Below, piece by piece: positions 1-64,000 of a stretch of DNA of 64,000 nucleotides. Source of the stretch: Fibrobacter sp. UWP2 (GTDB lineage Bacteria; Fibrobacterota; Fibrobacteria; Fibrobacterales; Fibrobacteraceae). The notes under the pieces are model-generated. The model was not told the DNA's origin. It did no database searches and was given only the letters and a program-made list of their open reading frames with translations. Each line of letters opens with the position of its first letter. The stretch's first letter is position 1. The position numbers and the translations under genes were made by a program. The DNA lies in the NCBI RefSeq assembly GCF_900141705.1, contig NZ_FQYM01000002.1, positions 1 to 64,000 of the forward strand. The letters are read 5' to 3'.

Positions 1-131
1 AAACGGGAACTGGAAAAGAGCAGAAAGAAAGGAAATGTAGCCTAAATCTGATGTTGGAACAAACTATTTTTGCGAAAAACCCTTGACACTACCCGGACGA
101 TGACTCTAATGAAATTACTACACAAGAAGCC

Positions 132-3100
132 ATGAAAGGCTTCTCCTTCTCTGGAGCGGGGTCTTCTGATGCTCAGGCTCGATATTGGAACGACCTGATG
201 CGATACAAGGTCTTTGCCCATCAGAACATCGAAATGAAGAGCATTGTTCGCATGTCCGATACGGTGGGGTTCGTGGGTACCGCCACAGGCGACTGGATTA
301 TGGACAATACTAAACACCGCATCGGTGGTCCAATCCTCATTGCAAATGACGTTAAGTTTGCGGATGGTTCCGATACCTTATATAAAGGCCCCGTACGTAT
401 ATTGGGAAACGTCAAAAATACGAACCCTCAGAACTATAAAAGCAATAACCTACGTGTGCCTCAGTGCATTAAGGGAACTACGTTTGCTGGATATACCGAT
501 TATGTAGATCAAAGCAGGTATTATGCAGGAGACAACTATGGAAGCTGTCCACCCTCTGTTCCCGCTGTAGGTACGCATTTAACCATTCCGAATTATTCTG
601 GTAGCTCCTATGCGCAAACCCTTGGCGCCGTAGAGGCGAATCAGTCCGGTCCGAAAAGCATTGTCGTTCCCGAAGGAAAAACGGTTTATGATATTCACGT
701 GTCGAGCATTCGCTTGGTGAATGGCGGCACCCTCTATATCGATATGCCTGCGGGAGGACGCATTACCCGTATTTTCGTAGATAACTTTGAGACCTTCCAG
801 GCAGGGTCCTCCATTAGAGTCCGCTATAAGCAGGCGGATGGCTCTTACAAGGTTGTTCCGAACAAAAGCTATACGGGTAACGTATTGTTCTATTCGCCCA
901 ATAAAATTGTCTTTGACGCTTTGGGACAAAATGATACCTTGCAGGGCAACTTCCTCTCTGCTGACGAAATCCGCATTAAGCAGCACATGAACTTGGCCGG
1001 GCAGTTGCTTGCCGAAAATATTTACATCGACGCCGAATTTTCTGGCGAATTTATTTACGTTCCCTTTAACCCGTCCAAGGTTACCGCCAAGGGTATGGGA
1101 GAAATGTGGGAAAACAAGGGCAAACAGGAAATGTCCATCACGTTGTCCAAGACGACAATTTCTGATGTCCACTTGAACTATTGCTTTGTGTTTGATGGCG
1201 ACAATAGCAAGAACAGGACGAATTCCACTGAAGCCGAAGCAAATCGCGCAAGCGTCGAAGATCTAGAAAATACCACGGGTGTTCCCCTGTGCGGATCGGG
1301 CAGCGCAACCCTGTCCATTTCTGCAGGCGCTATTTCTCCGAGCACCAAGGTGATGCTTCCTATTCTCTTTGATAATGTGGACGAATACGATGAATACTTT
1401 ACCTTCCGTGTATTAAGTATTGATGGCGCTGTGGTTGAGCTTCCCGATGGGACGACCGGACTTCAGGGTGACTTGAATGTGGTTATCCACGATGTTCCCA
1501 GGTCTCCGAAGAGTAAAGATACCACATTCAAAGCGATTGAAGACAATGTATTCTTGTTTGAAAAGTTCCCGGCTCTTACTAGCGGCGGTGCGGTTTTGGA
1601 AAGCTACAAGGTTAAAATCGAAAAATTGCCTGGCCAGGGGACTTTGACGCTTGCTGGCGTTGCCGTTGCTGAGGGTGATGAAATATCTTCGGAATCATTG
1701 ACGACCCTTGCTTATAGCGCACCTCAAGATAAATTTGGCGAAGCGTATGCCACGTTCAAGTTCCGCGTCATTGACGGGAATGGGTATAAGTCCGATAACG
1801 CTTACACGGCGACAATCGACGTGGCTCCCGTGAACGACGCCCCGGTTGCAAGGGATACCACGATTACCTTTGGTGAAGTCAGCAAAACTCGTAAAGGCGT
1901 AATTCCGGTAAACAACATCGATGTCGATGACACGGAATTTACCTTTTCGTTTGATGCCACGAATGCTAACTATGCCAAGGTGAACAGCCTGTATACAATC
2001 AACAGTTCTACGGGTGTGATTTCGGTAAAGAGCGGTAAGACGCTGAACTACGAATCGACCGATAGCGTTCTTGTGATTCCTGTGATTGTTACGGATAAGG
2101 CTTCTACTACGGGTGGTGTGGGAAAGCTTGCCGGTACATCTGTCGTGACCATTAAAATCATTGATGAAAACGAAAATCCCGTTATTAACCCGCAGACCTT
2201 TAAGGTTGATGAGAATTCTCCCAACGGAAAGGTCGTGGGTACGGTAGTCGCAACCGACCCGGACCGCTCTACGGTTTCCTTCGGCAAACTGACCTATTCT
2301 ATTCCCGTCAACGACGACTCGAATACTTCTAATGACGTGCCCTTTGCCATTAACACGAATACGGGTGTTATTACCGTTTCGGATGTTACCAAGTTGGACT
2401 ACGAAACGAGCCCGACCTTTAATATTACGGTCAAGGTTGTTGATGGTGGAGGCAAGTCTGCGACGGCAGTCGTTACGATTGACCTGAATGACCTGAACGA
2501 AAAACCTCAATGGGACGACGGAAAGGATATTTACGAGGTCTTTGAAAATACTGCCAATGCTACCGTCATTGCAAAGATTGAAATCGTGGATCCAGATGCC
2601 TCTGACAAGGCCGACGTGAACCAGTTTATTGCCACTCTTGCCGACAAAAAAACTTCTACGGCAGATGGCAGGCTTCGTGCCCAGGACCTCTTTGGAATTG
2701 CGGTTGCCAAGGATACAAGTACAGGTAAAATCTACACGGTTATCTCGGTGACCAACCAGGCGAAACTTAACTACGAAGCCATCGATACTGTATTCAATGT
2801 GACCTTGACCTTGACAAACCATGCCGGTGCTACGGATGCCAAGACCCTTACCTTGGATCGCCAGATTAAGGTGAAGGACGAAAACGAAAAACCCGCCGTT
2901 GCCAACAAGACCTTCAACATTAAGGAAAACCCGAAGGTCGGTAGTTCGGTGGGCACCGTCACCGGTACGGACCCCGATACGTACAATGCGGTTTATAGCA
3001 AGCTCACCTATAGCCTGTTTGATGCCGCCGGGTTTGCCGGGCTTTCTAGCAGCTTCAAGATAAACAGGAACACGGGCGCGATTACCGTTGCCGATAGCAC

Positions 3101-6100
3101 CCAGTTGAATTTCGAAAAGTATTCGTCCATCAAGATCGGCGTTCAAGTTGTGGATGGCGGAAATCTCAAAGCTGCCGGCACAGTGACCATCAATATCTCG
3201 AACATAAACGAAAAACCGGAAATCGGCTGCAAATCGGGTGACTCCAATTGCAACGGACCTTTCAAGGTTAACGAAAACAGCAAGACGGGGACGCCGATAC
3301 ACGAATTTGTTGTTAGTGACGTGGATGCCGGCGACTTGGAGTCGGTTACGGCGTCCATTAAGGATAATGGCTCGACCGGTGCCGACAGCTTGTTTAGCGT
3401 GACTCTTGAAGGTGGAATTTTGACCATTGTCGTGAAGGACAGCGTGAAACTGGATTACGAAAAGGTCAACCCGGCTCACGAGGTGGTTGTCACGGTGATT
3501 GATGCGGGTGGCCTCACAGACACGATTATCCGTATCATCAACGTAATTGACGTGAACGAGGAACCGACTGTCGCCGATGCCGAATTCACGATTGAAGAAA
3601 ACCTGGCCGTGGGAGACTCCGTGGGCGTGGTGCAAGCCTCTGATCCGGATGTCAAGAATTCTGATTACGGAACGCTTTACTACAGCCTCTTTGACGACGC
3701 TGCGACGACCCCGAACGCTTCGAAGTGGTTTGACATTGACTCGAACGGCAAACTGACCGTCAAGGACAACACGCACTTGAATTACGAGGAAGATTCTGTC
3801 ATTGTGGTGAAGGTCCGCGTAACCGACAAGATCTACTCTGATACGGCTACGGTTACGGTCCATTTGAGCGACGTGAACGAACCTCCGTTCATTGACCCGG
3901 ATGATGACCCCGATATTCCGCCTGACGACAAGAAGTGCGTGGCGAATTGCGACGAAAAGCCGACGGATCCTGACGATCCTAAGATCCCCACGTACGAAAT
4001 CAAGGAAAACGTGCCTACCAAAACGGTTGTGTTCGCCTACGTTGTCAAGGATGTGGATGCCGGCGACTTGGCCGAGTTGACACCGACTTTGAAGGACAAC
4101 AAGGGGACAGGCGTTGATTCCCTCTTTGATGTTGTCATAGAGGACCTCACGGACACTTCCCGCAGGGTGGTGGTTTTTGTGAGGGACAGCGCCAAGCTTA
4201 ACTTTGAAAATGTGGAACCTTCGCATAGCGTGACCGTGATTGTGAAGGATCCCGATGGAAGCGCGGACTCCCTGGTCTGCGTGATCAACGTGGTCGACGT
4301 GAACGAAAAGCCGACCGTCGCCGACGCTGAATTCAAGATTGACGAGAACCTGGCTGTGGGCGATTCTGTGGGCAAGGTGGACGCCTCCGATCCGGATGTC
4401 AAGAACGCTGCCTTCGGTACGCTTTATTACAGCCTCTTCGACGATCCCACGACGACTCCGGGTGCTTCGAAATGGTTTGACATTGACTCGAACGGCAAGG
4501 TTGCCGTCAAGGACAACAAGCATTTGAATTACGAGGAGGACTCTGTCATTGTGGTGAAGGTCCGCGTGACCGACAAGACCTACTCTGATACGGCTACGGT
4601 TACGGTCCATTTGAACGACGTGAACGAAACTCCGAAGATTATCCCCGATGATGACGACGACGGCGATGACGACGAAAAGGACAAGTGCGTAGCCAACTGC
4701 GATAATGGCGATGACGAAAAGGGCACTCCGGGCAGCGACAAGAACTTGACGGTCTCTGTGAACGAGAATGTCCCCACGGGAACGCCGGTCATTGCGTACT
4801 ATGTCGAGGACGAGGATGCTGGTGACGTCGCCCAGTTGGTCCCGAGTATTGTGGACAACAAGAAAACGGGTGTCGACAGCCTCTTTACGGTGGATCTCCA
4901 AAAGGAAGGCGACCGTTACAAGGTGGTGGTCTCGGTCAAGGACAGCGCCAAGCTCGACTACGAGAAGGTGGAACGCCTACATGACCTTACCATTGTGGTG
5001 GAAGACCCCGATGGCAGCCGGGACTCCGTGGTCCGCAGGATTGTGGTCAACGACGTGAACGAGAACCCGATTGTGAACAAGCAGGAATTCGTGATTTTGG
5101 AACATACCAAGAGCGATACGGTTCTCGGGAAGCTGGAATGGGATGATATTGACCTTGTTGAAAAGTTCCGCGACAACGTGTTCAGCGTGATTGGCGGGGA
5201 TTCGGCCGAATTCGCCATTGCAGAAGACGGTACGATTTCGGCGAAGCATGAGTTTGATTACGAGATTGGCTGGGTTGATGACTCGACTTGGTTCGGCTTT
5301 GGTTGGGAAGGCGCCAAGGATTACACCCGCCGTGATACGGTGTTTACCTTGATTGTTGCTCTCACGGACCGCAGGGACCCGACTCTCAAGGATACTACGG
5401 AAGTGGTTGTCCATGTGCACAACGTGTTCGAACCGCCGCACCTTACTACGACGGAACTCGCTGTTCCTGAGAATAGCAAGGATTCGACGAAGATTGGAAC
5501 GTTGGAAGGCGTGGATCTGGATGGCCCTTACACCGTGTTCTCTTATGAACTGGCCGATTCCTCCGATTACGTCTACGTTGCACCCAACGGGGATGTGTTT
5601 GTCAAGGATAGCACGCTTTTTGACTTTGAAAACATAAAGTCGTTCGACATCAAGGTTCGCATCCAGGATCCGGACGGCTCTGCATCGGTGGGGACCGTGA
5701 CCATCAAGATTACCGACGTGAACGAGGCTCCGAAACTGGACAACACCACGTTCGAGGTTGCCGAGGACGCCGACAAGGGAACTGTCGTCGATACGGTCAA
5801 GGCGAAGGACCCGGATGTGAACAATCCCGAGTTCAGCAAGCTGACTTACGCACTTGTGGGCGAGAGCGATGTGTTCGAGGTCAAACCCGACGGCTCTATT
5901 GTGGTGATTGGGGAACTGGATTACGAGACGACCCCGGTTTACACCATCCAGGTGTCTGTGAACGACGGCGAGTTTACCGATACGGCTGACGTGACCATCA
6001 AGGTGACGAACGTCGTAGAACGCTCCTATGTTGAAATCACGAAGGCAGAAAGCAGCGATACGAGCTGGGTGAAGCCCGATACGATTTACACGAACAAGAC

Positions 6101-8042
6101 CGAACTGGAAGTGTTCTGGAGGGAGTGCGCCAACGAGAAGCGCCTGGAAAACTGCAATGTCCAGCAAGAGACTTCTACGCTCAAAGAGGGCAAGAACGTC
6201 ATTATCAAGACTTACCAGGATCCGACCACGGACAAGCCTGGTGCCGATACGCTGATTGTTTATTACAGCAACTCTGCGCCGACGGTGACGGTCAGCGCCT
6301 CTGTTGACGCCATCAAGGCAAAGAACATCTACTCCATTGTGGAACAGACGGATGCCGCCGATACCAACGTTTACGTGAACGAGACCAAGAACGAGGTCAC
6401 GGTCACGGTGAAGGACCCTGTGACCAAGACGGATACGACGTTCGTAATCAAAGTCGACCTTGCCGATACGGTTACGGTGCCGTCCAACACCTACTCGACG
6501 CTTTCTTCGATTGCGGAGAGTGGTGTCGCCTTGAATTTGGATCCTGAATCCAAGGTGGTCCGCGTCCCCGATAACGGCAACGTGGTCAAGGTGCATTATG
6601 CCGAAAAGGTGAACGGCAAATCGGTGGTGGTACACTACGTGACAGACAACGATGGCGAAGTGCTCAAGACTCCTGTGGAAAACAGCAAGGGTCAGGTGGA
6701 CTCCATCGAGGTCATCACAGTCTCTTACGACATGACTATTGGAGGCAAGAAGGTGACCGTCTCTTACCAGGCCGACGCCATTACGGGGGCGGCGCTGTAT
6801 AAGGATGCCGAGGGCAACCTGATGACCGCCTCTGCCGCCGAGTCCAATTCCAAGAAGGTGGATGCAGGCATGTTCTCGGTCACCTACGAAGCCGAAAGCG
6901 ACGGGACCGCCTTGCAGGTCGCCTACGTTGTGAACGAAAAGGGTAACCTTGTGAAGAATGCCACGGGCGACCTGGGCTACTCGGTGTCGTACACCTACGT
7001 GAACGTTTACGGCAACGCCTCCACTGGTGCGGTGTTCATTGTGCTGGACCAGATCGGGCCGAAGGTCGAGATCATTTCCCCGGTGGATGGCGATATTGTT
7101 TACACCAACTTTATCAACGTGGTGTGGACGGTCAACGGCGTTGAACAGGATTCCTTGAACCTGCAGGGCCTGGACAAGGGCGCGAACGTGATTGTGCGCT
7201 ACTACCAGGACAAGGCCGGCAACATTGCTGCCGATACCATCTTTGTGGTGATGAAGAATGCCAAGGATGTGGCGATCAGCATCGAAAAGCCTGTTACGAT
7301 CCTCAATGCGGACTCGGTACAGAAGTACTATGCCGACAATCCGCCTAAAGAGGGCCAGAACTTTGCTGTAAGCTTGCTGAATGTCAAGACCCAGAAGGAG
7401 AAGGAAACCCTGATTGGCGGCTCCTTTGAAAACAAGGAAGGCAGTGGCGAAGAACCGTATGCCGGCTTGGGAACCCATTTGGGCCCGACCCTTGGTGTTG
7501 ACGTGAAACTGCCGGTCATTAGTGCCGTGGGTGGTCTCGCCACCCTGGACGACCTGATTGACGACGATGGCCTGGTGTTCCTCGAAGACGTGGAAGCCGG
7601 CGAGAAGATGCCCGTGGCCGAGTATGTCAATGAGTACTGCACGGAGGAGTTCGCCGACTCCTATGACTCGGACTTTAGCAAGAATAGTCTCTACAAGACG
7701 GTCATCAAAGTGAAAATCTGGATCTACACGAGCCTGGGCGGATTTGTGGACTACTTCACGTTTAAGCAGAGCCTGGACGATCCTGATTTTGTGGATGAAT
7801 CGGGCCTCCTCAAGATGTACTTTGAAATGAAGCCCGACAAGAACGGCGATGTGCGCACCATTAGCGGCCGCCTGTACTCGACGGGAGCCTATGTGTACAA
7901 GACGGAGGTCGAAATCAATTCCACCTTGCAGTGTACGCTGTACCCGAAAAAGCCCAACAACGACCAGCAGAAGGGGATGAAACGCAAGTCCTCCGACGAA
8001 TTGCTGAAGCCGTTCGGCTACAAACGACCTGAAAAACGCTAG
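132..8042 (+). CDS. Giant cadherin-repeat surface protein, N-terminus uncertain
   Basis: A 2636-residue protein, probably an extracellular adhesin or matrix protein. Residues 1-340 are an unassigned beta-rich head. Residues about 350-460 resemble a Calx-beta domain. Residues about 465-1960 hold roughly 12-13 cadherin-like repeats, most ending in a D-[VLE]-N-E-x-P motif (residues near 678, 790, 916, 1026, 1141, 1250, 1390, 1496, 1642, 1862). Residues 1960-2636 are an unassigned beta-rich tail ending in a basic segment (MKRKSSDELLKPFGYKRPEK). Cadherin repeats normally bind Ca2+ and extend stiff stalks, and the DxNExP motifs fit this. Two Asp-rich linkers carry KCVANC. No signal peptide follows the ATG at 132, which is odd for such a protein. 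The frame reads on upstream in protein-like fashion to a TGA at 84-86, so the true N-terminus may be missing. A strong terminator follows the gene. The fold is confident; the function and the start are not. Confidence 0.8.
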   Translation: MKGFSFSGAGSSDAQARYWNDLMRYKVFAHQNIEMKSIVRMSDTVGFVGTATGDWIMDNTKHRIGGPILIANDVKFADGSDTLYKGPVRILGNVKNTNPQNYKSNNLRVPQCIKGTTFAGYTDYVDQSRYYAGDNYGSCPPSVPAVGTHLTIPNYSGSSYAQTLGAVEANQSGPKSIVVPEGKTVYDIHVSSIRLVNGGTLYIDMPAGGRITRIFVDNFETFQAGSSIRVRYKQADGSYKVVPNKSYTGNVLFYSPNKIVFDALGQNDTLQGNFLSADEIRIKQHMNLAGQLLAENIYIDAEFSGEFIYVPFNPSKVTAKGMGEMWENKGKQEMSITLSKTTISDVHLNYCFVFDGDNSKNRTNSTEAEANRASVEDLENTTGVPLCGSGSATLSISAGAISPSTKVMLPILFDNVDEYDEYFTFRVLSIDGAVVELPDGTTGLQGDLNVVIHDVPRSPKSKDTTFKAIEDNVFLFEKFPALTSGGAVLESYKVKIEKLPGQGTLTLAGVAVAEGDEISSESLTTLAYSAPQDKFGEAYATFKFRVIDGNGYKSDNAYTATIDVAPVNDAPVARDTTITFGEVSKTRKGVIPVNNIDVDDTEFTFSFDATNANYAKVNSLYTINSSTGVISVKSGKTLNYESTDSVLVIPVIVTDKASTTGGVGKLAGTSVVTIKIIDENENPVINPQTFKVDENSPNGKVVGTVVATDPDRSTVSFGKLTYSIPVNDDSNTSNDVPFAINTNTGVITVSDVTKLDYETSPTFNITVKVVDGGGKSATAVVTIDLNDLNEKPQWDDGKDIYEVFENTANATVIAKIEIVDPDASDKADVNQFIATLADKKTSTADGRLRAQDLFGIAVAKDTSTGKIYTVISVTNQAKLNYEAIDTVFNVTLTLTNHAGATDAKTLTLDRQIKVKDENEKPAVANKTFNIKENPKVGSSVGTVTGTDPDTYNAVYSKLTYSLFDAAGFAGLSSSFKINRNTGAITVADSTQLNFEKYSSIKIGVQVVDGGNLKAAGTVTINISNINEKPEIGCKSGDSNCNGPFKVNENSKTGTPIHEFVVSDVDAGDLESVTASIKDNGSTGADSLFSVTLEGGILTIVVKDSVKLDYEKVNPAHEVVVTVIDAGGLTDTIIRIINVIDVNEEPTVADAEFTIEENLAVGDSVGVVQASDPDVKNSDYGTLYYSLFDDAATTPNASKWFDIDSNGKLTVKDNTHLNYEEDSVIVVKVRVTDKIYSDTATVTVHLSDVNEPPFIDPDDDPDIPPDDKKCVANCDEKPTDPDDPKIPTYEIKENVPTKTVVFAYVVKDVDAGDLAELTPTLKDNKGTGVDSLFDVVIEDLTDTSRRVVVFVRDSAKLNFENVEPSHSVTVIVKDPDGSADSLVCVINVVDVNEKPTVADAEFKIDENLAVGDSVGKVDASDPDVKNAAFGTLYYSLFDDPTTTPGASKWFDIDSNGKVAVKDNKHLNYEEDSVIVVKVRVTDKTYSDTATVTVHLNDVNETPKIIPDDDDDGDDDEKDKCVANCDNGDDEKGTPGSDKNLTVSVNENVPTGTPVIAYYVEDEDAGDVAQLVPSIVDNKKTGVDSLFTVDLQKEGDRYKVVVSVKDSAKLDYEKVERLHDLTIVVEDPDGSRDSVVRRIVVNDVNENPIVNKQEFVILEHTKSDTVLGKLEWDDIDLVEKFRDNVFSVIGGDSAEFAIAEDGTISAKHEFDYEIGWVDDSTWFGFGWEGAKDYTRRDTVFTLIVALTDRRDPTLKDTTEVVVHVHNVFEPPHLTTTELAVPENSKDSTKIGTLEGVDLDGPYTVFSYELADSSDYVYVAPNGDVFVKDSTLFDFENIKSFDIKVRIQDPDGSASVGTVTIKITDVNEAPKLDNTTFEVAEDADKGTVVDTVKAKDPDVNNPEFSKLTYALVGESDVFEVKPDGSIVVIGELDYETTPVYTIQVSVNDGEFTDTADVTIKVTNVVERSYVEITKAESSDTSWVKPDTIYTNKTELEVFWRECANEKRLENCNVQQETSTLKEGKNVIIKTYQDPTTDKPGADTLIVYYSNSAPTVTVSASVDAIKAKNIYSIVEQTDAADTNVYVNETKNEVTVTVKDPVTKTDTTFVIKVDLADTVTVPSNTYSTLSSIAESGVALNLDPESKVVRVPDNGNVVKVHYAEKVNGKSVVVHYVTDNDGEVLKTPVENSKGQVDSIEVITVSYDMTIGGKKVTVSYQADAITGAALYKDAEGNLMTASAAESNSKKVDAGMFSVTYEAESDGTALQVAYVVNEKGNLVKNATGDLGYSVSYTYVNVYGNASTGAVFIVLDQIGPKVEIISPVDGDIVYTNFINVVWTVNGVEQDSLNLQGLDKGANVIVRYYQDKAGNIAADTIFVVMKNAKDVAISIEKPVTILNADSVQKYYADNPPKEGQNFAVSLLNVKTQKEKETLIGGSFENKEGSGEEPYAGLGTHLGPTLGVDVKLPVISAVGGLATLDDLIDDDGLVFLEDVEAGEKMPVAEYVNEYCTEEFADSYDSDFSKNSLYKTVIKVKIWIYTSLGGFVDYFTFKQSLDDPDFVDESGLLKMYFEMKPDKNGDVRTISGRLYSTGAYVYKTEVEINSTLQCTLYPKKPNNDQQKGMKRKSSDELLKPFGYKRPEKR
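3259..5060 (+). repeat. Tandemly duplicated cadherin domain pairs (A-B-A-B-A)
   Basis: Inside the cadherin gene, two alternating domain types recur: A at about 3259-3555, 3994-4302 and 4744-5060, and B at about 3560-3885 and 4307-4625. The two B copies are nearly identical in protein (shared GTLYYSLFDD, ASKWFDIDSNGK and LNYEEDSVIVVKVRVTDK) and very close in DNA, which points to recent duplication of an A-B unit of about 750 bp. Asp-rich linkers with a CxxxC motif separate each B from the next A. Confidence 0.85.
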
Positions 8043-8071
8043 TTGACTGCTCAAAAACGCTGTTTTTTGGC

Positions 8072-8103
8072 AACAAGCCCGCCACAAGGCGGGCTTGTTT
8101 GTT
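8072..8103 (+). terminator. Rho-independent terminator after the cadherin gene
   Basis: A 12-bp stem (AACAAGCCCGCC at 8072-8083 with GGCGGGCTTGTT at 8088-8099), a 4-nt loop and a following T run, 30 nt after the cadherin stop codon. Confidence 0.9.
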
Positions 8104-8188
8104 CTATATCACTTTGTGACGGCAGAACCTTCCTTTTGGGCAAAAAATGGACTATTTTAAAGAGGAAGATTGCATTGAAAGAGGCCCT

Positions 8189-9772
8189 ATGCAGCACATT
8201 TTTTCTCTTGTCCGTTTTGTCCCGGTCTGCCTGTTGATTCCGGGTATGGTTTTTGCCGCCTCGGCGGTGGGTAAGGTTCGCCACTCCATTGGTGATGTCC
8301 AGAGGCAAAAGGCTGAACAAAAGGATTGGTCTGCCCTCAAGGTGGGCAGCAAAATTTTCCAGACGGACTTTGTGCGTACAGGCGCCGAATCTGTTGTGGG
8401 CATCAACTTTACGGACGGGACCTCCATCAACATCGGCGAAAATACCGAGGTTGAGATGTCGAATCTGTTCGAGGAAATTGGGACGGGGGCCTACCGCACG
8501 CGCTTGAACATCAAGAAGGGCTTTGTGGACTTTGACGTCAAGAAGCTCATCAAGGAATCCACCTTCCAGTTCAAGACTGGCACGGCGACCGCCTCGATTC
8601 GCGGTACGAGTGGCTTTATTGGCGGCGAGGATGGCGCGTTTTATGCGAGCCTTGCCACGGGTAAGTTTGACATCCAGCAAAAGGACGACGGTCCGGTGAT
8701 GCCCGTGGTGGCGGGCGAGACCATGTTCGGTACGGACTCCCTGGTGACCATGAAGCTGAAGTCCTCGGGCGACAAGCGCTTTGCCAAAAAGCTTGCCGGC
8801 ATTGTAAAGAAGAACGCCAAGAACGTGCAGTCCATGATGAAGGAAGTGAAGGAGGCCGATGAAGCCCACCAGAAGGCGCTCCTCGAAAACAATTTTGCCA
8901 TCACCACCAAGTCCCCGGCAAATGTTTGCAACGAAGGCCTTACCGTGGACGGCTCCTACACGGCATCGGATCCCAAGGCGTCCTTGGTGATGATGATTGG
9001 TAAGTCCTACACCTCTGACAACCTGATTCGCGCCACGGACGGCAAAAAGCACTCCTTCTCGCAGAAGGTTTCCGTGAACGACGCCAACAAGCTGTGGACC
9101 GAGAATCAGGTGACGTTCGTGTTCAAGGCTGCCGGGAATACCGAGACGCAGACCATTGAGATGGACGTCAACAAGACCTGCGCCCAGGTGAACCAGGTGT
9201 CGCCTGCGATTAAGTTCCTCTCTTACGATTCCATTGCGTGCAACATGCATGTGTCGTTTGCCAACATGCAGGACGACGCCGGTATTTTAACCATGTCGGT
9301 AGATGGAACCCCGGTCGCGGAGGAACCCGTTACAAAGAACGAACAAAAAAAATACAAGCTCACAAGCGGTGAGCATGTCTACACCTTCGCCTTGAAGGAC
9401 CAGGCGGGCAACGACGCCGTTTTTGAGAAGCGGTTTGGCTGCTACTCGGTGAAGCGCTTTAACATTGATGTATATGGCAAGGCGAAGGAGGAGGTGAAGG
9501 TGCCGCCTCCGCCGGTGGGGATGCAGGATCGAATTACCAAGACATTGCAGTTTAAGATCAAGAACCCTGAAAATGATCCGGTGTTTTTGCACAAGGTGAC
9601 CATTAAGCAAAACGGAAAAGTTATTTTACAGGAAACGCTGGGGCAGATTCAATCTTTGGATTACCAGGTGCCGGTAAACTTGGTTCGTGGAGCCCAGAAC
9701 CGGTTCGATATCGAGGTTGTCCATAAGAGTGGTTTCAAGGCTAAGGCGCAAAAGGTCTTTGAGGTCCGGTGA
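8189..9772 (+). CDS. FecR-domain exported protein
   Basis: The protein has 527 residues from the ATG at 8189. This start is preferred over an upstream in-frame one because a hydrophobic signal peptide (MQHIFSLVRFVPVCLLIPG) begins there, preceded by GAAAGAGG. A FecR-like domain covers residues about 30-160: the pattern VGSKIFQTDFVRTGAESVVG followed by FTDGTSINIG and a TGTATASIRGTSGF stretch is typical. Later segments (residues about 300-520) look like beta-sandwich or Ig-like repeats. In Gram-negatives FecR relays signals to an ECF sigma factor, but no sigma or anti-sigma gene is present, and stand-alone FecR domains are common in surface proteins of this kind. The stop codon overlaps the next gene in a TGATG arrangement, so the two are probably translated together and may act together at the cell surface. 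Confidence 0.85.
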   Translation: MQHIFSLVRFVPVCLLIPGMVFAASAVGKVRHSIGDVQRQKAEQKDWSALKVGSKIFQTDFVRTGAESVVGINFTDGTSINIGENTEVEMSNLFEEIGTGAYRTRLNIKKGFVDFDVKKLIKESTFQFKTGTATASIRGTSGFIGGEDGAFYASLATGKFDIQQKDDGPVMPVVAGETMFGTDSLVTMKLKSSGDKRFAKKLAGIVKKNAKNVQSMMKEVKEADEAHQKALLENNFAITTKSPANVCNEGLTVDGSYTASDPKASLVMMIGKSYTSDNLIRATDGKKHSFSQKVSVNDANKLWTENQVTFVFKAAGNTETQTIEMDVNKTCAQVNQVSPAIKFLSYDSIACNMHVSFANMQDDAGILTMSVDGTPVAEEPVTKNEQKKYKLTSGEHVYTFALKDQAGNDAVFEKRFGCYSVKRFNIDVYGKAKEEVKVPPPPVGMQDRITKTLQFKIKNPENDPVFLHKVTIKQNGKVILQETLGQIQSLDYQVPVNLVRGAQNRFDIEVVHKSGFKAKAQKVFEVR

Positions 9773-12700
9773 TGGCAAACTTTTTGAGGTTGGTAGGATG
9801 TATTTTGACTGCTGCTCCGCTGGTTTTTGCGGAAGCAGCAGCTTCTGTTTCTACGGATTCTACTAATGTGGCTCAGCCAGAGGCGGTTCCCGCGCAGCCT
9901 GCAGAACAGCCTGCGGCTCAAGCTGTGGAGCAACCACCCGCACAGCCTGAGGCCGAGGCGTCCACGCCCGAGGAACCCCAGTTGGCCAACAATCTCGTCG
10001 CCAGGACAATGTTGGCGGGCGAGGTCTCTGGATTTTTGAAGGCGGAAAACTCCCCGTACCTGATTACCGAAACGATTGTAGTGCCCGAGGGCAAGGCGCT
10101 TGTGGTCGAGGCGGGCGTGGTGATGGAGTTCAACTCCGGTACGGGATTGGATGTTCAGGGCGGTTCCTTGGCGATTGTGGGCGAGCTTCAAAAGCCCGTT
10201 TCGATGCAGGCGGCTCCGGGTTTTGCCTCCTGGAACGGCATCTCGATTACAGGTCCGCATAGCGCCTCGTTGCAAAATGTGGACATTAGCAATGCCGAGA
10301 TTGGCGTGGCTGTAGAAAACGGCATGCTCGAGATGAAGAACGTGAGCGTGGAGTATTCGAAGTCTGTTGGCCTTTATGCCCGCGGCGCCTCGGTGGACTT
10401 GCAGTGGAGCGCCTTCCGCTTTAACAGCGGCGTGGCGGTATGGGCCGCGGCAGATGCCTACGTGACCATGGAGGCGACCCGCCTGTTCAACAACCGCGTG
10501 GGTGTGTTGGCAGGGGAGAACTCCCAAGTTTCAATGCAGACTTCCAAGATAGCCCATAACGACTTTGGCTTTGTGGACATGGAAAACAATAAGGTTCGCC
10601 AGCTCCGCTCCCAGATTGAGCAGAACAAGGTGGGCTTGCTGGTGAACGACATGCCCTCCGATGACTTGAAGAAGGTGACCCAGCAGAACATGATGAACCT
10701 GGCGCAGGGCGTGGGTGCCGTTGTGGCGACGCTCCGCGAGGAGCCGAGGAACCCTTATGCGGAGATCTTCCGTGCGGGGACTCCCAAAAAGGAAAACTTT
10801 AGCGGCGAAAACGAATGGACCAAGAGCGGCAAGGTCGGTGCCACGGTGGGCTACCATCACGTGATGGCGCACGACAAGAACGTTTTCCAAGTGCCGGGCT
10901 TGTTCTCGGAATTGAACGCGTACCTGCTTTTTGAATCCAGGGACGGACGCTCCCTTGAGTTCTCGGCGAACTTGACTGGCGACGACTGGAACCATTTTGA
11001 CCCGCAGAACGTACTTGCGGTTTACACCGACAAAATGCAGCGCTTGGCGGTGGGTGATGTGTACCTCTCCGCTGGCGAAACCTACCTTTCGGGTTTAAAC
11101 GTGCTGGGGGGCTCTTACGATTTGAACCTCTTCCACAATGCGGCGCGTGACCCCCTGTTTGTGGTCTCCGTGTTTGGTGGCGAATCCCAAGAGCCCAAGC
11201 TGGTAGGCGAGCGGAATCTCGACGTTTACAAGGACTACATTGAAGACGGCGAGGCGGAACCTCAAAAACTGATGGTGGGCGGCAAGCTCCGTTGGAACAT
11301 GCATCGTCGCTTTAACGGGACGCTCGGCTTTATTGGGAGCAAGGATTACCTCGAAGATCCGTTGTTGCGCGATGGCGGTGGCCGTAGCGACATGAACACC
11401 TCTTCGCCAATGCAGTCGTCCAAGACTTTCTTTGCCGATGGGAACTGGCTTGTGTTCCCGGGCGACATCCAGTTGAACGGCCAGGTTGCCTTGGGCGCCG
11501 CCGACACGGCGAATGCCTCGCTCCAGAGGGCGATTAACGAGGTCTTTGTGACCGCGGGCCTGGATGCCTCGAACTTGGCGAAGTTGCGCCGTCTTATGAA
11601 CAACCCGACGCTCGTGGATATCATGACCGAGGCAGAACTCGAGGAGTTCTTTGGAGACAACTCCATGTTGTCCCGCACCGAGATGCAGGCAAAATTGAAA
11701 AAACTTTTGAGCCAGGCGAAGTCCTTGAAGAACGGCTACGAAAAGAAGGGTGACGACCCTGCCGAGTTCAAGAACTGGGACGGGCAGAACTTTGCCTTTA
11801 TGGGTTCCATGCGCTGGGACCTGGGCAACACGATCCTTTCGGGTCATTTGCGCTTTGTGGGGGCAAACTTCTATAGTGCCGGTTCCCCCGACCTGTTGCA
11901 GAACTCCCGCGAGGCGTACGGAAACCTGGACCAGAAGTTCTTTGATTTTTGGAAGCTCAATTTTAATTACAAGATCGATGTCGAAAATGCCGCCCACGGT
12001 GAAGACTACAACATTTGCGGGTTGGCGGAAGGGTCCACGGTGGGCTTGATTCCTGGTGCCGAGAGTAGCTGGCTCGAGGAGCATGAGCAGGACGAGAATC
12101 GAACGCTATACGACCATACGGCGAACTTGAACAACACATTCAAGGTGACAAAGTTCATGGAACTCTCGGTAGGCTACAACATGAACTACCGCACGCGCAG
12201 CACGAACCAGAGGCTCTATGCCGACTACATGGCGGCTTCGGGGGTTTACGGGGACCCTTGGTTCTCGGCCCGCAAGGGCAAGGCGACGGTCGACGTCATT
12301 AACGGCGAAGATACTTTGAAGGTGGACTCGGCGCGTTGGGCCGCCTACTATGCGCTCTCTGACGAGGAATACCTGGCGACGCAATTCGAGGAACGGATTG
12401 TCAAGCATACCGCCAACTTGGAATTCAAGTTCAACCTGCCGAGGAACGTGCTCAAGGTGGGCGGCGTGTGGACCGTCCGCAGGGACCTCTCGCGTTTTGA
12501 ACAGGATGACCTGCTGACGGACTTTGACTTTGAAGACGAGACCTTTGGCATTTTGGGCTATTACTTCCATGGCGGTGACTACTTTGAACAGCGCTACCCG
12601 GTTTCGCTCACGACGGTGGTTGGGGGCTTCCGCAACATGCTCTCGGTGGTGCCGCGGTACAAGGTCTACAACCGCGACAACATGGATGACTTTGAGTGGA

Positions 12701-12978
12701 TCCTTTCTGACAACATGACCATCCCGCTTTCCAAGAACTTTGTGGACTTGTTGCTCGAGGGCTCCTTTAGGCAGGAGTTCATGAACCGCGACGAGGACGG
12801 GCAACGCCTGGAAGAGAGCGAGCTCGACGTGTCGGGTTCTGGAACGCTCCGCTTTACGCATACCGACAACCTGACCTCGGAATGGACCGTGGGTGCCTAT
12901 TGTGCCTACCGCCCCGACTACAAGGTGGACCAGTACAAGGATATTTACGGGATGCTCACGGTAAACTACGCCTTCTAG
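9772..12978 (+). CDS. Beta-helix plus outer-membrane beta-barrel protein
   Basis: A 1068-residue exported protein. The signal peptide is MANFLRLVGCILTAAPLVFA. A Pro/Ala/Gln/Glu-rich linker covers residues about 25-75. A right-handed parallel beta-helix-like segment covers about 85-300 (recurring short strand-turn units such as NVDISNAEIGVAVENG and NNRVGVLAGENS). From about 340 to the end the protein alternates aromatic and polar residues in membrane-strand style and ends in an aromatic residue (VNYAF), as expected for an outer-membrane beta-barrel inserted by BamA. The ATG at 9772 overlaps the FecR-gene stop; a GTG at 9769 is an alternative. It has no recognised TonB plug, so I do not call it a TonB-dependent receptor. 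The role is unknown; the context suggests a surface complex with the FecR protein. Confidence 0.75.
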   Translation: MANFLRLVGCILTAAPLVFAEAAASVSTDSTNVAQPEAVPAQPAEQPAAQAVEQPPAQPEAEASTPEEPQLANNLVARTMLAGEVSGFLKAENSPYLITETIVVPEGKALVVEAGVVMEFNSGTGLDVQGGSLAIVGELQKPVSMQAAPGFASWNGISITGPHSASLQNVDISNAEIGVAVENGMLEMKNVSVEYSKSVGLYARGASVDLQWSAFRFNSGVAVWAAADAYVTMEATRLFNNRVGVLAGENSQVSMQTSKIAHNDFGFVDMENNKVRQLRSQIEQNKVGLLVNDMPSDDLKKVTQQNMMNLAQGVGAVVATLREEPRNPYAEIFRAGTPKKENFSGENEWTKSGKVGATVGYHHVMAHDKNVFQVPGLFSELNAYLLFESRDGRSLEFSANLTGDDWNHFDPQNVLAVYTDKMQRLAVGDVYLSAGETYLSGLNVLGGSYDLNLFHNAARDPLFVVSVFGGESQEPKLVGERNLDVYKDYIEDGEAEPQKLMVGGKLRWNMHRRFNGTLGFIGSKDYLEDPLLRDGGGRSDMNTSSPMQSSKTFFADGNWLVFPGDIQLNGQVALGAADTANASLQRAINEVFVTAGLDASNLAKLRRLMNNPTLVDIMTEAELEEFFGDNSMLSRTEMQAKLKKLLSQAKSLKNGYEKKGDDPAEFKNWDGQNFAFMGSMRWDLGNTILSGHLRFVGANFYSAGSPDLLQNSREAYGNLDQKFFDFWKLNFNYKIDVENAAHGEDYNICGLAEGSTVGLIPGAESSWLEEHEQDENRTLYDHTANLNNTFKVTKFMELSVGYNMNYRTRSTNQRLYADYMAASGVYGDPWFSARKGKATVDVINGEDTLKVDSARWAAYYALSDEEYLATQFEERIVKHTANLEFKFNLPRNVLKVGGVWTVRRDLSRFEQDDLLTDFDFEDETFGILGYYFHGGDYFEQRYPVSLTTVVGGFRNMLSVVPRYKVYNRDNMDDFEWILSDNMTIPLSKNFVDLLLEGSFRQEFMNRDEDGQRLEESELDVSGSGTLRFTHTDNLTSEWTVGAYCAYRPDYKVDQYKDIYGMLTVNYAF

Positions 12979-13045
12979 TGTAGGCTTTGAAAATCGGTTT
13001 TTTAGAGAGAAAACGCAAAATTTTCAAAATTTTTGGCGAAATCCC

Positions 13046-13075
13046 TTGACAAAGCGGTTGTAATATCTATATTTG
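13046..13075 (+). promoter_or_regulatory. Promoter of tRNA-Asn
   Basis: TTGACA (13046-13051), a 16-bp spacer, then TATATTTG (13068-13075). The second box matches the TAnnTTTG -7 element of FCB-group bacteria exactly and lies 18 nt before the tRNA. Confidence 0.75.
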
Positions 13076-13093
13076 ACCCCGTCTAACAGACGA

Positions 13094-13166
13094 TGCTTCA
13101 TAGCTCAGTTGGTAGAGCCCGCGACTGTTAATCGCGTTGTCCTTGGTTCGAGTCCAAGTGAAGCAG
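13094..13166 (+). tRNA. tRNA-Asn (GTT)
   Basis: A full 73-nt cloverleaf: acceptor TGCTTCA/TGAAGCA, D arm GCTC/GAGC with an AGTTGGTA loop, anticodon stem CGCGA/TCGCG with loop CTGTTAA (anticodon GTT), T arm CTTGG/CCAAG with loop TTCGAGT, and discriminator G. CCA is not encoded. Confidence 0.97.
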
Positions 13167-13169
13167 CTT

Positions 13170-13204
13170 AAGAACCCCGTTCGAAAGAGCGGGGTTCTTT
13201 GTTT
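13170..13204 (+). terminator. Terminator after tRNA-Asn
   Basis: The stem AAGAACCCCG (13170-13179) with CGGGGTTCTT (13190-13199) is followed by TTGTTTT. It starts 4 nt after the tRNA. Confidence 0.85.
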
Positions 13205-13207
13205 TGC

Positions 13208-13214
13208 TATATTG
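13208..13214 (+). promoter_or_regulatory. TATATTG -7 box, 5 nt before a start codon
   Basis: TATATTG ends 5 nt before the ATG at 13220. There is no Shine-Dalgarno sequence between, so a leaderless or nearly leaderless transcript is likely. Confidence 0.55.
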
Positions 13215-13219
13215 TGGGC

Positions 13220-13621
13220 ATGATCAAGAAGCTTTTGTTTGCAATTTTCGCCGCGGCCGCCTTTGCGCTGGCTGCGGAACCCCTCGTTATTGAAGGCCGC
13301 CTGGTTGAGATTCCGGGCAAGATGCCGAGCAACGACCTCTACAGCTATGTGTACGTCTTTAAGTACAAGGTGCAGAAGGTGGTCTCGGGCGACTACGAGT
13401 CCAAGGAAATCTTGGTGGGCGTCTACAACCCGCTCATTGCCCGCGGCAAGGTCAAGGACAAGATGGCTGCCAAGAGCAAGGGCAACGTGGGCGAGTTCAA
13501 GGCGAAGGCGAAACAGACGCTTACGCTTGTGCCGCTCGAGGGCAACTGGGACGGAGCTGTCGAGGACGAGTACTTTGATAATGAGAGCCCGCGCTACCTC
13601 GCCATCGAGGTGAACGAGTAA
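13220..13621 (+). CDS. Small exported protein of unknown function
   Basis: A 133-residue protein. A signal peptide (MIKKLLFAIFAAAAFALA, cleavage before AEP) fixes the start at 13220, not at an in-frame codon upstream. The mature part is lysine-rich and beta-like (VIEGRLVEIPGKMPSNDLYS, then YKVQKVVSGDYESKEILVGV), which suggests a compact periplasmic domain. I recognise no family. It lies alone between tRNA-Asn and an MBOAT gene and does not clearly share an operon with either. Confidence 0.75.
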   Translation: MIKKLLFAIFAAAAFALAAEPLVIEGRLVEIPGKMPSNDLYSYVYVFKYKVQKVVSGDYESKEILVGVYNPLIARGKVKDKMAAKSKGNVGEFKAKAKQTLTLVPLEGNWDGAVEDEYFDNESPRYLAIEVNE

Positions 13622-13632
13622 GAACGTGTTGT

Positions 13633-13723
13633 GTCATCCTGAGTGTAGTGGCGCAGTCACGAAATCGAAGGATTTCTCTGAATTAGATTCTTCGACTACG
13701 CCTACGGCTTCGCTCAGAATGAC
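13633..13723. repeat. REP-like intergenic palindromic repeat
   Basis: The termini GTCATCCTGAG (13633-13643) and CTCAGAATGAC (13713-13723) are near-perfect inverted repeats, with further internal complementarity. This resembles the dispersed GTCATCCTGAG elements known in many bacterial genomes. A half copy occurs at 18585-18625. Confidence 0.6.
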
Positions 13724-13736
13724 GCCTTAGTAACCT

Positions 13737-15155
13737 ATGGTTTTCTCTTCCCAGATTTTCCTGTTCTACTTTCTCCCGACGTTTTTGGTCGGGTACTTTG
13801 TGCTTTTGAAGGCGGGCGTCAAGCACTCTGGCCTGAATTTTTTCATCACCGTCTTTAGCTACATCTTTTACGGCTGGCTCGAACCTTGGCTTGTCTTTTT
13901 AATGTTTGGTTCGACGCTCGTGGTGTACATTAGCGGCCGGTTGATTTCGGCCGAGGGCGCAAGCAAGCGCCAGCGCAACTGGGCGTTGGTCATGGCGATT
14001 GTCGTGAATCTTGGGGCGCTGGGATTCTTTAAATACTACATGTTTGGCATGGGCGCATTCAACAGTGTCATTGAGAGGCTCGGGTTTGAACCGTTCTCGG
14101 TGATGACGGTACTTTTGCCGGTGGGCATCTCGTTCTATACGTTCCAGTCGATGAGTTATGCGATTGATGTTTGGCGTGGCACGGCACCCCCGGTCAAGGA
14201 CTTTGCCACCTTCGCCTGCTATGTGGCGTTGTTCCCGCAGCTCGTGGCGGGTCCGATTGTACGTTACAATACCGTGGCGGAGGAACTTGCGACGCGTACG
14301 CACACCGTCGAGAATTTTGTGCGCGGCATCCTGTTCTTTAGCTTTGGCTTTGCCGAAAAGATTTTTTTGGCGAACCAGGTGGGGATCATTGCCGACCGTG
14401 TTTTTGCCGCCGACGCTCCGGGCGTAATCAACTGCTGGTGGGGCTCGCTCGCGTACATGTTCCAGATTTACTTTGACTTCTCGGCGTATAGCAACATGGC
14501 GATTGGGCTTGGGCTCATGCTGGGCTTCCATTTCCCGCGCAACTTCAACGGCCCTTACCGCTCGGTGAGCATTACTGACTTTTGGAAAAAGTGGCATATT
14601 TCGCTGACCAGCTGGTTCCGCGACTACCTCTACATTGCGCTGGGCGGGAACCGCGTGGGCAAAAAGCGCCTTTACTTTAATTTGTTCATGGTGATGTTCT
14701 TGAGCGGCGTGTGGCACGGTGCCAACTGGACGTTTGTTTGCTGGGGCCTGTACCATGCTTTCTTTATGATCGTGGAGCGCGCCAACAACAAGAACGCCTT
14801 TTACTACAAGGCACCGCGTCTGGTGCAAATCTTGATTACGCAGGTGCTGGTGCTATTTGGCTGGGTGCTTTTCCGTGCCGACAGCATTGGCGAGGCTTGG
14901 CGCATGTGGAAGGCCATGCTCGGCCTTATGCCGGTGAGTGCCGCCGATGCCATCCTTACGGCCGAAATCTTCACGCCTACGTGCGTGGTGTTCATGGCTT
15001 TGGCAGCCCTGTTCTCGTTCTGGCGCTTCCGCAGTTTTGACTGGTGCAACGTCGTGAGCGTCAAAAGAGCCCTGGTAGCGCTCGGTTTGTTCGTTTTGGC
15101 GGCCCTGGCGCTCTTTACCCAAAGCTACAATCCCTTCTTGTATTTCCAGTTCTAG
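13737..15155 (+). CDS. MBOAT-family O-acyltransferase, AlgI-like
   Basis: A 472-residue polytopic membrane protein that starts MVFSSQIFLFYFLP, the usual opening of the AlgI/DltB group of membrane-bound O-acyltransferases. Such proteins move acyl groups, usually acetyl, across the inner membrane onto exported polysaccharide or other envelope polymers. The family core is visible: YNPFN-type segments (FHFPRNFNGPYRS), DFWKKWHISLTSWFRDYLYI, and the conserved active-site histidine in LSGVWHGANWTFVCWGLYH at residues about 321-340. No AlgJ/AlgX-type periplasmic partner lies beside it, so the acceptor is unknown. The next gene, scpB, has its own promoter box. Confidence 0.92.
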   Translation: MVFSSQIFLFYFLPTFLVGYFVLLKAGVKHSGLNFFITVFSYIFYGWLEPWLVFLMFGSTLVVYISGRLISAEGASKRQRNWALVMAIVVNLGALGFFKYYMFGMGAFNSVIERLGFEPFSVMTVLLPVGISFYTFQSMSYAIDVWRGTAPPVKDFATFACYVALFPQLVAGPIVRYNTVAEELATRTHTVENFVRGILFFSFGFAEKIFLANQVGIIADRVFAADAPGVINCWWGSLAYMFQIYFDFSAYSNMAIGLGLMLGFHFPRNFNGPYRSVSITDFWKKWHISLTSWFRDYLYIALGGNRVGKKRLYFNLFMVMFLSGVWHGANWTFVCWGLYHAFFMIVERANNKNAFYYKAPRLVQILITQVLVLFGWVLFRADSIGEAWRMWKAMLGLMPVSAADAILTAEIFTPTCVVFMALAALFSFWRFRSFDWCNVVSVKRALVALGLFVLAALALFTQSYNPFLYFQF

Positions 15156-15163
15156 TTTTTTAC

Positions 15164-15170
15164 TACATTG
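15164..15170 (+). promoter_or_regulatory. TACATTG -7 box of scpB
   Basis: TACATTG ends 6 nt before the scpB ATG at 15177, with no Shine-Dalgarno sequence in the gap. Confidence 0.5.
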
Positions 15171-15176
15171 ACTCAC

Positions 15177-15884
15177 ATGAGTGAAGATGTTCAGAATTTG
15201 GATGAAGCCGCCGAAGAATCGGCGGAACTCCCGAAAGTAGAAAGCCGTGAAGATTTGGCCCGCATTATCCAGGCCCTGGTGTTTGCGTCGCCCGATATTG
15301 TGACGCTCAAAAAATTGCGCGAAATTCTAGGCGACTTTTTGGACGCGAGGTCGGTGGCCGACGCCCTCATTACGGCAAACGACTCACTCAACAAGATTCA
15401 GTCCCCCTTTGAGATTGTGGAACAGGCGGGCGGTTACAGGTTCCGTACGCGAGCCAAGTACTACCCGTGGGTGCGCAAGCTGTTCCCCGAGGCGAACGCC
15501 CGCCGCCTGAGCCAGGCCGCCCTCGAGACGCTCGCCGTGATTGCCTACCAGCAGCCCATCACCAAGGCTGCCATTGAACAGGTTCGCGGAGTGTCTTCGG
15601 TCGATGGCCCAATTCGCAACTTGCTCGACAAGGGATTCGTGGCTTTGGGCGCCCGCGCCGATACGGTGGGGAACCCCTACACTTATGTGACGACCCAGGA
15701 GTTCATGAAGTACTTTGGCATCAACCGTATTCCCGAGGACCTGCCGCGCCTGCGCGAGTTCAGCGAACTTTTGGAAGCGGGTGCACTGGTGCCGCAGTAC
15801 GCGAAGCCCGAGAACGCCCCCGAGGAGCCCAAGCCGCCCGAGGAGACTCCGGACCAGATTGAACTTTCGATGGGGGATGCATAA
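15177..15884 (+). CDS. scpB: Segregation and condensation protein B
   Basis: A 235-residue winged-helix protein, the kleisin-associated subunit of the SMC-ScpA-ScpB condensin. Residues about 25-190 cover the two winged-helix domains; the family segments RRLSQAALETLAVIAYQQP and ITKAAIEQVRGVSS are clear. The tail is acidic and proline-rich and probably disordered. ATG 15177 is preferred over TTG 15168 because of the promoter box just upstream. The stop overlaps the mutS start (TAATG), so the pair is co-translated. The partner gene smc lies at 46426; scpA is not in the window. Confidence 0.95.
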   Translation: MSEDVQNLDEAAEESAELPKVESREDLARIIQALVFASPDIVTLKKLREILGDFLDARSVADALITANDSLNKIQSPFEIVEQAGGYRFRTRAKYYPWVRKLFPEANARRLSQAALETLAVIAYQQPITKAAIEQVRGVSSVDGPIRNLLDKGFVALGARADTVGNPYTYVTTQEFMKYFGINRIPEDLPRLREFSELLEAGALVPQYAKPENAPEEPKPPEETPDQIELSMGDA

Positions 15885-18559
15885 TGGCTGCGACCCCGTT
15901 AATGCAGCAGTACTACGAGATCAAAAAGCAAAATCCCGGCTGCATCCTCTTTTTTCGCATGGGCGATTTCTTCGAACTGTTCGAGGACGACGCCGTCATT
16001 GCCTCCAAAATTTTAGGTCTTACTCTCACGAGCCGTAACAACGGCGCCTCGGGGGCGACGCCCTTGTGCGGGTTCCCGCACCATGCTGCCGACCGCTACG
16101 TGCCCAAGATGGTGGCCGCCGGATACCGCATTGCCATTTGCGAGCAAGTCGAGGACCCCAAGCTCGCCAAGGGAATCGTCAAACGCGATATCGTCGAGAT
16201 TATCAGTGCCGGTACCGCGATGGACGAGACGAACCTCAACGCGAAAGAGGCGAACTACCTTTGCGCCTACATCCCGGCGACGGTCGAAACGGCTGCAGGC
16301 TCGAATGCCCGCCAGAACCTGGGACCGGCAGGGGAGTCGGGTTCGTGCTGCGCGGCTTTTGCCTTTGCCGACGTGACCACGGGTTACTTGGCCGCCTGCC
16401 TCAGCAGCGAGCAGTCTTTTGAATGCGAGTTCAGCCGCCGCATGCCCAAGGAGATTGTGGTGCCCGAGGGTTGCAATATTCCCGCGGGTATCATGGACCT
16501 GATCAAGGCGGAGAATGTCTTGGTGACGGAGCTCCCGACGTTCCTCTTTGGCGAGGAACAGGCGAGGGAGGTGCTGTTCAGCCACTTTAAGGTGGAGGCG
16601 CTGGACGGACTCGGCCTGGACGGTCGCACTTCGGAGACCGCGGTGACGGGTGCCCTGCTGCAATACCTGATGGACCAGAAAAAATCCGAGCTGAGCCACT
16701 TTACGTCGCTCGAGATTTTGAACCTGGACGACTACATGACGCTCGACCCGAGCACGCTCCGCAACTTGGAACTGGTGCGTCCGCTCAACGCCGACGATTA
16801 TTCCAGCACGCTTTGCTCGGTTTTGGATTTTACCGTGACTGCGATGGGCGGCAGAACGCTCAAGGACTGGGTGAGCCACCCGCTAATTTCGGTGGAGAAG
16901 ATTCGCAGCCGTGAGGAGGCGGTGGCGGAACTGGTGCAAAATCCGGTCGCCCTGGACGAGCTCAAGGATTCGCTCACGAGCATCCTCGACATGGAACGCC
17001 TGATGGGACGCGTCGGATCGGGGCGTGCCAATGCGCGCGACCTGGCGGGAATGGGACGCTCGCTTAGCCAGGCCTCCAAGGTGGCCGACGTGCTGGAGGG
17101 GCTGCGTGCTCCTGTGTTCGAGGGCCTGCGCGAGACACTTTTGCGTGCAAAGGGCCGCGGCGAGGAACTGCTCCAGAATTTTAACGAAGACTTGCCGCTC
17201 ACCATACGCGAGGGCGGCATGATTCGACCCGGCGCCAATGCCGAGCTCGATGCGATGAATGCAGACATCAAGGAACGCAGGGAATGGATTGCCTCCCTCG
17301 AAGTCCGCGAACGCGAACGCTTGGGGATCCCGAGCCTCAAGGTGGGCTACAACCGCGTGTTCGGTTACTACATCGAGATTACCAAGGCGCAAATGGCGAA
17401 GGCGACGCAGCCGATTCCCGAGGAATACATCCGCAAGCAGACGACTGTGAACGGCGAACGCTACATCACGCCCGAGATGAAGGAATGCGAGTCCATCATC
17501 AGCAACGCCGAAGTAAACATTCATGCGCTGGAATACAAGTTTTTTTGCGAACTGCGCGAACGCGTGAACAGCTGGCGCGCCGAACTCCAGGAGATTGCCG
17601 ACGCCATTGCCCGCGTCGACAGCCTGTACAGTTTTGCCCGCGCCGCACGCAAGTACAACTATGTTTGCCCTGAGGTGTTCGATGGCACGGGGATTGAAAT
17701 TCGCGGAGGGTTCCACCCGGTGATTGTCGCCGTGAACCCTGATTTGGACTTTATCCCGAACGACGTTTCGCTGAGCCCCGACGGCACACGCCTCATGCTC
17801 ATTACGGGGCCGAATATGGCAGGTAAATCGACGTACCTGCGCCAGACCGGGCTCATTGTGCTCATGGCGCAAATCGGATGCTTTGTGCCTGCCGAGAGCG
17901 CTCGCATTGGCGTGGTGGACCGCATATTCACCCGCGTGGGCGCGAGCGACCGCCTGAGCCGCGGTCTCAGTACCTTTATGGTCGAGATGATCGAGACGGC
18001 GAACATCTTGCGCAATGCGACCCCGCACAGCTTGGTGCTGCTCGATGAAATCGGCCGCGGTACCAGCACGTTTGACGGGCTCTCGATTGCATGGTCCATC
18101 GTGGAGACGCTGCACGGCGAGCCCGCCCGCATGGCGCTTACGCTTTTTGCGACGCACTACCACGAATTGACCGGCCTGGTCGACAGCCTGGAACACGCTG
18201 GGAACTTCCAGGTGGCTGTGCAAGAGAAGGGCGACAAGCTCATATTCCTCCACAAGATTCTGGCGGGTGCCTGCGACTCGAGTTACGGTATCCATGTGGC
18301 CGAGATGGCGGGCCTCCCGAATACGGTGGTGCGCCGCGCGAGGAAGATTCTTTTGCGCCTTGAAAAGCAGCAGATTGACCCGAGCGACGAGGCCGCCCAC
18401 AAGAAGATTGTGGCGAAGCCCCAAATGGATTTGTTCGCGCCGCCCGACGAGAATACGCAGCTGCTGAAGGATGAAATTCGCCGGCTCAAGCCCGAGGAGA
18501 TGACCCCCATGCAGGCGCTCCAGTGCCTGATGGACTTGAAGCAAGCCTACGGGAAGTGA
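15884..18559 (+). CDS. mutS: DNA mismatch repair protein MutS
   Basis: An 891-residue mismatch-recognition ATPase. The mismatch-binding Phe-x-Glu motif is in FFRMGDFFELFEDD (residues about 23-36). The connector, lever and clamp domains fill the middle. The Walker A motif GPNMAGKSTYLRQ is near residue 642, and the Walker B/signature segment LVLLDEIGRGTSTFDG near 716, followed by the FATHYHEL helix. Length and domain order are those of bacterial MutS1, not MutS2 (no Smr domain). It binds mispairs and recruits MutL to start repair; no mutL lies in the window. Coupled to scpB by a 1-nt overlap. Confidence 0.98.
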   Translation: MAATPLMQQYYEIKKQNPGCILFFRMGDFFELFEDDAVIASKILGLTLTSRNNGASGATPLCGFPHHAADRYVPKMVAAGYRIAICEQVEDPKLAKGIVKRDIVEIISAGTAMDETNLNAKEANYLCAYIPATVETAAGSNARQNLGPAGESGSCCAAFAFADVTTGYLAACLSSEQSFECEFSRRMPKEIVVPEGCNIPAGIMDLIKAENVLVTELPTFLFGEEQAREVLFSHFKVEALDGLGLDGRTSETAVTGALLQYLMDQKKSELSHFTSLEILNLDDYMTLDPSTLRNLELVRPLNADDYSSTLCSVLDFTVTAMGGRTLKDWVSHPLISVEKIRSREEAVAELVQNPVALDELKDSLTSILDMERLMGRVGSGRANARDLAGMGRSLSQASKVADVLEGLRAPVFEGLRETLLRAKGRGEELLQNFNEDLPLTIREGGMIRPGANAELDAMNADIKERREWIASLEVRERERLGIPSLKVGYNRVFGYYIEITKAQMAKATQPIPEEYIRKQTTVNGERYITPEMKECESIISNAEVNIHALEYKFFCELRERVNSWRAELQEIADAIARVDSLYSFARAARKYNYVCPEVFDGTGIEIRGGFHPVIVAVNPDLDFIPNDVSLSPDGTRLMLITGPNMAGKSTYLRQTGLIVLMAQIGCFVPAESARIGVVDRIFTRVGASDRLSRGLSTFMVEMIETANILRNATPHSLVLLDEIGRGTSTFDGLSIAWSIVETLHGEPARMALTLFATHYHELTGLVDSLEHAGNFQVAVQEKGDKLIFLHKILAGACDSSYGIHVAEMAGLPNTVVRRARKILLRLEKQQIDPSDEAAHKKIVAKPQMDLFAPPDENTQLLKDEIRRLKPEEMTPMQALQCLMDLKQAYGK

Positions 18560-18584
18560 TGTGGCAAATCTATAATATAAGAAC

Positions 18585-18625
18585 GTCATCCTGAGCGAAG
18601 CCCGCGGGGCGGAGTCGAATGATCC
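18585..18625. repeat. Partial REP-like element
   Basis: It starts GTCATCCTGAGCGAAG and ends TCGAATGATCC, matching one arm of the element at 13633-13723. It fills most of the gap between mutS and the next gene. Confidence 0.5.
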
Positions 18626-18636
18626 AGGGACGAAAG

Positions 18637-19140
18637 ATGATTGATTTTACCGCTTTAATGTCTTATGCCTTCGAGAATCGGCTGTACGAGTCCGAGGTCC
18701 ATGGCATTGAGCATTGGCACCAGGTGGAATTCAATGGACTTTTGCTGGTGCCTAAGACCGGCGCCGACGTTGACGTGGTCCGCTTGTTTGCAATATTCCA
18801 CGACAGCCGCCGCTTTGACGACGCCTACGATGCCGAGCATGGTCCGCGCGGAGCCGAGTTTGCAAAACTCTGCCGTGACCAAAAGCTATTTGGACTGGAA
18901 GACGAACGCTTTGACAAGCTCTACAAGGCGTGCCAAATGCACACGAAGGTTCCGCGCACGGGCGACCCCACCATAGACACCTGCTTTGATGCCGACCGCC
19001 TGGACCTGGGCCGTGTGGGCTTCAAGCTGAATCCCGAAAAGATGGCGACAGAATGGGGCGCAAAAATCGCCCGCAAGTCGTTGACCTCGGGCGTTTCTGT
19101 TTTTCACATGCGGGAGTGGATTCGCGAGTTCCACTTTTAA
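18637..19140 (+). CDS. HD-domain-like hydrolase
   Basis: A 167-residue protein. Metal-ligand style residues resemble an HD phosphohydrolase: HGIEHWHQV (residues about 23-31), FAIFHDSRR (about 50-58), a C-terminal DADRLDLGRVG segment and a histidine in ACQMHTK. It is short and has no regulatory domain, so the substrate cannot be named. ATG 18637 follows GGGACGAAAG and is preferred to the ATG at 18619 that lies in the repeat. It converges on ridA with a 16-bp gap. Confidence 0.7.
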   Translation: MIDFTALMSYAFENRLYESEVHGIEHWHQVEFNGLLLVPKTGADVDVVRLFAIFHDSRRFDDAYDAEHGPRGAEFAKLCRDQKLFGLEDERFDKLYKACQMHTKVPRTGDPTIDTCFDADRLDLGRVGFKLNPEKMATEWGAKIARKSLTSGVSVFHMREWIREFHF

Positions 19141-19156
19141 CGGAAGGCGATGAGCG

Positions 19157-19657
19157 CTATTCGATCCAGTTCATGCGTCCAGTGAACTGGAGTTCTTCTT
19201 TTACAGCCTGGAACGTGCAGCTGATTTCGACGGCAGCGTTCTTGGGGAGGGCGGTGACGCCCACGGCTGTGCGCGCGTGCTTGCCGTTTTCGCCAAGGAT
19301 CTGGACCGCGAGTTCGCTGGCGCCGTTCAGTACGGCGGGTTGCTCGTGGAAGTCCGCGGCGGACTGCACAAAGCCCTGCATTTGCACCAGACGGAGCGTC
19401 TCGCCGTGCTCCAAAAGTCCCATGGCGGCGGCGATGTTATTTAAAAGGCAAATGCGGGCGGCTTCGGTTGCCTTTTCGACGGAAAGTTCTGTCGGGACGG
19501 TTCCCGTGTATGTCGAAAAGTCTCCTTTTACAGATGGGAGCTGGCCCGAGACGACGATGGTGTCGCCAAAGCGCGTTGCCGGGATGTAGGCGGCGAGCGG
19601 TACGGGGCACTCTGGCAGGGTGAGGCTCAGTTCTTCGACTTTCTTCTTGATATCCAT
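19157..19657 (-). CDS. RidA/YjgF-family protein
   Basis: The protein has 166 residues from the ATG at 19657, which is 7 nt from GAAGGA; an ATG at 19663 is closer to that site and less likely. The family fold is seen in the segments FGDTIVVSGQLPSVKG, ATEAARICLLNNIAAAMG, and RTAVGVTALPKNAAVEISCT. RidA relatives deaminate reactive enamine/imine intermediates of amino-acid metabolism. The variant here is longer than classical RidA (about 128 residues) and belongs to the YjgF-like subgroup, whose activity is less certain. It follows the transporter and its small subunit in the same direction, so it may handle products of an imported amino acid. Confidence 0.88.
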   Translation of the reverse strand: MDIKKKVEELSLTLPECPVPLAAYIPATRFGDTIVVSGQLPSVKGDFSTYTGTVPTELSVEKATEAARICLLNNIAAAMGLLEHGETLRLVQMQGFVQSAADFHEQPAVLNGASELAVQILGENGKHARTAVGVTALPKNAAVEISCTFQAVKEELQFTGRMNWIE

Positions 19658-19680
19658 ATTCATTTCCTTCTTGTTTAAAC

Positions 19681-19788
19681 TTATTTCTTTTTAAACACCT
19701 TCGAAAAGCAGAAGATGCATAGCCCGATGATGGCTGCCCACGAGGTGAGCATAAAAATGAGTCCGCCTGTTGTAAATTCTGCGTCCAT
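19681..19788 (-). CDS. MetS-like small subunit of the NSS transporter
   Basis: A 35-residue protein with one transmembrane helix: MDAEFTTGGLIFMLTSWAAI begins it and a basic FKKK tail ends it. Its ATG lies 1 nt after the stop of the sodium symporter, with AAGGAGG as ribosome binding site inside the end of that gene. This matches MetS, the tiny partner of the MetP/NSS methionine and alanine transporter. It probably helps the large subunit fold or work in the membrane. Homology rests on context, size and topology. Confidence 0.8.
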   Translation of the reverse strand: MDAEFTTGGLIFMLTSWAAIIGLCIFCFSKVFKKK

Positions 19789-19789
19789 G

Positions 19790-21448
19790 TTATGCCTCCT
19801 TAGTCATGGTTTCGTCGGAATTGCCGATAGGCATCTTCTGGATACCTGCGTTGCGTCCGCGTTCTGCGGTGCCGCCCTTGCGCCAGGCGTAGGCGATGGC
19901 GATGTTCAGCAAGACGACCAGCAAGAGCAGGAATCCGCGGAAACCCCACGTGAAGTACAGCTGCGAGAATTCCGTGCCGAGGAAGGTGACCTTCGCGTCG
20001 GCAGGGATGTTGCTGAGCGTGATGAGCGGGAGCCCGTCGGTCAGCGTGAACGACACGAGCAGGATAATCAGGTATGCCGGGCACACATACTGGATGATGG
20101 GCCTGAAGAAGTGGGGGAGCTTGAGCTGCGAACCTTCGTTCATCAAGGCGAATGCTTCGCTGTCTTCGCCTCCGTCGTCGGTTTTCACCTTTTGGCGACC
20201 GAGAATGAACGAGAACACGAGCGCCTGGATGGCGCCGAACACCACGAGTAGGAACGTGCCGCCCCAGAAGTCGAGTTCGTCGACCGTGCCGGCGGCAAGC
20301 CCGAAGATGGCGGTGAGGCCGCCGATAAACGTGATGGTGCTGATGGTCGTGACCGACTTTCTGCGGCTGAACTTGAGGTCGTCTTCGCAGAAGCTGATGA
20401 GCGGCTGGATGATGGAAATGGCGCTGGTGATGCCCGCGAAGAAGAGCAGGGCGAACCAGACCGTCTGCAGGACCCCGCCGAGCGGGAGCGTTCCGAACAC
20501 GTACGGCATGGTCTGGAAGCCGAGCCCGAATGTGCCGAGTTTCGCGCATTCCTCGATGTTCGCGCCCGCGATGATGACTGCGATGGGGATGACGACCGTG
20601 CCGCCGATGATGATTTCGGCAAAGCCGTTCGTGGCGCTGGCGGTAAGGGAGGAGAGAACCAAGTCTTCCTTGGGCTTGAGGTAGCTCGCGTAGCACCAGA
20701 TGATGCCCATGCCGAGGCTCATGGTGAAGAACACCTGGCCCGCGGCCGCCATCCAGACCTTGGGATTGGCGAGTTCGCTGAAGTTCGGATTCCACATGAA
20801 GGCAAGCCCCTTGCCGATATCCGGGAGTGTCAGCACACGCACCACGAGGATGATGCCGAGGATAAGAAGTATTGGCATGCAGATCTTATTCACGCGCTCG
20901 ATGCCCTTGCGTACGCCGAAGGCGAGGACGACCATGTTGCAGGCGAACGTGATGAGGAAGAATATGATGGCGGAAGGTACGGGACCTACGCACGTCTTGA
21001 GCATGATGAAGTCGCCGAAGAACTGCGTCACCGCGGCGCTACCCTGTGCTGTCACCTCTATGAGCTTGCCCGTAAGGGAATAGTAGGCGAACGCGAGGAT
21101 CCACGACTGGATGAACACGTAGTAGAAAACGATGAAGATGGGCGGCAAGAGGCCGATGGATCCCAGGTGCTTTGCCCAGGGCTTCTTCTTGCCGAAGATG
21201 ATGTGGAGTGTGCTCGGGGCGGTGCCGTAGCCCTGCCTGCCCGCATAGCGGCCGAGCGTCCATTCCATCCAGGCGAGAGGAATGCCAAGGAGCAGGAATG
21301 CGATGAGGTAGGGGATGATGAAGGCGCCGCCGCCGTTGGTGGCCGCCTGTACTGGGAATCTCAGGAAGTTGCCGAGCCCGACTGCCGAACCAGCGACTGC
21401 CAAGATGACCCCTATCTTGGAACCCCAGTTTTCACGATTGTTTGTCAT
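19790..21448 (-). CDS. Sodium:neurotransmitter symporter family transporter
   Basis: A 552-residue inner-membrane Na+-coupled transporter of the NSS/SNF family (LeuT fold). TM1 is clear: WGSKIGVILAVAGSAVGLGN followed by FLRFPVQAATNGGGAFIIPY, with the unwound Na+/substrate site. About 12 membrane segments follow. Typical substrates are amino acids; the linked MetS-like subunit suggests a MetP-type amino-acid importer. The true start at 21448 (MTNNRENWG) is fixed by AGGGA 7 nt upstream and by the family N-terminus; the open frame reads further up but without homology. Operon with the small subunit and ridA. Confidence 0.95.
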   Translation of the reverse strand: MTNNRENWGSKIGVILAVAGSAVGLGNFLRFPVQAATNGGGAFIIPYLIAFLLLGIPLAWMEWTLGRYAGRQGYGTAPSTLHIIFGKKKPWAKHLGSIGLLPPIFIVFYYVFIQSWILAFAYYSLTGKLIEVTAQGSAAVTQFFGDFIMLKTCVGPVPSAIIFFLITFACNMVVLAFGVRKGIERVNKICMPILLILGIILVVRVLTLPDIGKGLAFMWNPNFSELANPKVWMAAAGQVFFTMSLGMGIIWCYASYLKPKEDLVLSSLTASATNGFAEIIIGGTVVIPIAVIIAGANIEECAKLGTFGLGFQTMPYVFGTLPLGGVLQTVWFALLFFAGITSAISIIQPLISFCEDDLKFSRRKSVTTISTITFIGGLTAIFGLAAGTVDELDFWGGTFLLVVFGAIQALVFSFILGRQKVKTDDGGEDSEAFALMNEGSQLKLPHFFRPIIQYVCPAYLIILLVSFTLTDGLPLITLSNIPADAKVTFLGTEFSQLYFTWGFRGFLLLLVVLLNIAIAYAWRKGGTAERGRNAGIQKMPIGNSDETMTKEA

Positions 21449-21511
21449 TTCTGATTCCCTGAAATTATGTAAAGAATGTGTTCTAATGAAGAAATTTAGT
21501 AAATGAAATAT

Positions 21512-21540
21512 GAAAGCGCTCCCTTTTAGGGAGCGCTTTC
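21512..21540 (-). terminator. Terminator of aconitase gene
   Basis: A perfect 12-bp stem (GAAAGCGCTCCC at 21512-21523, GGGAGCGCTTTC at 21529-21540) lies 20 nt after the aconitase stop on the minus strand, followed by a modest T-rich run. Confidence 0.75.
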
Positions 21541-21559
21541 TACACATGCGGCGTCGCGA

Positions 21560-23833
21560 TTACTTGTTGTTCGCGCGGATGAGGTTGAGGGCGGAACCCG
21601 CCTTGAACCATGCCCACTGCTGTTCGTTGTAGGTGTGGCTCAGGGCGATGTTATCGACCGAGCCGTCCTTGTGGTGGGCGACGAGCGTGAACTCGGAACC
21701 CGGGGCGAACTTGGTGAGGCCCACGATGTCGAACACGTCCTGTTCCTGGATCTTGTCGTAGTCGGCAGCGTTCTTGAAGGTGAGGGCGAGCATGCCCTGC
21801 TTCTTGAGGTTCGTCTCGTGGATGCGGGCGAAGCTCTTCACGATTACGGCCTTCACGCCGAGGAAGCGCGGTTCCATGGCAGCGTGTTCGCGGCTGGAGC
21901 CTTCACCGTAGTTTTCGTCACCGATGACGATGGAGCCCGTTCCCTTGGCCTTGTAAATCTTGGCAAGTTCTGGAACTTCCTTGTATTCACCGCACTGGCA
22001 GAGGACCTTGTTCGTTTCGCCGTTGAAGGCGTTCACGGCGCCGATGAGCATGTTGTTTGAAATGTTTTCGAGGTGGCCGCGGTAGTTGAGCCACGGACCG
22101 GCCATGGAGATGTGGTCGGTGGTGCACTTGCCCTTCGCCTTGATGAGGAGCGGGGCTCCGGCGATGTCCTTGCCGTCCCAGGCCGCGAACGGAGCGAGAG
22201 CCTGGAGGCGCTTGCTTTCGGGGTTGATGGAAACGGTAATCTTGGAGCCGTCTTCTGCCGGAGCCTGGTAGCCGGCGTCCTTGACTTCGAAACCCTTCGG
22301 CGGCAGTTCGCACTGTTCCGGCGGGTCGAGCTTGACTGCTTTACCTTCGTTGTTCACGAGGGTGTCGGTCATCGGGTTGAAGCGGATGTCGCCGCTGAGG
22401 GCTGCAATCACGGCCATGAGCGGGGAGGCGACGAATGCATGCGTGTTCGGGTTGCCGTCGGCGCGCTTTGCGAAGTTGCGGTTAAAGCTGTGAACGATGG
22501 TGTTGAGTTCCTTCTTGTCGGCGCCGGCACGGTCCCAGCGGCCAATGCAAGGACCGCAGGCGTTCGTCATGATGGTGGCGCCGAACTGCTTGAACAGGTC
22601 GATGAGACCGTCGCGTTCGGCGGTGTAGCGCACCTGTTCGGAACCCGGGTTGATGAGGAGCGGGCACTTCGGGGAAAGACCCTTGGCGAGGGCCTGCTTG
22701 ATCATGTTCGCGGCCATGAAGAGGTCTTCGTAGCTGGAGTTCGTGCAGCTGCCGATGAGGGCTGCACTTACGACCGGAGTAGATTCCGGCTTGGTTTCGG
22801 TGGCCTTGAGGGATTCTGCCATGTCGGTCACGGCAAAAGCGCGGTCCGGGCTGAACGGGCCGTTGAAGTGCGGCACGAGCGTGCTCAGGTCAATTTCCAC
22901 AACGCGGTCAAAGTATTTTTCCGGATTTGCTTCGACTTCGGGGTCGGCCTTGAGGTGTTCTGCAATCTTGTCGGCGGCGGCGGCAACGTCGGCACGGCCA
23001 GTCACCTTGAGGTAGCGGCTCATGGAATCGTCGTAGCTGAAGGTGGAGCAGGTTGCGCCCACTTCGGCACCCATGTTCGCAATCGTTGCCTTGCCGGTGG
23101 CGGAGAGGCTGCGAGCGCCTTCGCCAAAGTATTCGATAATGGCGTTGGTGCCACCCTTAACGGTCAAGATGCCTGCGAGCTTCAGGATGATGTCCTTGGC
23201 GGTAGCGAAGCCCTGGAGCTTGCCGGTGAGCTTCACGCCGATCATCTTCGGGTACTTGAGTTCCCACGGAAGGCCTACCATGGCATCCACGGCGTCTGCA
23301 CCGCCCACGCCAATCGCGAGCATGCCGAGGCCGCCGGCGTTCACCGTGTGGGAGTCGGTACCGATCATCATTCCGCCCGGGAAGGCATAGTTTTCGAGCA
23401 CCACCTGGTGGATGATGCCAGCACCCGGGAGCCAGCAGTCAATGCCGTACTTGGCAGACACGGACTGGAGGAAATCGTAAACTTCCTTGCTTTCTTCCTT
23501 GGCGCGGGGGAGGTCCTTTTCGACACCTTCGCGGGCGATAATCAGGTGGTCGCAGTGCACGGAGCTCGGCACTGCCACGCGGGCCTTACCGGCGGTGGTG
23601 AACTGCAAAAGGGCCATCTGGGCGGTGGCGTCCTGCATGGCCACGCGGTCGGGGTGGAATTCGGCAAAATCCTTGCCGCGCTCGTAGGTCCTGTTCTCGG
23701 CGCCATCGATCAGGTGGCTGTAGATAATCTTTTCGGCGAGGGTGAGCGGACGGCCCAGCTGCTTGCGGGCAGCTTCAACGCGGGCGGGAATGCGGGCATA
23801 CACGCCCTGGATCATGTCGAAATTGAAAAGCAT
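21560..23833 (-). CDS. Aconitate hydratase (mitochondrial-type)
   Basis: A 757-residue [4Fe-4S] enzyme that isomerises citrate to isocitrate in the TCA cycle. It follows the mitochondrial-type layout, beginning with the [20 protein letters not shown] region. Cluster ligands are visible: the cysteine in [12 protein letters not shown] and the two in [12 protein letters not shown]. Substrate-binding stretches [21 protein letters not shown] and [16 protein letters not shown] are intact. The C-terminal swivel domain is present, so it is full length. The promoter box TATCTTTG (23859-23866) lies 25 nt upstream, followed by an ACGAGG ribosome binding site. Confidence 0.97.
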
Positions 23834-23858
23834 AATAACCTCGTTAAAATTTCGGGGG

Positions 23859-23866
23859 CAAAGATA
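23859..23866 (-). promoter_or_regulatory. TATCTTTG -7 box of the aconitase gene
   Basis: An exact TAnnTTTG match on the minus strand. The leader is about 20 nt and contains a ribosome binding site, unlike the leaderless genes in this window. Confidence 0.6.
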
Positions 23867-23887
23867 GAAAAAAGATTTATGCTCGTT

Positions 23888-24856
23888 TTACTTGATGGTG
23901 ACTACGCTTGTGCCGGCGCCACCCTTGACAATGTAGGAACCTGCTTTCTTGACGCCAGCCTTGACCAAGTCGTTAAGAGGCATGCCTGCTTTTTGTTCGA
24001 GCGTGCACATGAAGCGACCTTGCATGTCGAATACCGAGTATGCCCTGTCCCTGTTCACGGACTGGATCTGGGCTATGCCTTCGAAAGGTTCAGAGGATTC
24101 AATATAAACTTTGGCGTAGGGGAAGTCGTAGGAGCCTCTGGCGTTTGCGCCACTGGTGCTGCCGGCTTCGCCAAGGATCTTGGCTTCGTGCATCTTGCCC
24201 ATTTTCAAACCGAGTTCTTCCCATTTTTTGAAATGGGCGCTGATGTCGATGGTGCCGCAGTCGCGCGGGCTCTTGCGGACGCTGAAGTACTGCTTGAAGT
24301 ACTTGTTGTCGCCATCGATGGAGTACGAGGTCCGGTCGCCTTCGTAAACGGTATATTCGGCACCGTCGATGGTGAATGTGCCGTGCTTCTTGGCGGAGGA
24401 ACCCTGGGCTACCCAGTCGCCCGGCATGTACTGGCTACCAGTGTTGTCCACGATGTACCATTCGACGAGCGGTTCGCGGGTCCAGCCGTAAATGCCGATG
24501 TAAGAGTAGTCAATGCCATTGAGGTTGCTCTTGACCAGCTTGAAATCCGCCAGCATGTGACCGATTTCAGTGTGGGTCTTGTCGCTGTTGAAGGAGAGCC
24601 CCGAACGGCAAAGGTAGTCCTTTGCGCCGGTCATGTCGCAGCTGAAGGAACCATCGTCATAGAATGTCGCGGAACCTCCGTTACCGCCTTCGTTCCAAAG
24701 CTCATAGCCAATGCCGTTGTCAAACGAACCGACTTTGTTGGTGGAGAGCGTCACTTTGTTGCCCGAGTGCGCTGCCGTTTGGCAGAAGTCCTGGGCTTGG
24801 GCAATGGAGAAAGCTGCGCCTATGGCGATGACTGCGGTAACAGAGATTTTGTTCAT
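23888..24856 (-). CDS. Secreted GH11 endo-xylanase with C-terminal sorting-like domain
   Basis: A 322-residue exported enzyme cutting beta-1,4-xylan in plant cell walls. The signal peptide MNKISVTAVIAIGAAFSIAQA is cleaved before QDF. A GH11 beta-jelly-roll covers residues about 25-240: NGIGYELWNEGGNGGSATFY, the nucleophile glutamate in REPLVEWYIVD, and IDGAEYTVYEGDRTSYS. The candidate acid/base glutamate is in the region KMHEAKILGEAGST. Residues about 255-322 form a second module (VFDMQGRFMC, then GSYIVKGGAGTSVVTIK) that resembles type IX sorting domains, so export to the cell surface is likely. The same module ends the pectate lyase at 51541. The gene has its own AT-rich promoter region. Confidence 0.93.
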   Translation of the reverse strand: MNKISVTAVIAIGAAFSIAQAQDFCQTAAHSGNKVTLSTNKVGSFDNGIGYELWNEGGNGGSATFYDDGSFSCDMTGAKDYLCRSGLSFNSDKTHTEIGHMLADFKLVKSNLNGIDYSYIGIYGWTREPLVEWYIVDNTGSQYMPGDWVAQGSSAKKHGTFTIDGAEYTVYEGDRTSYSIDGDNKYFKQYFSVRKSPRDCGTIDISAHFKKWEELGLKMGKMHEAKILGEAGSTSGANARGSYDFPYAKVYIESSEPFEGIAQIQSVNRDRAYSVFDMQGRFMCTLEQKAGMPLNDLVKAGVKKAGSYIVKGGAGTSVVTIK

Positions 24857-24885
24857 TGTGAACCTACTTGTTGAAGAATGGATTC

Positions 24886-24909
24886 AGTTTATATACTGGA
24901 ATATAAACT
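24886..24909 (-). promoter_or_regulatory. Dyad in the xylanase promoter region
   Basis: A perfect 9-bp inverted repeat (AGTTTATAT, 6-bp spacer, ATATAAACT) between the xylanase start at 24856 and the end of the upstream CobW gene. It overlaps a TATATTCC promoter-like box. It could be an operator for the xylanase or a weak stem after the CobW gene. Confidence 0.4.
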
Positions 24910-24912
24910 AAA

Positions 24913-26226
24913 TCATTCTCCGAGGCAATCGTCGAGTACGGCAATAATCTTCTTTTTGTCCATGTGCTGGCCGATGAATACGAGACGGATGATGCGGTCT
25001 CCGTATTCGGCGTCCCATACCTTCACGAGGTCCGGGTTCTCGCGCAAGATTCTCTTCTGTTCCTCTTCGCTTTCGCTGGCGAACCAGGGACCGAAATTCT
25101 GTGCGGAAGCCTGCTTGCCGGCCTGCTCGAACAGGTAGCTGTTGTTGCGTTCGTCCTCGAACCACACGAGACCCTTGGTGCGGATGATACTCGTGGGGTA
25201 GTTGTCAAGGAACGTTTCGAACTTGTCGCGGACAAGCGGGCGGCGGCGTTCGTACACGAACGTGCTGATGCCGTACTCGTCGCCATGCGGATGGTCCTTG
25301 TCGTGGTGGTGGCCGCAGTGGCACACGCCGTGCTCGTGGTCGCAGTGGCTGTGATCTTCATGATCGTGGTCATCATCATCGTCATGATGGTGGTGATGTT
25401 CATGCTCGTCGTGGTCATCATCGTGATGATGGTGATGTTCGTGCTCGTCATGGTCATCATCGTCATCATCGTCATCTTCGTCTTCGGGCTTCGTCTCCTT
25501 CATGAGTTCCTTGGCCCAGGCGGCGGAGTTCCCGACCTTCTCGAAGTCGAACTGCTTGGTGTCGAGGATGTCCTTCATCTCGACCTTGCCGTAGTTCGTC
25601 TCGATCATCTTGGCTTCGGGCTGCAGCGCGCGGACCACCGCCTTCACGTGCTCGAGGTCGTTCTTGCTGATGGAATCGACCTTGTTCATGATGATGGTGT
25701 TGCAGAATTCAATCTGCTGGATGAGGAGGTTTGCGATGTCTTCTTCTTCGAGGTCGTTCGCGAGCAACTTCTGGCCGCCCGCGAATTCGTCGGCGAGGCG
25801 TGCGACGTCTACCACCGATACGATGTTGTCGAGGTGGCAGGCGAGGGGGCGCCCGTCGCGGCTCTGCAGCTGGCTGCCCGCCATGCAGATGGTCTGCGCG
25901 ATAGGCACGGGTTCGCAGATACCGCTTGCTTCGATGAGGATGTAGTCGAACTTGTTCATCTCGAGGAGTTCGGCAATCTGTTCCAGGAGGTCGGTCTTGA
26001 GGCTGCAGCAGATGCATCCGTTGGAAAGCGGCACCACCTTTCCGGAATCTTCCTTCGTGATGTTCCCGCCCTTCTCGATGAGCGTCTGGTCGATGTTCAC
26101 TTCGCCGATGTCGTTCACGATGACGGCGACGTGGTAACCCTGCTGGTTGTTGAGGACAAAGTTCAGGAGGGTTGTCTTTCCGGCTCCGAGGTAACCGGTG
26201 AGCAGCGTAATAGGTACAGATTTCAT
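24913..26226 (-). CDS. CobW/COG0523 GTPase, His-rich metallochaperone
   Basis: A G3E-family GTPase of 437 residues from the ATG at 26226 (an ATG 6 nt upstream is closer to the AAGGA site and less likely). The P-loop GYLGAGKTTLLNF, the metal-binding CxCC motif in NGCICCSLKTD, and an ILIEASGICEP switch motif are clear. Between the GTPase and the CobW_C domain is an Asp/His tract (residues about 240-310) with two copies of a HDEHEHHHHHDDD-like unit and further HC/HxH pairs, a strong zinc- or nickel-binding region. COG0523 proteins deliver metal, often Zn, to client enzymes. It is monocistronic, upstream of the xylanase gene on the same strand. Confidence 0.93.
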   Translation of the reverse strand: MKSVPITLLTGYLGAGKTTLLNFVLNNQQGYHVAVIVNDIGEVNIDQTLIEKGGNITKEDSGKVVPLSNGCICCSLKTDLLEQIAELLEMNKFDYILIEASGICEPVPIAQTICMAGSQLQSRDGRPLACHLDNIVSVVDVARLADEFAGGQKLLANDLEEEDIANLLIQQIEFCNTIIMNKVDSISKNDLEHVKAVVRALQPEAKMIETNYGKVEMKDILDTKQFDFEKVGNSAAWAKELMKETKPEDEDDDDDDDDHDEHEHHHHHDDDHDEHEHHHHHDDDDDHDHEDHSHCDHEHGVCHCGHHHDKDHPHGDEYGISTFVYERRRPLVRDKFETFLDNYPTSIIRTKGLVWFEDERNNSYLFEQAGKQASAQNFGPWFASESEEEQKRILRENPDLVKVWDAEYGDRIIRLVFIGQHMDKKKIIAVLDDCLGE

Positions 26227-26293
26227 TTTCATATCCTTCGGATGAAAGTTTTTTTAAAAAGGTCGCAGGCCCTGGAGCCGACGACCAAATAGC

Positions 26294-26384
26294 GACCGCT
26301 CGGGCTAGAAGCTAAACAACAAGTTTAGGGCTGGCCCTCGCTCTCGCGACCGCGCCTAGTTAATACTAGGCGCTTGTCGCTCAC
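26294..26384 (+). repeat. Structured covarying repeat, copy 1
   Basis: An about 91-nt element with consensus 5' GACCGCTCG and 3' GCTCAC. Stem 1: GGGC (26302-26305) with GCCC (26334-26337). Inner hairpin: CTAAAC with GTTTAG. Stem 2: GCGAC (26346-26350) with GTCGC (26376-26380), enclosing GCGCCTAGT (26352-26360) with ACTAGGCGC (26365-26373). It lies between purC and the CobW gene and runs opposite to both. Confidence 0.85.
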
Positions 26385-26407
26385 AGAGAGCGTTCGTGCG
26401 AAACGCC

Positions 26408-27292
26408 TTACAATTCAGGCTTCTTGCCGGTGAGGCGTACGAAGATTTCTTCGTACTTCGCGAGCGTGTTCTTCACGACTTCGGCCGGGATTTCCGGACC
26501 CGGGTAGGTTTTGCCCCAGTCGAGCGTTTCGAGCCAGTCGCGGACGTACTGCTTGTCGAAGCTTTCCTGGTTCTTGCCCACCTGGTACTTGTCGGCCGGC
26601 CAGTAGCGGCTGGAATCCGGCGTGAGCACTTCGTCGATGAGCACGGTTTCGCCGTCGATTTCACCGAATTCGAACTTGGTGTCGGCGAGGATGATTCCCT
26701 TGCTGGCAGCGTAGTCGCGGGCCTTCGTGTAGATGTCGAGGGACATGCTCTTGAGTTCGGTGGCGACCTTTTCGCCCACGATGTCGAAGGTCTGTTCAAA
26801 GCTGATGTTCTCGTCGTGGCCGACGTCGGGCTTGGTGCTCGGCGTGTAGAGCGGAGTCTCGAGCTTCTGGCAGAGCTGCAGGTTGGAGGGGAGCACGTGA
26901 CCGCAGATTCGGCCCGTCTTCTGGTAGTCCTTCCAGCCGGAACCCACAATGTAGCCGCGCACGATGCATTCCACGGAGTGGCGCTTGGCCTTCTTCACGA
27001 TCATGGAACGGCCGCGCAGGTAGTCGGCGTGCTTCTTGAGCACTTCCGGGTATTCGTTCACGTCGGCGGTGATGAGGTGGTTCTTCATGCCGAGGTGCTT
27101 GAACCAGAACAGCGAAAGCTGGTTGAGGATTTTGCCCTTACCAGGGATCGGGGTGGGGAGCACCACGTCAAAAGCGGAAAGACGGTCGCTGGCGACCATC
27201 AGGAAGCTGTCGCCCAGGTCGTACATGTCGCGTACTTTGCCCTGGTGGAACAGCGGAACTTCGGTAATGGGGGTTTCAAATTTTAGACTCAT
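26408..27292 (-). CDS. purC: SAICAR synthetase
   Basis: A 294-residue phosphoribosylaminoimidazole-succinocarboxamide synthase, joining CAIR and aspartate in purine synthesis. It opens with the family pattern YDLGDSFLMVASDRLSAFDV and contains KRHSVECIVRGYIVGSGWKDY, the ATP-site DTKFEFGEIDG and the late DEVLTPDSSRYWP. The length matches the monofunctional form. A TATATTTA box (27301-27308) ends 8 nt before the ATG. No other pur gene is adjacent; purN is 5 kb away. Confidence 0.97.
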   Translation of the reverse strand: MSLKFETPITEVPLFHQGKVRDMYDLGDSFLMVASDRLSAFDVVLPTPIPGKGKILNQLSLFWFKHLGMKNHLITADVNEYPEVLKKHADYLRGRSMIVKKAKRHSVECIVRGYIVGSGWKDYQKTGRICGHVLPSNLQLCQKLETPLYTPSTKPDVGHDENISFEQTFDIVGEKVATELKSMSLDIYTKARDYAASKGIILADTKFEFGEIDGETVLIDEVLTPDSSRYWPADKYQVGKNQESFDKQYVRDWLETLDWGKTYPGPEIPAEVVKNTLAKYEEIFVRLTGKKPEL

Positions 27293-27300
27293 AGTGCATG

Positions 27301-27308
27301 TAAATATA
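27301..27308 (-). promoter_or_regulatory. TATATTTA -7 box of purC
   Basis: It ends 8 nt before the purC ATG (27292) on the minus strand, with no Shine-Dalgarno sequence between. Confidence 0.55.
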
Positions 27309-27357
27309 GAAAATTTGCGTTCCGTTTTTTTGCTATTTTAGTGAAAAACGGTAGAAT

Positions 27358-27954
27358 ATGAAAGTATTGAAAATAGCCCTCTTTTCCATGATTGCCATAA
27401 CCCTCGGTTTTGCCGCCCCGGCACCGAAATCCTCGGCCGCCGCAGCACCCGCGGCACCTGCCAAGCAGGAACAGAAGTCGGCCGGACTCTCGGTTTCCCC
27501 CGAAGAGATGATCATCTTGATGGCCCTGTTGCAGAGCCCCGTATTCAAGGACAATTTCGTGCAGTCGTGCTCGGCCCAGTCTGCCGAATGGCTCGGTACT
27601 GCCCAGGCCGATAAGTCGTGCCAGTGCGCCTTCGACAAGCTTATCGGCGACAAGGACGCCATGGCCAAGATTCTCGGGTCCGTTTCTGCCGACGGAAGCA
27701 ACGTCGATATCTCGAAGTGGGGATACGGCGTGGTGGAACCTTGCCTCCCGAAGGAATTCCCAGCCGAGATGGACGGTGCCTTCGTGAAGGAATGCCTGAA
27801 GCAGAAGGACCTGGACAAGCAAGTCTGCACCTGCATGCTCAAGTCCGTCAAGAAGGACTACACGGTCCATTCGCTGATCAAGACGGCCTTCGAAGACCAG
27901 AAGAAACTGGAAATGGACATCACGCTGAAAGCCGCCCAGTGCCTAGCGAAATAA
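27358..27954 (+). CDS. Cys-rich exported protein of unknown function
   Basis: A 198-residue protein. The signal peptide MKVLKIALFSMIAITLGFA is followed by an Ala/Pro-rich linker (residues about 20-45). The mature domain holds eight cysteines in a repeated layout: FVQSCSAQS ... KSCQCAF ... VVEPCLP, then KECLKQ ... QVCTCMLKS ... AAQCL. The two C-x-C pairs and matching halves suggest an internal duplication with disulfides in the periplasm or outside the cell. I recognise no family. It diverges from purC and is followed by a long non-coding stretch. Confidence 0.78.
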   Translation: MKVLKIALFSMIAITLGFAAPAPKSSAAAAPAAPAKQEQKSAGLSVSPEEMIILMALLQSPVFKDNFVQSCSAQSAEWLGTAQADKSCQCAFDKLIGDKDAMAKILGSVSADGSNVDISKWGYGVVEPCLPKEFPAEMDGAFVKECLKQKDLDKQVCTCMLKSVKKDYTVHSLIKTAFEDQKKLEMDITLKAAQCLAK

Positions 27955-28211
27955 GGAAGCTGGCGAACTTGAACCGATCTTGGTTTTTCGTCGAGGCCAT
28001 CCCTACGTTGGGGGCGTCGCAATGATACTGGAAGATACATAACGGTTCGCTCCTCGACTGAACTGTGCAGTTTGGAGAAAGTCTTTTAGTTCATGCCGAT
28101 TCTACGCAAATTTGGCGTTGATTTTTGAGAAAAATGCTTAAAATCTTGAAAAGATGTATATTTGGCGTATCGGTAATTTTGAAAAGATGTCCTCTTGTTG
28201 CTTTTTCAAAA

Positions 28212-28245
28212 AAAGAGAACTGCGTGAGCAGTTCTCTTTAAGTTT
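28212..28245 (+). terminator. Terminator-like hairpin
   Basis: The stem AAAGAGAACTGC (28212-28223) with GCAGTTCTCTTT (28228-28239), a GTGA loop and a short T-rich tail. It is 258 nt after the nearest plus-strand stop, so its gene is unclear. Confidence 0.55.
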
Positions 28246-28286
28246 TGGATTGACGGCTTTGCCGTCCGTGGCTGCAGCTCACCAAT

Positions 28287-28308
28287 AAAAATATGCTAGC
28301 ATATTTTT
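28287..28308. repeat. Perfect 22-bp AT-rich palindrome
   Basis: The sequence is symmetric about GCTAGC at 28295-28300, with AAAAATAT and ATATTTTT arms. It may be a protein-binding site or a cruciform-type terminator. Confidence 0.5.
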
Positions 28309-28374
28309 GCTGGATTCGCCTTGCCACTATTCTATCGCGCCTTTGCGGACGCTCCAGAATGATTGCCTGCCGTT

Positions 28375-28466
28375 GTGAGCAACAAAGCCCCTGTTATTAA
28401 ACAGGGGCGGTTGCGAGAGCGAGTGCCAGCCCTGTACTTGTTATACAGATTCTAGCACGAGCGGTC
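28375..28466 (-). repeat. Structured covarying repeat, copy 4
   Basis: Read on the minus strand it has the family layout. Stem 2 outer arms are GCAAC (28379-28383) and GTTGC (28410-28414); inner arms are GCCCCTGTT (28387-28395) and AACAGGGGC (28400-28408). The other hairpin is CTGTA (28432-28436) with TACAG (28444-28448), closed by GTGC/GCAC. It is in tandem with copy 5, 3 nt apart. Confidence 0.88.
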
Positions 28467-28469
28467 TCC

Positions 28470-28561
28470 GTGAGCAACAAAGCCCCAGTTATTAAACTGG
28501 GGCGGTTGCGAGAGTTTGCGCCAGCCCTAAACTTGATGCTTAGATTCTAGCGCAAACGGTC
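28470..28561 (-). repeat. Structured covarying repeat, copy 5
   Basis: Stem 2: GCAAC (28474-28478) with GTTGC (28505-28509), and GCCCCAGTT (28482-28490) with AACTGGGGC (28495-28503). Stem 1: GTTTGCGC (28514-28521) with GCGCAAAC (28550-28557), a perfect 8 bp. In sense direction it starts 3 nt after the GH116 stop codon. Confidence 0.88.
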
Positions 28562-28564
28562 TCG

Positions 28565-31500
28565 TTAGTACAGCAGAGCGAACACCATTCCGGGACGGAA
28601 GTACTTACCGGCGGTGTACTTGAGTGCCGTGCTGTGGAGCAGCATGAACAGCGCGCTTGCTTCAACCTTGTTCGCCTTCGCGATGCTGCCGAATGCCTTC
28701 GTAAAGGCGGGCAGGTTGCGCGGGAGCTTCGGGCTGATGCGGGAATCTGCAAGCAGGGCGCCCTTCTTCAGGAGTTCCTTGTGCATCTTCTCGGCGGCGG
28801 TAGCGCTGAGGCCGAATGCTTTCACGAGAGCTTCCGGGTGCAGGCGGCAGGAACCGTTGAATCCTTCCGGAGCGGCGAACGGGATGCGAGCTTCTTCGTA
28901 GAGGTTGCGGATCATGGAATCGCCCATGTCGGCAGCCTGCTTTTCGAGACCATGGTGCATCATGGCGCACATGATGCTGTACTGGATGCCGATCCACACG
29001 TCGTGAGCCTGGAAGTTGAATTCATCGAGCGGGCTGCCGTCCTTACGCACAAGGTTTGCGGCACCGATGAGCGGGCTGTTGGCCTTGTAGTTCGTGTTGT
29101 AGACGCGGAGCAGGTTGGCCTTGGCCTTCTTCTCGTCGCTAATCGGCTTGAGGCCGAGCAGACGGAGGTAGGTGTCGGCGAGCATCGTGTCAGCGAACAC
29201 GTCGTCGCAGTCGTTGGCAATCTTTGCGTTCCAGCTGGCGGTGAAAGCGTCCTTGCACTGGGCGGTGAGCCAAGCCTTCTTGAGGCCGCGGAGTTCGTTC
29301 TTGGAAAGTTCCACGTCGCTCGGGATTTCGCCTGCGTTCAGCCATTCGTTGATGGTCTTGAGGGCTGCCTTCACATCGTTGCCGTCAATGACGAGCGTTT
29401 CCTTGATGGCGTCGGCGAGTTGCGGGAGCTTGTCTGCCACAACGTCCTTCGCTTCCATCGGGGTCACGAAGAAGTGGTAGTAGCCTTCGGCTTCGTCCCA
29501 CAGGGCTTCGTCGAATTCCTTGTTGGCGGCATCGGCCTTGGCGTTCCAAGTGTCGGCCTGCAGCTTGTCGCCGAGGATTTCGGCAATCTTGGCGGCGGCG
29601 CGGAGGCCTGCAATCCAGAGGCTACCGCAGTACACGGAAATGCCGTGGCTGGAGAGGTTGTCGAACGTGTCGTCGGTACCGTGGGTGAGCGGGAAGTTTT
29701 CGCCTTCGTTCACCATTTTCTCGAGGTACTGCATAGCGGCGTAGACGGCTTCCTTGCAATCCTGCAAGTTCTGCTTGTCCTGCGTCTTCACGTAATGGCG
29801 GAGAACCATCAGCACATACTTCGGAGCGAGATCCTTCCATTCCTTCACGTTGTGCCAGTCGTAGGCATCGGGTTCGGCATCGAAGGGGCTTCCGAGGTCG
29901 TGAATCACGGCGCCACGAACGGCGCGGGGACCTTCCAGTTTCGGGTCGGGCAGGTCGGCGTAGGGGAGGTTCACGTATTCGTGGTGGCGGCGGCGGTTAT
30001 TGTTCACGGCGAGAATGGCATCGCCGAAGCGCTTCATCACCACGCCGTCAAGACGCGGCATCAGGGCCATGAGGCTGAAGCTTCCGTAGAAGTAAACGTC
30101 CAGGGAGTTGAAGAACGGATAGTCGGCGCATTCGCGAACCAAGAAACGGTCGTCCTTGTCCCACACGGTGGCTTCGGCGAGGAAGCTGAGGGTGTTGAGG
30201 GCGAGGCTCTTGAATTCGGCCTGCTTGGCAGCGGTCTTGTAAAGCTTTGCTACGGCCTTCTTCGGTACGAGGGCTTCGAAAGCCTTGAGGCGAGCGTCCA
30301 TGTTCTTGTCGGCGGCGAGAGCTTCTTCGAGAATGGCGCCCACGCGGCCGTATGCTTCTGGGAAGAAAGCGGTGTACTTCTTGGCGGACGTAAGCTTGTT
30401 CAGCTTGATTTCGGGGAAATCCAGCACCAGGTTGAACTGGAAGCTGACCTTCTGCTTCGGCTTCAAAACGGCAGTCACGGCGACGGCGCCTGCAATCGTT
30501 TCACGACCGCTGTAAACGTTCTTGACCCAAGAGCCTGCAACGCGACCGCTCTGGAGAGCGCCCTTCAGCACAGAGGCGGCATCGTCCTGGTAGAACATGG
30601 GCTTCACGGAAACGTTCAGGTTATCCTTCTTGTTCCAGGCGACGGACACGCCCATGCAACCGTTGAAGTCGCTTTCGGCGAGAGCTTTTTCGTTGTAAAA
30701 TTCGATACCGCGCACAGAGCGGCCATCCTTGAGTTCCTTGTCGAACTGCACTCCCTTCGGGAAACGAGCAGACGGCACCAGCACAAAACTGGAGTCCTGA
30801 ACGCCCTGGCGGTCCTTCTTGGCCATGTAGCCCGTGATGCTGTCCTGAATCTGGACAATCGTCACTTCGCGGGTTTCCTTGGTGTTGTTTTCGAGAGTGA
30901 ACACGGTGGCGTTCACCGGGAGGCTGGAGAGGCGTTCGTCACCCGGAGTCACGTAGCTGGACTGGGTCTTGGTGATAGCGACACCCTTGCCTTCGTAAAC
31001 GGTTTCGCTCACCGGATAGAGGGCGGTATATTTCATCTTGGCGGCGTCGTAGCCCGGCTGGCCGAGGAATTCGGAGTCGTTTGCCCAGGCGGCGGTGAGG
31101 GCGCCTTCGCGGGCAGCCTTTTCGCCAATCATGCCGTCAAAGAAGTCAATGAGAACGGCGCGGTTGATAGCAGCGGTGTCCTTGCCTGCAGCGATCAAAG
31201 CCTGGGTGCGGTCGCTGAACTGAATGTGCCAGCGTTCAAAGGCGGCCTTGTTCGTTGCAAAAAGAGCCTTGTCGGTGAGCACCTTGTTGAGCTTGGCTTC
31301 GGCTTTTTTCTGGTCCTTCATGTCGGCATCGCCGAAAACGCGTGTACCGTTTGCATCGAGGAGCGGGAAGTTGTTGTTGTAGATGCTGAATGCGGCGAAG
31401 TTGCCAATCACAAGGGGAGCCTTTGCGCTTAAGACCGCTTCCTTGAAGAAGAAGTTGTTGAAGCGGAGGTCAGAGGGCTTTTCGGTGCGGACCTGCACGC

Positions 31501-31708
31501 CCGGCATCACGTTCATCACGGGAGTGGTGCCCGCAGGCGTTGCGGTGAATGTCGAGCCGATACCGCCGACAGCAATACCCGTGGTAGAAGGGGTCGTAGA
31601 AAGCGGGGTGTACCAGGGCTGGATAAATTCCACGGCGAGGCCCGGGGTCATCAGCTTCTGGACGGAACCGGCCTGTTTTGCGCCGGCGAGGTAATCTTTG
31701 ATGCTCAT
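28565..31708 (-). CDS. GH116-family glycoside hydrolase, cytosolic
   Basis: A 1047-residue protein of the glycosyl-hydrolase family 116 type (related to bacterial beta-glucosidase TxGH116 and the mammalian glucosylceramidase GBA2). The N-terminal beta-domain has GGIGSTFTATPAG and PSDLRFNNFFFKEAV. The C-terminal (alpha/alpha)6 domain has FYGSFSLMALMPRLD, HDLGSPFDAEPDAYDWHNVK, HGTDDTFDN with SVYCGSLWIAGLRAA, and FADTMLADTYLRLLGLK, where the Asp of LAD aligns with the family acid/base position. No signal peptide is present, so it should act on sugars inside the cell, for example imported cello- or xylo-oligosaccharides; the substrate is an inference. No sugar transporter is adjacent. Confidence 0.85.
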   Translation of the reverse strand: MSIKDYLAGAKQAGSVQKLMTPGLAVEFIQPWYTPLSTTPSTTGIAVGGIGSTFTATPAGTTPVMNVMPGVQVRTEKPSDLRFNNFFFKEAVLSAKAPLVIGNFAAFSIYNNNFPLLDANGTRVFGDADMKDQKKAEAKLNKVLTDKALFATNKAAFERWHIQFSDRTQALIAAGKDTAAINRAVLIDFFDGMIGEKAAREGALTAAWANDSEFLGQPGYDAAKMKYTALYPVSETVYEGKGVAITKTQSSYVTPGDERLSSLPVNATVFTLENNTKETREVTIVQIQDSITGYMAKKDRQGVQDSSFVLVPSARFPKGVQFDKELKDGRSVRGIEFYNEKALAESDFNGCMGVSVAWNKKDNLNVSVKPMFYQDDAASVLKGALQSGRVAGSWVKNVYSGRETIAGAVAVTAVLKPKQKVSFQFNLVLDFPEIKLNKLTSAKKYTAFFPEAYGRVGAILEEALAADKNMDARLKAFEALVPKKAVAKLYKTAAKQAEFKSLALNTLSFLAEATVWDKDDRFLVRECADYPFFNSLDVYFYGSFSLMALMPRLDGVVMKRFGDAILAVNNNRRRHHEYVNLPYADLPDPKLEGPRAVRGAVIHDLGSPFDAEPDAYDWHNVKEWKDLAPKYVLMVLRHYVKTQDKQNLQDCKEAVYAAMQYLEKMVNEGENFPLTHGTDDTFDNLSSHGISVYCGSLWIAGLRAAAKIAEILGDKLQADTWNAKADAANKEFDEALWDEAEGYYHFFVTPMEAKDVVADKLPQLADAIKETLVIDGNDVKAALKTINEWLNAGEIPSDVELSKNELRGLKKAWLTAQCKDAFTASWNAKIANDCDDVFADTMLADTYLRLLGLKPISDEKKAKANLLRVYNTNYKANSPLIGAANLVRKDGSPLDEFNFQAHDVWIGIQYSIMCAMMHHGLEKQAADMGDSMIRNLYEEARIPFAAPEGFNGSCRLHPEALVKAFGLSATAAEKMHKELLKKGALLADSRISPKLPRNLPAFTKAFGSIAKANKVEASALFMLLHSTALKYTAGKYFRPGMVFALLY

Positions 31709-31842
31709 AGTATGTCCATTTTGAGGAGGGTTAAATTTTTTCAGGGAATAAGATAGAATATAGATGGACGCCGCGGTAGCCCGAAACCCCGAAAAATTGG
31801 TTTCTTTGGTGTACGGAGTGGTCCAGTTGCGCTCAAATTGTT

Positions 31843-31849
31843 TAAATTG
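31843..31849 (+). promoter_or_regulatory. TAAATTG -7 box, 5 nt before a start codon
   Basis: TAAATTG ends 5 nt before the ATG at 31855, without a Shine-Dalgarno sequence. Confidence 0.45.
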
Positions 31850-31854
31850 TGGAT

Positions 31855-32055
31855 ATGACTAAATTGCTTGCCTACATGTTGCCCGGGTGGTTCCTGATCC
31901 TTGTGTTCTCGCTTGTGACCGCCTACTGTGTCCCTGTGGAGGTTTCCTCTGCGCCGTGGTTTGCTCTGATGACTGTCGCCATTTGGGCGATATGTGTTGT
32001 GGTGCCATGTGTCATCTATTACCTGAGAACGCCCCCCGGAATAAGCTACAAGTAA
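31855..32055 (+). CDS. Small two-helix membrane protein
   Basis: A 66-residue hydrophobic protein with two predicted membrane helices (about residues 9-27 and 36-56) and a short Arg/Lys tail. No family recognised. It precedes purN by 62 nt but purN has its own promoter box. Confidence 0.55.
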   Translation: MTKLLAYMLPGWFLILVFSLVTAYCVPVEVSSAPWFALMTVAIWAICVVVPCVIYYLRTPPGISYK

Positions 32056-32103
32056 GTGATCAGTAAACAGTAGACAGTGGTTAGCACCAACCACTAAAAA
32101 AAC

Positions 32104-32110
32104 TATATTG
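32104..32110 (+). promoter_or_regulatory. TATATTG -7 box of purN
   Basis: TATATTG ends 6 nt before the purN ATG at 32117, without a Shine-Dalgarno sequence. Confidence 0.55.
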
Positions 32111-32116
32111 TGCCCT

Positions 32117-32704
32117 ATGATTAAAATCGGCGTTATGGCTTCCGGTGGCGGAAGCAATTTTAAAGCTATTATTGACCATATCGGCGAGGGCGACCTCGAA
32201 GCACAGTGCAAGTTTTTGATTACGAACAACGGAACGTGCGGGGCAGTGGAACACGCCATGTCGTACGGCATCCCGGTTTACCATATTTCGGGCAAGACGC
32301 ACCCCGACGTACATCAATACGAGCGTGCGCTGTGCGCCGTTTTGGACGAACGCCCGGTGGACCTTCTGATTTTGGCGGGCTACATGAAGGCGCTTCCGGA
32401 CGTGCTGGTGGAACGTATGGAAAACCGCATTTTGAACATCCATCCGTCGCTATTGCCCAAGTTTGGCGGCAAGGGCTTTTGGGGAATCCACGTGCACGAG
32501 GCGGTTTTGGCCGCAGGCGAAAAGGAATCGGGCCCGACGGTGCACTTGGTCTCCAAGGAGATTGACTCGGGGCGCATTTTGACGCAGCGCAAGGTGCCCG
32601 TGCTCCCTGGCGACACTCCCGAGGTTTTGCAGGCCCGTGTTCTGGAACAAGAACACGACCTTTACTGGCGCACTATCCGCGATTACGCGGCCGAGGTCCT
32701 GTAA
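32117..32704 (+). CDS. purN: Phosphoribosylglycinamide formyltransferase
   Basis: A 195-residue GAR transformylase that uses 10-formyl-tetrahydrofolate in purine synthesis. It has the ASGGGSNFKAII phosphate loop at residues about 8-19 and the catalytic Asn-His-Asp set: NIHPSLLPKFGGKGFWGIHV and SGPTVHLVSKEIDSGRIL. The start is ATG 32117; a TTG at 32108 lies inside the promoter box. rnhB follows after 3 nt in the same transcript. Confidence 0.96.
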   Translation: MIKIGVMASGGGSNFKAIIDHIGEGDLEAQCKFLITNNGTCGAVEHAMSYGIPVYHISGKTHPDVHQYERALCAVLDERPVDLLILAGYMKALPDVLVERMENRILNIHPSLLPKFGGKGFWGIHVHEAVLAAGEKESGPTVHLVSKEIDSGRILTQRKVPVLPGDTPEVLQARVLEQEHDLYWRTIRDYAAEVL

Positions 32705-32707
32705 GCC

Positions 32708-33466
32708 ATGAAGTTTAAAGCGCCTGCTTTTTTGGAGGGCGTCACGACGCCCGTGGCGGGGGAGGCTGCCTTCCGCAATTACGCCAAGGGCAAGATTGTC
32801 GTTGGGGTCGATGAAGTTGGCCGAGGACCTTTGGCTGGCCCTGTGGTGGCTTGCGCCGCAGTGCTCAAGGCGCCCGATGCGCTCCTCACGCTTAATGACT
32901 CCAAAAAGCTTTCGCGGCCCAAGCGCGAGGCGATGTTCGATTCGGTAAAGGATGCCTGCGTTTGCTATGCCATCGCAAGCGCGAGCGTCGAGGAAATCGA
33001 CACGATGAACATTTTGGAGGCGGATTTTTTGGCGATGCGCCGTGCTTTGACGGCGTTGGGAATGCCCGGCCTGGATGCGCCCGCACCCGAGATCCCCGTG
33101 GAGTGCAGGGGATCCCTTGCCGAGAGCGCCGCCCTATTCGAGGCCCATAGTGCCTGTGTCGACTTGTTCACCCCGCCGGCTCCCGATGTGCTTGTGGCGG
33201 TAGACGGAAACCTCAAGATTCACGGGGTTCCGGAGGACATGCAAATCCCGGTGGTGAAGGGCGATGGCCTTGTGGCGAGCATCTCGGCGGCCTCCATTTT
33301 GGCGAAGGTTTTTCGTGACCGTTACATGGACGCTCTCGAGCAAAAATACCCGGGTTACGGCTTTGACAAGCACGCTGGTTACGGCACCAAGTTTCATTTG
33401 GATGCAATCCGTAAACTCGGCTTTACACCGGCGCACCGCAAGAGCTTCCACCCCAAGGGCCTCTAG
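32708..33466 (+). CDS. rnhB: Ribonuclease HII
   Basis: A 252-residue enzyme cutting RNA in RNA-DNA hybrids, including single ribonucleotides. The catalytic acids are seen in VVGVDEVGRGPLAGPVVA (Asp-Glu), in DVLVAVDGNLKIHG, and in KGDGLVASISAASILAKVFRD. It is longer than the usual ~200 residues because of an insertion at residues about 118-155 (APAPEIPVECRGSLAESAAL region) before the second Asp. It is adjacent to purN and shares its transcript. Confidence 0.95.
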   Translation: MKFKAPAFLEGVTTPVAGEAAFRNYAKGKIVVGVDEVGRGPLAGPVVACAAVLKAPDALLTLNDSKKLSRPKREAMFDSVKDACVCYAIASASVEEIDTMNILEADFLAMRRALTALGMPGLDAPAPEIPVECRGSLAESAALFEAHSACVDLFTPPAPDVLVAVDGNLKIHGVPEDMQIPVVKGDGLVASISAASILAKVFRDRYMDALEQKYPGYGFDKHAGYGTKFHLDAIRKLGFTPAHRKSFHPKGL

Positions 33467-33634
33467 CGCGAGCCCGCGGTTTATTTGACTCTCCGTTTGT
33501 TTGTATAAATCTGGAAACCTGCATTCCCAAATATTTCGCTTTTTTAGCCAAAATTTTTGGTCACAAAAAAATAAGTTTGCTACATTGTTTCCTGTTGTTC
33601 GATTTTTAGTTTGAATCATTTTGAGGAGGAACAC

Positions 33635-34327
33635 TTGAACAGCTCTATACCTCTCGTTCAAATGGTGATGCAATCCGACATTGCCACTATCGTGGTGCTT
33701 TGCATCTTGGCGGTCATGTCCCTGGGTTCGTGGGGCATCATTATTGTGAAGTACATCGCTTACCGCCACAGCAAGCACGCCAACGCCGAGTTCTACCGTA
33801 AGTTCAGTACGGTGACGCAGTTCGTGCAACTGCAGGGCCTTTGCGAGACCGGCGACGACAGTGCGCTCCGCCGCCTGACCGCCGAAGTGCTCAAGGAAGC
33901 CTCCAAGTTCAGTAATTTTGTGAGTTACGACTCCATCCAGCACCGCGCCTCCCTGCTAGAGGACACCATCCAACGCTCCATCGAGGGCCTCCGCCTTACC
34001 GAAGACCGCTATCTCGGTTTTTTGGCGAGTTGCTCGAACCTCGCCCCGTTCTTCGGCCTCTTAGGTACGGTCTGGGGCATCATGATCGCGTTCTTTGAAA
34101 TAGGCCAGCATGGCTCCGCCGACCTCTCTGTGGTGGCACCGGGTATCGCCATGGCGCTTATCACTACCGTGGGCGGCCTCGTGGTTGCCATCCCCGCCTC
34201 GGCAGGCTACAACTACTTTGCCAGCTGCAACGGGCAAAACGAGATTTCGTACTTCAACTTTGGATCCCAGGTGTTGAGCTTGTTCAAGCGCGGCGACTTG
34301 CTTGCCTTGGAAGAAGTGGCCGGCTAG
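33635..34327 (+). CDS. tolQ: TolQ/ExbB-type proton channel subunit
   Basis: A 230-residue inner-membrane protein with three helices, the first near residues 14-37 and the MotA/TolQ/ExbB signature pair later (FFGLLGTVWGIMIAFF and ALITTVGGLVVAIPA). With TolR it uses the proton motive force to energise the Tol-Pal envelope system during division. The TTG start at 33635 is chosen because GAGGAGGA ends 4 nt upstream. First gene of the operon tolQ-tolR-tonB-tolB-pal-cpoB, with a TACATTG box 48 nt before it. Confidence 0.93.
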   Translation: MNSSIPLVQMVMQSDIATIVVLCILAVMSLGSWGIIIVKYIAYRHSKHANAEFYRKFSTVTQFVQLQGLCETGDDSALRRLTAEVLKEASKFSNFVSYDSIQHRASLLEDTIQRSIEGLRLTEDRYLGFLASCSNLAPFFGLLGTVWGIMIAFFEIGQHGSADLSVVAPGIAMALITTVGGLVVAIPASAGYNYFASCNGQNEISYFNFGSQVLSLFKRGDLLALEEVAG

Positions 34328-34336
34328 GAGGCTTGA

Positions 34337-34744
34337 GTGAAGCGTAGCCGTGGAAAAGAACTGAAGCAGGAGATGAACCTGACGAACATGATTGACGTCG
34401 TGTTCTCGATTCTGATCGTTTTCATCATCTCTGCCCCGTTGATGAGCCAGGGCGTCAAGGTGGACTTGCCCAAGGCCGAAGCACCCACCATGGAACAAGA
34501 GAAAATGCTGAAGGTCTCCATCACCAAGCAGGAGGAAATCTACATCGCCGACATGCAGGTGGATTTCAGCAGCTTTAACAACGTGTTCAAGTCCCTTTGG
34601 AATGGCGACATGGCGGTCGTCATCAACTCTGACGAAGACGTGCATTATGGCTTGGTGATGAAGGTTGTCTCGCAGGTGCAAAAGCTGGGCGTGACCAAGC
34701 TGGGATTCTTGACGATGAACCCCAAAGAAAATCCAGGTAAATGA
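34337..34744 (+). CDS. tolR: TolR/ExbD-type energy-transducing protein
   Basis: A 135-residue protein: a short cytoplasmic tail, one membrane helix (residues about 18-37) with the proton-relay aspartate in NMIDVVFSILIVFII, and a periplasmic domain. The GTG start at 34337 follows AGGAGG by 5 nt. Its stop overlaps the next ATG (ATGA). Works with TolQ. Confidence 0.92.
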   Translation: MKRSRGKELKQEMNLTNMIDVVFSILIVFIISAPLMSQGVKVDLPKAEAPTMEQEKMLKVSITKQEEIYIADMQVDFSSFNNVFKSLWNGDMAVVINSDEDVHYGLVMKVVSQVQKLGVTKLGFLTMNPKENPGK

Positions 34745-35472
34745 AGCAGGACGAAGAGAGAATAGAGTATTTCGCTTCGAGCGTCGACAGCTCGCTTTTG
34801 AAGATTATCGTTGTGGCGGTGGTCTTCCATATGCTCGTTGTCGGAGCCTGCATCGCCTTCCACTACGTAAATTTGAAACCGGAGCCCGAGATGATCCCGG
34901 TGTTCGAGATGGTGAAAATTCCGCCGACACCGCAACCGCCGGCCCCGCCCAAGACGCAGCCGCCTCCGCCCAAGCCCAAGCCGGAACCGCCCAAGCCCAA
35001 GGTGAACAAGGAGCTCCCGCCCGAGATTAAGCCCGAGCCCAAGGAAAAGCCTGAGGAGGTGCACGAGGAGGTTCCGCCGGAGCCGGAACCGCCGCCAGAG
35101 GAGCCAGTCGACGACTTCCCGGTCGACGACATGGATTTGCCCGTGGCGATGGAAGCGCCGAGCTTGGACCCGGTGGGCTCCGTAGACATGGACCCGCTTA
35201 TGCAGGTCTACCTGGAACAGCTCAAGAAGATTATCATGGGCAACTTCAAGCCGCCCAGGGATTTGAAGGTGGACCGCTCTGCGAAGACGACGGTGCAGTT
35301 CACTGTGGACCGCTTTGGCGGCATCACGGGAGTTTTGCTCAAACGCTCTTCGGGCAACAAGGCATGGGATCACCTCTCGGTGCGAGCCATCCAGATTTCG
35401 AAGGTGCCCGAGCTGCCGCCCAACTACCGTGCCCCGAGCCTGGTGCTGAATTTCAACTTTACTCCAAACTAG
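34741..35472 (+). CDS. TonB-domain protein in the TolA position
   Basis: A 243-residue protein: one N-terminal membrane helix (residues about 21-42), a long Pro/Lys/Glu spacer (about 58-130, with PKPKPEPPKPKV-like repeats) and a C-terminal TonB-type domain (FKPPRDLKVDRSAKTTVQFT onward). It takes the place of TolA between tolR and tolB, so it should be the trans-periplasmic link from TolQR to TolB and Pal. A role in TonB-dependent uptake is also possible. It overlaps tolR by 4 nt. Confidence 0.88.
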   Translation: MKQDEERIEYFASSVDSSLLKIIVVAVVFHMLVVGACIAFHYVNLKPEPEMIPVFEMVKIPPTPQPPAPPKTQPPPPKPKPEPPKPKVNKELPPEIKPEPKEKPEEVHEEVPPEPEPPPEEPVDDFPVDDMDLPVAMEAPSLDPVGSVDMDPLMQVYLEQLKKIIMGNFKPPRDLKVDRSAKTTVQFTVDRFGGITGVLLKRSSGNKAWDHLSVRAIQISKVPELPPNYRAPSLVLNFNFTPN

Positions 35473-35481
35473 TTACGCCGA

Positions 35482-36813
35482 ATGAATAGGAAAATGGAAA
35501 AAACTTTGAAGATGCCGCGTCGCCTAGCCTTAGCGATGTCCGTGCTGTTTGTTTTGGTTTGCCCGTCGGTGCCCTATGCGTCTATCGATACCATCGCGGT
35601 CGATGTGGGGATCTCTGTTTTCAAGACGATGCCCATTGGTGTTGTGCCCTTTGAAGAGCAAAAGGGCATTGACTGGGTGGAAGAAAAACCGCACCAGATT
35701 TTGACGCGCGACGCGAACCTCTCCGGACGTTTTGACGTGGTCGCCTCCGACAAGTTCAACCTGGCACTTTTTAGCCGCAGCCGTGCCGAGTACTACGTGA
35801 CGGGCAAGGTGCAGCCCAAGGCGGGAGGACTTTTGCGCGTAGATTGCTACCTCTACGTTTCCAAGAGCAAGGATCTGCTTTTGGGCGAGAGCTACACCGT
35901 TTCGCAAAACGACTTGCGCCGCGCGATGCATGGGTTCTTTGACAATGTGACCAAACGCCTTTGCGGCGAGCGCGGTGTGGCGAGCACACGCCTTGCGTAT
36001 GTCTCCAAGATCGACGGCGTCAAGCAGGTCGTGGTCTCGGATTACGATGGATTCCACCGCAGCCAGGTGACGCGCGATTCCAGCATCAGCATGATGCCCG
36101 TTTGGACGCTCGGCAACAAGGGACTTGTGTACGTGAATTTCAAGACGAACCGCCCGCGGCTCTATACCAAGCGCCTGGGTGGCAAGGAACAGCCTCTCTT
36201 TACGCAGTTCGACCAAACTTACAGCCCCGCGGTGAACCCGCGCACGGGCGAACTCCTTTTCTCGAGCACCAAGGACGGCAAGACTGACCTTTACCTGGGC
36301 AATATGCAGACCGGTGCCGCCCGCAAGTTCGCCTACCTCAAGAGCAACCAGACGAGCCCCGCGTGGAGCCCGTACGCGACCGAGGTTTTGTTCACTAGCG
36401 ACCGCGGTGGTGGACCGCAAATTTTTGTGATGGGCAAGGACGGGAGCGACATGCGCCGCGTGACCTTCATGGGCCGTTACAACGAGCGTGCGAGTTGGTC
36501 CCCGAACGGTGACCGCATTGTCTATACCTCGATGGACAACGGCAAGATGAACATCTATACCTGCGCGCTCGACGGGAGCGACATTGTGCAGCTCACGAGC
36601 AACGCTGGAAACAACGAACACCCCACGTGGTCGCCCGACGGCAAGCTCATTGCCTTTAGCAGCAACCGCAGCGGGAGCTACCAGATTTACATTATGCGCT
36701 TTGACGGCGCGAACGTGACCCGCATTACGCAGGGTGGCGAGAATACCGCCCCCACGTGGTCGTGGTTCTACGAGGACAATTCAAAACAAACAACCAAAGA
36801 AGGTGCCAAATGA
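35482..36813 (+). CDS. tolB: Tol-Pal system protein TolB
   Basis: A 443-residue periplasmic protein with a signal peptide near residues 12-33. An N-terminal domain is followed by a six-bladed beta-propeller made of repeats such as SPAWSPYATEVLFTSDRGGG, RASWSPNGDRIVYTS and HPTWSPDGKLIAFSSNRSGS. It binds Pal and links it to the inner-membrane complex. The stop codon overlaps pal (ATGA). Confidence 0.95.
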   Translation: MNRKMEKTLKMPRRLALAMSVLFVLVCPSVPYASIDTIAVDVGISVFKTMPIGVVPFEEQKGIDWVEEKPHQILTRDANLSGRFDVVASDKFNLALFSRSRAEYYVTGKVQPKAGGLLRVDCYLYVSKSKDLLLGESYTVSQNDLRRAMHGFFDNVTKRLCGERGVASTRLAYVSKIDGVKQVVVSDYDGFHRSQVTRDSSISMMPVWTLGNKGLVYVNFKTNRPRLYTKRLGGKEQPLFTQFDQTYSPAVNPRTGELLFSSTKDGKTDLYLGNMQTGAARKFAYLKSNQTSPAWSPYATEVLFTSDRGGGPQIFVMGKDGSDMRRVTFMGRYNERASWSPNGDRIVYTSMDNGKMNIYTCALDGSDIVQLTSNAGNNEHPTWSPDGKLIAFSSNRSGSYQIYIMRFDGANVTRITQGGENTAPTWSWFYEDNSKQTTKEGAK

Positions 36814-37388
36814 AAAACATCGTTAAGATCGCCATTATCTCTGTAGCCGCTTGCCTCGTTGTGGCTGGCTGCTCCAAAAAAGAACCGCCCAAGACGGAAC
36901 CGACTCCGGAAGCGGCTCCTGTCGCCGAAGCCCCTGCCGCTCCGGCCGAGCCCGCGGTGAACGCCGACTCCCTCGCTGCCGAACAGGCTCGCCTCGAAGC
37001 CGAACGCCTTGAAGCTGAACGCGCCCGCTTGGAAGCGCTCATCAATCAGATTATGAGTGAAGATGTGTACTTCGACTTTGACCGCTTTGAACTCACGGAA
37101 AAGGCCAAGGAACTCCTGGCCCAGGTGGGCGAGCTCCTGATCAAGGAAAAGCGCTTCACGATTACGATCGAGGGCCACACCGATGCCCGCGGTACCGAAG
37201 ATTACAACTTCACGCTCGGTGCCAAGCGTGCCATGAAGGTTAAGGAATTCCTCACTGCTTACGGTATCGAAGGCGAACGCATGGAATCTGTGAGCTACGG
37301 TAAGGAAGCTCCGAAGGCACAGGGCGAAACTGAAGAAGCTTACTCCCAGAACCGCCGTGCCAACTTCCGCGTGAACATCAAGCAGTAA
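36810..37388 (+). CDS. pal: Peptidoglycan-associated lipoprotein Pal
   Basis: A 192-residue outer-membrane lipoprotein. The lipobox VVAGC is at residues about 16-20. An Ala/Glu-rich coiled segment and an OmpA-type C-terminal domain follow: DVYFDFDRFELTEKAKELL, TIEGHTDARGTEDYN and GAKRAMKVKEFLTAYG, with the usual Asp and Arg for meso-diaminopimelate binding. Overlaps tolB by 4 nt. Confidence 0.97.
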   Translation: MKNIVKIAIISVAACLVVAGCSKKEPPKTEPTPEAAPVAEAPAAPAEPAVNADSLAAEQARLEAERLEAERARLEALINQIMSEDVYFDFDRFELTEKAKELLAQVGELLIKEKRFTITIEGHTDARGTEDYNFTLGAKRAMKVKEFLTAYGIEGERMESVSYGKEAPKAQGETEEAYSQNRRANFRVNIKQ

Positions 37389-37558
37389 TTGGAATTTAGA
37401 ACTTAGAGCTTAGAGCTTGGAACTATTTCTAAGCTCTGCAGCTATACGAAACTTATAACTTTAGTTTTATAGTTGAGTTATCCCCTTGGGGGAGAAGCGA
37501 ACTAAGTTCTGCCAACTAAGCTCTGTCAACAAGAAACCACTTCTAACATGAAATGACT
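37389..37558. other. Non-coding gap between pal and cpoB
   Basis: No gene is seen. Several short TTAGAGC and AAGCTCTG/AACTAAG motifs form imperfect direct and inverted repeats; no clear terminator. cpoB is probably still read through from the tol operon. Confidence 0.4.
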
Positions 37559-38431
37559 ATGAAACATTTAGCTCTAGGATTAGTATCGATGGCACTTGTC
37601 CTTGCCGGCTGCTCGCAGGTCACTATGCTCCGTACGCAGGAGATGAAGGCCGTGGGTACCGACGTGCAGGTGGCGGTCCTCAGCAATCTCGATTCTAGCG
37701 TCCAGTACCTGAGCGCACAGAACGATTCCCTGCGCGCCGAGCTGGATTCCATCAAGTCGCAGATGGCCTTGCAAAAACGCATGATGGCCGAAATCACCAT
37801 GCTTTCGCGCCGCATGGGTGACGAATCCGAACGTAACGATTCCCGCCAGGAAGAAATCATCTACCGCCTGGACATGCTGCTCGGCAAGTCCGACAAGATC
37901 TTGGCGAAGAAGGTCGTGGTGAGCGGTGCCCCGCAGGCGCCCATGTCCATGGACAGCCTCGAGCGCGAAGCCGAGAAGCTCGTGGAGGCCGAAGCCATGT
38001 TCAACACCGCGCGTTCCGACTACCATCGCGGCGAATACAAGCTCGCTTACTCCGGCTTCAAGCAGGTGTACGAGCAGATGAAGACGGGCGAACTCGCCGA
38101 GAATTCCCTCTACTGGATGGGACTCTGCCTGATTGACGTCAATCAAATAGACAAGGCCAAGAAGGTGTTCGTGGGCCTGGCCGATGCGTTCCCCGAAGGG
38201 CAAAAGGCTTGCATCACCATGTTCAAGCTCGCCTCCATCTATGGCACTGAAGGCAACGTGGACATGCAAAAGCAGTACCTGCAGAAAATCCTGAACAGCA
38301 AGAATTGCGCCTCGTCGGCGGAGTTCGAGCAGGCCGCAGGAATCTTGCAGGAATTGCTTGAAAAGGATACGCCCACGCCGGTTCCTGCAGCCGAAGGCTC
38401 CGAAGCACAGCAGCAGGCTCCGCAACAGTAA
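37559..38431 (+). CDS. CpoB/YbgF-like lipoprotein
   Basis: A 290-residue protein beginning MKHLALGLVSMALVLAGCSQ, with a LAGC lipobox; an ATG 6 nt upstream is an alternative start. A coiled coil (residues about 45-100) is followed by TPR-type helices (from EKLVEAEAMFNTARSDYHRG to the QKACITMFKLASIYG region). This is the domain order of CpoB, which couples Tol-Pal to septal peptidoglycan synthesis, but here as a lipoprotein. Last gene of the tol cluster. Confidence 0.85.
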   Translation: MKHLALGLVSMALVLAGCSQVTMLRTQEMKAVGTDVQVAVLSNLDSSVQYLSAQNDSLRAELDSIKSQMALQKRMMAEITMLSRRMGDESERNDSRQEEIIYRLDMLLGKSDKILAKKVVVSGAPQAPMSMDSLEREAEKLVEAEAMFNTARSDYHRGEYKLAYSGFKQVYEQMKTGELAENSLYWMGLCLIDVNQIDKAKKVFVGLADAFPEGQKACITMFKLASIYGTEGNVDMQKQYLQKILNSKNCASSAEFEQAAGILQELLEKDTPTPVPAAEGSEAQQQAPQQ

Positions 38432-38455
38432 AAAGCACTCTTTGGAAAATAAAAG

Positions 38456-38486
38456 AAGCCCGCAGATTTGATCTGCGGGCTTTTAT
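38456..38486. terminator. Bidirectional terminator between cpoB and murA
   Basis: The stem AAGCCCGCAGAT (38456-38467) with ATCTGCGGGCTT (38471-38482), a TTG loop, and T runs on both sides in the respective strands. It serves the convergent cpoB and murA genes. Confidence 0.9.
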
Positions 38487-38526
38487 AATGCCCGGATTTT
38501 ATATCGGCGGACTTTTTTCCGGGATT

Positions 38527-39810
38527 TTAGAAGCTGTCGTCTTCTTCGTCGTCGCTGTGGCGGATGACGGTCGCGCCGATTTTCGCCATCTTGTTTTCGA
38601 AGTCTTCGTAACCGCGGTCCAAGTGGTACACGCGGCTCACGGTGCTTTCGCCTTCGGCGATGAACGCGGCGAGCACAAGCCCCGCGGTGGCGCGGAGGTC
38701 GCTGCCCATGATTTCGGTGCCTTCGAGCTTGGAGCCGCCCTTGATGGTCGCGGTGTTGCCGTTGACCTGGATGTCGGCGCCGAGACGCTGCAGTTCGGCC
38801 ACGTGCTTGAAGCGGTCGTTATAGACGGTATCCTGTATGACGCTGTTTCCCGGAATCGAGACGAGCGTCGCCATGAGCGGCGCCTGCATGTCGGTGGGGT
38901 ATCCCGGGAAGGGAAGCGTCTGGATGGTGATGGGCTTGAGTTCCACGTTGCGGGCGTCGACTTCGGCCCAGTCCGCGCCGACGCTTACCTTGCAGCCCAT
39001 GTCGCGGAAGGCGTCGAGGGTAGAGGCGATGTGGTCGGGAATGACTTTGGTGACTTTTACGCGTCCGCGGGTGATGGCGGCGGCGCAGAGGTATGTCCCC
39101 GCTTCGATGCGGTCGGGAATCGTGAACCCTTTGCCGGGGCGGAGGCTCTCGACGCCCTGCACCGTGAGGGTGCGGGTACCGCGGCCCTGGATTTTGGCGC
39201 CCATCGAGACGAGGTAATCGACGAGGTTGTCGATTTCGGGTTCCAGCGCCGCGTTCTGCAGGACGCTGGTACCCTTGGCAAGGGTTGCCGCCATGAGCAC
39301 GTTCACGGTGGCGCCGACGCTCGAAATGGGGAAGTGGAACGTACCGCCGGGGAGGCGACCTTCGCAGGTGGCTTCCACGTAACCGCGGGTGAGGTTGATT
39401 TTGGCGCCGAGCGCCTCGAGCCCCTTCAAATGGAGGTCGACGGGACGGGGGCCCCAGGCGCACCCGCCGGGGAGCGAGACGCGGCAGCGTCCGAAGCGCG
39501 CCACAAGCGGGCCCAGAACATAAAAGCTTGCGCGCATCGTCTTCACGAGCTCGTAGGGCGCTTCCAGGTGGTCGGCGCCGCGCGTGTCAATCTTGAGCTG
39601 GTGTGCTTCTCCGCTGATACGGCAGCCGATAACGCGCAGCACGTCGCTCATCGTCTTCATGTCCTTGAGGTGCGGCACGTTTGTGATTTCGGAGACGCCG
39701 TCGGCGAGGAGCGCAGCCGCCATCACGGCGAGCACGGCGTTCTTGGCGCCAGAAATCTGCACTTCGCCTTCGAGCGGCTTTTTGACCTGGTGAACTTCAA
39801 AGCGGTACAT
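38527..39810 (-). CDS. murA: UDP-GlcNAc 1-carboxyvinyltransferase
   Basis: A 427-residue enzyme for the first committed step of peptidoglycan synthesis (enolpyruvyl transfer to UDP-GlcNAc). The substrate lysine-asparagine pair is in GAKNAVLAVMAAALLADG. The catalytic, fosfomycin-target cysteine is present in LPGGCAWGPRPVDLH, where W-G-P replaces the common I-G-A. Two inverted alpha/beta domains are intact. The C-terminus adds an acidic DDEEDDSF tail. A GGAG site precedes the ATG. Confidence 0.97.
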   Translation of the reverse strand: MYRFEVHQVKKPLEGEVQISGAKNAVLAVMAAALLADGVSEITNVPHLKDMKTMSDVLRVIGCRISGEAHQLKIDTRGADHLEAPYELVKTMRASFYVLGPLVARFGRCRVSLPGGCAWGPRPVDLHLKGLEALGAKINLTRGYVEATCEGRLPGGTFHFPISSVGATVNVLMAATLAKGTSVLQNAALEPEIDNLVDYLVSMGAKIQGRGTRTLTVQGVESLRPGKGFTIPDRIEAGTYLCAAAITRGRVKVTKVIPDHIASTLDAFRDMGCKVSVGADWAEVDARNVELKPITIQTLPFPGYPTDMQAPLMATLVSIPGNSVIQDTVYNDRFKHVAELQRLGADIQVNGNTATIKGGSKLEGTEIMGSDLRATAGLVLAAFIAEGESTVSRVYHLDRGYEDFENKMAKIGATVIRHSDDEEDDSF

Positions 39811-39815
39811 ATAAA

Positions 39816-40613
39816 CTAATTCTCCTTTTTGTTGCCGTTACTCGTTTGCTTGGGCGTGTCGTACACGACGAATGTCCTTGCAATCCAGTCGTGGAGGGCG
39901 CGGCGCTTGGGGTCAAACAGCACAATGAGGTAGCCGAGACCGTAAAAAAACATGGTGAACTGCGTGAGCACGCTGCACAGGTAGCGCGCAATGGAAATTG
40001 GCCAGTTCAGCTTTTCGCCGTAGGCGGTTTCCACATGGATGTGAAACAGCTTTTTGCCGGGCGTCGCCGAGTAAATGGCGTGGAAAACGATAAAGTAAAT
40101 AGTTTGGACAATACTCCAAACGGTGAGGAAGGTGCTCATGCCCGGTGCCTCGATGAGCTTGTTCAGCGATTCACCCGAGGTCGGATCGCCGGCGTAGTTG
40201 GCGGCAGCCACCTGGATGGTCTCCAGGTCAACCAGGCCGCCGGAACCGAGGGCGAATAAAATAACCCCGCCCACCAAGCCCAAAATAACGTTGTCTATGG
40301 TGTAGGCGAGGGCTCGTGCGAAAAAGCCCGCAAAGCGCTTGCTCTCGAATTCGCGGATTTGCTCCTTGAGGAGCTCGTTGATGGTGCTTTGCAAAAGTTC
40401 GTCGCGGGAGGATTCTAGCCCTTCCATTTCGGCCTTTTTCTCGGTTTCTAGGGCCTCTTTCCAAGTTTTCCAGCCTTCTTCGCCGCTGTGCCACACCAGG
40501 GTGCTGTCGGTGATTTTACCCTGGTTTACAAAGTCGTGAATTTCTTCGATAGTATAAGGGCCTTGCCTACGTTCTCCGTCGGTAATGCTCTCGTCGATAT
40601 AAAACCATTTCAT
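39816..40613 (-). CDS. GYF-like and RDD-domain membrane protein
   Basis: A 265-residue protein. Residues about 1-60 form a GYF_2-type domain (KWFYIDESITDGERRQGPYT with W in EEGWKTWKEA). A short coiled linker leads to an RDD membrane domain with three or four helices (about 105-245; FARALAYTIDNVILG and SATPGKKLFHIHVET are typical). RDD proteins are of uncertain function; the GYF part suggests peptide binding. Its start lies 7 nt after a TAAATTTT box (40621-40628). It lies just upstream of murA on the same strand (5 nt gap), so the two may be one transcript. Confidence 0.85.
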   Translation of the reverse strand: MKWFYIDESITDGERRQGPYTIEEIHDFVNQGKITDSTLVWHSGEEGWKTWKEALETEKKAEMEGLESSRDELLQSTINELLKEQIREFESKRFAGFFARALAYTIDNVILGLVGGVILFALGSGGLVDLETIQVAAANYAGDPTSGESLNKLIEAPGMSTFLTVWSIVQTIYFIVFHAIYSATPGKKLFHIHVETAYGEKLNWPISIARYLCSVLTQFTMFFYGLGYLIVLFDPKRRALHDWIARTFVVYDTPKQTSNGNKKEN

Positions 40614-40620
40614 ACGGGGG

Positions 40621-40628
40621 AAAATTTA
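40621..40628 (-). promoter_or_regulatory. TAAATTTT -7 box of the GYF-RDD gene
   Basis: It ends 7 nt before the ATG on the minus strand. It faces the rapA promoter box at 40672. Confidence 0.5.
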
Positions 40629-40671
40629 GAAAAAGGCGCGTGTTGTGAAAAAATAAAAACCCGAAAATTTC

Positions 40672-40678
40672 TAAATTG
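40672..40678 (+). promoter_or_regulatory. TAAATTG -7 box of rapA
   Basis: TAAATTG ends 7 nt before the ATG at 40686; GGAG directly after it is too close to act alone as a normal leader. Confidence 0.5.
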
Positions 40679-40685
40679 GAGTACT

Positions 40686-43640
40686 ATGAGAAATTTTATG
40701 CCGGGCCAACGTTTTGTTAGCCAGTCAGAACCCGATTTGGGTCTCGGAGTCGTTGCCGAAGTTCAAGGACGTACAGTCAAGTTCAATTTCCCGCTGGTGG
40801 GCCAGGTCCGCATGTACCGTACCGACAGCGCGCCGGTGGACCGTTTTATTTTGCAGCCGGGCGAGACGGCTAAGAACGAGAAGGGGGTCTCCTTTGTCAT
40901 TGAGTCCCTCCGTGAGGCGAACGACCTGGTGATTTACGTGGGCCGCGGTGGCCGAGAAATGAAGGAATCGGACCTCACGGCGAAGCAGATGGCGCGCCCG
41001 AGCGACCTTTTCCGCGAACTCACCAAGATTGGCGTCTCGAACGCGAGTCCCGGCAAGGATGTCTCGGCAAAGGCGTTTGAACGCCGCCGTCGCGCCATGG
41101 AGATCTCTTGCAAGTGGCAGTCCTCGCCGGTCCGCGGTATGATTGGCCCCCGTGTGAGCATGATCCCGCACCAGTATTACCTTTGTCACCGCGCCTGCTC
41201 GACTTCGGCGTTGCCGCGCCTGATGCTCAGCGACGAAGTGGGCTTGGGCAAGACCATCGAGGCGGGCATGATTTGGCACGCCCTCAAGGCGCGTGGCCGT
41301 GTGCAGCGTACGCTCATTATTGTGCCCGAGACGCTAAAGCACCAGTGGATGGTCGAGATGAAGCGCCGCTTTAACCACTTGTTCACGCTGGTGGACGAGG
41401 GCTACATTCGCGGGCTCTTTGTGGGTGTCGCCAACGACGAGACCAAGCCGAACCCGTTTTTGCAGAGCAACGACATTATTGTGTCAATCGAGTTCTTAAT
41501 GGGCCAGCCCGCTTTGATCGAGGACTTGCTCAAGTGCACCTGGGACATGACTATCATTGACGAAGCGCACCACCTGGTTTGCGAGGACGGTTTTACGAGC
41601 CACGAGTATATGCTCGCGAACGCGGTGCTTGCGAAGTCGAGGGGTGTGCTGCTGTTGACGGGTACGCCGCTCCAGTTGCACCCTGAATCGCAGTTCAACC
41701 GCCTCAAAATGTTGGACCCCGCGCGCTTTGCCGACTACAACGCCTTTATCAAGGACCAGGAAGCCTACCGCAAGCTGGTGAACGACCTGAGCAAGCTGCC
41801 CACCGACCCGAACCACCAAATGAGCTGGGACGATCTGTACGAATGCGTGCCCAAGAACTCCAAGATTCGTCCGTGGTTGGAACAGGAAAACTCCAAGTCG
41901 ATGACGGCGGGCGAGTGGATGCGCCGCATTGTCGACGGCATGGGCACGGGCTCGGTGGTGTTCCGCAATACCCGCAAGGGCGTGGGCGGGTTCCCCAAGC
42001 GTGTTCTGGACGAGATCCCGCTGGAACCCGATGAAGTGTACCGCGAAATGGTGGATGTCGCCGCCGAACGCGACCTGGAAGCCTCGACCGACATCCAGGA
42101 GAATGGCCTGCTTTGCACGCGCTACAGCGACGCCTGGGCAAAGGACGAACGCTTTGTGTGGCTCAAGGGCTTTTTGAAGGAACACAAGGACGACAAGATT
42201 CTTTTGATTTGCGAATCCATCGAGGTGGTGCTTGCGCTGGAGTCCCTGTTGACGGACTTTTTGGGCGAGGGCGCGTTCTCGATGTTCCACGAAGACATGA
42301 CCATTATGGCCCGTGACAAGGCGGCGGCGAACTTCAGCAAGCCGAACGGCGCCAATTTGCTCATCGCCTCCGAAATCGGTTCAGAAGGCCGCAACTTTCA
42401 GTTCTCGCACCATTTGGTCTTGTTCGACCTGCCGCTGGATGCGGCGCTGGTGGAACAGCGCATTGGCCGCCTGGACCGCATTGGCCAGACCAAGGACATT
42501 ATTGTGCACGTGCCCTATGTGAAGGGGAGCGGGCAGGAGGTGATGTTCCGCTGGTACAACGAGGGCCTCAACGCCTTTGGGGCGCCACTCATGAGCGGTG
42601 GTGAACTATTCCTCAAGTATACCGACAGCTTGATCGAGGCGCTTGCCGACCCGCGTCACTGCCTCGAGAATTTTGTGAAGGAAGTGATCCCGCAGGTCAA
42701 AAAAGATTGCGAGGCCATGCGCAAGAACATCGAGAAGGGTCGCGACCGCCTGCTGGAATTTAATTCGCGCAATCCCGAGAAGGCGAAGGAAATCACCGAC
42801 GAGATCCTGCGCGTCGACGGCGAAAAGGAAATGCAGGAATTGCTGCAGGAATCGCTCCACGCCCGTGGACTCGACATCGACAAGAGTTCCATCCCGGGGT
42901 GCTTTGTGATTACGCAGGGCCCGCAAATTGAGGAGGGCACCGTTGCCGGCATGCCGAGTCGTGGCATGGTGGCGGTGCAGAACGAGGAAGACGAACAGGA
43001 AGCCGGCAACATTTGCCTTACGGCGACGTTTGACCGCAATGTGGCGATGGTCCACGACGAGGTCGACTTCTTGAGCTTGGAGCATCCGTTGGCGCAGGGC
43101 GTTATAGACTACGAGACCAGCGCGAACCACGGTGTGGTGGCTTGCTGCATTTGGCCGGAGTCGGGACTCAAGGGTCTCATGATGCAGTACAGTTTTGCTG
43201 TGGAGTTGCCCGTGCCTGAAGAGTGGGGCATGAGCGACCTGGTGGGGCCGCGTTACGTGACGGCGCTGGTCGATGCCTCGGGTGCCGACCAGAGCGTGAA
43301 TCTCGAAAAGCTCTCGAAGGCGGTTCTCCGCGACGTGAACGTGCCGCAAGGTAACAAGGCGGTGGATGCCACGCTTCGGTTCTTTGCCAAAGAGGGACTT
43401 GCCAAGGCTCGCCAGGTTGTGTCGGGTGCTGCCAAGGAGTACGCCGAGCGCGCAGCCGACTTGGTCGAAGTTCGCTCGGAACAGGAGTACCAGCGCATGA
43501 ACCACTTGTTGACCATGCGCGGCAAGGCGGCCGGCAATGCCGAACTGCAGCAACTCCGCAAAAACGTCCAGGACCGCCGCAAGGTGGTGGCGAATCCGCA
43601 GCTTAGGCTCGACGCCATTAGACTTTTGGTTTGCAGGTAA
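40686..43640 (+). CDS. rapA: RapA-like SNF2-family ATPase
   Basis: A 984-residue protein. RapA binds RNA polymerase and recycles stalled complexes by ATP-driven translocation. The N-terminus (MPGQRFVSQSEPDLGLGVV) matches the RapA Tudor-like opening. The Swi2/Snf2 motor has motif I DEVGLGKTIEAGMIW (residues about 180-194), motif II IIDEAHHLV, motif III LLLTGTPLQLHPES, and motifs V-VI IASEIGSEGRNFQFSHHLV and EQRIGRLDRIGQTKDI. The start at 40686, not the longer open frame upstream, agrees with the family and the promoter box. proB follows after 6 nt. Confidence 0.93.
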   Translation: MRNFMPGQRFVSQSEPDLGLGVVAEVQGRTVKFNFPLVGQVRMYRTDSAPVDRFILQPGETAKNEKGVSFVIESLREANDLVIYVGRGGREMKESDLTAKQMARPSDLFRELTKIGVSNASPGKDVSAKAFERRRRAMEISCKWQSSPVRGMIGPRVSMIPHQYYLCHRACSTSALPRLMLSDEVGLGKTIEAGMIWHALKARGRVQRTLIIVPETLKHQWMVEMKRRFNHLFTLVDEGYIRGLFVGVANDETKPNPFLQSNDIIVSIEFLMGQPALIEDLLKCTWDMTIIDEAHHLVCEDGFTSHEYMLANAVLAKSRGVLLLTGTPLQLHPESQFNRLKMLDPARFADYNAFIKDQEAYRKLVNDLSKLPTDPNHQMSWDDLYECVPKNSKIRPWLEQENSKSMTAGEWMRRIVDGMGTGSVVFRNTRKGVGGFPKRVLDEIPLEPDEVYREMVDVAAERDLEASTDIQENGLLCTRYSDAWAKDERFVWLKGFLKEHKDDKILLICESIEVVLALESLLTDFLGEGAFSMFHEDMTIMARDKAAANFSKPNGANLLIASEIGSEGRNFQFSHHLVLFDLPLDAALVEQRIGRLDRIGQTKDIIVHVPYVKGSGQEVMFRWYNEGLNAFGAPLMSGGELFLKYTDSLIEALADPRHCLENFVKEVIPQVKKDCEAMRKNIEKGRDRLLEFNSRNPEKAKEITDEILRVDGEKEMQELLQESLHARGLDIDKSSIPGCFVITQGPQIEEGTVAGMPSRGMVAVQNEEDEQEAGNICLTATFDRNVAMVHDEVDFLSLEHPLAQGVIDYETSANHGVVACCIWPESGLKGLMMQYSFAVELPVPEEWGMSDLVGPRYVTALVDASGADQSVNLEKLSKAVLRDVNVPQGNKAVDATLRFFAKEGLAKARQVVSGAAKEYAERAADLVEVRSEQEYQRMNHLLTMRGKAAGNAELQQLRKNVQDRRKVVANPQLRLDAIRLLVCR

Positions 43641-43646
43641 ACAGAG

Positions 43647-44786
43647 ATGAGTGAATTACGTAAGAATATTTTGGACGAAGCCCGCCGTGTGGTGGTCAAG
43701 ATCGGTTCCCGCATTCTGGTGGACTCCGAGAAGGGCGGTGTCCGCACCCGTTACATTCAAAAGCTCGCCGATTCCGTTTCGCGCCTCATGGAAGCGGGCA
43801 AGGAAGTGGTCATTGTGACGAGCGGTGCCGTGGGTACCGGCATGGCGGAACTCGGCTACAAACAAAAGCCGACGGTCATTGCAGAGAAGCAGGCCTGCGC
43901 CGCCGTGGGTCAAATCGACCTCATGTATGCCTACCGCGAAATGTTCCGCTGGGTGGACCTCTCCGTAGGGCAGATTCTGCTCTCTGCCGATGACTTCCGC
44001 GACCGCGCACGCTACAAGAACTTACAGAACACCATCAAGGCGATGCTCGCCCGTAAAATTGTCCCTATCATCAACGAGAACGACAGCCTCGCCGTCGCCG
44101 AGATCAAGGTGGGCGACAACGACAAGCTCAGTAGCGATGTGGCGCTGTTCCTCGATGCGGACCTGCTCCTGATTTTTACCGACGAAGACGGATTGTTCGA
44201 CGACAATCCTAAAAAGAATCCGAACGCCCGCTTGCTCCGTTTTGTGCCCGAGATTACGCCCGCCATTTTGGCATTGGCTGGCAAGCCTGGCGAGACGGGC
44301 TCCGCGGTGAGCACCGGCGGTATGCGCAGCAAGCTCGAGGCTATACGCAACGTGACCAAGAGCGGCTCCAACGCCTTCCTCGCTAACGGCATGAAGGTGC
44401 TTCCGCACCAGGTGATTTTCGGGAATGCGACAGGGACGCTTTTTGCGGGTTCCAAGAAAAAGCTCAACAGCCGCCAGCGCTGGCTCAGCTTCATTACGAC
44501 CCCGCGCGGAAGCGTCATTGTAGATGCGGGCGGCAGCAAGGCGCTCCGCGAAAAGCACTCGAGCCTCCTCCCGGTGGGCGTAATCGCGGTGCAAAAGCAT
44601 TTTGACAAGGGCGACCTCATCGAGGTGCTTGACGAGCAAAAGAATCCGGTCGCCCGCGGTGTGGCGGGCTTTGACAGCGAGACCCTGAAGCTCGTTTTGC
44701 GCAAAAAGACGCCGCAGGTCCACGAAATTTTGGGAAAGGACGTCCCCGATGAACTTATCCACAAGAACGACTTGGTGGTGTTCTAG
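43647..44786 (+). CDS. proB: Glutamate 5-kinase
   Basis: A 379-residue enzyme phosphorylating glutamate in proline synthesis. The amino-acid kinase domain has VVKIGSRILVD, VTSGAVGTGM, INENDSLAV and GTGGMRSKL-type (STGGMRSKLEA) motifs. A C-terminal PUA domain covers residues about 285-379 (PRGSVIVDAGGSKALREKHS onward). proA is not adjacent. Follows rapA closely and probably shares its transcript. Confidence 0.96.
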   Translation: MSELRKNILDEARRVVVKIGSRILVDSEKGGVRTRYIQKLADSVSRLMEAGKEVVIVTSGAVGTGMAELGYKQKPTVIAEKQACAAVGQIDLMYAYREMFRWVDLSVGQILLSADDFRDRARYKNLQNTIKAMLARKIVPIINENDSLAVAEIKVGDNDKLSSDVALFLDADLLLIFTDEDGLFDDNPKKNPNARLLRFVPEITPAILALAGKPGETGSAVSTGGMRSKLEAIRNVTKSGSNAFLANGMKVLPHQVIFGNATGTLFAGSKKKLNSRQRWLSFITTPRGSVIVDAGGSKALREKHSSLLPVGVIAVQKHFDKGDLIEVLDEQKNPVARGVAGFDSETLKLVLRKKTPQVHEILGKDVPDELIHKNDLVVF

Positions 44787-44795
44787 AATTGGGAG

Positions 44796-44803
44796 TATAT
44801 TTA
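44796..44803 (+). promoter_or_regulatory. TATATTTA -7 box before the gene at 44808
   Basis: It ends 4 nt before the ATG at 44808; the gap has no Shine-Dalgarno sequence. Confidence 0.5.
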
Positions 44804-44807
44804 CGGT

Positions 44808-46022
44808 ATGCGCGTTAGTTCAATAAAAATCATGGCTTGCTCGCTTTTGCTCACGGCGGGCGTCGCCTTTGCCGATGCGGTGTCGGCCGAAGCGCTTGCC
44901 TCTGGCGGGGCGTTTGTCCGCGACAACCAGTTGGGCGAAATCCGCGACATCCTTCGCGGCGGCCGCGGTGGCTATATCGATTTCGGGTTCAACTTCATCC
45001 CGAGCGTCACGCAGACTCCGTTAAAGACGCAGTTCGGCGAGCACAATGGCTTTGCCTTCCGCAACCACATGGCTGGCTTTGCGGCGGGGGAAGTCAAAAA
45101 AGACAACTTCCTCGGTTTTTTGCTGTGGTTCGAGCGCTCGGGCTGGGACGGCGAGGACTTTGTGCTGCTCCCGCAATACAACGACTTCTCGGCGGTGCGT
45201 TCCGTGACCACTTGGGGCTTTACCTACACGCACCGTACGCTGGACCTCACGGCGGCGGCGGGTATGCAGCACCAGAACGTGGAATACGTTGGCGACATTT
45301 ACCCCGACGAGAACGATTCTTTGCTCTACAGCTGGGCGCACTTGCGTTGGGGCCATGCCAGCGTGCAGGGAAGCTTCCACCGTAGCGACTGGCGCAGCCT
45401 CCGTATTTCGTTGGACTTGGAATCCCGTGCCATTTATGGCGGCCGCAAAGGCGGACCGCTGACCTACTTGCCGAATTTTGACGTGAGCCTCTACAACGGC
45501 GGCGAAAACGGGGATGACTCCGTCCGCGTGAGCTGGGAACAGAACCTGTTTGCCCAGCGGCTTTATGGCGAAGTATCGTTTGACTTCCCGAGCAGGGAAT
45601 TTCACTCGGCGGCGCTCAAGTATTACCCGGATCCCTCCCGCATGATTGGTTTCGAGGCGACTTGCCTTCGCCGTCACGTGCGCAGCGGCTCTGCCGACTT
45701 GCTTTGGGGCGGCGCCGTAGACTTGCTCTTCTTGCGCTTGGCCTACAACTCGTCGTACGAGTACGAACACCTGTTCCATGCCAAGGGAACTGTCATTGCC
45801 GAACTCAAGTTCAGCCTCGCGACCATCGACGGATTCCTGTTTGGCCGCGGTGCCGCGCAAACGGCCCCCATGGAGACTGTGAAACTCGAGAAGAAGAACT
45901 CCAAGGATGATAGTTTGTTTGGCTCGAAGAACGGCGAGAACGTGAGGACCATCGATGCCAAGACCATCGAGGCGAAGGGCGTTCGTCGCGAGTCCTCTGG
46001 CGCGACCGAAGGAGGCAAGTAA
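44808..46022 (+). CDS. Outer-membrane-like exported protein
   Basis: A 404-residue protein with a signal peptide (IKIMACSLLLTAGVAFA). Residues about 50-350 alternate aromatic and polar residues in many short strands (GYIDFGFNFIP, FLGFLLWFERSGWDG, GFTYTHRTLDLTAAAGMQH), in the manner of a membrane barrel, but the last residues are a charged low-complexity tail (KLEKKNSKDDS onward) and not a terminal aromatic strand. No family recognised. Its stop overlaps the next lipoprotein gene (TAATG), so the two are likely partners. Confidence 0.75.
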   Translation: MRVSSIKIMACSLLLTAGVAFADAVSAEALASGGAFVRDNQLGEIRDILRGGRGGYIDFGFNFIPSVTQTPLKTQFGEHNGFAFRNHMAGFAAGEVKKDNFLGFLLWFERSGWDGEDFVLLPQYNDFSAVRSVTTWGFTYTHRTLDLTAAAGMQHQNVEYVGDIYPDENDSLLYSWAHLRWGHASVQGSFHRSDWRSLRISLDLESRAIYGGRKGGPLTYLPNFDVSLYNGGENGDDSVRVSWEQNLFAQRLYGEVSFDFPSREFHSAALKYYPDPSRMIGFEATCLRRHVRSGSADLLWGGAVDLLFLRLAYNSSYEYEHLFHAKGTVIAELKFSLATIDGFLFGRGAAQTAPMETVKLEKKNSKDDSLFGSKNGENVRTIDAKTIEAKGVRRESSGATEGGK

Positions 46023-46399
46023 TGAAGTGCTTTAAAATTTTCTTGATGTCTCTGGTCGTGGCCCTGCTCTCGGGTTGTAGCCACTGGTTTTTGGAATCAA
46101 CCTCCCGTTTGCAAGTCGAAAACGCCACCGAGGACTGTTCCATCACGGCAATTGACGTGGTGAGCGAAGACGGTTCTACGATTGTGCCCTGGGTACGCGA
46201 AACCATCCTCCCCGGCGAGCGCAGCCATGTGGTCGAAGCGGATTGGGTGGGCGACTTTAAACTCCGCATCCAGTATACCAAGTCTACGGACGCTTCTGGC
46301 GACTTGTATACCGACGTGGAGGACTTCGATATTGAAGGTGGAAGCCTCTATTTGATGGTGGAAGGCGACAAGGATTTGCTGACGTACCGGTTCCGTTGA
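46022..46399 (+). CDS. Small lipoprotein of unknown function
   Basis: A 125-residue protein with the signal MKCFKIFLMSLVVALLSGC and a LSGC lipobox. The mature domain is beta-rich and acidic (TAIDVVSEDGSTIVPWVRE, then EDFDIEGGSLYLMVEGDKDL). Translationally coupled to the preceding outer-membrane-like gene by a 1-nt overlap. Confidence 0.78.
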   Translation: MKCFKIFLMSLVVALLSGCSHWFLESTSRLQVENATEDCSITAIDVVSEDGSTIVPWVRETILPGERSHVVEADWVGDFKLRIQYTKSTDASGDLYTDVEDFDIEGGSLYLMVEGDKDLLTYRFR

Positions 46400-46410
46400 T
46401 TTTTTAAAAC

Positions 46411-46418
46411 TATCTTTA
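46411..46418 (+). promoter_or_regulatory. TATCTTTA -7 box of smc
   Basis: It ends 7 nt before the GTG start at 46426. With the transcription start expected a few nt after the box, the mRNA would begin at or next to the start codon. Confidence 0.6.
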
Positions 46419-46425
46419 AACCAAA

Positions 46426-49400
46426 GTGCAGATTACAAAGCTAAAGATATTTGGATTCAAGTCCTTTGCGCAAAGGACCGAAATCAACTTCCCCACGAAG
46501 GGCCTTACCGCCGTGGTGGGACCGAACGGTTGTGGCAAGTCGAACATTACCGATGCCATCCGTTGGGTGCTGGGCGAACAAAAAGCTGCCGCCCTCCGTA
46601 TGGGTAAAATGCAGGACGTGATTTTTAGCGGTACCGAAGAACGTGCCGCTATGAGTCTTGCCGAAGTTTCCATTGTCATCGACAACAGCGATGGCGCCTT
46701 GGCGTCGGAATACTCCGAGGTCATTGTGACCCGCCGTGTACACCGCGACGGCTCGGGCGAGTACCTAATCAACAACCAGGAATGCCGCCTTCGCGACGTG
46801 CATGCCCTGCTTTTTGACTCGGGCCTCGGTTCCAGCACGTATTCGCAGATGAACGCCGACATGATTAAGGCGGTTTTGAGCGACAAGGCCGACGACCGCC
46901 GCATATTGTTTGAAGAAGCCGCCGGCGTGAGCAAGTACCGCCAGCAGCGCAAGGAGGCCGTGCGCCAGCTCGAACGTGTGCAACAGGACATGCTGCGTGT
47001 CGAGGACAACCTCCGCTCGGTGCGTCGCTCGGTTCACATGTTCGAGACCCAGGCTTCCAAGGTCGACGAGTTCAAGCGCCTTAGCGGTCGCCTGCGTGAA
47101 CTGGACCTCTCGGTCAGCCTTGACAAGTACGAAGATTACAAGGAGAGCCTAGATACCCTCGACACGACGAACCGCCGCATGACCCACGAGGTCGAGACTG
47201 CCAAGTCCAAGGGCATGGAGCTCCAGACCAAGATTGAAGAAAAAAAGCTCGCCATTAGCGAAGACGAAAATGCCTACCGCGACCTCGAAAGGGAGGTGCA
47301 GACGGCGACGCTTGCCTTGAACGACTTGAACAACGGCATTATGCGTTTGCGCGACTCCATCACGGCGTTGCAGTCGGCTAACGACAAAGCTCGCGAAGAT
47401 ATTGAACGCAGCCAGGCCAAGGTCCAGGAACTGGAGGGCGAACGCGCCCGTCTCGAAGAAGAAAACCGGGTCTTGGGCGACGATAGCGAAGTGAACGAGA
47501 TGAACGCGCTTTTGGAACGGGAACGCGAGGCGTTGCAGGTGATGCGCGACAAGGTCGACGACCTGCGCACGCAATCCCGCGAACTCTCGAACGCCCGCCT
47601 GGAGGCCGCCAACAAGGTGAACGCCCTGGGTTCCCGCTTTGAACGCATGGACGCCGAGGCCGATATGCTGCGTGCGAACCTGGAGAAGTGGAATTCCGAA
47701 ATGGAATCCCTGCGTGCGCAAAAGGCCGATACGGAATCGGCTGTTGCCGACATCCAGAGCGGCATGGACGAGGCCACCCGCGAACTCGAGAATTTGGAAG
47801 AACAAAAGGCCACACGCGAAGAACGTTTGGAACAAGAAAAGTCCGACCTCGCCGACGTCCAAAAGAGCCTGCAGGATTTGAAGAACGAAGAAGCCCGTTT
47901 GCAGTCTCGCATTGACGTGCTGCAGAGCGTGGCGAACGAAGGGACCGATGCCAGCCGCTGGCTCAAGGAGAACAAGGCGAATCTGGTGGGAGGACTCCTC
48001 TCTGAGCGCATTGAGGCAACTCCGGAATACGCTTCCCATGTGGAAGCCGCCTTGGGTGACCTGCTCGACGCTGTCGTGGTTTCGAGCGAGGGTGCCGTTA
48101 CCGAAATTGTGAATTCCCTCGATGGCGAGAACGTGGGCAAGGCGCTGCTTGCGCTTGTGAACGACGCCGGTTCCCGTTATGCGGGGGCCATCAACCGTCC
48201 GGGCATTGTCGGTTGCCTCGGGCAGTTCGTGACCGCCGAACCCGAGATTGCGGAATTTGTCTCCGGCATCTTGAGTCGTTATTTTGTTGTAAATTCCCTG
48301 GAGACGGCGATTGTGCTTGCCAAGGAGTTCCGCAGCGAAGATTTGTGCTTTGTCGCCCCTAACGCCGTCGTGCGCACCAGCGGGCTCATTAGCAGCGGAG
48401 CCTCGGCCAGCGGGACTCTCAGCCGCAAAAACGAGATTGCCGAGGCGACCAAGCTTTTGGAAGGCGTCGTTGCCGAAATCAGTCAAAAGGAATCGGAACT
48501 GGACCGTCTGCAGAACCTGGTCGACGAAGACTCCCAGATTCTTACGAGCGTTACCGACGATATTCGCGAAAAGAACGATTCATTGCGTGCTGGTGCTGCC
48601 GGAGTCCAAATCCAAAAGAACAACTTGGCAGGTATCGATGCCCGCCTGCAGCGTTTGCAAGCAGATGCCGATGCGGCTCAGCAGCGTATTGCCGAAGCCC
48701 AGAATACAATGGACGGCGATGCCGAACTCTCGGAGGCGAAGGCCGCCATGGAGCGTGCCGAAGACAGTTACACCCGCGTGAACGACGAACTTTCTGAGCA
48801 AGAGACGATGCTTCGCGAAAAGGACGAGGATGTTCGTGAACTGGAACGCAGTGCCCAGAACAAAACGGCGAAACTCGCCCAGAACACCGAGCGCCTGCGC
48901 AACATTGCCGACCAGATAGAATTTTTGGACAATACGGTCCGCGCCCGTCAGGGTGAAATCGAGAACAATTCCGCCTCGATGGAAAAATCCGAGGGCGACA
49001 TCAGGGAGGTCGCCAACAAGGTCGAGGAACAGGACCGCGCCCTCCGTGAACTGGAGGAGCGTCGTGATGTTGCACGTGAACGCTACGAAGTCGTGAGCGG
49101 CGATTTGAACGCCTGGCGCGACGAACTGGACCGTATTCGTGACGACATGATTGAGAAGATGAAGGAATTGAACGAGGTGGGCCGCCGTCAGGAGGCTCTC
49201 CAGAGCAATCTCGATCGTTTGAACGAACGCATTACCAACGAGTATTCCGTGGACCTCGGCAATCCCGAAGGCGTGGAACGTGTGGAATACAGCCAGCCCG
49301 AGGCCGACCGCGAACTTCGCGATCTCCGTGGCAAGATCAAGGAACTCGGTCCCATCAATCTCGATGTGATGGACAACTACGAAAGCGAGAAAAAGCGCTT

Positions 49401-49980
49401 GGAAGAAGTCGAAAAGCAGTTTGACGACCTGGATTTGGCACGTGCCTCGCTCGACCGCACCATCACCAAGCTCGACGACATTGCCCGTTCCCGTTACTTG
49501 GAGACCTTTGAACGCATCCAAAAGAACTTCCAGTTTGTGTTCAGCAAGCTGTTCCTGAACGGCGAAACCAAGATGAATCTTGTGGAAAAAGTCGACGAGA
49601 ACGGGAAGCCCGTGGATGTCTTGGATGCTGATATCGAAATCAACGTGCGCCCGACCGGCAAGAAGATGCGTGGCATCAAGGCGCTCAGTGGCGGTGAACA
49701 CGCACTTACCGCGACGGCCTTGCTCTTTGCCATCTACATGGAAAAGCCCTCGCCGTACTGCGTGCTGGACGAAGTCGATGGCCCGCTCGATGACGCCAAC
49801 GTGGGCCGCTTCATGGCGCTGCTCCGCGAATTCAGCAAGCAGACCTTGTTCATCGTGGTGACGCATAACAAGCGTACCATGGCCGAGGCCGACATGCTCT
49901 ACGGCGTGACGCAGGAAATCAAGGGTATTTCCCGCATCGCGAGCGTGCAGCTTGCCGACGCGACCAAATTTGCGATATAA
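46426..49980 (+). CDS. smc: Chromosome segregation protein SMC
   Basis: A 1184-residue condensin ATPase. The N-terminal head has FGFKSFAQRTEINFP and the Walker A loop GPNGCGKSNITDAIRW near residue 33. Long coiled coils flank a hinge at residues about 510-660 (GLLSERIEATPEYASHVEAA onward). The C-terminal head has the signature LSGGEHALTATALLFAIYM and Walker B PYCVLDEVDGPLDDANVGR. The GTG at 46426 is the family start; no Shine-Dalgarno sequence precedes it. The partner scpB is at 15177. A structured repeat begins at the very next base after the stop. Confidence 0.97.
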   Translation: MQITKLKIFGFKSFAQRTEINFPTKGLTAVVGPNGCGKSNITDAIRWVLGEQKAAALRMGKMQDVIFSGTEERAAMSLAEVSIVIDNSDGALASEYSEVIVTRRVHRDGSGEYLINNQECRLRDVHALLFDSGLGSSTYSQMNADMIKAVLSDKADDRRILFEEAAGVSKYRQQRKEAVRQLERVQQDMLRVEDNLRSVRRSVHMFETQASKVDEFKRLSGRLRELDLSVSLDKYEDYKESLDTLDTTNRRMTHEVETAKSKGMELQTKIEEKKLAISEDENAYRDLEREVQTATLALNDLNNGIMRLRDSITALQSANDKAREDIERSQAKVQELEGERARLEEENRVLGDDSEVNEMNALLEREREALQVMRDKVDDLRTQSRELSNARLEAANKVNALGSRFERMDAEADMLRANLEKWNSEMESLRAQKADTESAVADIQSGMDEATRELENLEEQKATREERLEQEKSDLADVQKSLQDLKNEEARLQSRIDVLQSVANEGTDASRWLKENKANLVGGLLSERIEATPEYASHVEAALGDLLDAVVVSSEGAVTEIVNSLDGENVGKALLALVNDAGSRYAGAINRPGIVGCLGQFVTAEPEIAEFVSGILSRYFVVNSLETAIVLAKEFRSEDLCFVAPNAVVRTSGLISSGASASGTLSRKNEIAEATKLLEGVVAEISQKESELDRLQNLVDEDSQILTSVTDDIREKNDSLRAGAAGVQIQKNNLAGIDARLQRLQADADAAQQRIAEAQNTMDGDAELSEAKAAMERAEDSYTRVNDELSEQETMLREKDEDVRELERSAQNKTAKLAQNTERLRNIADQIEFLDNTVRARQGEIENNSASMEKSEGDIREVANKVEEQDRALRELEERRDVARERYEVVSGDLNAWRDELDRIRDDMIEKMKELNEVGRRQEALQSNLDRLNERITNEYSVDLGNPEGVERVEYSQPEADRELRDLRGKIKELGPINLDVMDNYESEKKRLEEVEKQFDDLDLARASLDRTITKLDDIARSRYLETFERIQKNFQFVFSKLFLNGETKMNLVEKVDENGKPVDVLDADIEINVRPTGKKMRGIKALSGGEHALTATALLFAIYMEKPSPYCVLDEVDGPLDDANVGRFMALLREFSKQTLFIVVTHNKRTMAEADMLYGVTQEIKGISRIASVQLADATKFAI

Positions 49981-50071
49981 GACCGCTCGGACTAGAATAT
50001 GGCTGTCAGGTTCAGGGCTGGTCCTCGCTCTCGCATACACGCCTCGTTGATACGAGGCGCTTTATGCTCAC
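49981..50071 (+). repeat. Structured covarying repeat, copy 2
   Basis: Starts directly after the smc stop codon. Stem 1: GGAC/GTCC. Stem 2: GCATA (50033-50037) with TATGC (50063-50067), enclosing CGCCTCGT (50040-50047) and ACGAGGCG (50052-50059). The outer stem differs from GCAAC/GTTGC at two paired positions and still pairs. Confidence 0.88.
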
Positions 50072-50075
50072 GGAA

Positions 50076-50244
50076 GACCGCTCGGACTAGAATGGCTGTC
50101 AGGTTCAGGGCTGGTCCTCGCTCTCGCAACCACGCCTCATTAAATAAACCTAAGCCGAATACAGCAGAAACAAATGTATTTGTTTCTATTGTTGAGGCGC
50201 CAGTTTATGCGATGCAATCGCAATATGAGGCGCTTGTTGCTCAC
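50076..50244 (+). repeat. Structured covarying repeat, copy 3, with loop insertion
   Basis: Tandem with copy 2 (GGAA spacer). The 5' part is nearly identical to copy 2. Stem 2 arms GCAAC (50126-50130) with GTTGC (50236-50240) and CGCCTCAT (50133-50140) with ATGAGGCG (50225-50232) are intact, but the usual 4-nt loop is replaced by 84 nt that includes a further inverted repeat (AGAAACAAAT/ATTTGTTTCT) and a GCGAT/ATCGC hairpin. Confidence 0.8.
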
Positions 50245-50265
50245 GGAATACCGCTAGATTCCATT

Positions 50266-51171
50266 ATGGAAAAAAGAATTAGTTTATTACTTTGTAATTT
50301 CAAAACGTTAAAGGGTTTCCTCTTTGCGGCCCTTTCCGCCATCTGTTACGGCACGAACCCGCTCGGTGCCTTGAACCTGTATGCGCAGGGCTATTCTCCC
50401 GAGAGCGTCCTCTTTTACCGATTCTTTACGGCGGCGCTCCTCCTTTTTGTTGTTGTCATTGCGAAGGGCTCGCACTTTAAAATTTCACTCCGCGAATTCG
50501 GCGCGCTTGTCGCGTTCGGGTTCCTCTTTGCGGTGAGCTCGCTTACGTATTACGCATCCTTTAAGTACATGGATGCGGGGCTTGCTTCAACGCTCCTGTT
50601 CCTGTACCCGCTCGAAGTCTCGGTGCTTATGGCGATTTTCTTCAAGGAGAAAATCAAGGCGTGGACAATTGTTTCTATTGCTATCTCGATGGCGGGCGTG
50701 GCGCTTTTGTACCGCGGTGGCAATGGAGTGCCGCTCAGCACGGCAGGCCTTGCGCTCGTATTCGCTTCTTCGATTTCATATGCGATTTACATGGTGATGG
50801 CAAACCGCGTGAACCTCCAGATGGGCGCGGTGAAAATGACGTTCTACGCCATCTGTTTTTGCCTCGTGTTCCTGCTGCTCTATTCGGTGACTCTCGGCTC
50901 GGGGCTCCCGCCGCTCTTTACGCAGGCGAGTTCTTGGGGCTGGGGCTTTATGCTGGGCCTCGTGCCGACGGTGCTTTCGCTCATATTCATGGTGAAAGCC
51001 GTGAAAATTATCGGGTCGACGCCCACGGCAATTCTCGGTGCGCTCGAACCCGTGACGGCCGTGGCGATAGGCGTGCTCGTGTTCGGCGAAATCCTTACGG
51101 GAAGGCTTGTCGCGGGCATCGTCCTGATTCTCGGTTCTACCGTGCTTATCGCCATAAAAAAGGGAAAGTAA
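50266..51171 (+). CDS. EamA-family (DMT superfamily) transporter
   Basis: A 301-residue inner-membrane protein with about ten helices in two EamA halves (LKGFLFAALSAICYGTNPLG and AGLALVFASSISYAIYMVMA are the start regions). DMT transporters usually export metabolites or amino acids; the substrate here is unknown. The open frame extends about 90 codons further upstream, but that part only translates the repeats at 49981-50244; ATG 50266 is the sensible start. Late segment TPTAILGALEPVTAVAIGV is typical. Confidence 0.9.
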   Translation: MEKRISLLLCNFKTLKGFLFAALSAICYGTNPLGALNLYAQGYSPESVLFYRFFTAALLLFVVVIAKGSHFKISLREFGALVAFGFLFAVSSLTYYASFKYMDAGLASTLLFLYPLEVSVLMAIFFKEKIKAWTIVSIAISMAGVALLYRGGNGVPLSTAGLALVFASSISYAIYMVMANRVNLQMGAVKMTFYAICFCLVFLLLYSVTLGSGLPPLFTQASSWGWGFMLGLVPTVLSLIFMVKAVKIIGSTPTAILGALEPVTAVAIGVLVFGEILTGRLVAGIVLILGSTVLIAIKKGK

Positions 51172-51175
51172 TTAC

Positions 51176-51182
51176 TATATTC
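51176..51182 (+). promoter_or_regulatory. TATATTC -7 box before the gene at 51188
   Basis: It ends 5 nt before the ATG, just after the EamA stop codon. Confidence 0.4.
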
Positions 51183-51187
51183 CCAAT

Positions 51188-51454
51188 ATGCAAGCAACCT
51201 GCTCCAGATGTAATAAGCCCTTCAACGACAAGGTGGGAATGTCCCCCTTGCAGAGTAACCTCGCTATCCGCGTCCGTAACAGGGTAGGGAACATTTGCCC
51301 CGAGTGCCGTGCCGAGACCTGCAAGACGCGCCGCGGCTGGTGGAAAATGTTCTTCTACGACCTGAAAATCGGCTTTTTGTGCATGCTCCTGCTTTTGCCC
51401 GTTTTCCTCGTTTTTGCGGGATTGACGGTTGCTTTGGCCGTTTTCGTGCTTTAG
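51188..51454 (+). CDS. Small zinc-ribbon membrane protein
   Basis: An 88-residue protein. Residues 1-45 hold two CxxC knuckles (MQATCSRCNKPF and GNICPECRAETC) as in zinc ribbons. A basic stretch is followed by one hydrophobic helix (residues about 62-85). Function unknown; perhaps a membrane-anchored regulator. Confidence 0.65.
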   Translation: MQATCSRCNKPFNDKVGMSPLQSNLAIRVRNRVGNICPECRAETCKTRRGWWKMFFYDLKIGFLCMLLLLPVFLVFAGLTVALAVFVL

Positions 51455-51540
51455 CGGAGTTGAAAAAGTCTTAAAAAGAGTGTATTTTCTTATTCAGGAC
51501 TGCGGCCGTGTTGGCTGGCGTCATTTTGGGGACGTTTGGA

Positions 51541-53217
51541 ATGAAAATCCTATCGAAAATATCCTTGCTTGCGGTTGGATTCGCGGTATGCGCGTCTGCC
51601 GCGGTTGACCAGTGCAAGCCCATCGGCTGGGCGACCCGTTCGGGCCGTACGTCGACCGCTTTCGAGGTGACGGGCGGCGGTAACATGGCCCCTATCACCG
51701 TGACTACCTTGGCAGACCTTCAAAAGTACGCCAAGGATTCTTCCCCGCGGGTTATCTACATCGACGGCACGCTGGGTAGCGGCTGGAACGGAAAATCCGG
51801 CGACCGCGTGGATATCACCGGTAGCAACAAGACCATCATTGGCCTAAGGCCGGGTACGGAACTCAAGGCCGTGGTCTACATCAAGAATGCGTCCAACATC
51901 ATTCTCAGGAACATCGTCATCAAGGGCCCGGGCTCTAACGCCGATCAGGCGTGGGACAATTTCAACATCGAGAACGCGAAGAACATCTGGGTGGACCACT
52001 GCGAATTCTGGGACGGTCAGGACGGTAACGCCGACGTGGTGAAGGGTGCAGACAATGTAACGTTTACTTGGTGCAAGTTCGGCTATACCCGCAAGAGCAG
52101 CCACAATCTTTCGAACCTGATTGCGAGTTCCGACGACGAACCCGCGAGCGTCGGTAAACTCAACATCACCTTCATGTTCAACTGGTGGGTGGCCGCCAAC
52201 CAGCGCAAGCCCCGCTGCCGCTACGGCAACGTCCACGTGATCAACAACCTCTACACCGGCAACTCCTCCATCACCGCGGGTACAGCGGTCCTCGGCGTCT
52301 CCGCCGGCGTCCAGTGCCACGTGCGCACCGAGAAGAACGTGTTTATTGACGAAAACGACCCGATTTACAACGGCAACAATACTGACGGCAGCGGCGGCAA
52401 CGAAGTCATCGACAATATCTTTACCCGCTGCTCGGGTAATACCAAGGGGCAGGGGACGTCCTTCACTCCGCCCTACGACTATTCCTTCGCCCTTCCCGCG
52501 AACCAGGTGGAGGCTGCTGTTCGCGCGGGTGCCGGTGCGAACCTCAATAGCCCCACGGAATGCGACGCGAACTACGTGGAACCTCCGCCCCCGACTCCGG
52601 ACAAGCAGTATCAGGCCGACAAGGGTACGGCGACGAACAGCTTTATCGAGACTACGAATGCGGGTTACCATGGCGATGCCTACGTGAACTTTGACAAGGG
52701 CGGAAGCGTTATTGTGCCCGTGAAGGTCGACGTGGCGGGCGAATACAAGTTCGAAATCGATTTCGCGAACGGTTCTAGCGAGGACCGCAGCCTGGTGATT
52801 TCTTCTGCTATCGACACGGCGACGAGCGTATTCGAGAAGACGGGCGCCTGGAGCACCTGGAAAACGCAGGAAGTCTCGCTCATGCTTACGGCGGGCGAGA
52901 ACAGCGTGAAATTCGCGACGCTCGACGGCAGTGACGGCCCGAACATCGACCAGTTCGACGTGACTCTCGTGAAGGAGATTGCACCGGCGTCTTCCAGCTC
53001 CGTCACCGAAACATCCAGCTCGGGAACTACTTCGATACGCTGGTCCGCAGTCGAGCGCCGTGCGCACATGGCGGCGTCCGTGGCATGGAACGTTTTTGAC
53101 GTAAACGGGGTCATGGTGGCCAAGGGCTTTGGCTCCGAAGTCGACCTCGCCGGCATGCGCCCGGGCTCCTACGTAGTGAAGGCTGCGGGAAGGCTCCACA
53201 AGGTTACGGTGAAGTAA
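51541..53217 (+). CDS. Secreted PL1 pectate lyase with CBM35 and C-terminal sorting-like domain
   Basis: A 558-residue exported enzyme cleaving polygalacturonate by beta-elimination. The signal peptide MKILSKISLLAVGFAVCASA sets the start (an in-frame codon 33 nt upstream is not used). The PL1 parallel beta-helix covers about 25-340: IWVDHCEFWDG with its Ca2+ acids, and the catalytic arginine in ANQRKPRCRYGNVHVINNL. Residues about 354-475 are a CBM35/CBM6-like jelly roll. After a Ser/Thr linker (about 480-498) residues 500-558 repeat the xylanase tail (WNVFDVNGVMVAKGF, GSYVVKAAGRLHKVTVK). Followed by a strong terminator. Confidence 0.94.
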   Translation: MKILSKISLLAVGFAVCASAAVDQCKPIGWATRSGRTSTAFEVTGGGNMAPITVTTLADLQKYAKDSSPRVIYIDGTLGSGWNGKSGDRVDITGSNKTIIGLRPGTELKAVVYIKNASNIILRNIVIKGPGSNADQAWDNFNIENAKNIWVDHCEFWDGQDGNADVVKGADNVTFTWCKFGYTRKSSHNLSNLIASSDDEPASVGKLNITFMFNWWVAANQRKPRCRYGNVHVINNLYTGNSSITAGTAVLGVSAGVQCHVRTEKNVFIDENDPIYNGNNTDGSGGNEVIDNIFTRCSGNTKGQGTSFTPPYDYSFALPANQVEAAVRAGAGANLNSPTECDANYVEPPPPTPDKQYQADKGTATNSFIETTNAGYHGDAYVNFDKGGSVIVPVKVDVAGEYKFEIDFANGSSEDRSLVISSAIDTATSVFEKTGAWSTWKTQEVSLMLTAGENSVKFATLDGSDGPNIDQFDVTLVKEIAPASSSSVTETSSSGTTSIRWSAVERRAHMAASVAWNVFDVNGVMVAKGFGSEVDLAGMRPGSYVVKAAGRLHKVTVK

Positions 53218-53241
53218 CCGCGGCATCGCATTTTCAAGTAA

Positions 53242-53271
53242 AAAAATCCCCCGAAGGTTCGGGGGATTTTT
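53242..53271. terminator. Terminator after the pectate lyase gene
   Basis: The stem AAAAATCCCCCGAA (53242-53255) with TTCGGGGGATTTTT (53258-53271). It is A- and T-flanked on both sides and could also serve metK on the other strand. Confidence 0.88.
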
Positions 53272-53289
53272 GCAATCTTTTGCCGAAGC

Positions 53290-53406
53290 GACGAACGAGC
53301 GGTCGCTTCTGTGAGCAACAAAGCCCCTAGTATTAACTAGGGGCGGTTGCGAGAGCGAGTGAGGAACCGGAGGTTTCGCACCCGAGACGACGAACGAGCG
53401 GTCGCT
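53290..53406 (-). repeat. Structured covarying repeat, copy 6, flanked by direct repeats
   Basis: Stem 2: GCAAC (53315-53319) with GTTGC (53346-53350), enclosing GCCCCTAGT (53323-53331) and ACTAGGGGC (53336-53344). The other half is divergent. The 18-bp sequence GACGAACGAGCGGTCGCT occurs at 53290-53307 and 53389-53406. In sense direction the element begins 1 nt after the metK stop codon. Confidence 0.82.
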
Positions 53407-54595
53407 AAACTTTCGCTGCTTTTTTCAATGCTGCGGCCTTGTCCGTCTTTTCCCACGTGAAGCGCTTGCCCGTGCGGCCGAAGTGGCCGAGCGCGGCGGT
53501 CGCTACGTAGCCCGGCTTCCTCAGGTCGAGCATCTTCTCGATGCCTGCCGGGGAGAGGTCGAAGTTCTTCGCGACGATTTCTTCAATCTTGCGGTCGTCG
53601 ATCTTGCCGGTACCGAAGGTATTCACGAGCACGGACACGGGCTTGCTGTAACCGATGGCGTAGGCGAGCTGCACTTCGCAGCGGTAGGCGAGGCCTGCAG
53701 CCACGATGTTCTTGGCTACGTAGCGGGCGGCGTATGCTGCACTGCGGTCGACCTTGGAGGGGTCCTTGCCGCTGAACGCGCCACCGCCGTGACGGCCCAT
53801 GCCGCCGTAGGTGTCGACGATAATCTTGCGTCCGGTGAGACCGCAGTCGCCGTGCGGGCCGCCGACAACGAACTTGCCGGTCGGGTTCACGAGGTAGCGG
53901 GTCTTCTTGTCCAAGAGCTTGGCCGGGATGACCTTCTTGATGAGCTTTTCGATGATTTCCTTTTCGATCACGGAGTGCTTGAGTTCCTTGCCGTTCACGA
54001 ACTCGTCGTGCTGGGTAGAAATCACGACGGTGTCGACGCGTACGGGCTTGTCGTTCTCGTCGTATTCCACGGTCACCTGGGACTTGGCGTCGGGGCGGAG
54101 CCACTTGATCTTGCCTTTTTCGCGGAGGTTCTGGATTTCTTCCATGAGCTTGTGGGCGAGGCTGATCGGGAGCGGCATCAGTTCCGGCGTCTCGTTCACG
54201 GCGTAGCCGAACATCATGCCCTGGTCACCGGCACCCTGCTTGTCGTCCTTCTTGCCGTCGGCGGCCTTGGCATCCACGCCCTGCGCGATGTCGGGGGACT
54301 GCTTGTCCATCGCGACGAGCACGGCGCAGCCCTTGTAGTCGAACTGCAGGTCGGGGTTCACGTAGCCGATATTCTTGATGGTGTTGCGGGCGACTTCCTG
54401 GAAATCGACGTTCGCCTTGGTGGTGATTTCGCCGGAAATAACGACGAGGCCCGTGTTCACGAGCGTTTCGCAGGCGACGCGGCTCTTCGGGTCCTGCGCG
54501 AGGCAGGCGTCGAGGATGGAGTCGGAAATCTGGTCGGCGACCTTGTCCGGGTGACCCTTGGACACGGATTCGGAGGTAAAGAGATAGTGGGCCAT
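53405..54595 (-). CDS. metK: S-adenosylmethionine synthetase
   Basis: A 396-residue enzyme making S-adenosylmethionine from methionine and ATP. Motifs: [20 protein letters not shown] at residues 6-25, the loop [38 protein letters not shown] and [20 protein letters not shown]. Full length. An unusually long leader (about 100 nt) separates the ATG from the promoter-like TACATTTA on the minus strand. A structured repeat follows the stop. Confidence 0.98.
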
Positions 54596-54710
54596 GTGGC
54601 ATTCCTTTTAGGCTTCAAGCGCGAAATGTCCGTTTTTTGCGGGGACCGCACGAACACAACACTTGAAGAACCGTGTTGATGTTTAACGTATTCTATGCAT
54701 AAATGTAGAA
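54596..54710 (-). promoter_or_regulatory. Long leader of metK
   Basis: On the minus strand a TACATTTA box is followed by a leader of about 100 nt with two potential hairpins (CAACAC/GTGTTG and TGCGG/CCGCA) and then AGGAATGCCACATG. It matches no SAM riboswitch class I can recognise by eye. A regulatory role is inferred from its length only. Confidence 0.3.
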
Positions 54711-54793
54711 AAACGCATAAATCATGACAAGTGATATAAAACAAGTGAAAGGCTTTTTTTTATTTCCGTGTCTTTTTTTTTACAATTCTTTTT

Positions 54794-54801
54794 TATATTT
54801 G
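54794..54801 (+). promoter_or_regulatory. TATATTTG -7 box before the lipoprotein gene at 54830
   Basis: An exact TAnnTTTG match; the leader is about 22 nt with GGAGATG as ribosome binding site. Confidence 0.6.
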
Positions 54802-54829
54802 AAAAAAACTTTTTATGGAGATGTTAATT

Positions 54830-55270
54830 ATGAAAAAAAATCTAACGATGGCAATAATGGCGCTTTTCCTGTTGCCCCTCTTTACGGCTTGCACCACGAT
54901 TAGTACCCATGCTCCGCTTGGTGAAACGTTTTCCAACGCCATGACCAATCCGGAATCAAAGAATATCAAGTCTTTCAAAAAGGTGGAAGATGAAAAACCG
55001 GGCCAATGCGATTTGGAAGCCTTTGTGGCCGATAACACGAATGGAACCTATACGAACTTGGTTGATGTGGTGATGACCGAGAAGAAAATGGGATTTGCTG
55101 CGTTCGTGTTTAGCACATCCTGCAATTATCGCGGCATCGCTGTTGCCTACAATATGAGCGCCGAAAAGGGCTCGTCATCATCTTCTTCTGGCAAAAAGAA
55201 ATCTTCAAAGAAAAAGAAGAAAGCCGAGGTTGAGGAAGAAGACGAGGAAGAGGAAGAAGAAGAGGAATAG
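54830..55270 (+). CDS. Lipoprotein with Ser/Lys/Glu low-complexity tail
   Basis: A 146-residue protein. The signal MKKNLTMAIMALFLLPLFTA has its lipobox cysteine next (TAC). A small mature domain covers residues about 22-115. The last 35 residues form three blocks: six serines, a lysine-rich run and a run of glutamates. ATG 54830 is preferred to 54815 because GGAG precedes it at proper distance. No family recognised. The NIF3 gene follows after 17 nt. Confidence 0.75.
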   Translation: MKKNLTMAIMALFLLPLFTACTTISTHAPLGETFSNAMTNPESKNIKSFKKVEDEKPGQCDLEAFVADNTNGTYTNLVDVVMTEKKMGFAAFVFSTSCNYRGIAVAYNMSAEKGSSSSSSGKKKSSKKKKKAEVEEEDEEEEEEEE

Positions 55271-55287
55271 TCCATTCCAGAAATTCA

Positions 55288-56049
55288 ATGAAGCTTTCTG
55301 AATTCTCATTGTGGTTGAACGAGCTCCTGTGCCCAGGAGCTTTCCGGGACTATTGCGTGGACGGACTTTGCGTGGAGGCCTCGGACCAGGTGACGAAAAT
55401 CGTGACCGGGGTCAGTTTCCGCGACCGGCTGATAGACGCCGCCATCGAGGAGGGTGCGGACTGTATTATAGTGCACCACCCGAACGGTTTTTGGAAAAAT
55501 GACGACCGCGTGCTCGTGGGCAAGTTCGGCGAGCGCATGCGCCGCCTGATGCAGCATGGAATCTCGCTCTATGGTTTCCACCTGCCGCTGGACGGCCACG
55601 TTGAAATAGGCAACAACGCGCTCATTGCAAAGGCCTTTGGCCTCGAGAACCTCGAGGGCTTCATGGTCGAAGGGGAGCGACCGGTAGGCTGGATTGGAGA
55701 ATTCAAGAGCGCGCTTTCGCTCGCGGAGTTTGTCGCCGTCGCCGAGAACGTATTCCCGCACGGGATACAGAATCGACTCTTTTACGGCCCCGACGCCATC
55801 AAGAAGGTCGCCATTTGCAGCGGCTCCGGTGCCAGCGGCATGGAGGAGGCCATCGCGAAGGGCGCCGACGTCTTTGTCACGGGCGACATCAAGGAATACG
55901 TGCCCATCGCGGTCGAGGAAGCGGGTTTCAACCTGATTTCGGCGGGTCACCACCGCACCGAAATCTTCGGCGTACGCGCCCTGGCGGCAAAAATCGAAGC
56001 CGAACTCGGAATCCCCGCGAAATTCGTGGATATCGACAACCCTGTATAG
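55288..56049 (+). CDS. NIF3-family dinuclear metal protein
   Basis: A 253-residue cytosolic protein of the NIF3/YbgI family. Metal-ligand segments are visible: the DCIIVHHPNGFW histidines (residues about 57-68), the PLD with HVEIGN, and the C-terminal AGHHRTEIFGVRALA. Bacterial members are proposed GTP cyclohydrolase-like hydrolases, but activity is unproven. Same transcript as the lipoprotein upstream is likely. Confidence 0.93.
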   Translation: MKLSEFSLWLNELLCPGAFRDYCVDGLCVEASDQVTKIVTGVSFRDRLIDAAIEEGADCIIVHHPNGFWKNDDRVLVGKFGERMRRLMQHGISLYGFHLPLDGHVEIGNNALIAKAFGLENLEGFMVEGERPVGWIGEFKSALSLAEFVAVAENVFPHGIQNRLFYGPDAIKKVAICSGSGASGMEEAIAKGADVFVTGDIKEYVPIAVEEAGFNLISAGHHRTEIFGVRALAAKIEAELGIPAKFVDIDNPV

Positions 56050-56059
56050 GTTCCCCGAC

Positions 56060-56227
56060 ATGCTCGGTGTTGAACACGAGCATGCATATTTGCCGGACTT
56101 CCTGCGGGAGGCCGTTTTGAGGGCGTTCTTGACAATGCTACACAAGACTCTCTTTAGTGATTATGACATTGGGTTGGAAGGGTATCCCTGGTGCCCTATG
56201 TACTGCAATTTTGAGCAATTTTTATAG
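56060..56227 (+). CDS. Possible 55-residue ORF
   Basis: ATG 56060 to TAG 56225-56227, starting 10 nt after the NIF3 gene. The product is 55 residues (LGVEHEHAYLPDFLREAVLR near its start, EGYPWCPMYC near its end). No Shine-Dalgarno sequence and no family. It could be a remnant or chance. Confidence 0.2.
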   Translation: MLGVEHEHAYLPDFLREAVLRAFLTMLHKTLFSDYDIGLEGYPWCPMYCNFEQFL

Positions 56228-56363
56228 AAAGTAAAAATACTTTTTGCTTACTGGGAAAACTGGAAAAAGCCCTTTTTGAAACGAAAGGGGCAGTTTTTTA
56301 TCCGGTCAGTTGTTATTTGACCGGGGTCACCATTTTTTCGGGGGTTTTTCGGAGACCTTTTGC
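56228..56363. other. Non-coding gap with a hairpin
   Basis: No gene is seen. It contains CCGGTCA (56302-56308) with TGACCGG (56318-56324), a possible terminator, and T-rich stretches before the M23 promoter. Confidence 0.4.
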
Positions 56364-56371
56364 TATCTTTC
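56364..56371 (+). promoter_or_regulatory. TATCTTTC -7 box of the M23 gene
   Basis: It ends 6 nt before the GTG start at 56378, the same arrangement as smc. Confidence 0.55.
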
Positions 56372-56377
56372 CTCCCC

Positions 56378-57298
56378 GTGAAGTTCTACAAGACTACCAT
56401 CCACTTCCAGAACTCGTCAAAGTCCATGACTTTGCACATGCCCGCCCTGCTCTTCAAGGCGTGGCCCGTTCTGAAGGTCCTGGTGGTGGTGGGGCTTGCC
56501 CTTCTTTTGGTGCAACTCTCGACGACGACTGTTTACGACGGCATTTTGGGCCACGTGCTTAACGAACGCAAGAGCTTGGCCAAGGACCTTGCCCAAATTG
56601 AGGGCACCCTCGACTACCTGTCGGGGACGTCTGCCGAGTTCCTGAGGGATGAACAGCGCCTGCACTCCAAGTTCGGCCTCCCGATTCCGAATACCGAATC
56701 CCGCGAACTGGCGACCGGTGGCGCCTTGGCCCCCGATTCCGCCCTTTTGCACAATTCTTCACCGGTCTTTGAAAAGATGGCCGTCCTTCGCGAGACGGCT
56801 AGCCGCATGCACGGCAAGCTCGACAATAACAGCCAGTCCTTCAACTCCTTGACCCAGTACATTGGCCAGAACCAGGCAATGTGGCGCTATATTCCCTCCA
56901 TTTCGCCGACGAGCGGCCGCTACGCCTCGTCGTTTGGCCCGCGCATCCACCCTGTGACGGGGGAAGTTGGCAAAATGCACCAGGGTGTGGACATTGCGAA
57001 CGACCGCTGGACCCCCATCTTTGCCTCGGCCGACGGCGCCGTGGAGGTGGCCCAGCTCAGTTCCTCCTTCGGAAATTTTGTCACTCTGAATCACGGCAAC
57101 GGTATCAAGACCCGCTACGGCCACATGCAGATGATGCTTGTGCAGCCTGGCCAGTTTGTCCGCCGTTACCAGATTATCGGTTATATGGGTAATACCGGCC
57201 TTTCTGTGGGCCCGCACCTCCACTACGAGGTCTGGGTCGGCAACAACCCGGTGAACCCCCTTGCCTATATGCTTCCAGGCGACCACTCGGTCGACTGA
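56378..57298 (+). CDS. M23-family membrane-anchored peptidase
   Basis: A 306-residue protein. One membrane helix near residues 27-48 anchors it, and a coiled segment follows (residues about 55-150). The C-terminal LytM/M23 domain (about 185-306) has the zinc ligands in GKMHQGVDIAND and in PHLHYEVWVG, so it should be active on peptidoglycan cross-bridges. The GTG at 56378 is chosen because the promoter box lies just before it; the frame opens only slightly further. It leads a three-gene group with the lamin-tail and barrel-like genes. Confidence 0.92.
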   Translation: MKFYKTTIHFQNSSKSMTLHMPALLFKAWPVLKVLVVVGLALLLVQLSTTTVYDGILGHVLNERKSLAKDLAQIEGTLDYLSGTSAEFLRDEQRLHSKFGLPIPNTESRELATGGALAPDSALLHNSSPVFEKMAVLRETASRMHGKLDNNSQSFNSLTQYIGQNQAMWRYIPSISPTSGRYASSFGPRIHPVTGEVGKMHQGVDIANDRWTPIFASADGAVEVAQLSSSFGNFVTLNHGNGIKTRYGHMQMMLVQPGQFVRRYQIIGYMGNTGLSVGPHLHYEVWVGNNPVNPLAYMLPGDHSVD

Positions 57299-57373
57299 TT
57301 CCCAGGGCTGCTCCATCGGGCGGCGACCGGCTTTGCCGGCGGTGGTTTTGGGAACACCCCCAGGGGGTGAAAT

Positions 57374-58786
57374 TTGCTTTTCATTTTGGTGCTGTGCCTC
57401 GCGGCGTGTTCGTTTGCGTGCCCGATGTTTGTGGAATTTTTCCCGGATCCCACTGACGTGGGGGACGAGGAGGGCGAGTTCGTCGAGATTCGCCTGGACG
57501 ATTTTTTGGCGGATTCCCTGTATGTGCAGTTCGAGGTCAAGTCCGCCCTGTCTTTCAGGTTTCCGCGTGGGGCGAACCGCCTTTTGCTGGTCCACGACTC
57601 CTTGAGGTGCCCCAAAAGGGACTCGCTTGTCTGCAGTTCCCTGGGGGCGCTCTCGCTCCCGAATTCCAGGGACAGCTATTGGCGGCTCTGGGCAGGGAGT
57701 TGCCGGGATTCGGTCTTTCTCCCTGCACCCAAGCCGGGCAGGGCTTTACAGCGGGTGGCGGAGAGCGACGACTGGGCTTTTACCGTGGGGACGCCCGGGG
57801 TGGCCGATCCCGACTACGAACTGGGGCTTGAGGACTGTGGCATCTCGTGGTCGGGGACGGCCTGGCTCCCTGAGGTCGGTTGGACGCTTCGCGGTTTTTT
57901 GAGTGGGTGCGATTCGTCGTCCGGCACCCTCGAGGTCCTGGATTTTGGCTCGGGTGTCGGATGGGGCAGGGACGAGGAGGTCTTTTCGGGGCAGTTCTCG
58001 CTCACGGCCCCTGCCCGGGGGTCGGCGTGGGTACGGCTGTTCTTGCCCGCCGACGCCGCCCCGACGAACGACACGCTCGATACCCTGCTGGTATACCCGG
58101 GGCACCCGCCGGTGGTCATCACGGAAGTGCACCACTGCCCCGAGGAGCCCATGCCCGAGTGGGTCGAGGTCTACAACGCGTCCCGCTACCCGCTGCCGCT
58201 TTCGAGGCTCCGTTTTTGCGGCCGGGGCGGTGCCTGGGGCGGGACCCAGGATTCCCTGCAGCCTTACGAGAGCATGATCGTCACCAAGGATACGGCGGGG
58301 CTCCGCGAACAGCTCGGCTTCAGGGACGTGCGGATCGCCTATGCCGCCATGGGCTTCTTGAACAACACGGCGGGGAGCTTGCTGCTCTGCTTTGACGGCT
58401 CCGCCGTCGATAGCGTCTCGTGGACCAAGAATACGGTCGCCTGCCCCTCGGGCTTTGACCCGCGCGTCGGCCGAGCCGAGAATACGCCGGGCTTCCAACG
58501 GCACAGCCCCGGCCCTGCGTCCGAGGAACCGTTCACTTTCCGCCTTTCGTCGCGGGTCATATGCAAGCGGGGGAGCCCGCTCCGGGTCTCGGTTGTAAGC
58601 GAATTCGCTGTCCAGGTCCAGCTTTTGGACTCTGCGGGCCATAGTGTGTGGAAGACCTTGGTGCCCCCGGGGGCAAATGCCTGGCAAAATCTTCCGGCCG
58701 TGGAACGCTGCGGGGTGGGGGTGTGCTACGTTTCGCTCTCGGTGGGGACTTTCAAAAAGGTGGTGGGTGTTGTTGTACGTCCTTAA
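57374..58786 (+). CDS. Exported lamin-tail-domain protein
   Basis: A 470-residue protein with a signal peptide (LFILVLCLAACSFA). Two lamin-tail-like segments: one near the start (FVEFFPDPTDVGDEEGEFVE) and a clearer one at about 250-350 (VITEVHHCPEEPMPEWVEVY, then RLRFCGRGG). Lamin-tail domains in bacteria are found in surface and DNA-interacting exported proteins. The start is TTG 57374, 5 nt after AGGGGGTGA. The C-terminus (VAVQVQLLDSAGHSV onward) is reminiscent of the sorting-like tails in this genome. The next gene overlaps its end. Confidence 0.75.
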   Translation: MLFILVLCLAACSFACPMFVEFFPDPTDVGDEEGEFVEIRLDDFLADSLYVQFEVKSALSFRFPRGANRLLLVHDSLRCPKRDSLVCSSLGALSLPNSRDSYWRLWAGSCRDSVFLPAPKPGRALQRVAESDDWAFTVGTPGVADPDYELGLEDCGISWSGTAWLPEVGWTLRGFLSGCDSSSGTLEVLDFGSGVGWGRDEEVFSGQFSLTAPARGSAWVRLFLPADAAPTNDTLDTLLVYPGHPPVVITEVHHCPEEPMPEWVEVYNASRYPLPLSRLRFCGRGGAWGGTQDSLQPYESMIVTKDTAGLREQLGFRDVRIAYAAMGFLNNTAGSLLLCFDGSAVDSVSWTKNTVACPSGFDPRVGRAENTPGFQRHSPGPASEEPFTFRLSSRVICKRGSPLRVSVVSEFAVQVQLLDSAGHSVWKTLVPPGANAWQNLPAVERCGVGVCYVSLSVGTFKKVVGVVVRP

Positions 58787-59465
58787 ATGGTTCGCTTTTT
58801 TATGCATGAATTCGCTTGCCTTGGCGCAGGTCCCGTCGCTCCTCTTTTCGCCTGCCGTGGCGGCATACGAGGATGCCGGCTTTGGGGCTGCCTACTGGGT
58901 GAGCGGCAACGGTGTTGACGAATGCCATTATGCTGCCTTCGCCAACTGGGAATACCGCGCCTACCGCGGCGCCTTCTATTACAGCTACGGGGAACTCGAC
59001 TCCATCTATCGCGAAAGTTTCGGTACTTTGGAGGCCGGTCTTGTTTGGAAACATTTTGGCGTGGGAGGCGGTTACGGGCTTGCCATGGAGTGGATTCCCG
59101 GGGACGCCTTTTGGGCGCGACACCGTTACGACGTGGGCGCTCTGGGCCATTTCCGCTCGTTGACTCTCGGTCTTTCGCTATCGGGTTTTTCCGAGGAACC
59201 TCCCCGTGCGGTGGCGGCGTTCTACTGGCATCCATCGCCCGGGCTTCGGTTCTTTGTGCAGGGGTTCCGCCACGAAGCCGTGACCGGCTACGAGCTCTGC
59301 TTTGCGCATCTGTGCGTGGAGTCGGCGTTCCGTGCACCCGGCTTTGCCTTTGCACTTGGGGCGAGTGTCGTCCTGGGGGAGTGGAATATGGGCGGGAATC
59401 ACTGGTTTGGCGGTGAAGATTTGGACTGGAATGCGTTTTGGGTTCGCAGAAGGTTAAAAAAATGA
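58773..59465 (+). CDS. Barrel-like exported protein
   Basis: A 230-residue protein. TTG 58773 gives a proper signal peptide (LYVLKWFAFLCMNSLALA, cleavage before QVPS) with AGGTGG about 10 nt upstream; a GTG 6 nt earlier is an alternative. It overlaps the lamin-tail gene by 14 nt. The mature part is rich in aromatic residues in short strands (GAFYYSYGELDSIYRESFG, then GALGHFRSLTLGLSLSG), suggesting an outer-membrane protein. No family recognised. Confidence 0.7.
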   Translation: MYVLKWFAFLCMNSLALAQVPSLLFSPAVAAYEDAGFGAAYWVSGNGVDECHYAAFANWEYRAYRGAFYYSYGELDSIYRESFGTLEAGLVWKHFGVGGGYGLAMEWIPGDAFWARHRYDVGALGHFRSLTLGLSLSGFSEEPPRAVAAFYWHPSPGLRFFVQGFRHEAVTGYELCFAHLCVESAFRAPGFAFALGASVVLGEWNMGGNHWFGGEDLDWNAFWVRRRLKK

Positions 59466-59503
59466 TTATCTTAGGGTAACGTACTTCGCACCCAGAGGCT
59501 TAC

Positions 59504-60784
59504 ATGGATCCAATTGCCGGCGTTCACAGCTTTACACCCAACATTATTTGGGCGTTTGTCTGTGTAATCCTGTTTGTGTCGACCGTGGTGTCGGTGATGC
59601 TTCTTCGCGACAACCGCAACAAGCAAAAGCTGTACAAGAATTTTAACGGGAACTTGAACGAGTTCATTGTGGTGCTCTCGCAAAAGCTGGAGTTCCTGTA
59701 TGGATTGCCCCTTTTTTTGTCGGACCCTCTTTTTGACCGGTTGAGCAGCGGGCGTAGTTTTGCCGAAATCCTGGGAAGCAGCAACTGGAACCGCATGCGC
59801 ACCTACATGGACGAAATCGAGAAACACTTGGAAATGCCTTTCTTGTTCTCCCTGCAGTTGGGACCGGACTTTGGCGAAAGGGAATCGTCGAGGAACCTGT
59901 GGTACGAAATGCGCTTGGCGATCCAAAAGATCAGCATTGACGAGTCGTACTACATTTGCTTTATCAAGAACATCTCCAAGGAGAACGAGACCCGCGTCGA
60001 GAAGGAGATGCTTCAGGATCGCTTTGATTCGCTTTTGCAAAATACGGGGGACTTCCTCTGGAGTTTCGATGTCGAAGACCGTAGCATGAGGCTCCTCACG
60101 CCCATGATGGACGAGGAACATCGGGTCATCCCGCAGTCGGTCGGCCTGGTGGACATCCACAAGATGATGCCCGAAGGCGATTACGCCTTGCTCGACAAGG
60201 TCTTGAACGAACGCGTGAAAGATTACCGCAATTACGGGTTCCGCGGGGACCCGTTTGAAACGTTGAAGGTCCGTTTTTACGGTTCCGAAAAAACGCTCGT
60301 GTGGTACGGCCTGCGCGGGAAACTCACGATGGACGAGAATAATCGACTGGTTTTGCAAGGTACGGCTCGCCGCATGGACGTGGTTCTAGACAACTTGAAC
60401 ATGGGCGAGGGCGAGGAAGTTGTTGCCCTCTTCAATGCGGCCTTGACGTTCCCGGACATTCGCGTGTTTTGGGTCGATCGCGATTACAAAATCCACGGTT
60501 GTAACCAGGCTTTTGCTACGGATTTCCAGATTATTGACGTGCATGAAACTTACGGGAAGCAGCTGGACCAGGTGGTGAGTCACCGCATGCTGCCGACTTT
60601 TAGCAGGGTCCTTTCCGAAGTGCTCAACATGGGGCGTAGCGTTTCTTGGAAAGGCGGCTTTGAACGCGAAGACCGACTTCTGATGTTCAACGCGATGCCG
60701 CTCAAGGCTGAAGACGGCTCCGTGAGCGGGGTGATGGGTGTGTACCTGTTGCTTGATCGCGGTGACTTTACGGATGAAGTGTAA
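59504..60784 (+). CDS. Membrane-anchored PAS-domain sensor without output domain
   Basis: A 426-residue protein. An N-terminal helix (residues about 13-35) anchors it, followed by a coiled region. Two PAS-like domains lie at about 165-290 (LLQNTGDFLWSFDVEDRSMR) and about 305-420 (DIRVFWVDRDYKIHGCNQAF). There is no histidine kinase, GGDEF, EAL or HTH domain, so it must signal by binding a partner, or it is a degenerate kinase. The next gene follows after 21 nt. Confidence 0.75.
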   Translation: MDPIAGVHSFTPNIIWAFVCVILFVSTVVSVMLLRDNRNKQKLYKNFNGNLNEFIVVLSQKLEFLYGLPLFLSDPLFDRLSSGRSFAEILGSSNWNRMRTYMDEIEKHLEMPFLFSLQLGPDFGERESSRNLWYEMRLAIQKISIDESYYICFIKNISKENETRVEKEMLQDRFDSLLQNTGDFLWSFDVEDRSMRLLTPMMDEEHRVIPQSVGLVDIHKMMPEGDYALLDKVLNERVKDYRNYGFRGDPFETLKVRFYGSEKTLVWYGLRGKLTMDENNRLVLQGTARRMDVVLDNLNMGEGEEVVALFNAALTFPDIRVFWVDRDYKIHGCNQAFATDFQIIDVHETYGKQLDQVVSHRMLPTFSRVLSEVLNMGRSVSWKGGFEREDRLLMFNAMPLKAEDGSVSGVMGVYLLLDRGDFTDEV

Positions 60785-60805
60785 TTTTCAAAAAAAGAGG
60801 AAAAA

Positions 60806-61261
60806 ATGAAAAAAATATTTGTTTTTTTAATTGGCGTTACGTTTATGCTTGCTGGCTGCAACGAAGCCAAGGCCGGGAAGAAGGTGGAGGCTACGCCTGC
60901 TGCCGCAGCGCCGGCGGTACAGCCTGCCGCTCCCGCTCCGGCTGCGCCTGCGGTCGAGGCCTCGAAGGCTTCCATTACCGACATCGACTGGGCGAAGGCT
61001 CTCGAGATGCAAAATGCGGGCGCCGTGCTCATTGATGTACGTACCCCGGGCGAGGTTGCCGAAGGTACGGCCCCGGGTTCCATCAACATCCCGCTTCAGG
61101 AAGCCGAACAGCGCCTGGCTGAATTCCCGAAGGACAAGGACCTGCTGATTTTCTGCCGCAGCGGCAAGCGCAGCATGGCGGTCTCGAATTTCTTGATCCA
61201 GAACGGCTATGAACGCGTGTTCAACGTGGTCGGCGGATTCATGGCGTTCCCGAAGAATTAG
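60806..61261 (+). CDS. Rhodanese-domain lipoprotein
   Basis: A 151-residue protein. The signal has the lipobox LAGC (residues 15-18). An Ala/Pro linker covers residues about 25-50. The rhodanese domain (about 58-148) has VLIDVRTPGEVAEGTAPGSI and the active loop FCRSGKRSM with its catalytic cysteine, then NVVGGFMAF. It probably handles sulfane sulfur in the periplasm; the substrate is unknown. Its stop overlaps ribD by 1 nt. Confidence 0.9.
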   Translation: MKKIFVFLIGVTFMLAGCNEAKAGKKVEATPAAAAPAVQPAAPAPAAPAVEASKASITDIDWAKALEMQNAGAVLIDVRTPGEVAEGTAPGSINIPLQEAEQRLAEFPKDKDLLIFCRSGKRSMAVSNFLIQNGYERVFNVVGGFMAFPKN

Positions 61262-62517
61262 TGAACTACCTTCAGCTCGCATTAGAAGAATCTTTCTTCT
61301 CGATAGGAATCAGCCGCCCGAACCCGGCGGTGGGTGCCGTCGTGGTGAAGGACGGGATTATCGTGGGCAGGGGGCGTACACAGCGCCCCGGCAGTGCCCA
61401 TGCCGAGGTCATGGCGCTGCGTGACGCGGGCGAGCTCGCCCGCGGGGCGGCCATCTACGTGACGCTCGAACCGTGCTGCCATTATGGCCGCACGCCCCCC
61501 TGCACAAAGGCCATCATCGACGCCGGTATCGCCGAAGTCTACTTTGCGCATGCCGACCCGAATCCGCTGGTGCGCGGCAAGTCCCGTAAGATTCTCGAAG
61601 AGGCGGGCCTCGCTGTCTACGAAGGCGAAAATGCTTGTATCCGCGCTTCCGCCAACGCGGTTTCCGAGAATCTCGAGGAACTTTCGGGTGAATGTTCCGA
61701 GGGTGGGGAATGCCGTGTGCTCGGATTCGCGGAATCGACTGCTGACGCCAAGCAGGAAGGCCGCAGCGTATATGCCGAGGTGGAACGCTACTTTGAAGCG
61801 TACGATTATTTTGTTTGTAATAAAAGAACTTTTGTCGAAGTGAAGGCCGCCGTCTCTGAAGACGGCTTTATGGGGTGTGTTACTGCGGATGGCCGCCACC
61901 TGCCGCTTAAAATCACGGGCCAGGGCGCAAACTGCTGGAACCATGAGCTGCGCGCCATGAGCGATGCCGTATTGGTCGGCGCGGGCACGCTCCTTGCCGA
62001 CAACCCGAGCCTAAATGTACGTTACGCGCAGGGAAACAGCCCCGTGAAAGCTGTGTGGGCGGGCCATCACGAGTTTACTGCACAGGAAGTCGAATCGCTC
62101 CGCGTCTTTGCTCCGTGTGCCGAAGGGGCCTTTTTACCAATTGTATTCAGCTGTGTGGCGCAGCCGCATCTGGATGGGCGCGCAGAAATCCTTGAACTCC
62201 GTCGCGAATCGTTTACTGAAAACTGGCGCATGATGGTTGACGACCTCTCTGCCCGCGGGATGCACCGTTTGATGGTGGAGCCGGGCGCCGGCCTTGCGCG
62301 CGAACTTTTCTCCTCCAGTTTGGATTCAAAAATGCCCCTTTGGAACCGCCTGGACCTTTGGCGTTCCACGGATCCGTCCGTCGAAGCGTCTCTCGAACGC
62401 TTGATTGATTCTGGTATGGCGAAATGTGGCCTTGAGTTCCCGGGGCTCCCTTCTTCTGCAGTTGCCAAGGAATCTGCGATAATCGGGCCCGATGTGCTGA
62501 CGGTTTATTGTCCGTAA
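61261..62517 (+). CDS. ribD: Riboflavin biosynthesis deaminase/reductase
   Basis: A 418-residue bifunctional enzyme for steps two and three of riboflavin synthesis. The deaminase part (residues about 1-140) has PNPAVGAVVV, the zinc motif SAHAEVMAL and EPCCHYGRTPPC. The reductase part (about 195-400) opens with NKRTFVEVKAAVSEDGFMG and has LVGAGTLLADNPSLNVR and LMVEPGAGLARELF. It is longer than usual (about 360) through an insertion near 150-190. GTG start, overlapping the rhodanese stop. ribE begins 1.4 kb downstream with one gene between. Confidence 0.94.
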   Translation: MNYLQLALEESFFSIGISRPNPAVGAVVVKDGIIVGRGRTQRPGSAHAEVMALRDAGELARGAAIYVTLEPCCHYGRTPPCTKAIIDAGIAEVYFAHADPNPLVRGKSRKILEEAGLAVYEGENACIRASANAVSENLEELSGECSEGGECRVLGFAESTADAKQEGRSVYAEVERYFEAYDYFVCNKRTFVEVKAAVSEDGFMGCVTADGRHLPLKITGQGANCWNHELRAMSDAVLVGAGTLLADNPSLNVRYAQGNSPVKAVWAGHHEFTAQEVESLRVFAPCAEGAFLPIVFSCVAQPHLDGRAEILELRRESFTENWRMMVDDLSARGMHRLMVEPGAGLARELFSSSLDSKMPLWNRLDLWRSTDPSVEASLERLIDSGMAKCGLEFPGLPSSAVAKESAIIGPDVLTVYCP

Positions 62518-62531
62518 GCGAAAAAATTGTA

Positions 62532-62539
62532 TATATTTA
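62532..62539 (+). promoter_or_regulatory. TATATTTA -7 box of the FISUMP gene
   Basis: It ends 4 nt before the ATG at 62544. Confidence 0.45.
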
Positions 62540-62543
62540 AATT

Positions 62544-63833
62544 ATGAACAAGCGAAATCCAGTCTTTTGGATTGTTATCCTCCACATTCTGTTTTGTGGG
62601 GCGTTTTTAGCTTGTTCTTCGGATTCCGTTTCAAACAGCTCGGATGAAGAAATTTCTTCATCTTCTGAAGAATCTTCTTCCGGGACGTCGTCATCTTCTG
62701 AAAAATTGTCATCCTCTGAGGTGTCATCTTCTAGTGTTTCGTCGTCCTCCGAAATATCGTCGTCTTCCGAAACTTCCGCGAAGACGCCCGAAGAGATTGC
62801 GGCGATTAATGCAATTGCCCGCTCCTGTTCGCGCGATTCTTCGATGGCGGATTCGCTTTTGGGCGTGTACGAAAAAGAGGGGAACTTTGGCGAGGCGACG
62901 ACCAGGCTCGCGGATTGCGCATATTCAATGAGTTTTGAACAGTTGCAAGGTGATGTGATTATCCCATCTGGTTTATATCGCGTTCAAAGAGATCTTGATT
63001 TGAATTATCAGGATTTCAAGACGGCTTTCTACAAGTTCTGGCAAGATGATTTTGGCGTAGGGCCTTGCAACTGGGATTCCCTTAACGTCGTTACGCAAAA
63101 CAAGGATTCGCTGAGTTCTGCAGGTCGATACTTTATCTGTACCGATAAGCGTGAAGGCTTCAATAGCGAAATCAATTGGATAAGGGCAAGCGACCTCCAG
63201 GTGAATACTTACAAGCAGGATTGCGACAGTAGCGATTACCGTGAAATCAAGAATTCAACAACGGGTAAGATGTATGTGTGCGACCATGGAAAATGGCGCT
63301 ACCCCATGGAAGTCGAAGAGGAATGCGGACTTTGCGGAACCGATAATGACGGACTCGTCAAGGCGGGGTCTATTTTTGAGTATGTCTGTGATTCAAGCCA
63401 ATGGAAATTGAATGAGCTCATTGTGAAGAATTCCAGCGACGACAAGGAATACAGGGCGACGAAGGTGGCCGGCTTGTATTGGATGAGGGATAACATGCAG
63501 GCGGATACGGCACGCTTTTCTTGGGATGAAGTCTCTGTGGAGGACTTTTGCCCGAGTGGCTGGAGGCTCCCCACGTCTGTAGAATGGATGTCCTTGTTCA
63601 AGGCGATGAATTATAGGGCTTCCAATGCGTCCGTTATGAGGCTGCAAGGTGGTGCCATAGGCTCTTCGGTTTGGTGGACTTCTTCCGAGAGCGGCGCTGA
63701 CAGTGTCCAGGTGGCATACGTCAATTACCATCCGATGAGTTACGAGGCGGCGCAGAGATTTGAAACCTTTGGCGTGAACACGACTACCAAAACGTATCCG
63801 CATTCTGCACGGTGCGTGAAAGACGATTTTTAA
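62544..63833 (+). CDS. FISUMP-type surface lipoprotein
   Basis: A 429-residue protein. A lipoprotein signal (residues 1-24, ending FLACSS) is followed by a long serine/glutamate tract (about 25-80), a common anchor in Fibrobacter. The C-terminal third matches the Fibrobacter succinogenes major paralogous domain: YWMRDNMQADTARFSWDEVS, then EDFCPSGWRLPTSVEWMSLF and SVWWTSSESGADS. The role of FISUMP proteins is unknown; they are numerous surface lipoproteins. It separates ribD from ribE but has its own promoter. Confidence 0.9.
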   Translation: MNKRNPVFWIVILHILFCGAFLACSSDSVSNSSDEEISSSSEESSSGTSSSSEKLSSSEVSSSSVSSSSEISSSSETSAKTPEEIAAINAIARSCSRDSSMADSLLGVYEKEGNFGEATTRLADCAYSMSFEQLQGDVIIPSGLYRVQRDLDLNYQDFKTAFYKFWQDDFGVGPCNWDSLNVVTQNKDSLSSAGRYFICTDKREGFNSEINWIRASDLQVNTYKQDCDSSDYREIKNSTTGKMYVCDHGKWRYPMEVEEECGLCGTDNDGLVKAGSIFEYVCDSSQWKLNELIVKNSSDDKEYRATKVAGLYWMRDNMQADTARFSWDEVSVEDFCPSGWRLPTSVEWMSLFKAMNYRASNASVMRLQGGAIGSSVWWTSSESGADSVQVAYVNYHPMSYEAAQRFETFGVNTTTKTYPHSARCVKDDF

Positions 63834-63876
63834 TCGATTTAGGCGTAAAATCGCGGATTGCCACCGGGAAAATTTC

Positions 63877-63884
63877 TAAATTTG
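63877..63884 (+). promoter_or_regulatory. TAAATTTG -7 box of riboflavin synthase
   Basis: An exact TAnnTTTG match that ends 7 nt before the ATG at 63892. Confidence 0.6.
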
Positions 63885-63891
63885 TCCCCGT

Positions 63892-64000
63892 ATGTTTACG
63901 GGAATTATTCAATCTACCGGCGAAATCGTTTCGATAGAGGCTCGTGGTGATGCCCTCTCGATGCGTCTCAAGTCGCCAGGATTTTTCAAGAATTGCAAAC
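63892..64000 (+). CDS. ribE: Riboflavin synthase alpha chain, partial
   Basis: The first 36 residues only; the gene runs off the window. It opens MFTGIIQSTGEIVSIEARGD, the standard start of riboflavin synthase (two lumazine to riboflavin). It fits with ribD upstream. Confidence 0.93.
   Translation, partial: MFTGIIQSTGEIVSIEARGDALSMRLKSPGFFKNCK

Follow-up and report, generated by a model that had tools for sequence, protein, structure and literature searches.

In the window, that is, the whole stretch of 64,000 nt from Fibrobacter sp. UWP2 analyzed here (genome G000), the TAA stop codon of an SMC-like gene (positions 49978-49980) is followed directly by two tandem units of a palindromic repeat, both on the forward strand. 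The first unit (49981-50074), in an array that genome G020 shares, comprises hairpins A and B, with the ordinary short loop (CGCCTCGTTGATACGAGGCG). The second unit (50075-50246) is made up of hairpin A, CTCTCGC, hairpin B and a GCTCACGG tail, and its hairpin B combines the outer arms GCAAC (50126-50130) and GTTGC (50236-50240) with a covarying stem formed by the 5' arm CGCCTCAT (50133-50140) and the 3' arm ATGAGGCG (50225-50232). Inside this stem, 84 nt (50141-50224; TAAATAAACC...CGCAAT) take the place of the 4-nt loop, TAAT, seen in the orthologous empty hairpin, a net difference of +80 nt. An earlier note on this DNA had recognized both the replacement of the loop and the retention of the two pairs of arms, which can be read directly, but had set the limits of the insertion (50140-50225) off by one at each end. 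The composite of hairpin B and insert folds better than 200 of 200 shuffles (z -3.1), and model R1 matches the insert with 103.2 bits.

The Fibrobacter hosts of these repeats are rumen bacteria. A sequence pattern for short-loop units detects 27 of them in this genome and has matches in 78 of 80 Fibrobacter genomes, 582 units genus-wide presenting the exact loop TTAATA. The hairpin A/B arrays start at stop codons or a few bases from them, in the window (49981-50246) as at many other loci, are missing from most orthologous loci and terminate in truncated copies. The hairpin A at leuB has a 5' arm, GCACTTGCCTAA, that belongs to the coding sequence, with a matching 3' arm, GGCAAGTGC. Two other structured modules, one containing AAAAGCGTGCAAAACGAG..GCCGCGGACGCC and one containing CCACCTAAAGGTGGCCATGT..GCTAAAGCAC, are found inserted between hairpins A and B (L062, L067, L077, L081; L064, L073, L074, L089, L090), and the latter also stands alone after purC (L164 and L176).

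Fold and distribution of the insert

The insert has a fold of its own, the helices of which all lie on the forward strand. Helix P1 joins ATAAACC (50144-50150) to a partner at 50202-50208, the last pair being mismatched in the window copy, in which ATAAAC (50144-50149) pairs with GTTTAT (50203-50208). It encloses a conserved core hairpin (50154-50198), GCCGA..CAGC-stem-loop-ATTG..GAGGC, that spans the inner inverted repeat AGAAACAAA (50166-50174)/TTTGTTTCT (50179-50187), and is followed by a 3' hairpin, GCGAT GCA ATCGC (50209-50221), with two pairs changed on both sides. This inverted repeat and the 3' hairpin had been noticed earlier, and both are real; the P1 stem had been overlooked. Across 31 distinct composites, the host stem, P1, the core hairpin and the 3' hairpin are paired in 99.0% of cells and contain 13 pairs in which both partners have changed, neither value being equalled in any of 500 shuffles, whereas slid versions of the structure are 37-52% paired. 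The host stem itself shows both-side changes in seven of its eight pairs (31 distinct copies), and the non-Watson-Crick features of CCGA/GAGG and CAGC/ATTG are invariant in 25 diverse copies. The TTGTTGAGGCG-like stretch around TGAGGCG (50189-50199), previously described as a second stem arm, is indeed present, but it forms no both-side-changed pairs with the host 5' arm in the 31 distinct copies and hence belongs to the constant core, ATTG..GAGGC; for the same lack of covariation with the host stem, we rejected the view that the internal TTGAGGCG duplicates a stem arm or acts as a conformational switch. Judging from the modeled fold, the whole element would close on itself through P1 and the 3' hairpin, leaving the host stem able to pair.

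Another copy in this genome (C4:21845-21930; 87% identical, E = 3.5e-24) occupies the same loop position, in a host unit from which hairpin A has been lost and which is embedded in a tRNA-Pro remnant. Degraded tandem copies follow a tRNA-Pro gene region at this locus (L009, G000:C4:21000-22800), and the second insert-bearing hairpin interrupts one of them. The search across Fibrobacter proposed in the earlier note returned matches to the insert in 34 of 80 genomes and located it in the same loop of other hairpins in 31 of them, G024, G035 and G075 being left out of these carriers on account of partial or diverged matches only. The 31 carriers hold about 46 full copies, and all those extracted lie in a hairpin B loop, in one orientation, between TAA and T. 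The stems that host them fall into at least five sequence classes, and include CGCCTCGT, CGACTCGT, CCCCAGTT, CCCCTGTT, GGCCCGT, GCGCTCGGT, GCCCTCGGT and GCTCCCGGT. When applied to one genome per species (84,980 species), a strict DNA pattern matched 20 stretches, all of them in Fibrobacter records, and the notion that the insert might be found nowhere else is thereby refuted. The same pattern had no exact match in viral contigs, on which ground a phage origin was rejected. Each long loop confirmed in the loci studied contains this insert, a figure biased by the choice of loci for the insert; in these insert-selected loci, other cargoes of the hairpin B loop were rejected, the remaining long-loop matches looking like chance palindromes in coding sequence.

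Filled and empty loops at orthologous loci

Six orthologous loci have a filled loop in one species but an empty one in another. At the 3' end of the SMC gene, the joined flanks of the filled locus (G000) and the empty one (G020) are identical at 94 of 94 positions, and G020 presents the same unusual CAT/ATG stem with the loop TAAT. The remaining pairs are found at a GGDEF gene (filled in G007, G055 and G073; empty in G015, G047 and G048), at argJ (filled in G066 and G069; empty in G072), at leuB (filled in G005 and G069; empty in G008) and at fusA, both for stem GCCCTCGGT (filled in G072; empty in G008, G046 and G057) and for stem GCTCCCGGT (filled in G052; empty in G005 and G066). The difference is exactly TAAT versus TAA[..]T, with identical stems and no host bases lost. 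In all six cases the stem of the filled copy agrees with its own empty orthologue and not with other filled copies, which indicates that the insert entered or left the loop in situ. At a further locus (L071), adjacent filled and empty tandem units match at 91 of 94 positions, the insert being almost their sole difference. Small palindromic repeats are usually known as fixed copies and their movement is poorly understood; filled and empty orthologous loops in several stems provide clean before-and-after substrates for the study of loop-directed insertion.

We infer gain, rather than loss, as the direction of change, and for the fusA stem GCCCTCGGT, empty in three genomes and filled in one, gain would be the simpler direction. 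If the commoner insert type were excised by slippage between its AATA repeats, it should leave the scar TTAAATA; this loop is absent genus-wide among the short loops found with the same pattern, so that slippage loss does not in general account for the empty loops, although gene conversion from a neighbor may. As candidate target-site duplications, which could also be microhomology, AATA is repeated in copies of the L050/L055 type, and most copies have AA together with one further A. Identical or near-identical inserts occur in different stems, and on the insert tree the stem class changes 12 times (minimum 5, shuffled mean 14.7); on these sequence comparisons, insert and stem are largely, though not wholly, decoupled. 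The residual correlation between insert subtype and stem class implies that part of the spread consisted in copying of the whole unit.

It seems probable, on this evidence, that the 84 nt constitute a small non-autonomous mobile element, the nested lineage of which has the apical loop TTAATA of a palindromic repeat located after stop codons as its target. Of the two options in the earlier note, a stem that tolerates a cargo and another small element that targets this loop, the second is supported by the membership of the insert in a structured family of its own that also exists outside this hairpin, by its recurrence in many stems and by the filled and empty orthologues. In the mechanism that we envisage, one lineage of a Fibrobacter-wide family would have specialized on the TTAATA loop of hairpin B in tandem A/B units, and would enter when this hairpin is extruded in single-stranded form, as could happen on the lagging strand. 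A hairpin-recognizing enzyme provided in trans would cut the exposed loop, and the cut loop would be joined to the folded element, leaving only a direct repeat of 2-4 nt (AA or AATA). By closing on itself, the element would keep the host stem paired, and the host repeat could thus remain functional or neutral.

A competing account, possible although we regard it as unlikely, is that of a single ancient insertion followed by co-dispersal: hairpin B and its insert would have spread together with the host repeat, the stems changing by compensatory mutation and the empty loops arising by gene conversion from neighboring empties or by precise deletion. It accommodates the fact that nested copies form one subfamily and that subtype partly tracks stem class, GCGAC/GTCGC 3' hairpins, for example, being associated with CCCCWGTT stems. 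It is also congruent with the situation in G050, where near-identical filled B hairpins lie behind differing A hairpins and a tandem duplication is present, and with the empty locus of G047, which could be a recombination of two B hairpins. Nevertheless, this account is at odds with the identity of filled and orthologous empty stems at six loci, including the unusual CGCCTCAT/ATGAGGCG and GCTCCCGGT, with the presence of identical or near-identical inserts in different stems, and with the missing TTAAATA deletion scars among the loops recovered by the same pattern. Much less plausible is that the insert is an RNA module and not mobile DNA, acting as a structured 3'-UTR extension in 3'-end protection, translation or regulation. 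The strong covariation of all its helices, the invariance of CCGA/GAGG and CAGC/ATTG in the 25 diverse copies and its placement right after stop codons would suit such a role, but a transposing hairpin would equally conserve its structure, at conserved genes the insert is present in some related species and absent from others, copies lie elsewhere too (between GCAATGACG repeats, for instance, or in the tRNA-Pro remnant of L009), and there is no Rfam match. That unrelated sequence landed in the loop once, by chance or through an assembly artefact, can be dismissed, since numerous independent genomes and assemblies, named Fibrobacter MAGs among them, contain complete copies.

Known mobile repeats and the wider structured family

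Like the insert, elements derived from IS200/IS605 lack terminal inverted repeats, insert 3' of a short oriented target and carry end hairpins. The Y1 transposase of such systems (Y1_Tnp, PF01797) was not found in this genome, and its presence in 27 of 80 genus genomes is uncorrelated with that of the insert, 10 of the 31 carriers and 17 of the 49 non-carriers having it (Fisher p = 1.0). Neither the insert nor the hairpin-A motif lay close to any of the 10 Y1 genes that we examined in relatives, the single match being a hairpin-B unit of the host repeat beside one such gene; the examined loci resemble ordinary IS200-like elements, the ends of which are unrelated to the insert. Unlike IS200/IS605-derived elements, therefore, the insert shares no ends with a Y1-carrying autonomous copy among these 10 genes, and a Y1 (IS200/IS605/RAYT) transposase was rejected as the mobilizer. 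In a genus that often lacks this usual candidate, the filled and empty loops make it testable which enzyme acts on extruded hairpins.

The insert resembles REP/BIME elements mobilized with TnpA_REP (RAYT) in that hairpins at gene 3' ends form mosaic tandem arrays (PMC8266576), but differs from them in the absence of a Y1 transposase from this genome and of any Y1 association across the genus. Where E. coli REPs conserve an AA-GC stem mismatch (PMC8266576), the Fibrobacter family presents an invariant CAGC/ATTG wobble-mismatch step. The insert, with 84 nt and three helices, exceeds the 20-40 bp of REPs. The GTAG tetranucleotide that marks the hairpin foot in REPs of the GTAG/CGTC class is missing, as is CTAC, from all 31 distinct composite copies, and CGTC/GACG occurs in only four of 31. 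REPs regularly sit inside palindromes, as reported for GTAG-15 of A. variabilis, GTAG-23 of T. roseum and CGTC-1 of H. neapolitanus (PMC3733652), and the insert likewise is a small palindromic repeat at a fixed place within another palindrome; in A. variabilis and H. neapolitanus, however, no empty target palindromes were found (PMC3733652), whereas Fibrobacter has hundreds of empty loops, together with orthologous filled and empty pairs. Like the MITEs NEMIS, ERIC and BOX, the insert is short, folded, intergenic, non-autonomous and present or absent between relatives, with insertion polymorphism at the six orthologous loci. Unlike MITEs, it targets a specific hairpin loop and leaves an ambiguous direct repeat of at most 2-4 nt; it has no terminal inverted repeats, its ends, TAAATAAACC... 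and ...ATCGCAAT, not being complementary. The integron attC core RYYYAAC...GTTRRRY is not matched by the outer arms either, these being GCAAC/GTTGCTC in the window and variable in other units. At or above the gathering scores of Rfam 15, the window matches tRNA only and the element is unmatched in ten copy-bearing loci, on which basis a known Rfam RNA was rejected; a genus-wide structured element family absent from Rfam is thus documented here. None of the papers searched describes these Fibrobacter repeats, and both repeat families and the loop-exact targeting appear to be undescribed, while the nesting of small repeats in palindromes was already known.

A covariance model of the insert matches all 80 genus genomes and, at a stricter threshold, 10 genomes from five other genera of the same family (Fibrobacteraceae). 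Scores are 95-109 bits for nested copies and do not exceed 68 bits for stand-alone relatives, the one exception being L093, a nested copy with 67.6 bits that is truncated or decayed; the nested insert is hence one subfamily of a larger genus-wide family of structured elements. The window itself contains a stand-alone relative that has diverged, at 28250-28333 on the reverse strand (45.3 bits, E = 1.8e-10). Stand-alone copies share the invariant CCGA..CAGC / ATTG..GAGG core, the covarying helices and the 3' hairpin, and their 5' flank, T, is complementary to a downstream segment, T', and often directly repeated. A complementary T/T' run of at least five is found in 28 of 38 distinct flanks, as against 16% with shuffled partners, and in several copies T consists of the gene's last codons and stop codon.

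These flanks raise the rather speculative idea that the wider family inserts by a structure-guided, target-copying mode with the plan T - core - T' - 3' hairpin - T, in which T would be local flanking sequence, often the last codons and stop codon of the host gene, and T' its reverse complement, differing from site to site. Under this reading, and with equal reserve, the apical loop of a different repeat might serve as T in the nested lineage. Hairpin- and stop-codon-directed transposition with target copying would, if true, have no known equivalent; the idea draws on the T/T' flanks, of which our main conclusion is independent.

Among stand-alone relatives, those at six loci (L226, L217, L241, L243, L242 and L245) overlap gene stop codons, the last codons, T, being complementary to T' and repeated past the 3' hairpin. 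In orthologues of a rubrerythrin-like gene T' varies along with T (AATTACT/AGTAAT versus AATTTCT/AGAAA). At L012 (G000:C7:92200-93300), a hairpin A/B unit lies between the stop codon of a gene and a core element, the T' of which still fits the older codon spelling, whereas the last two codons of the gene have since come to differ from it synonymously (AACTAT versus AATTAC). Finally, core-like hairpins GAGGCGAGTGAAGCAGAAACAAN..TTGTTTCTATTTCCGAGC occur in arrays at L094-L097, L099 and L100, several of them adjoining parS-like TGTTTCACGTGAAACA sites.
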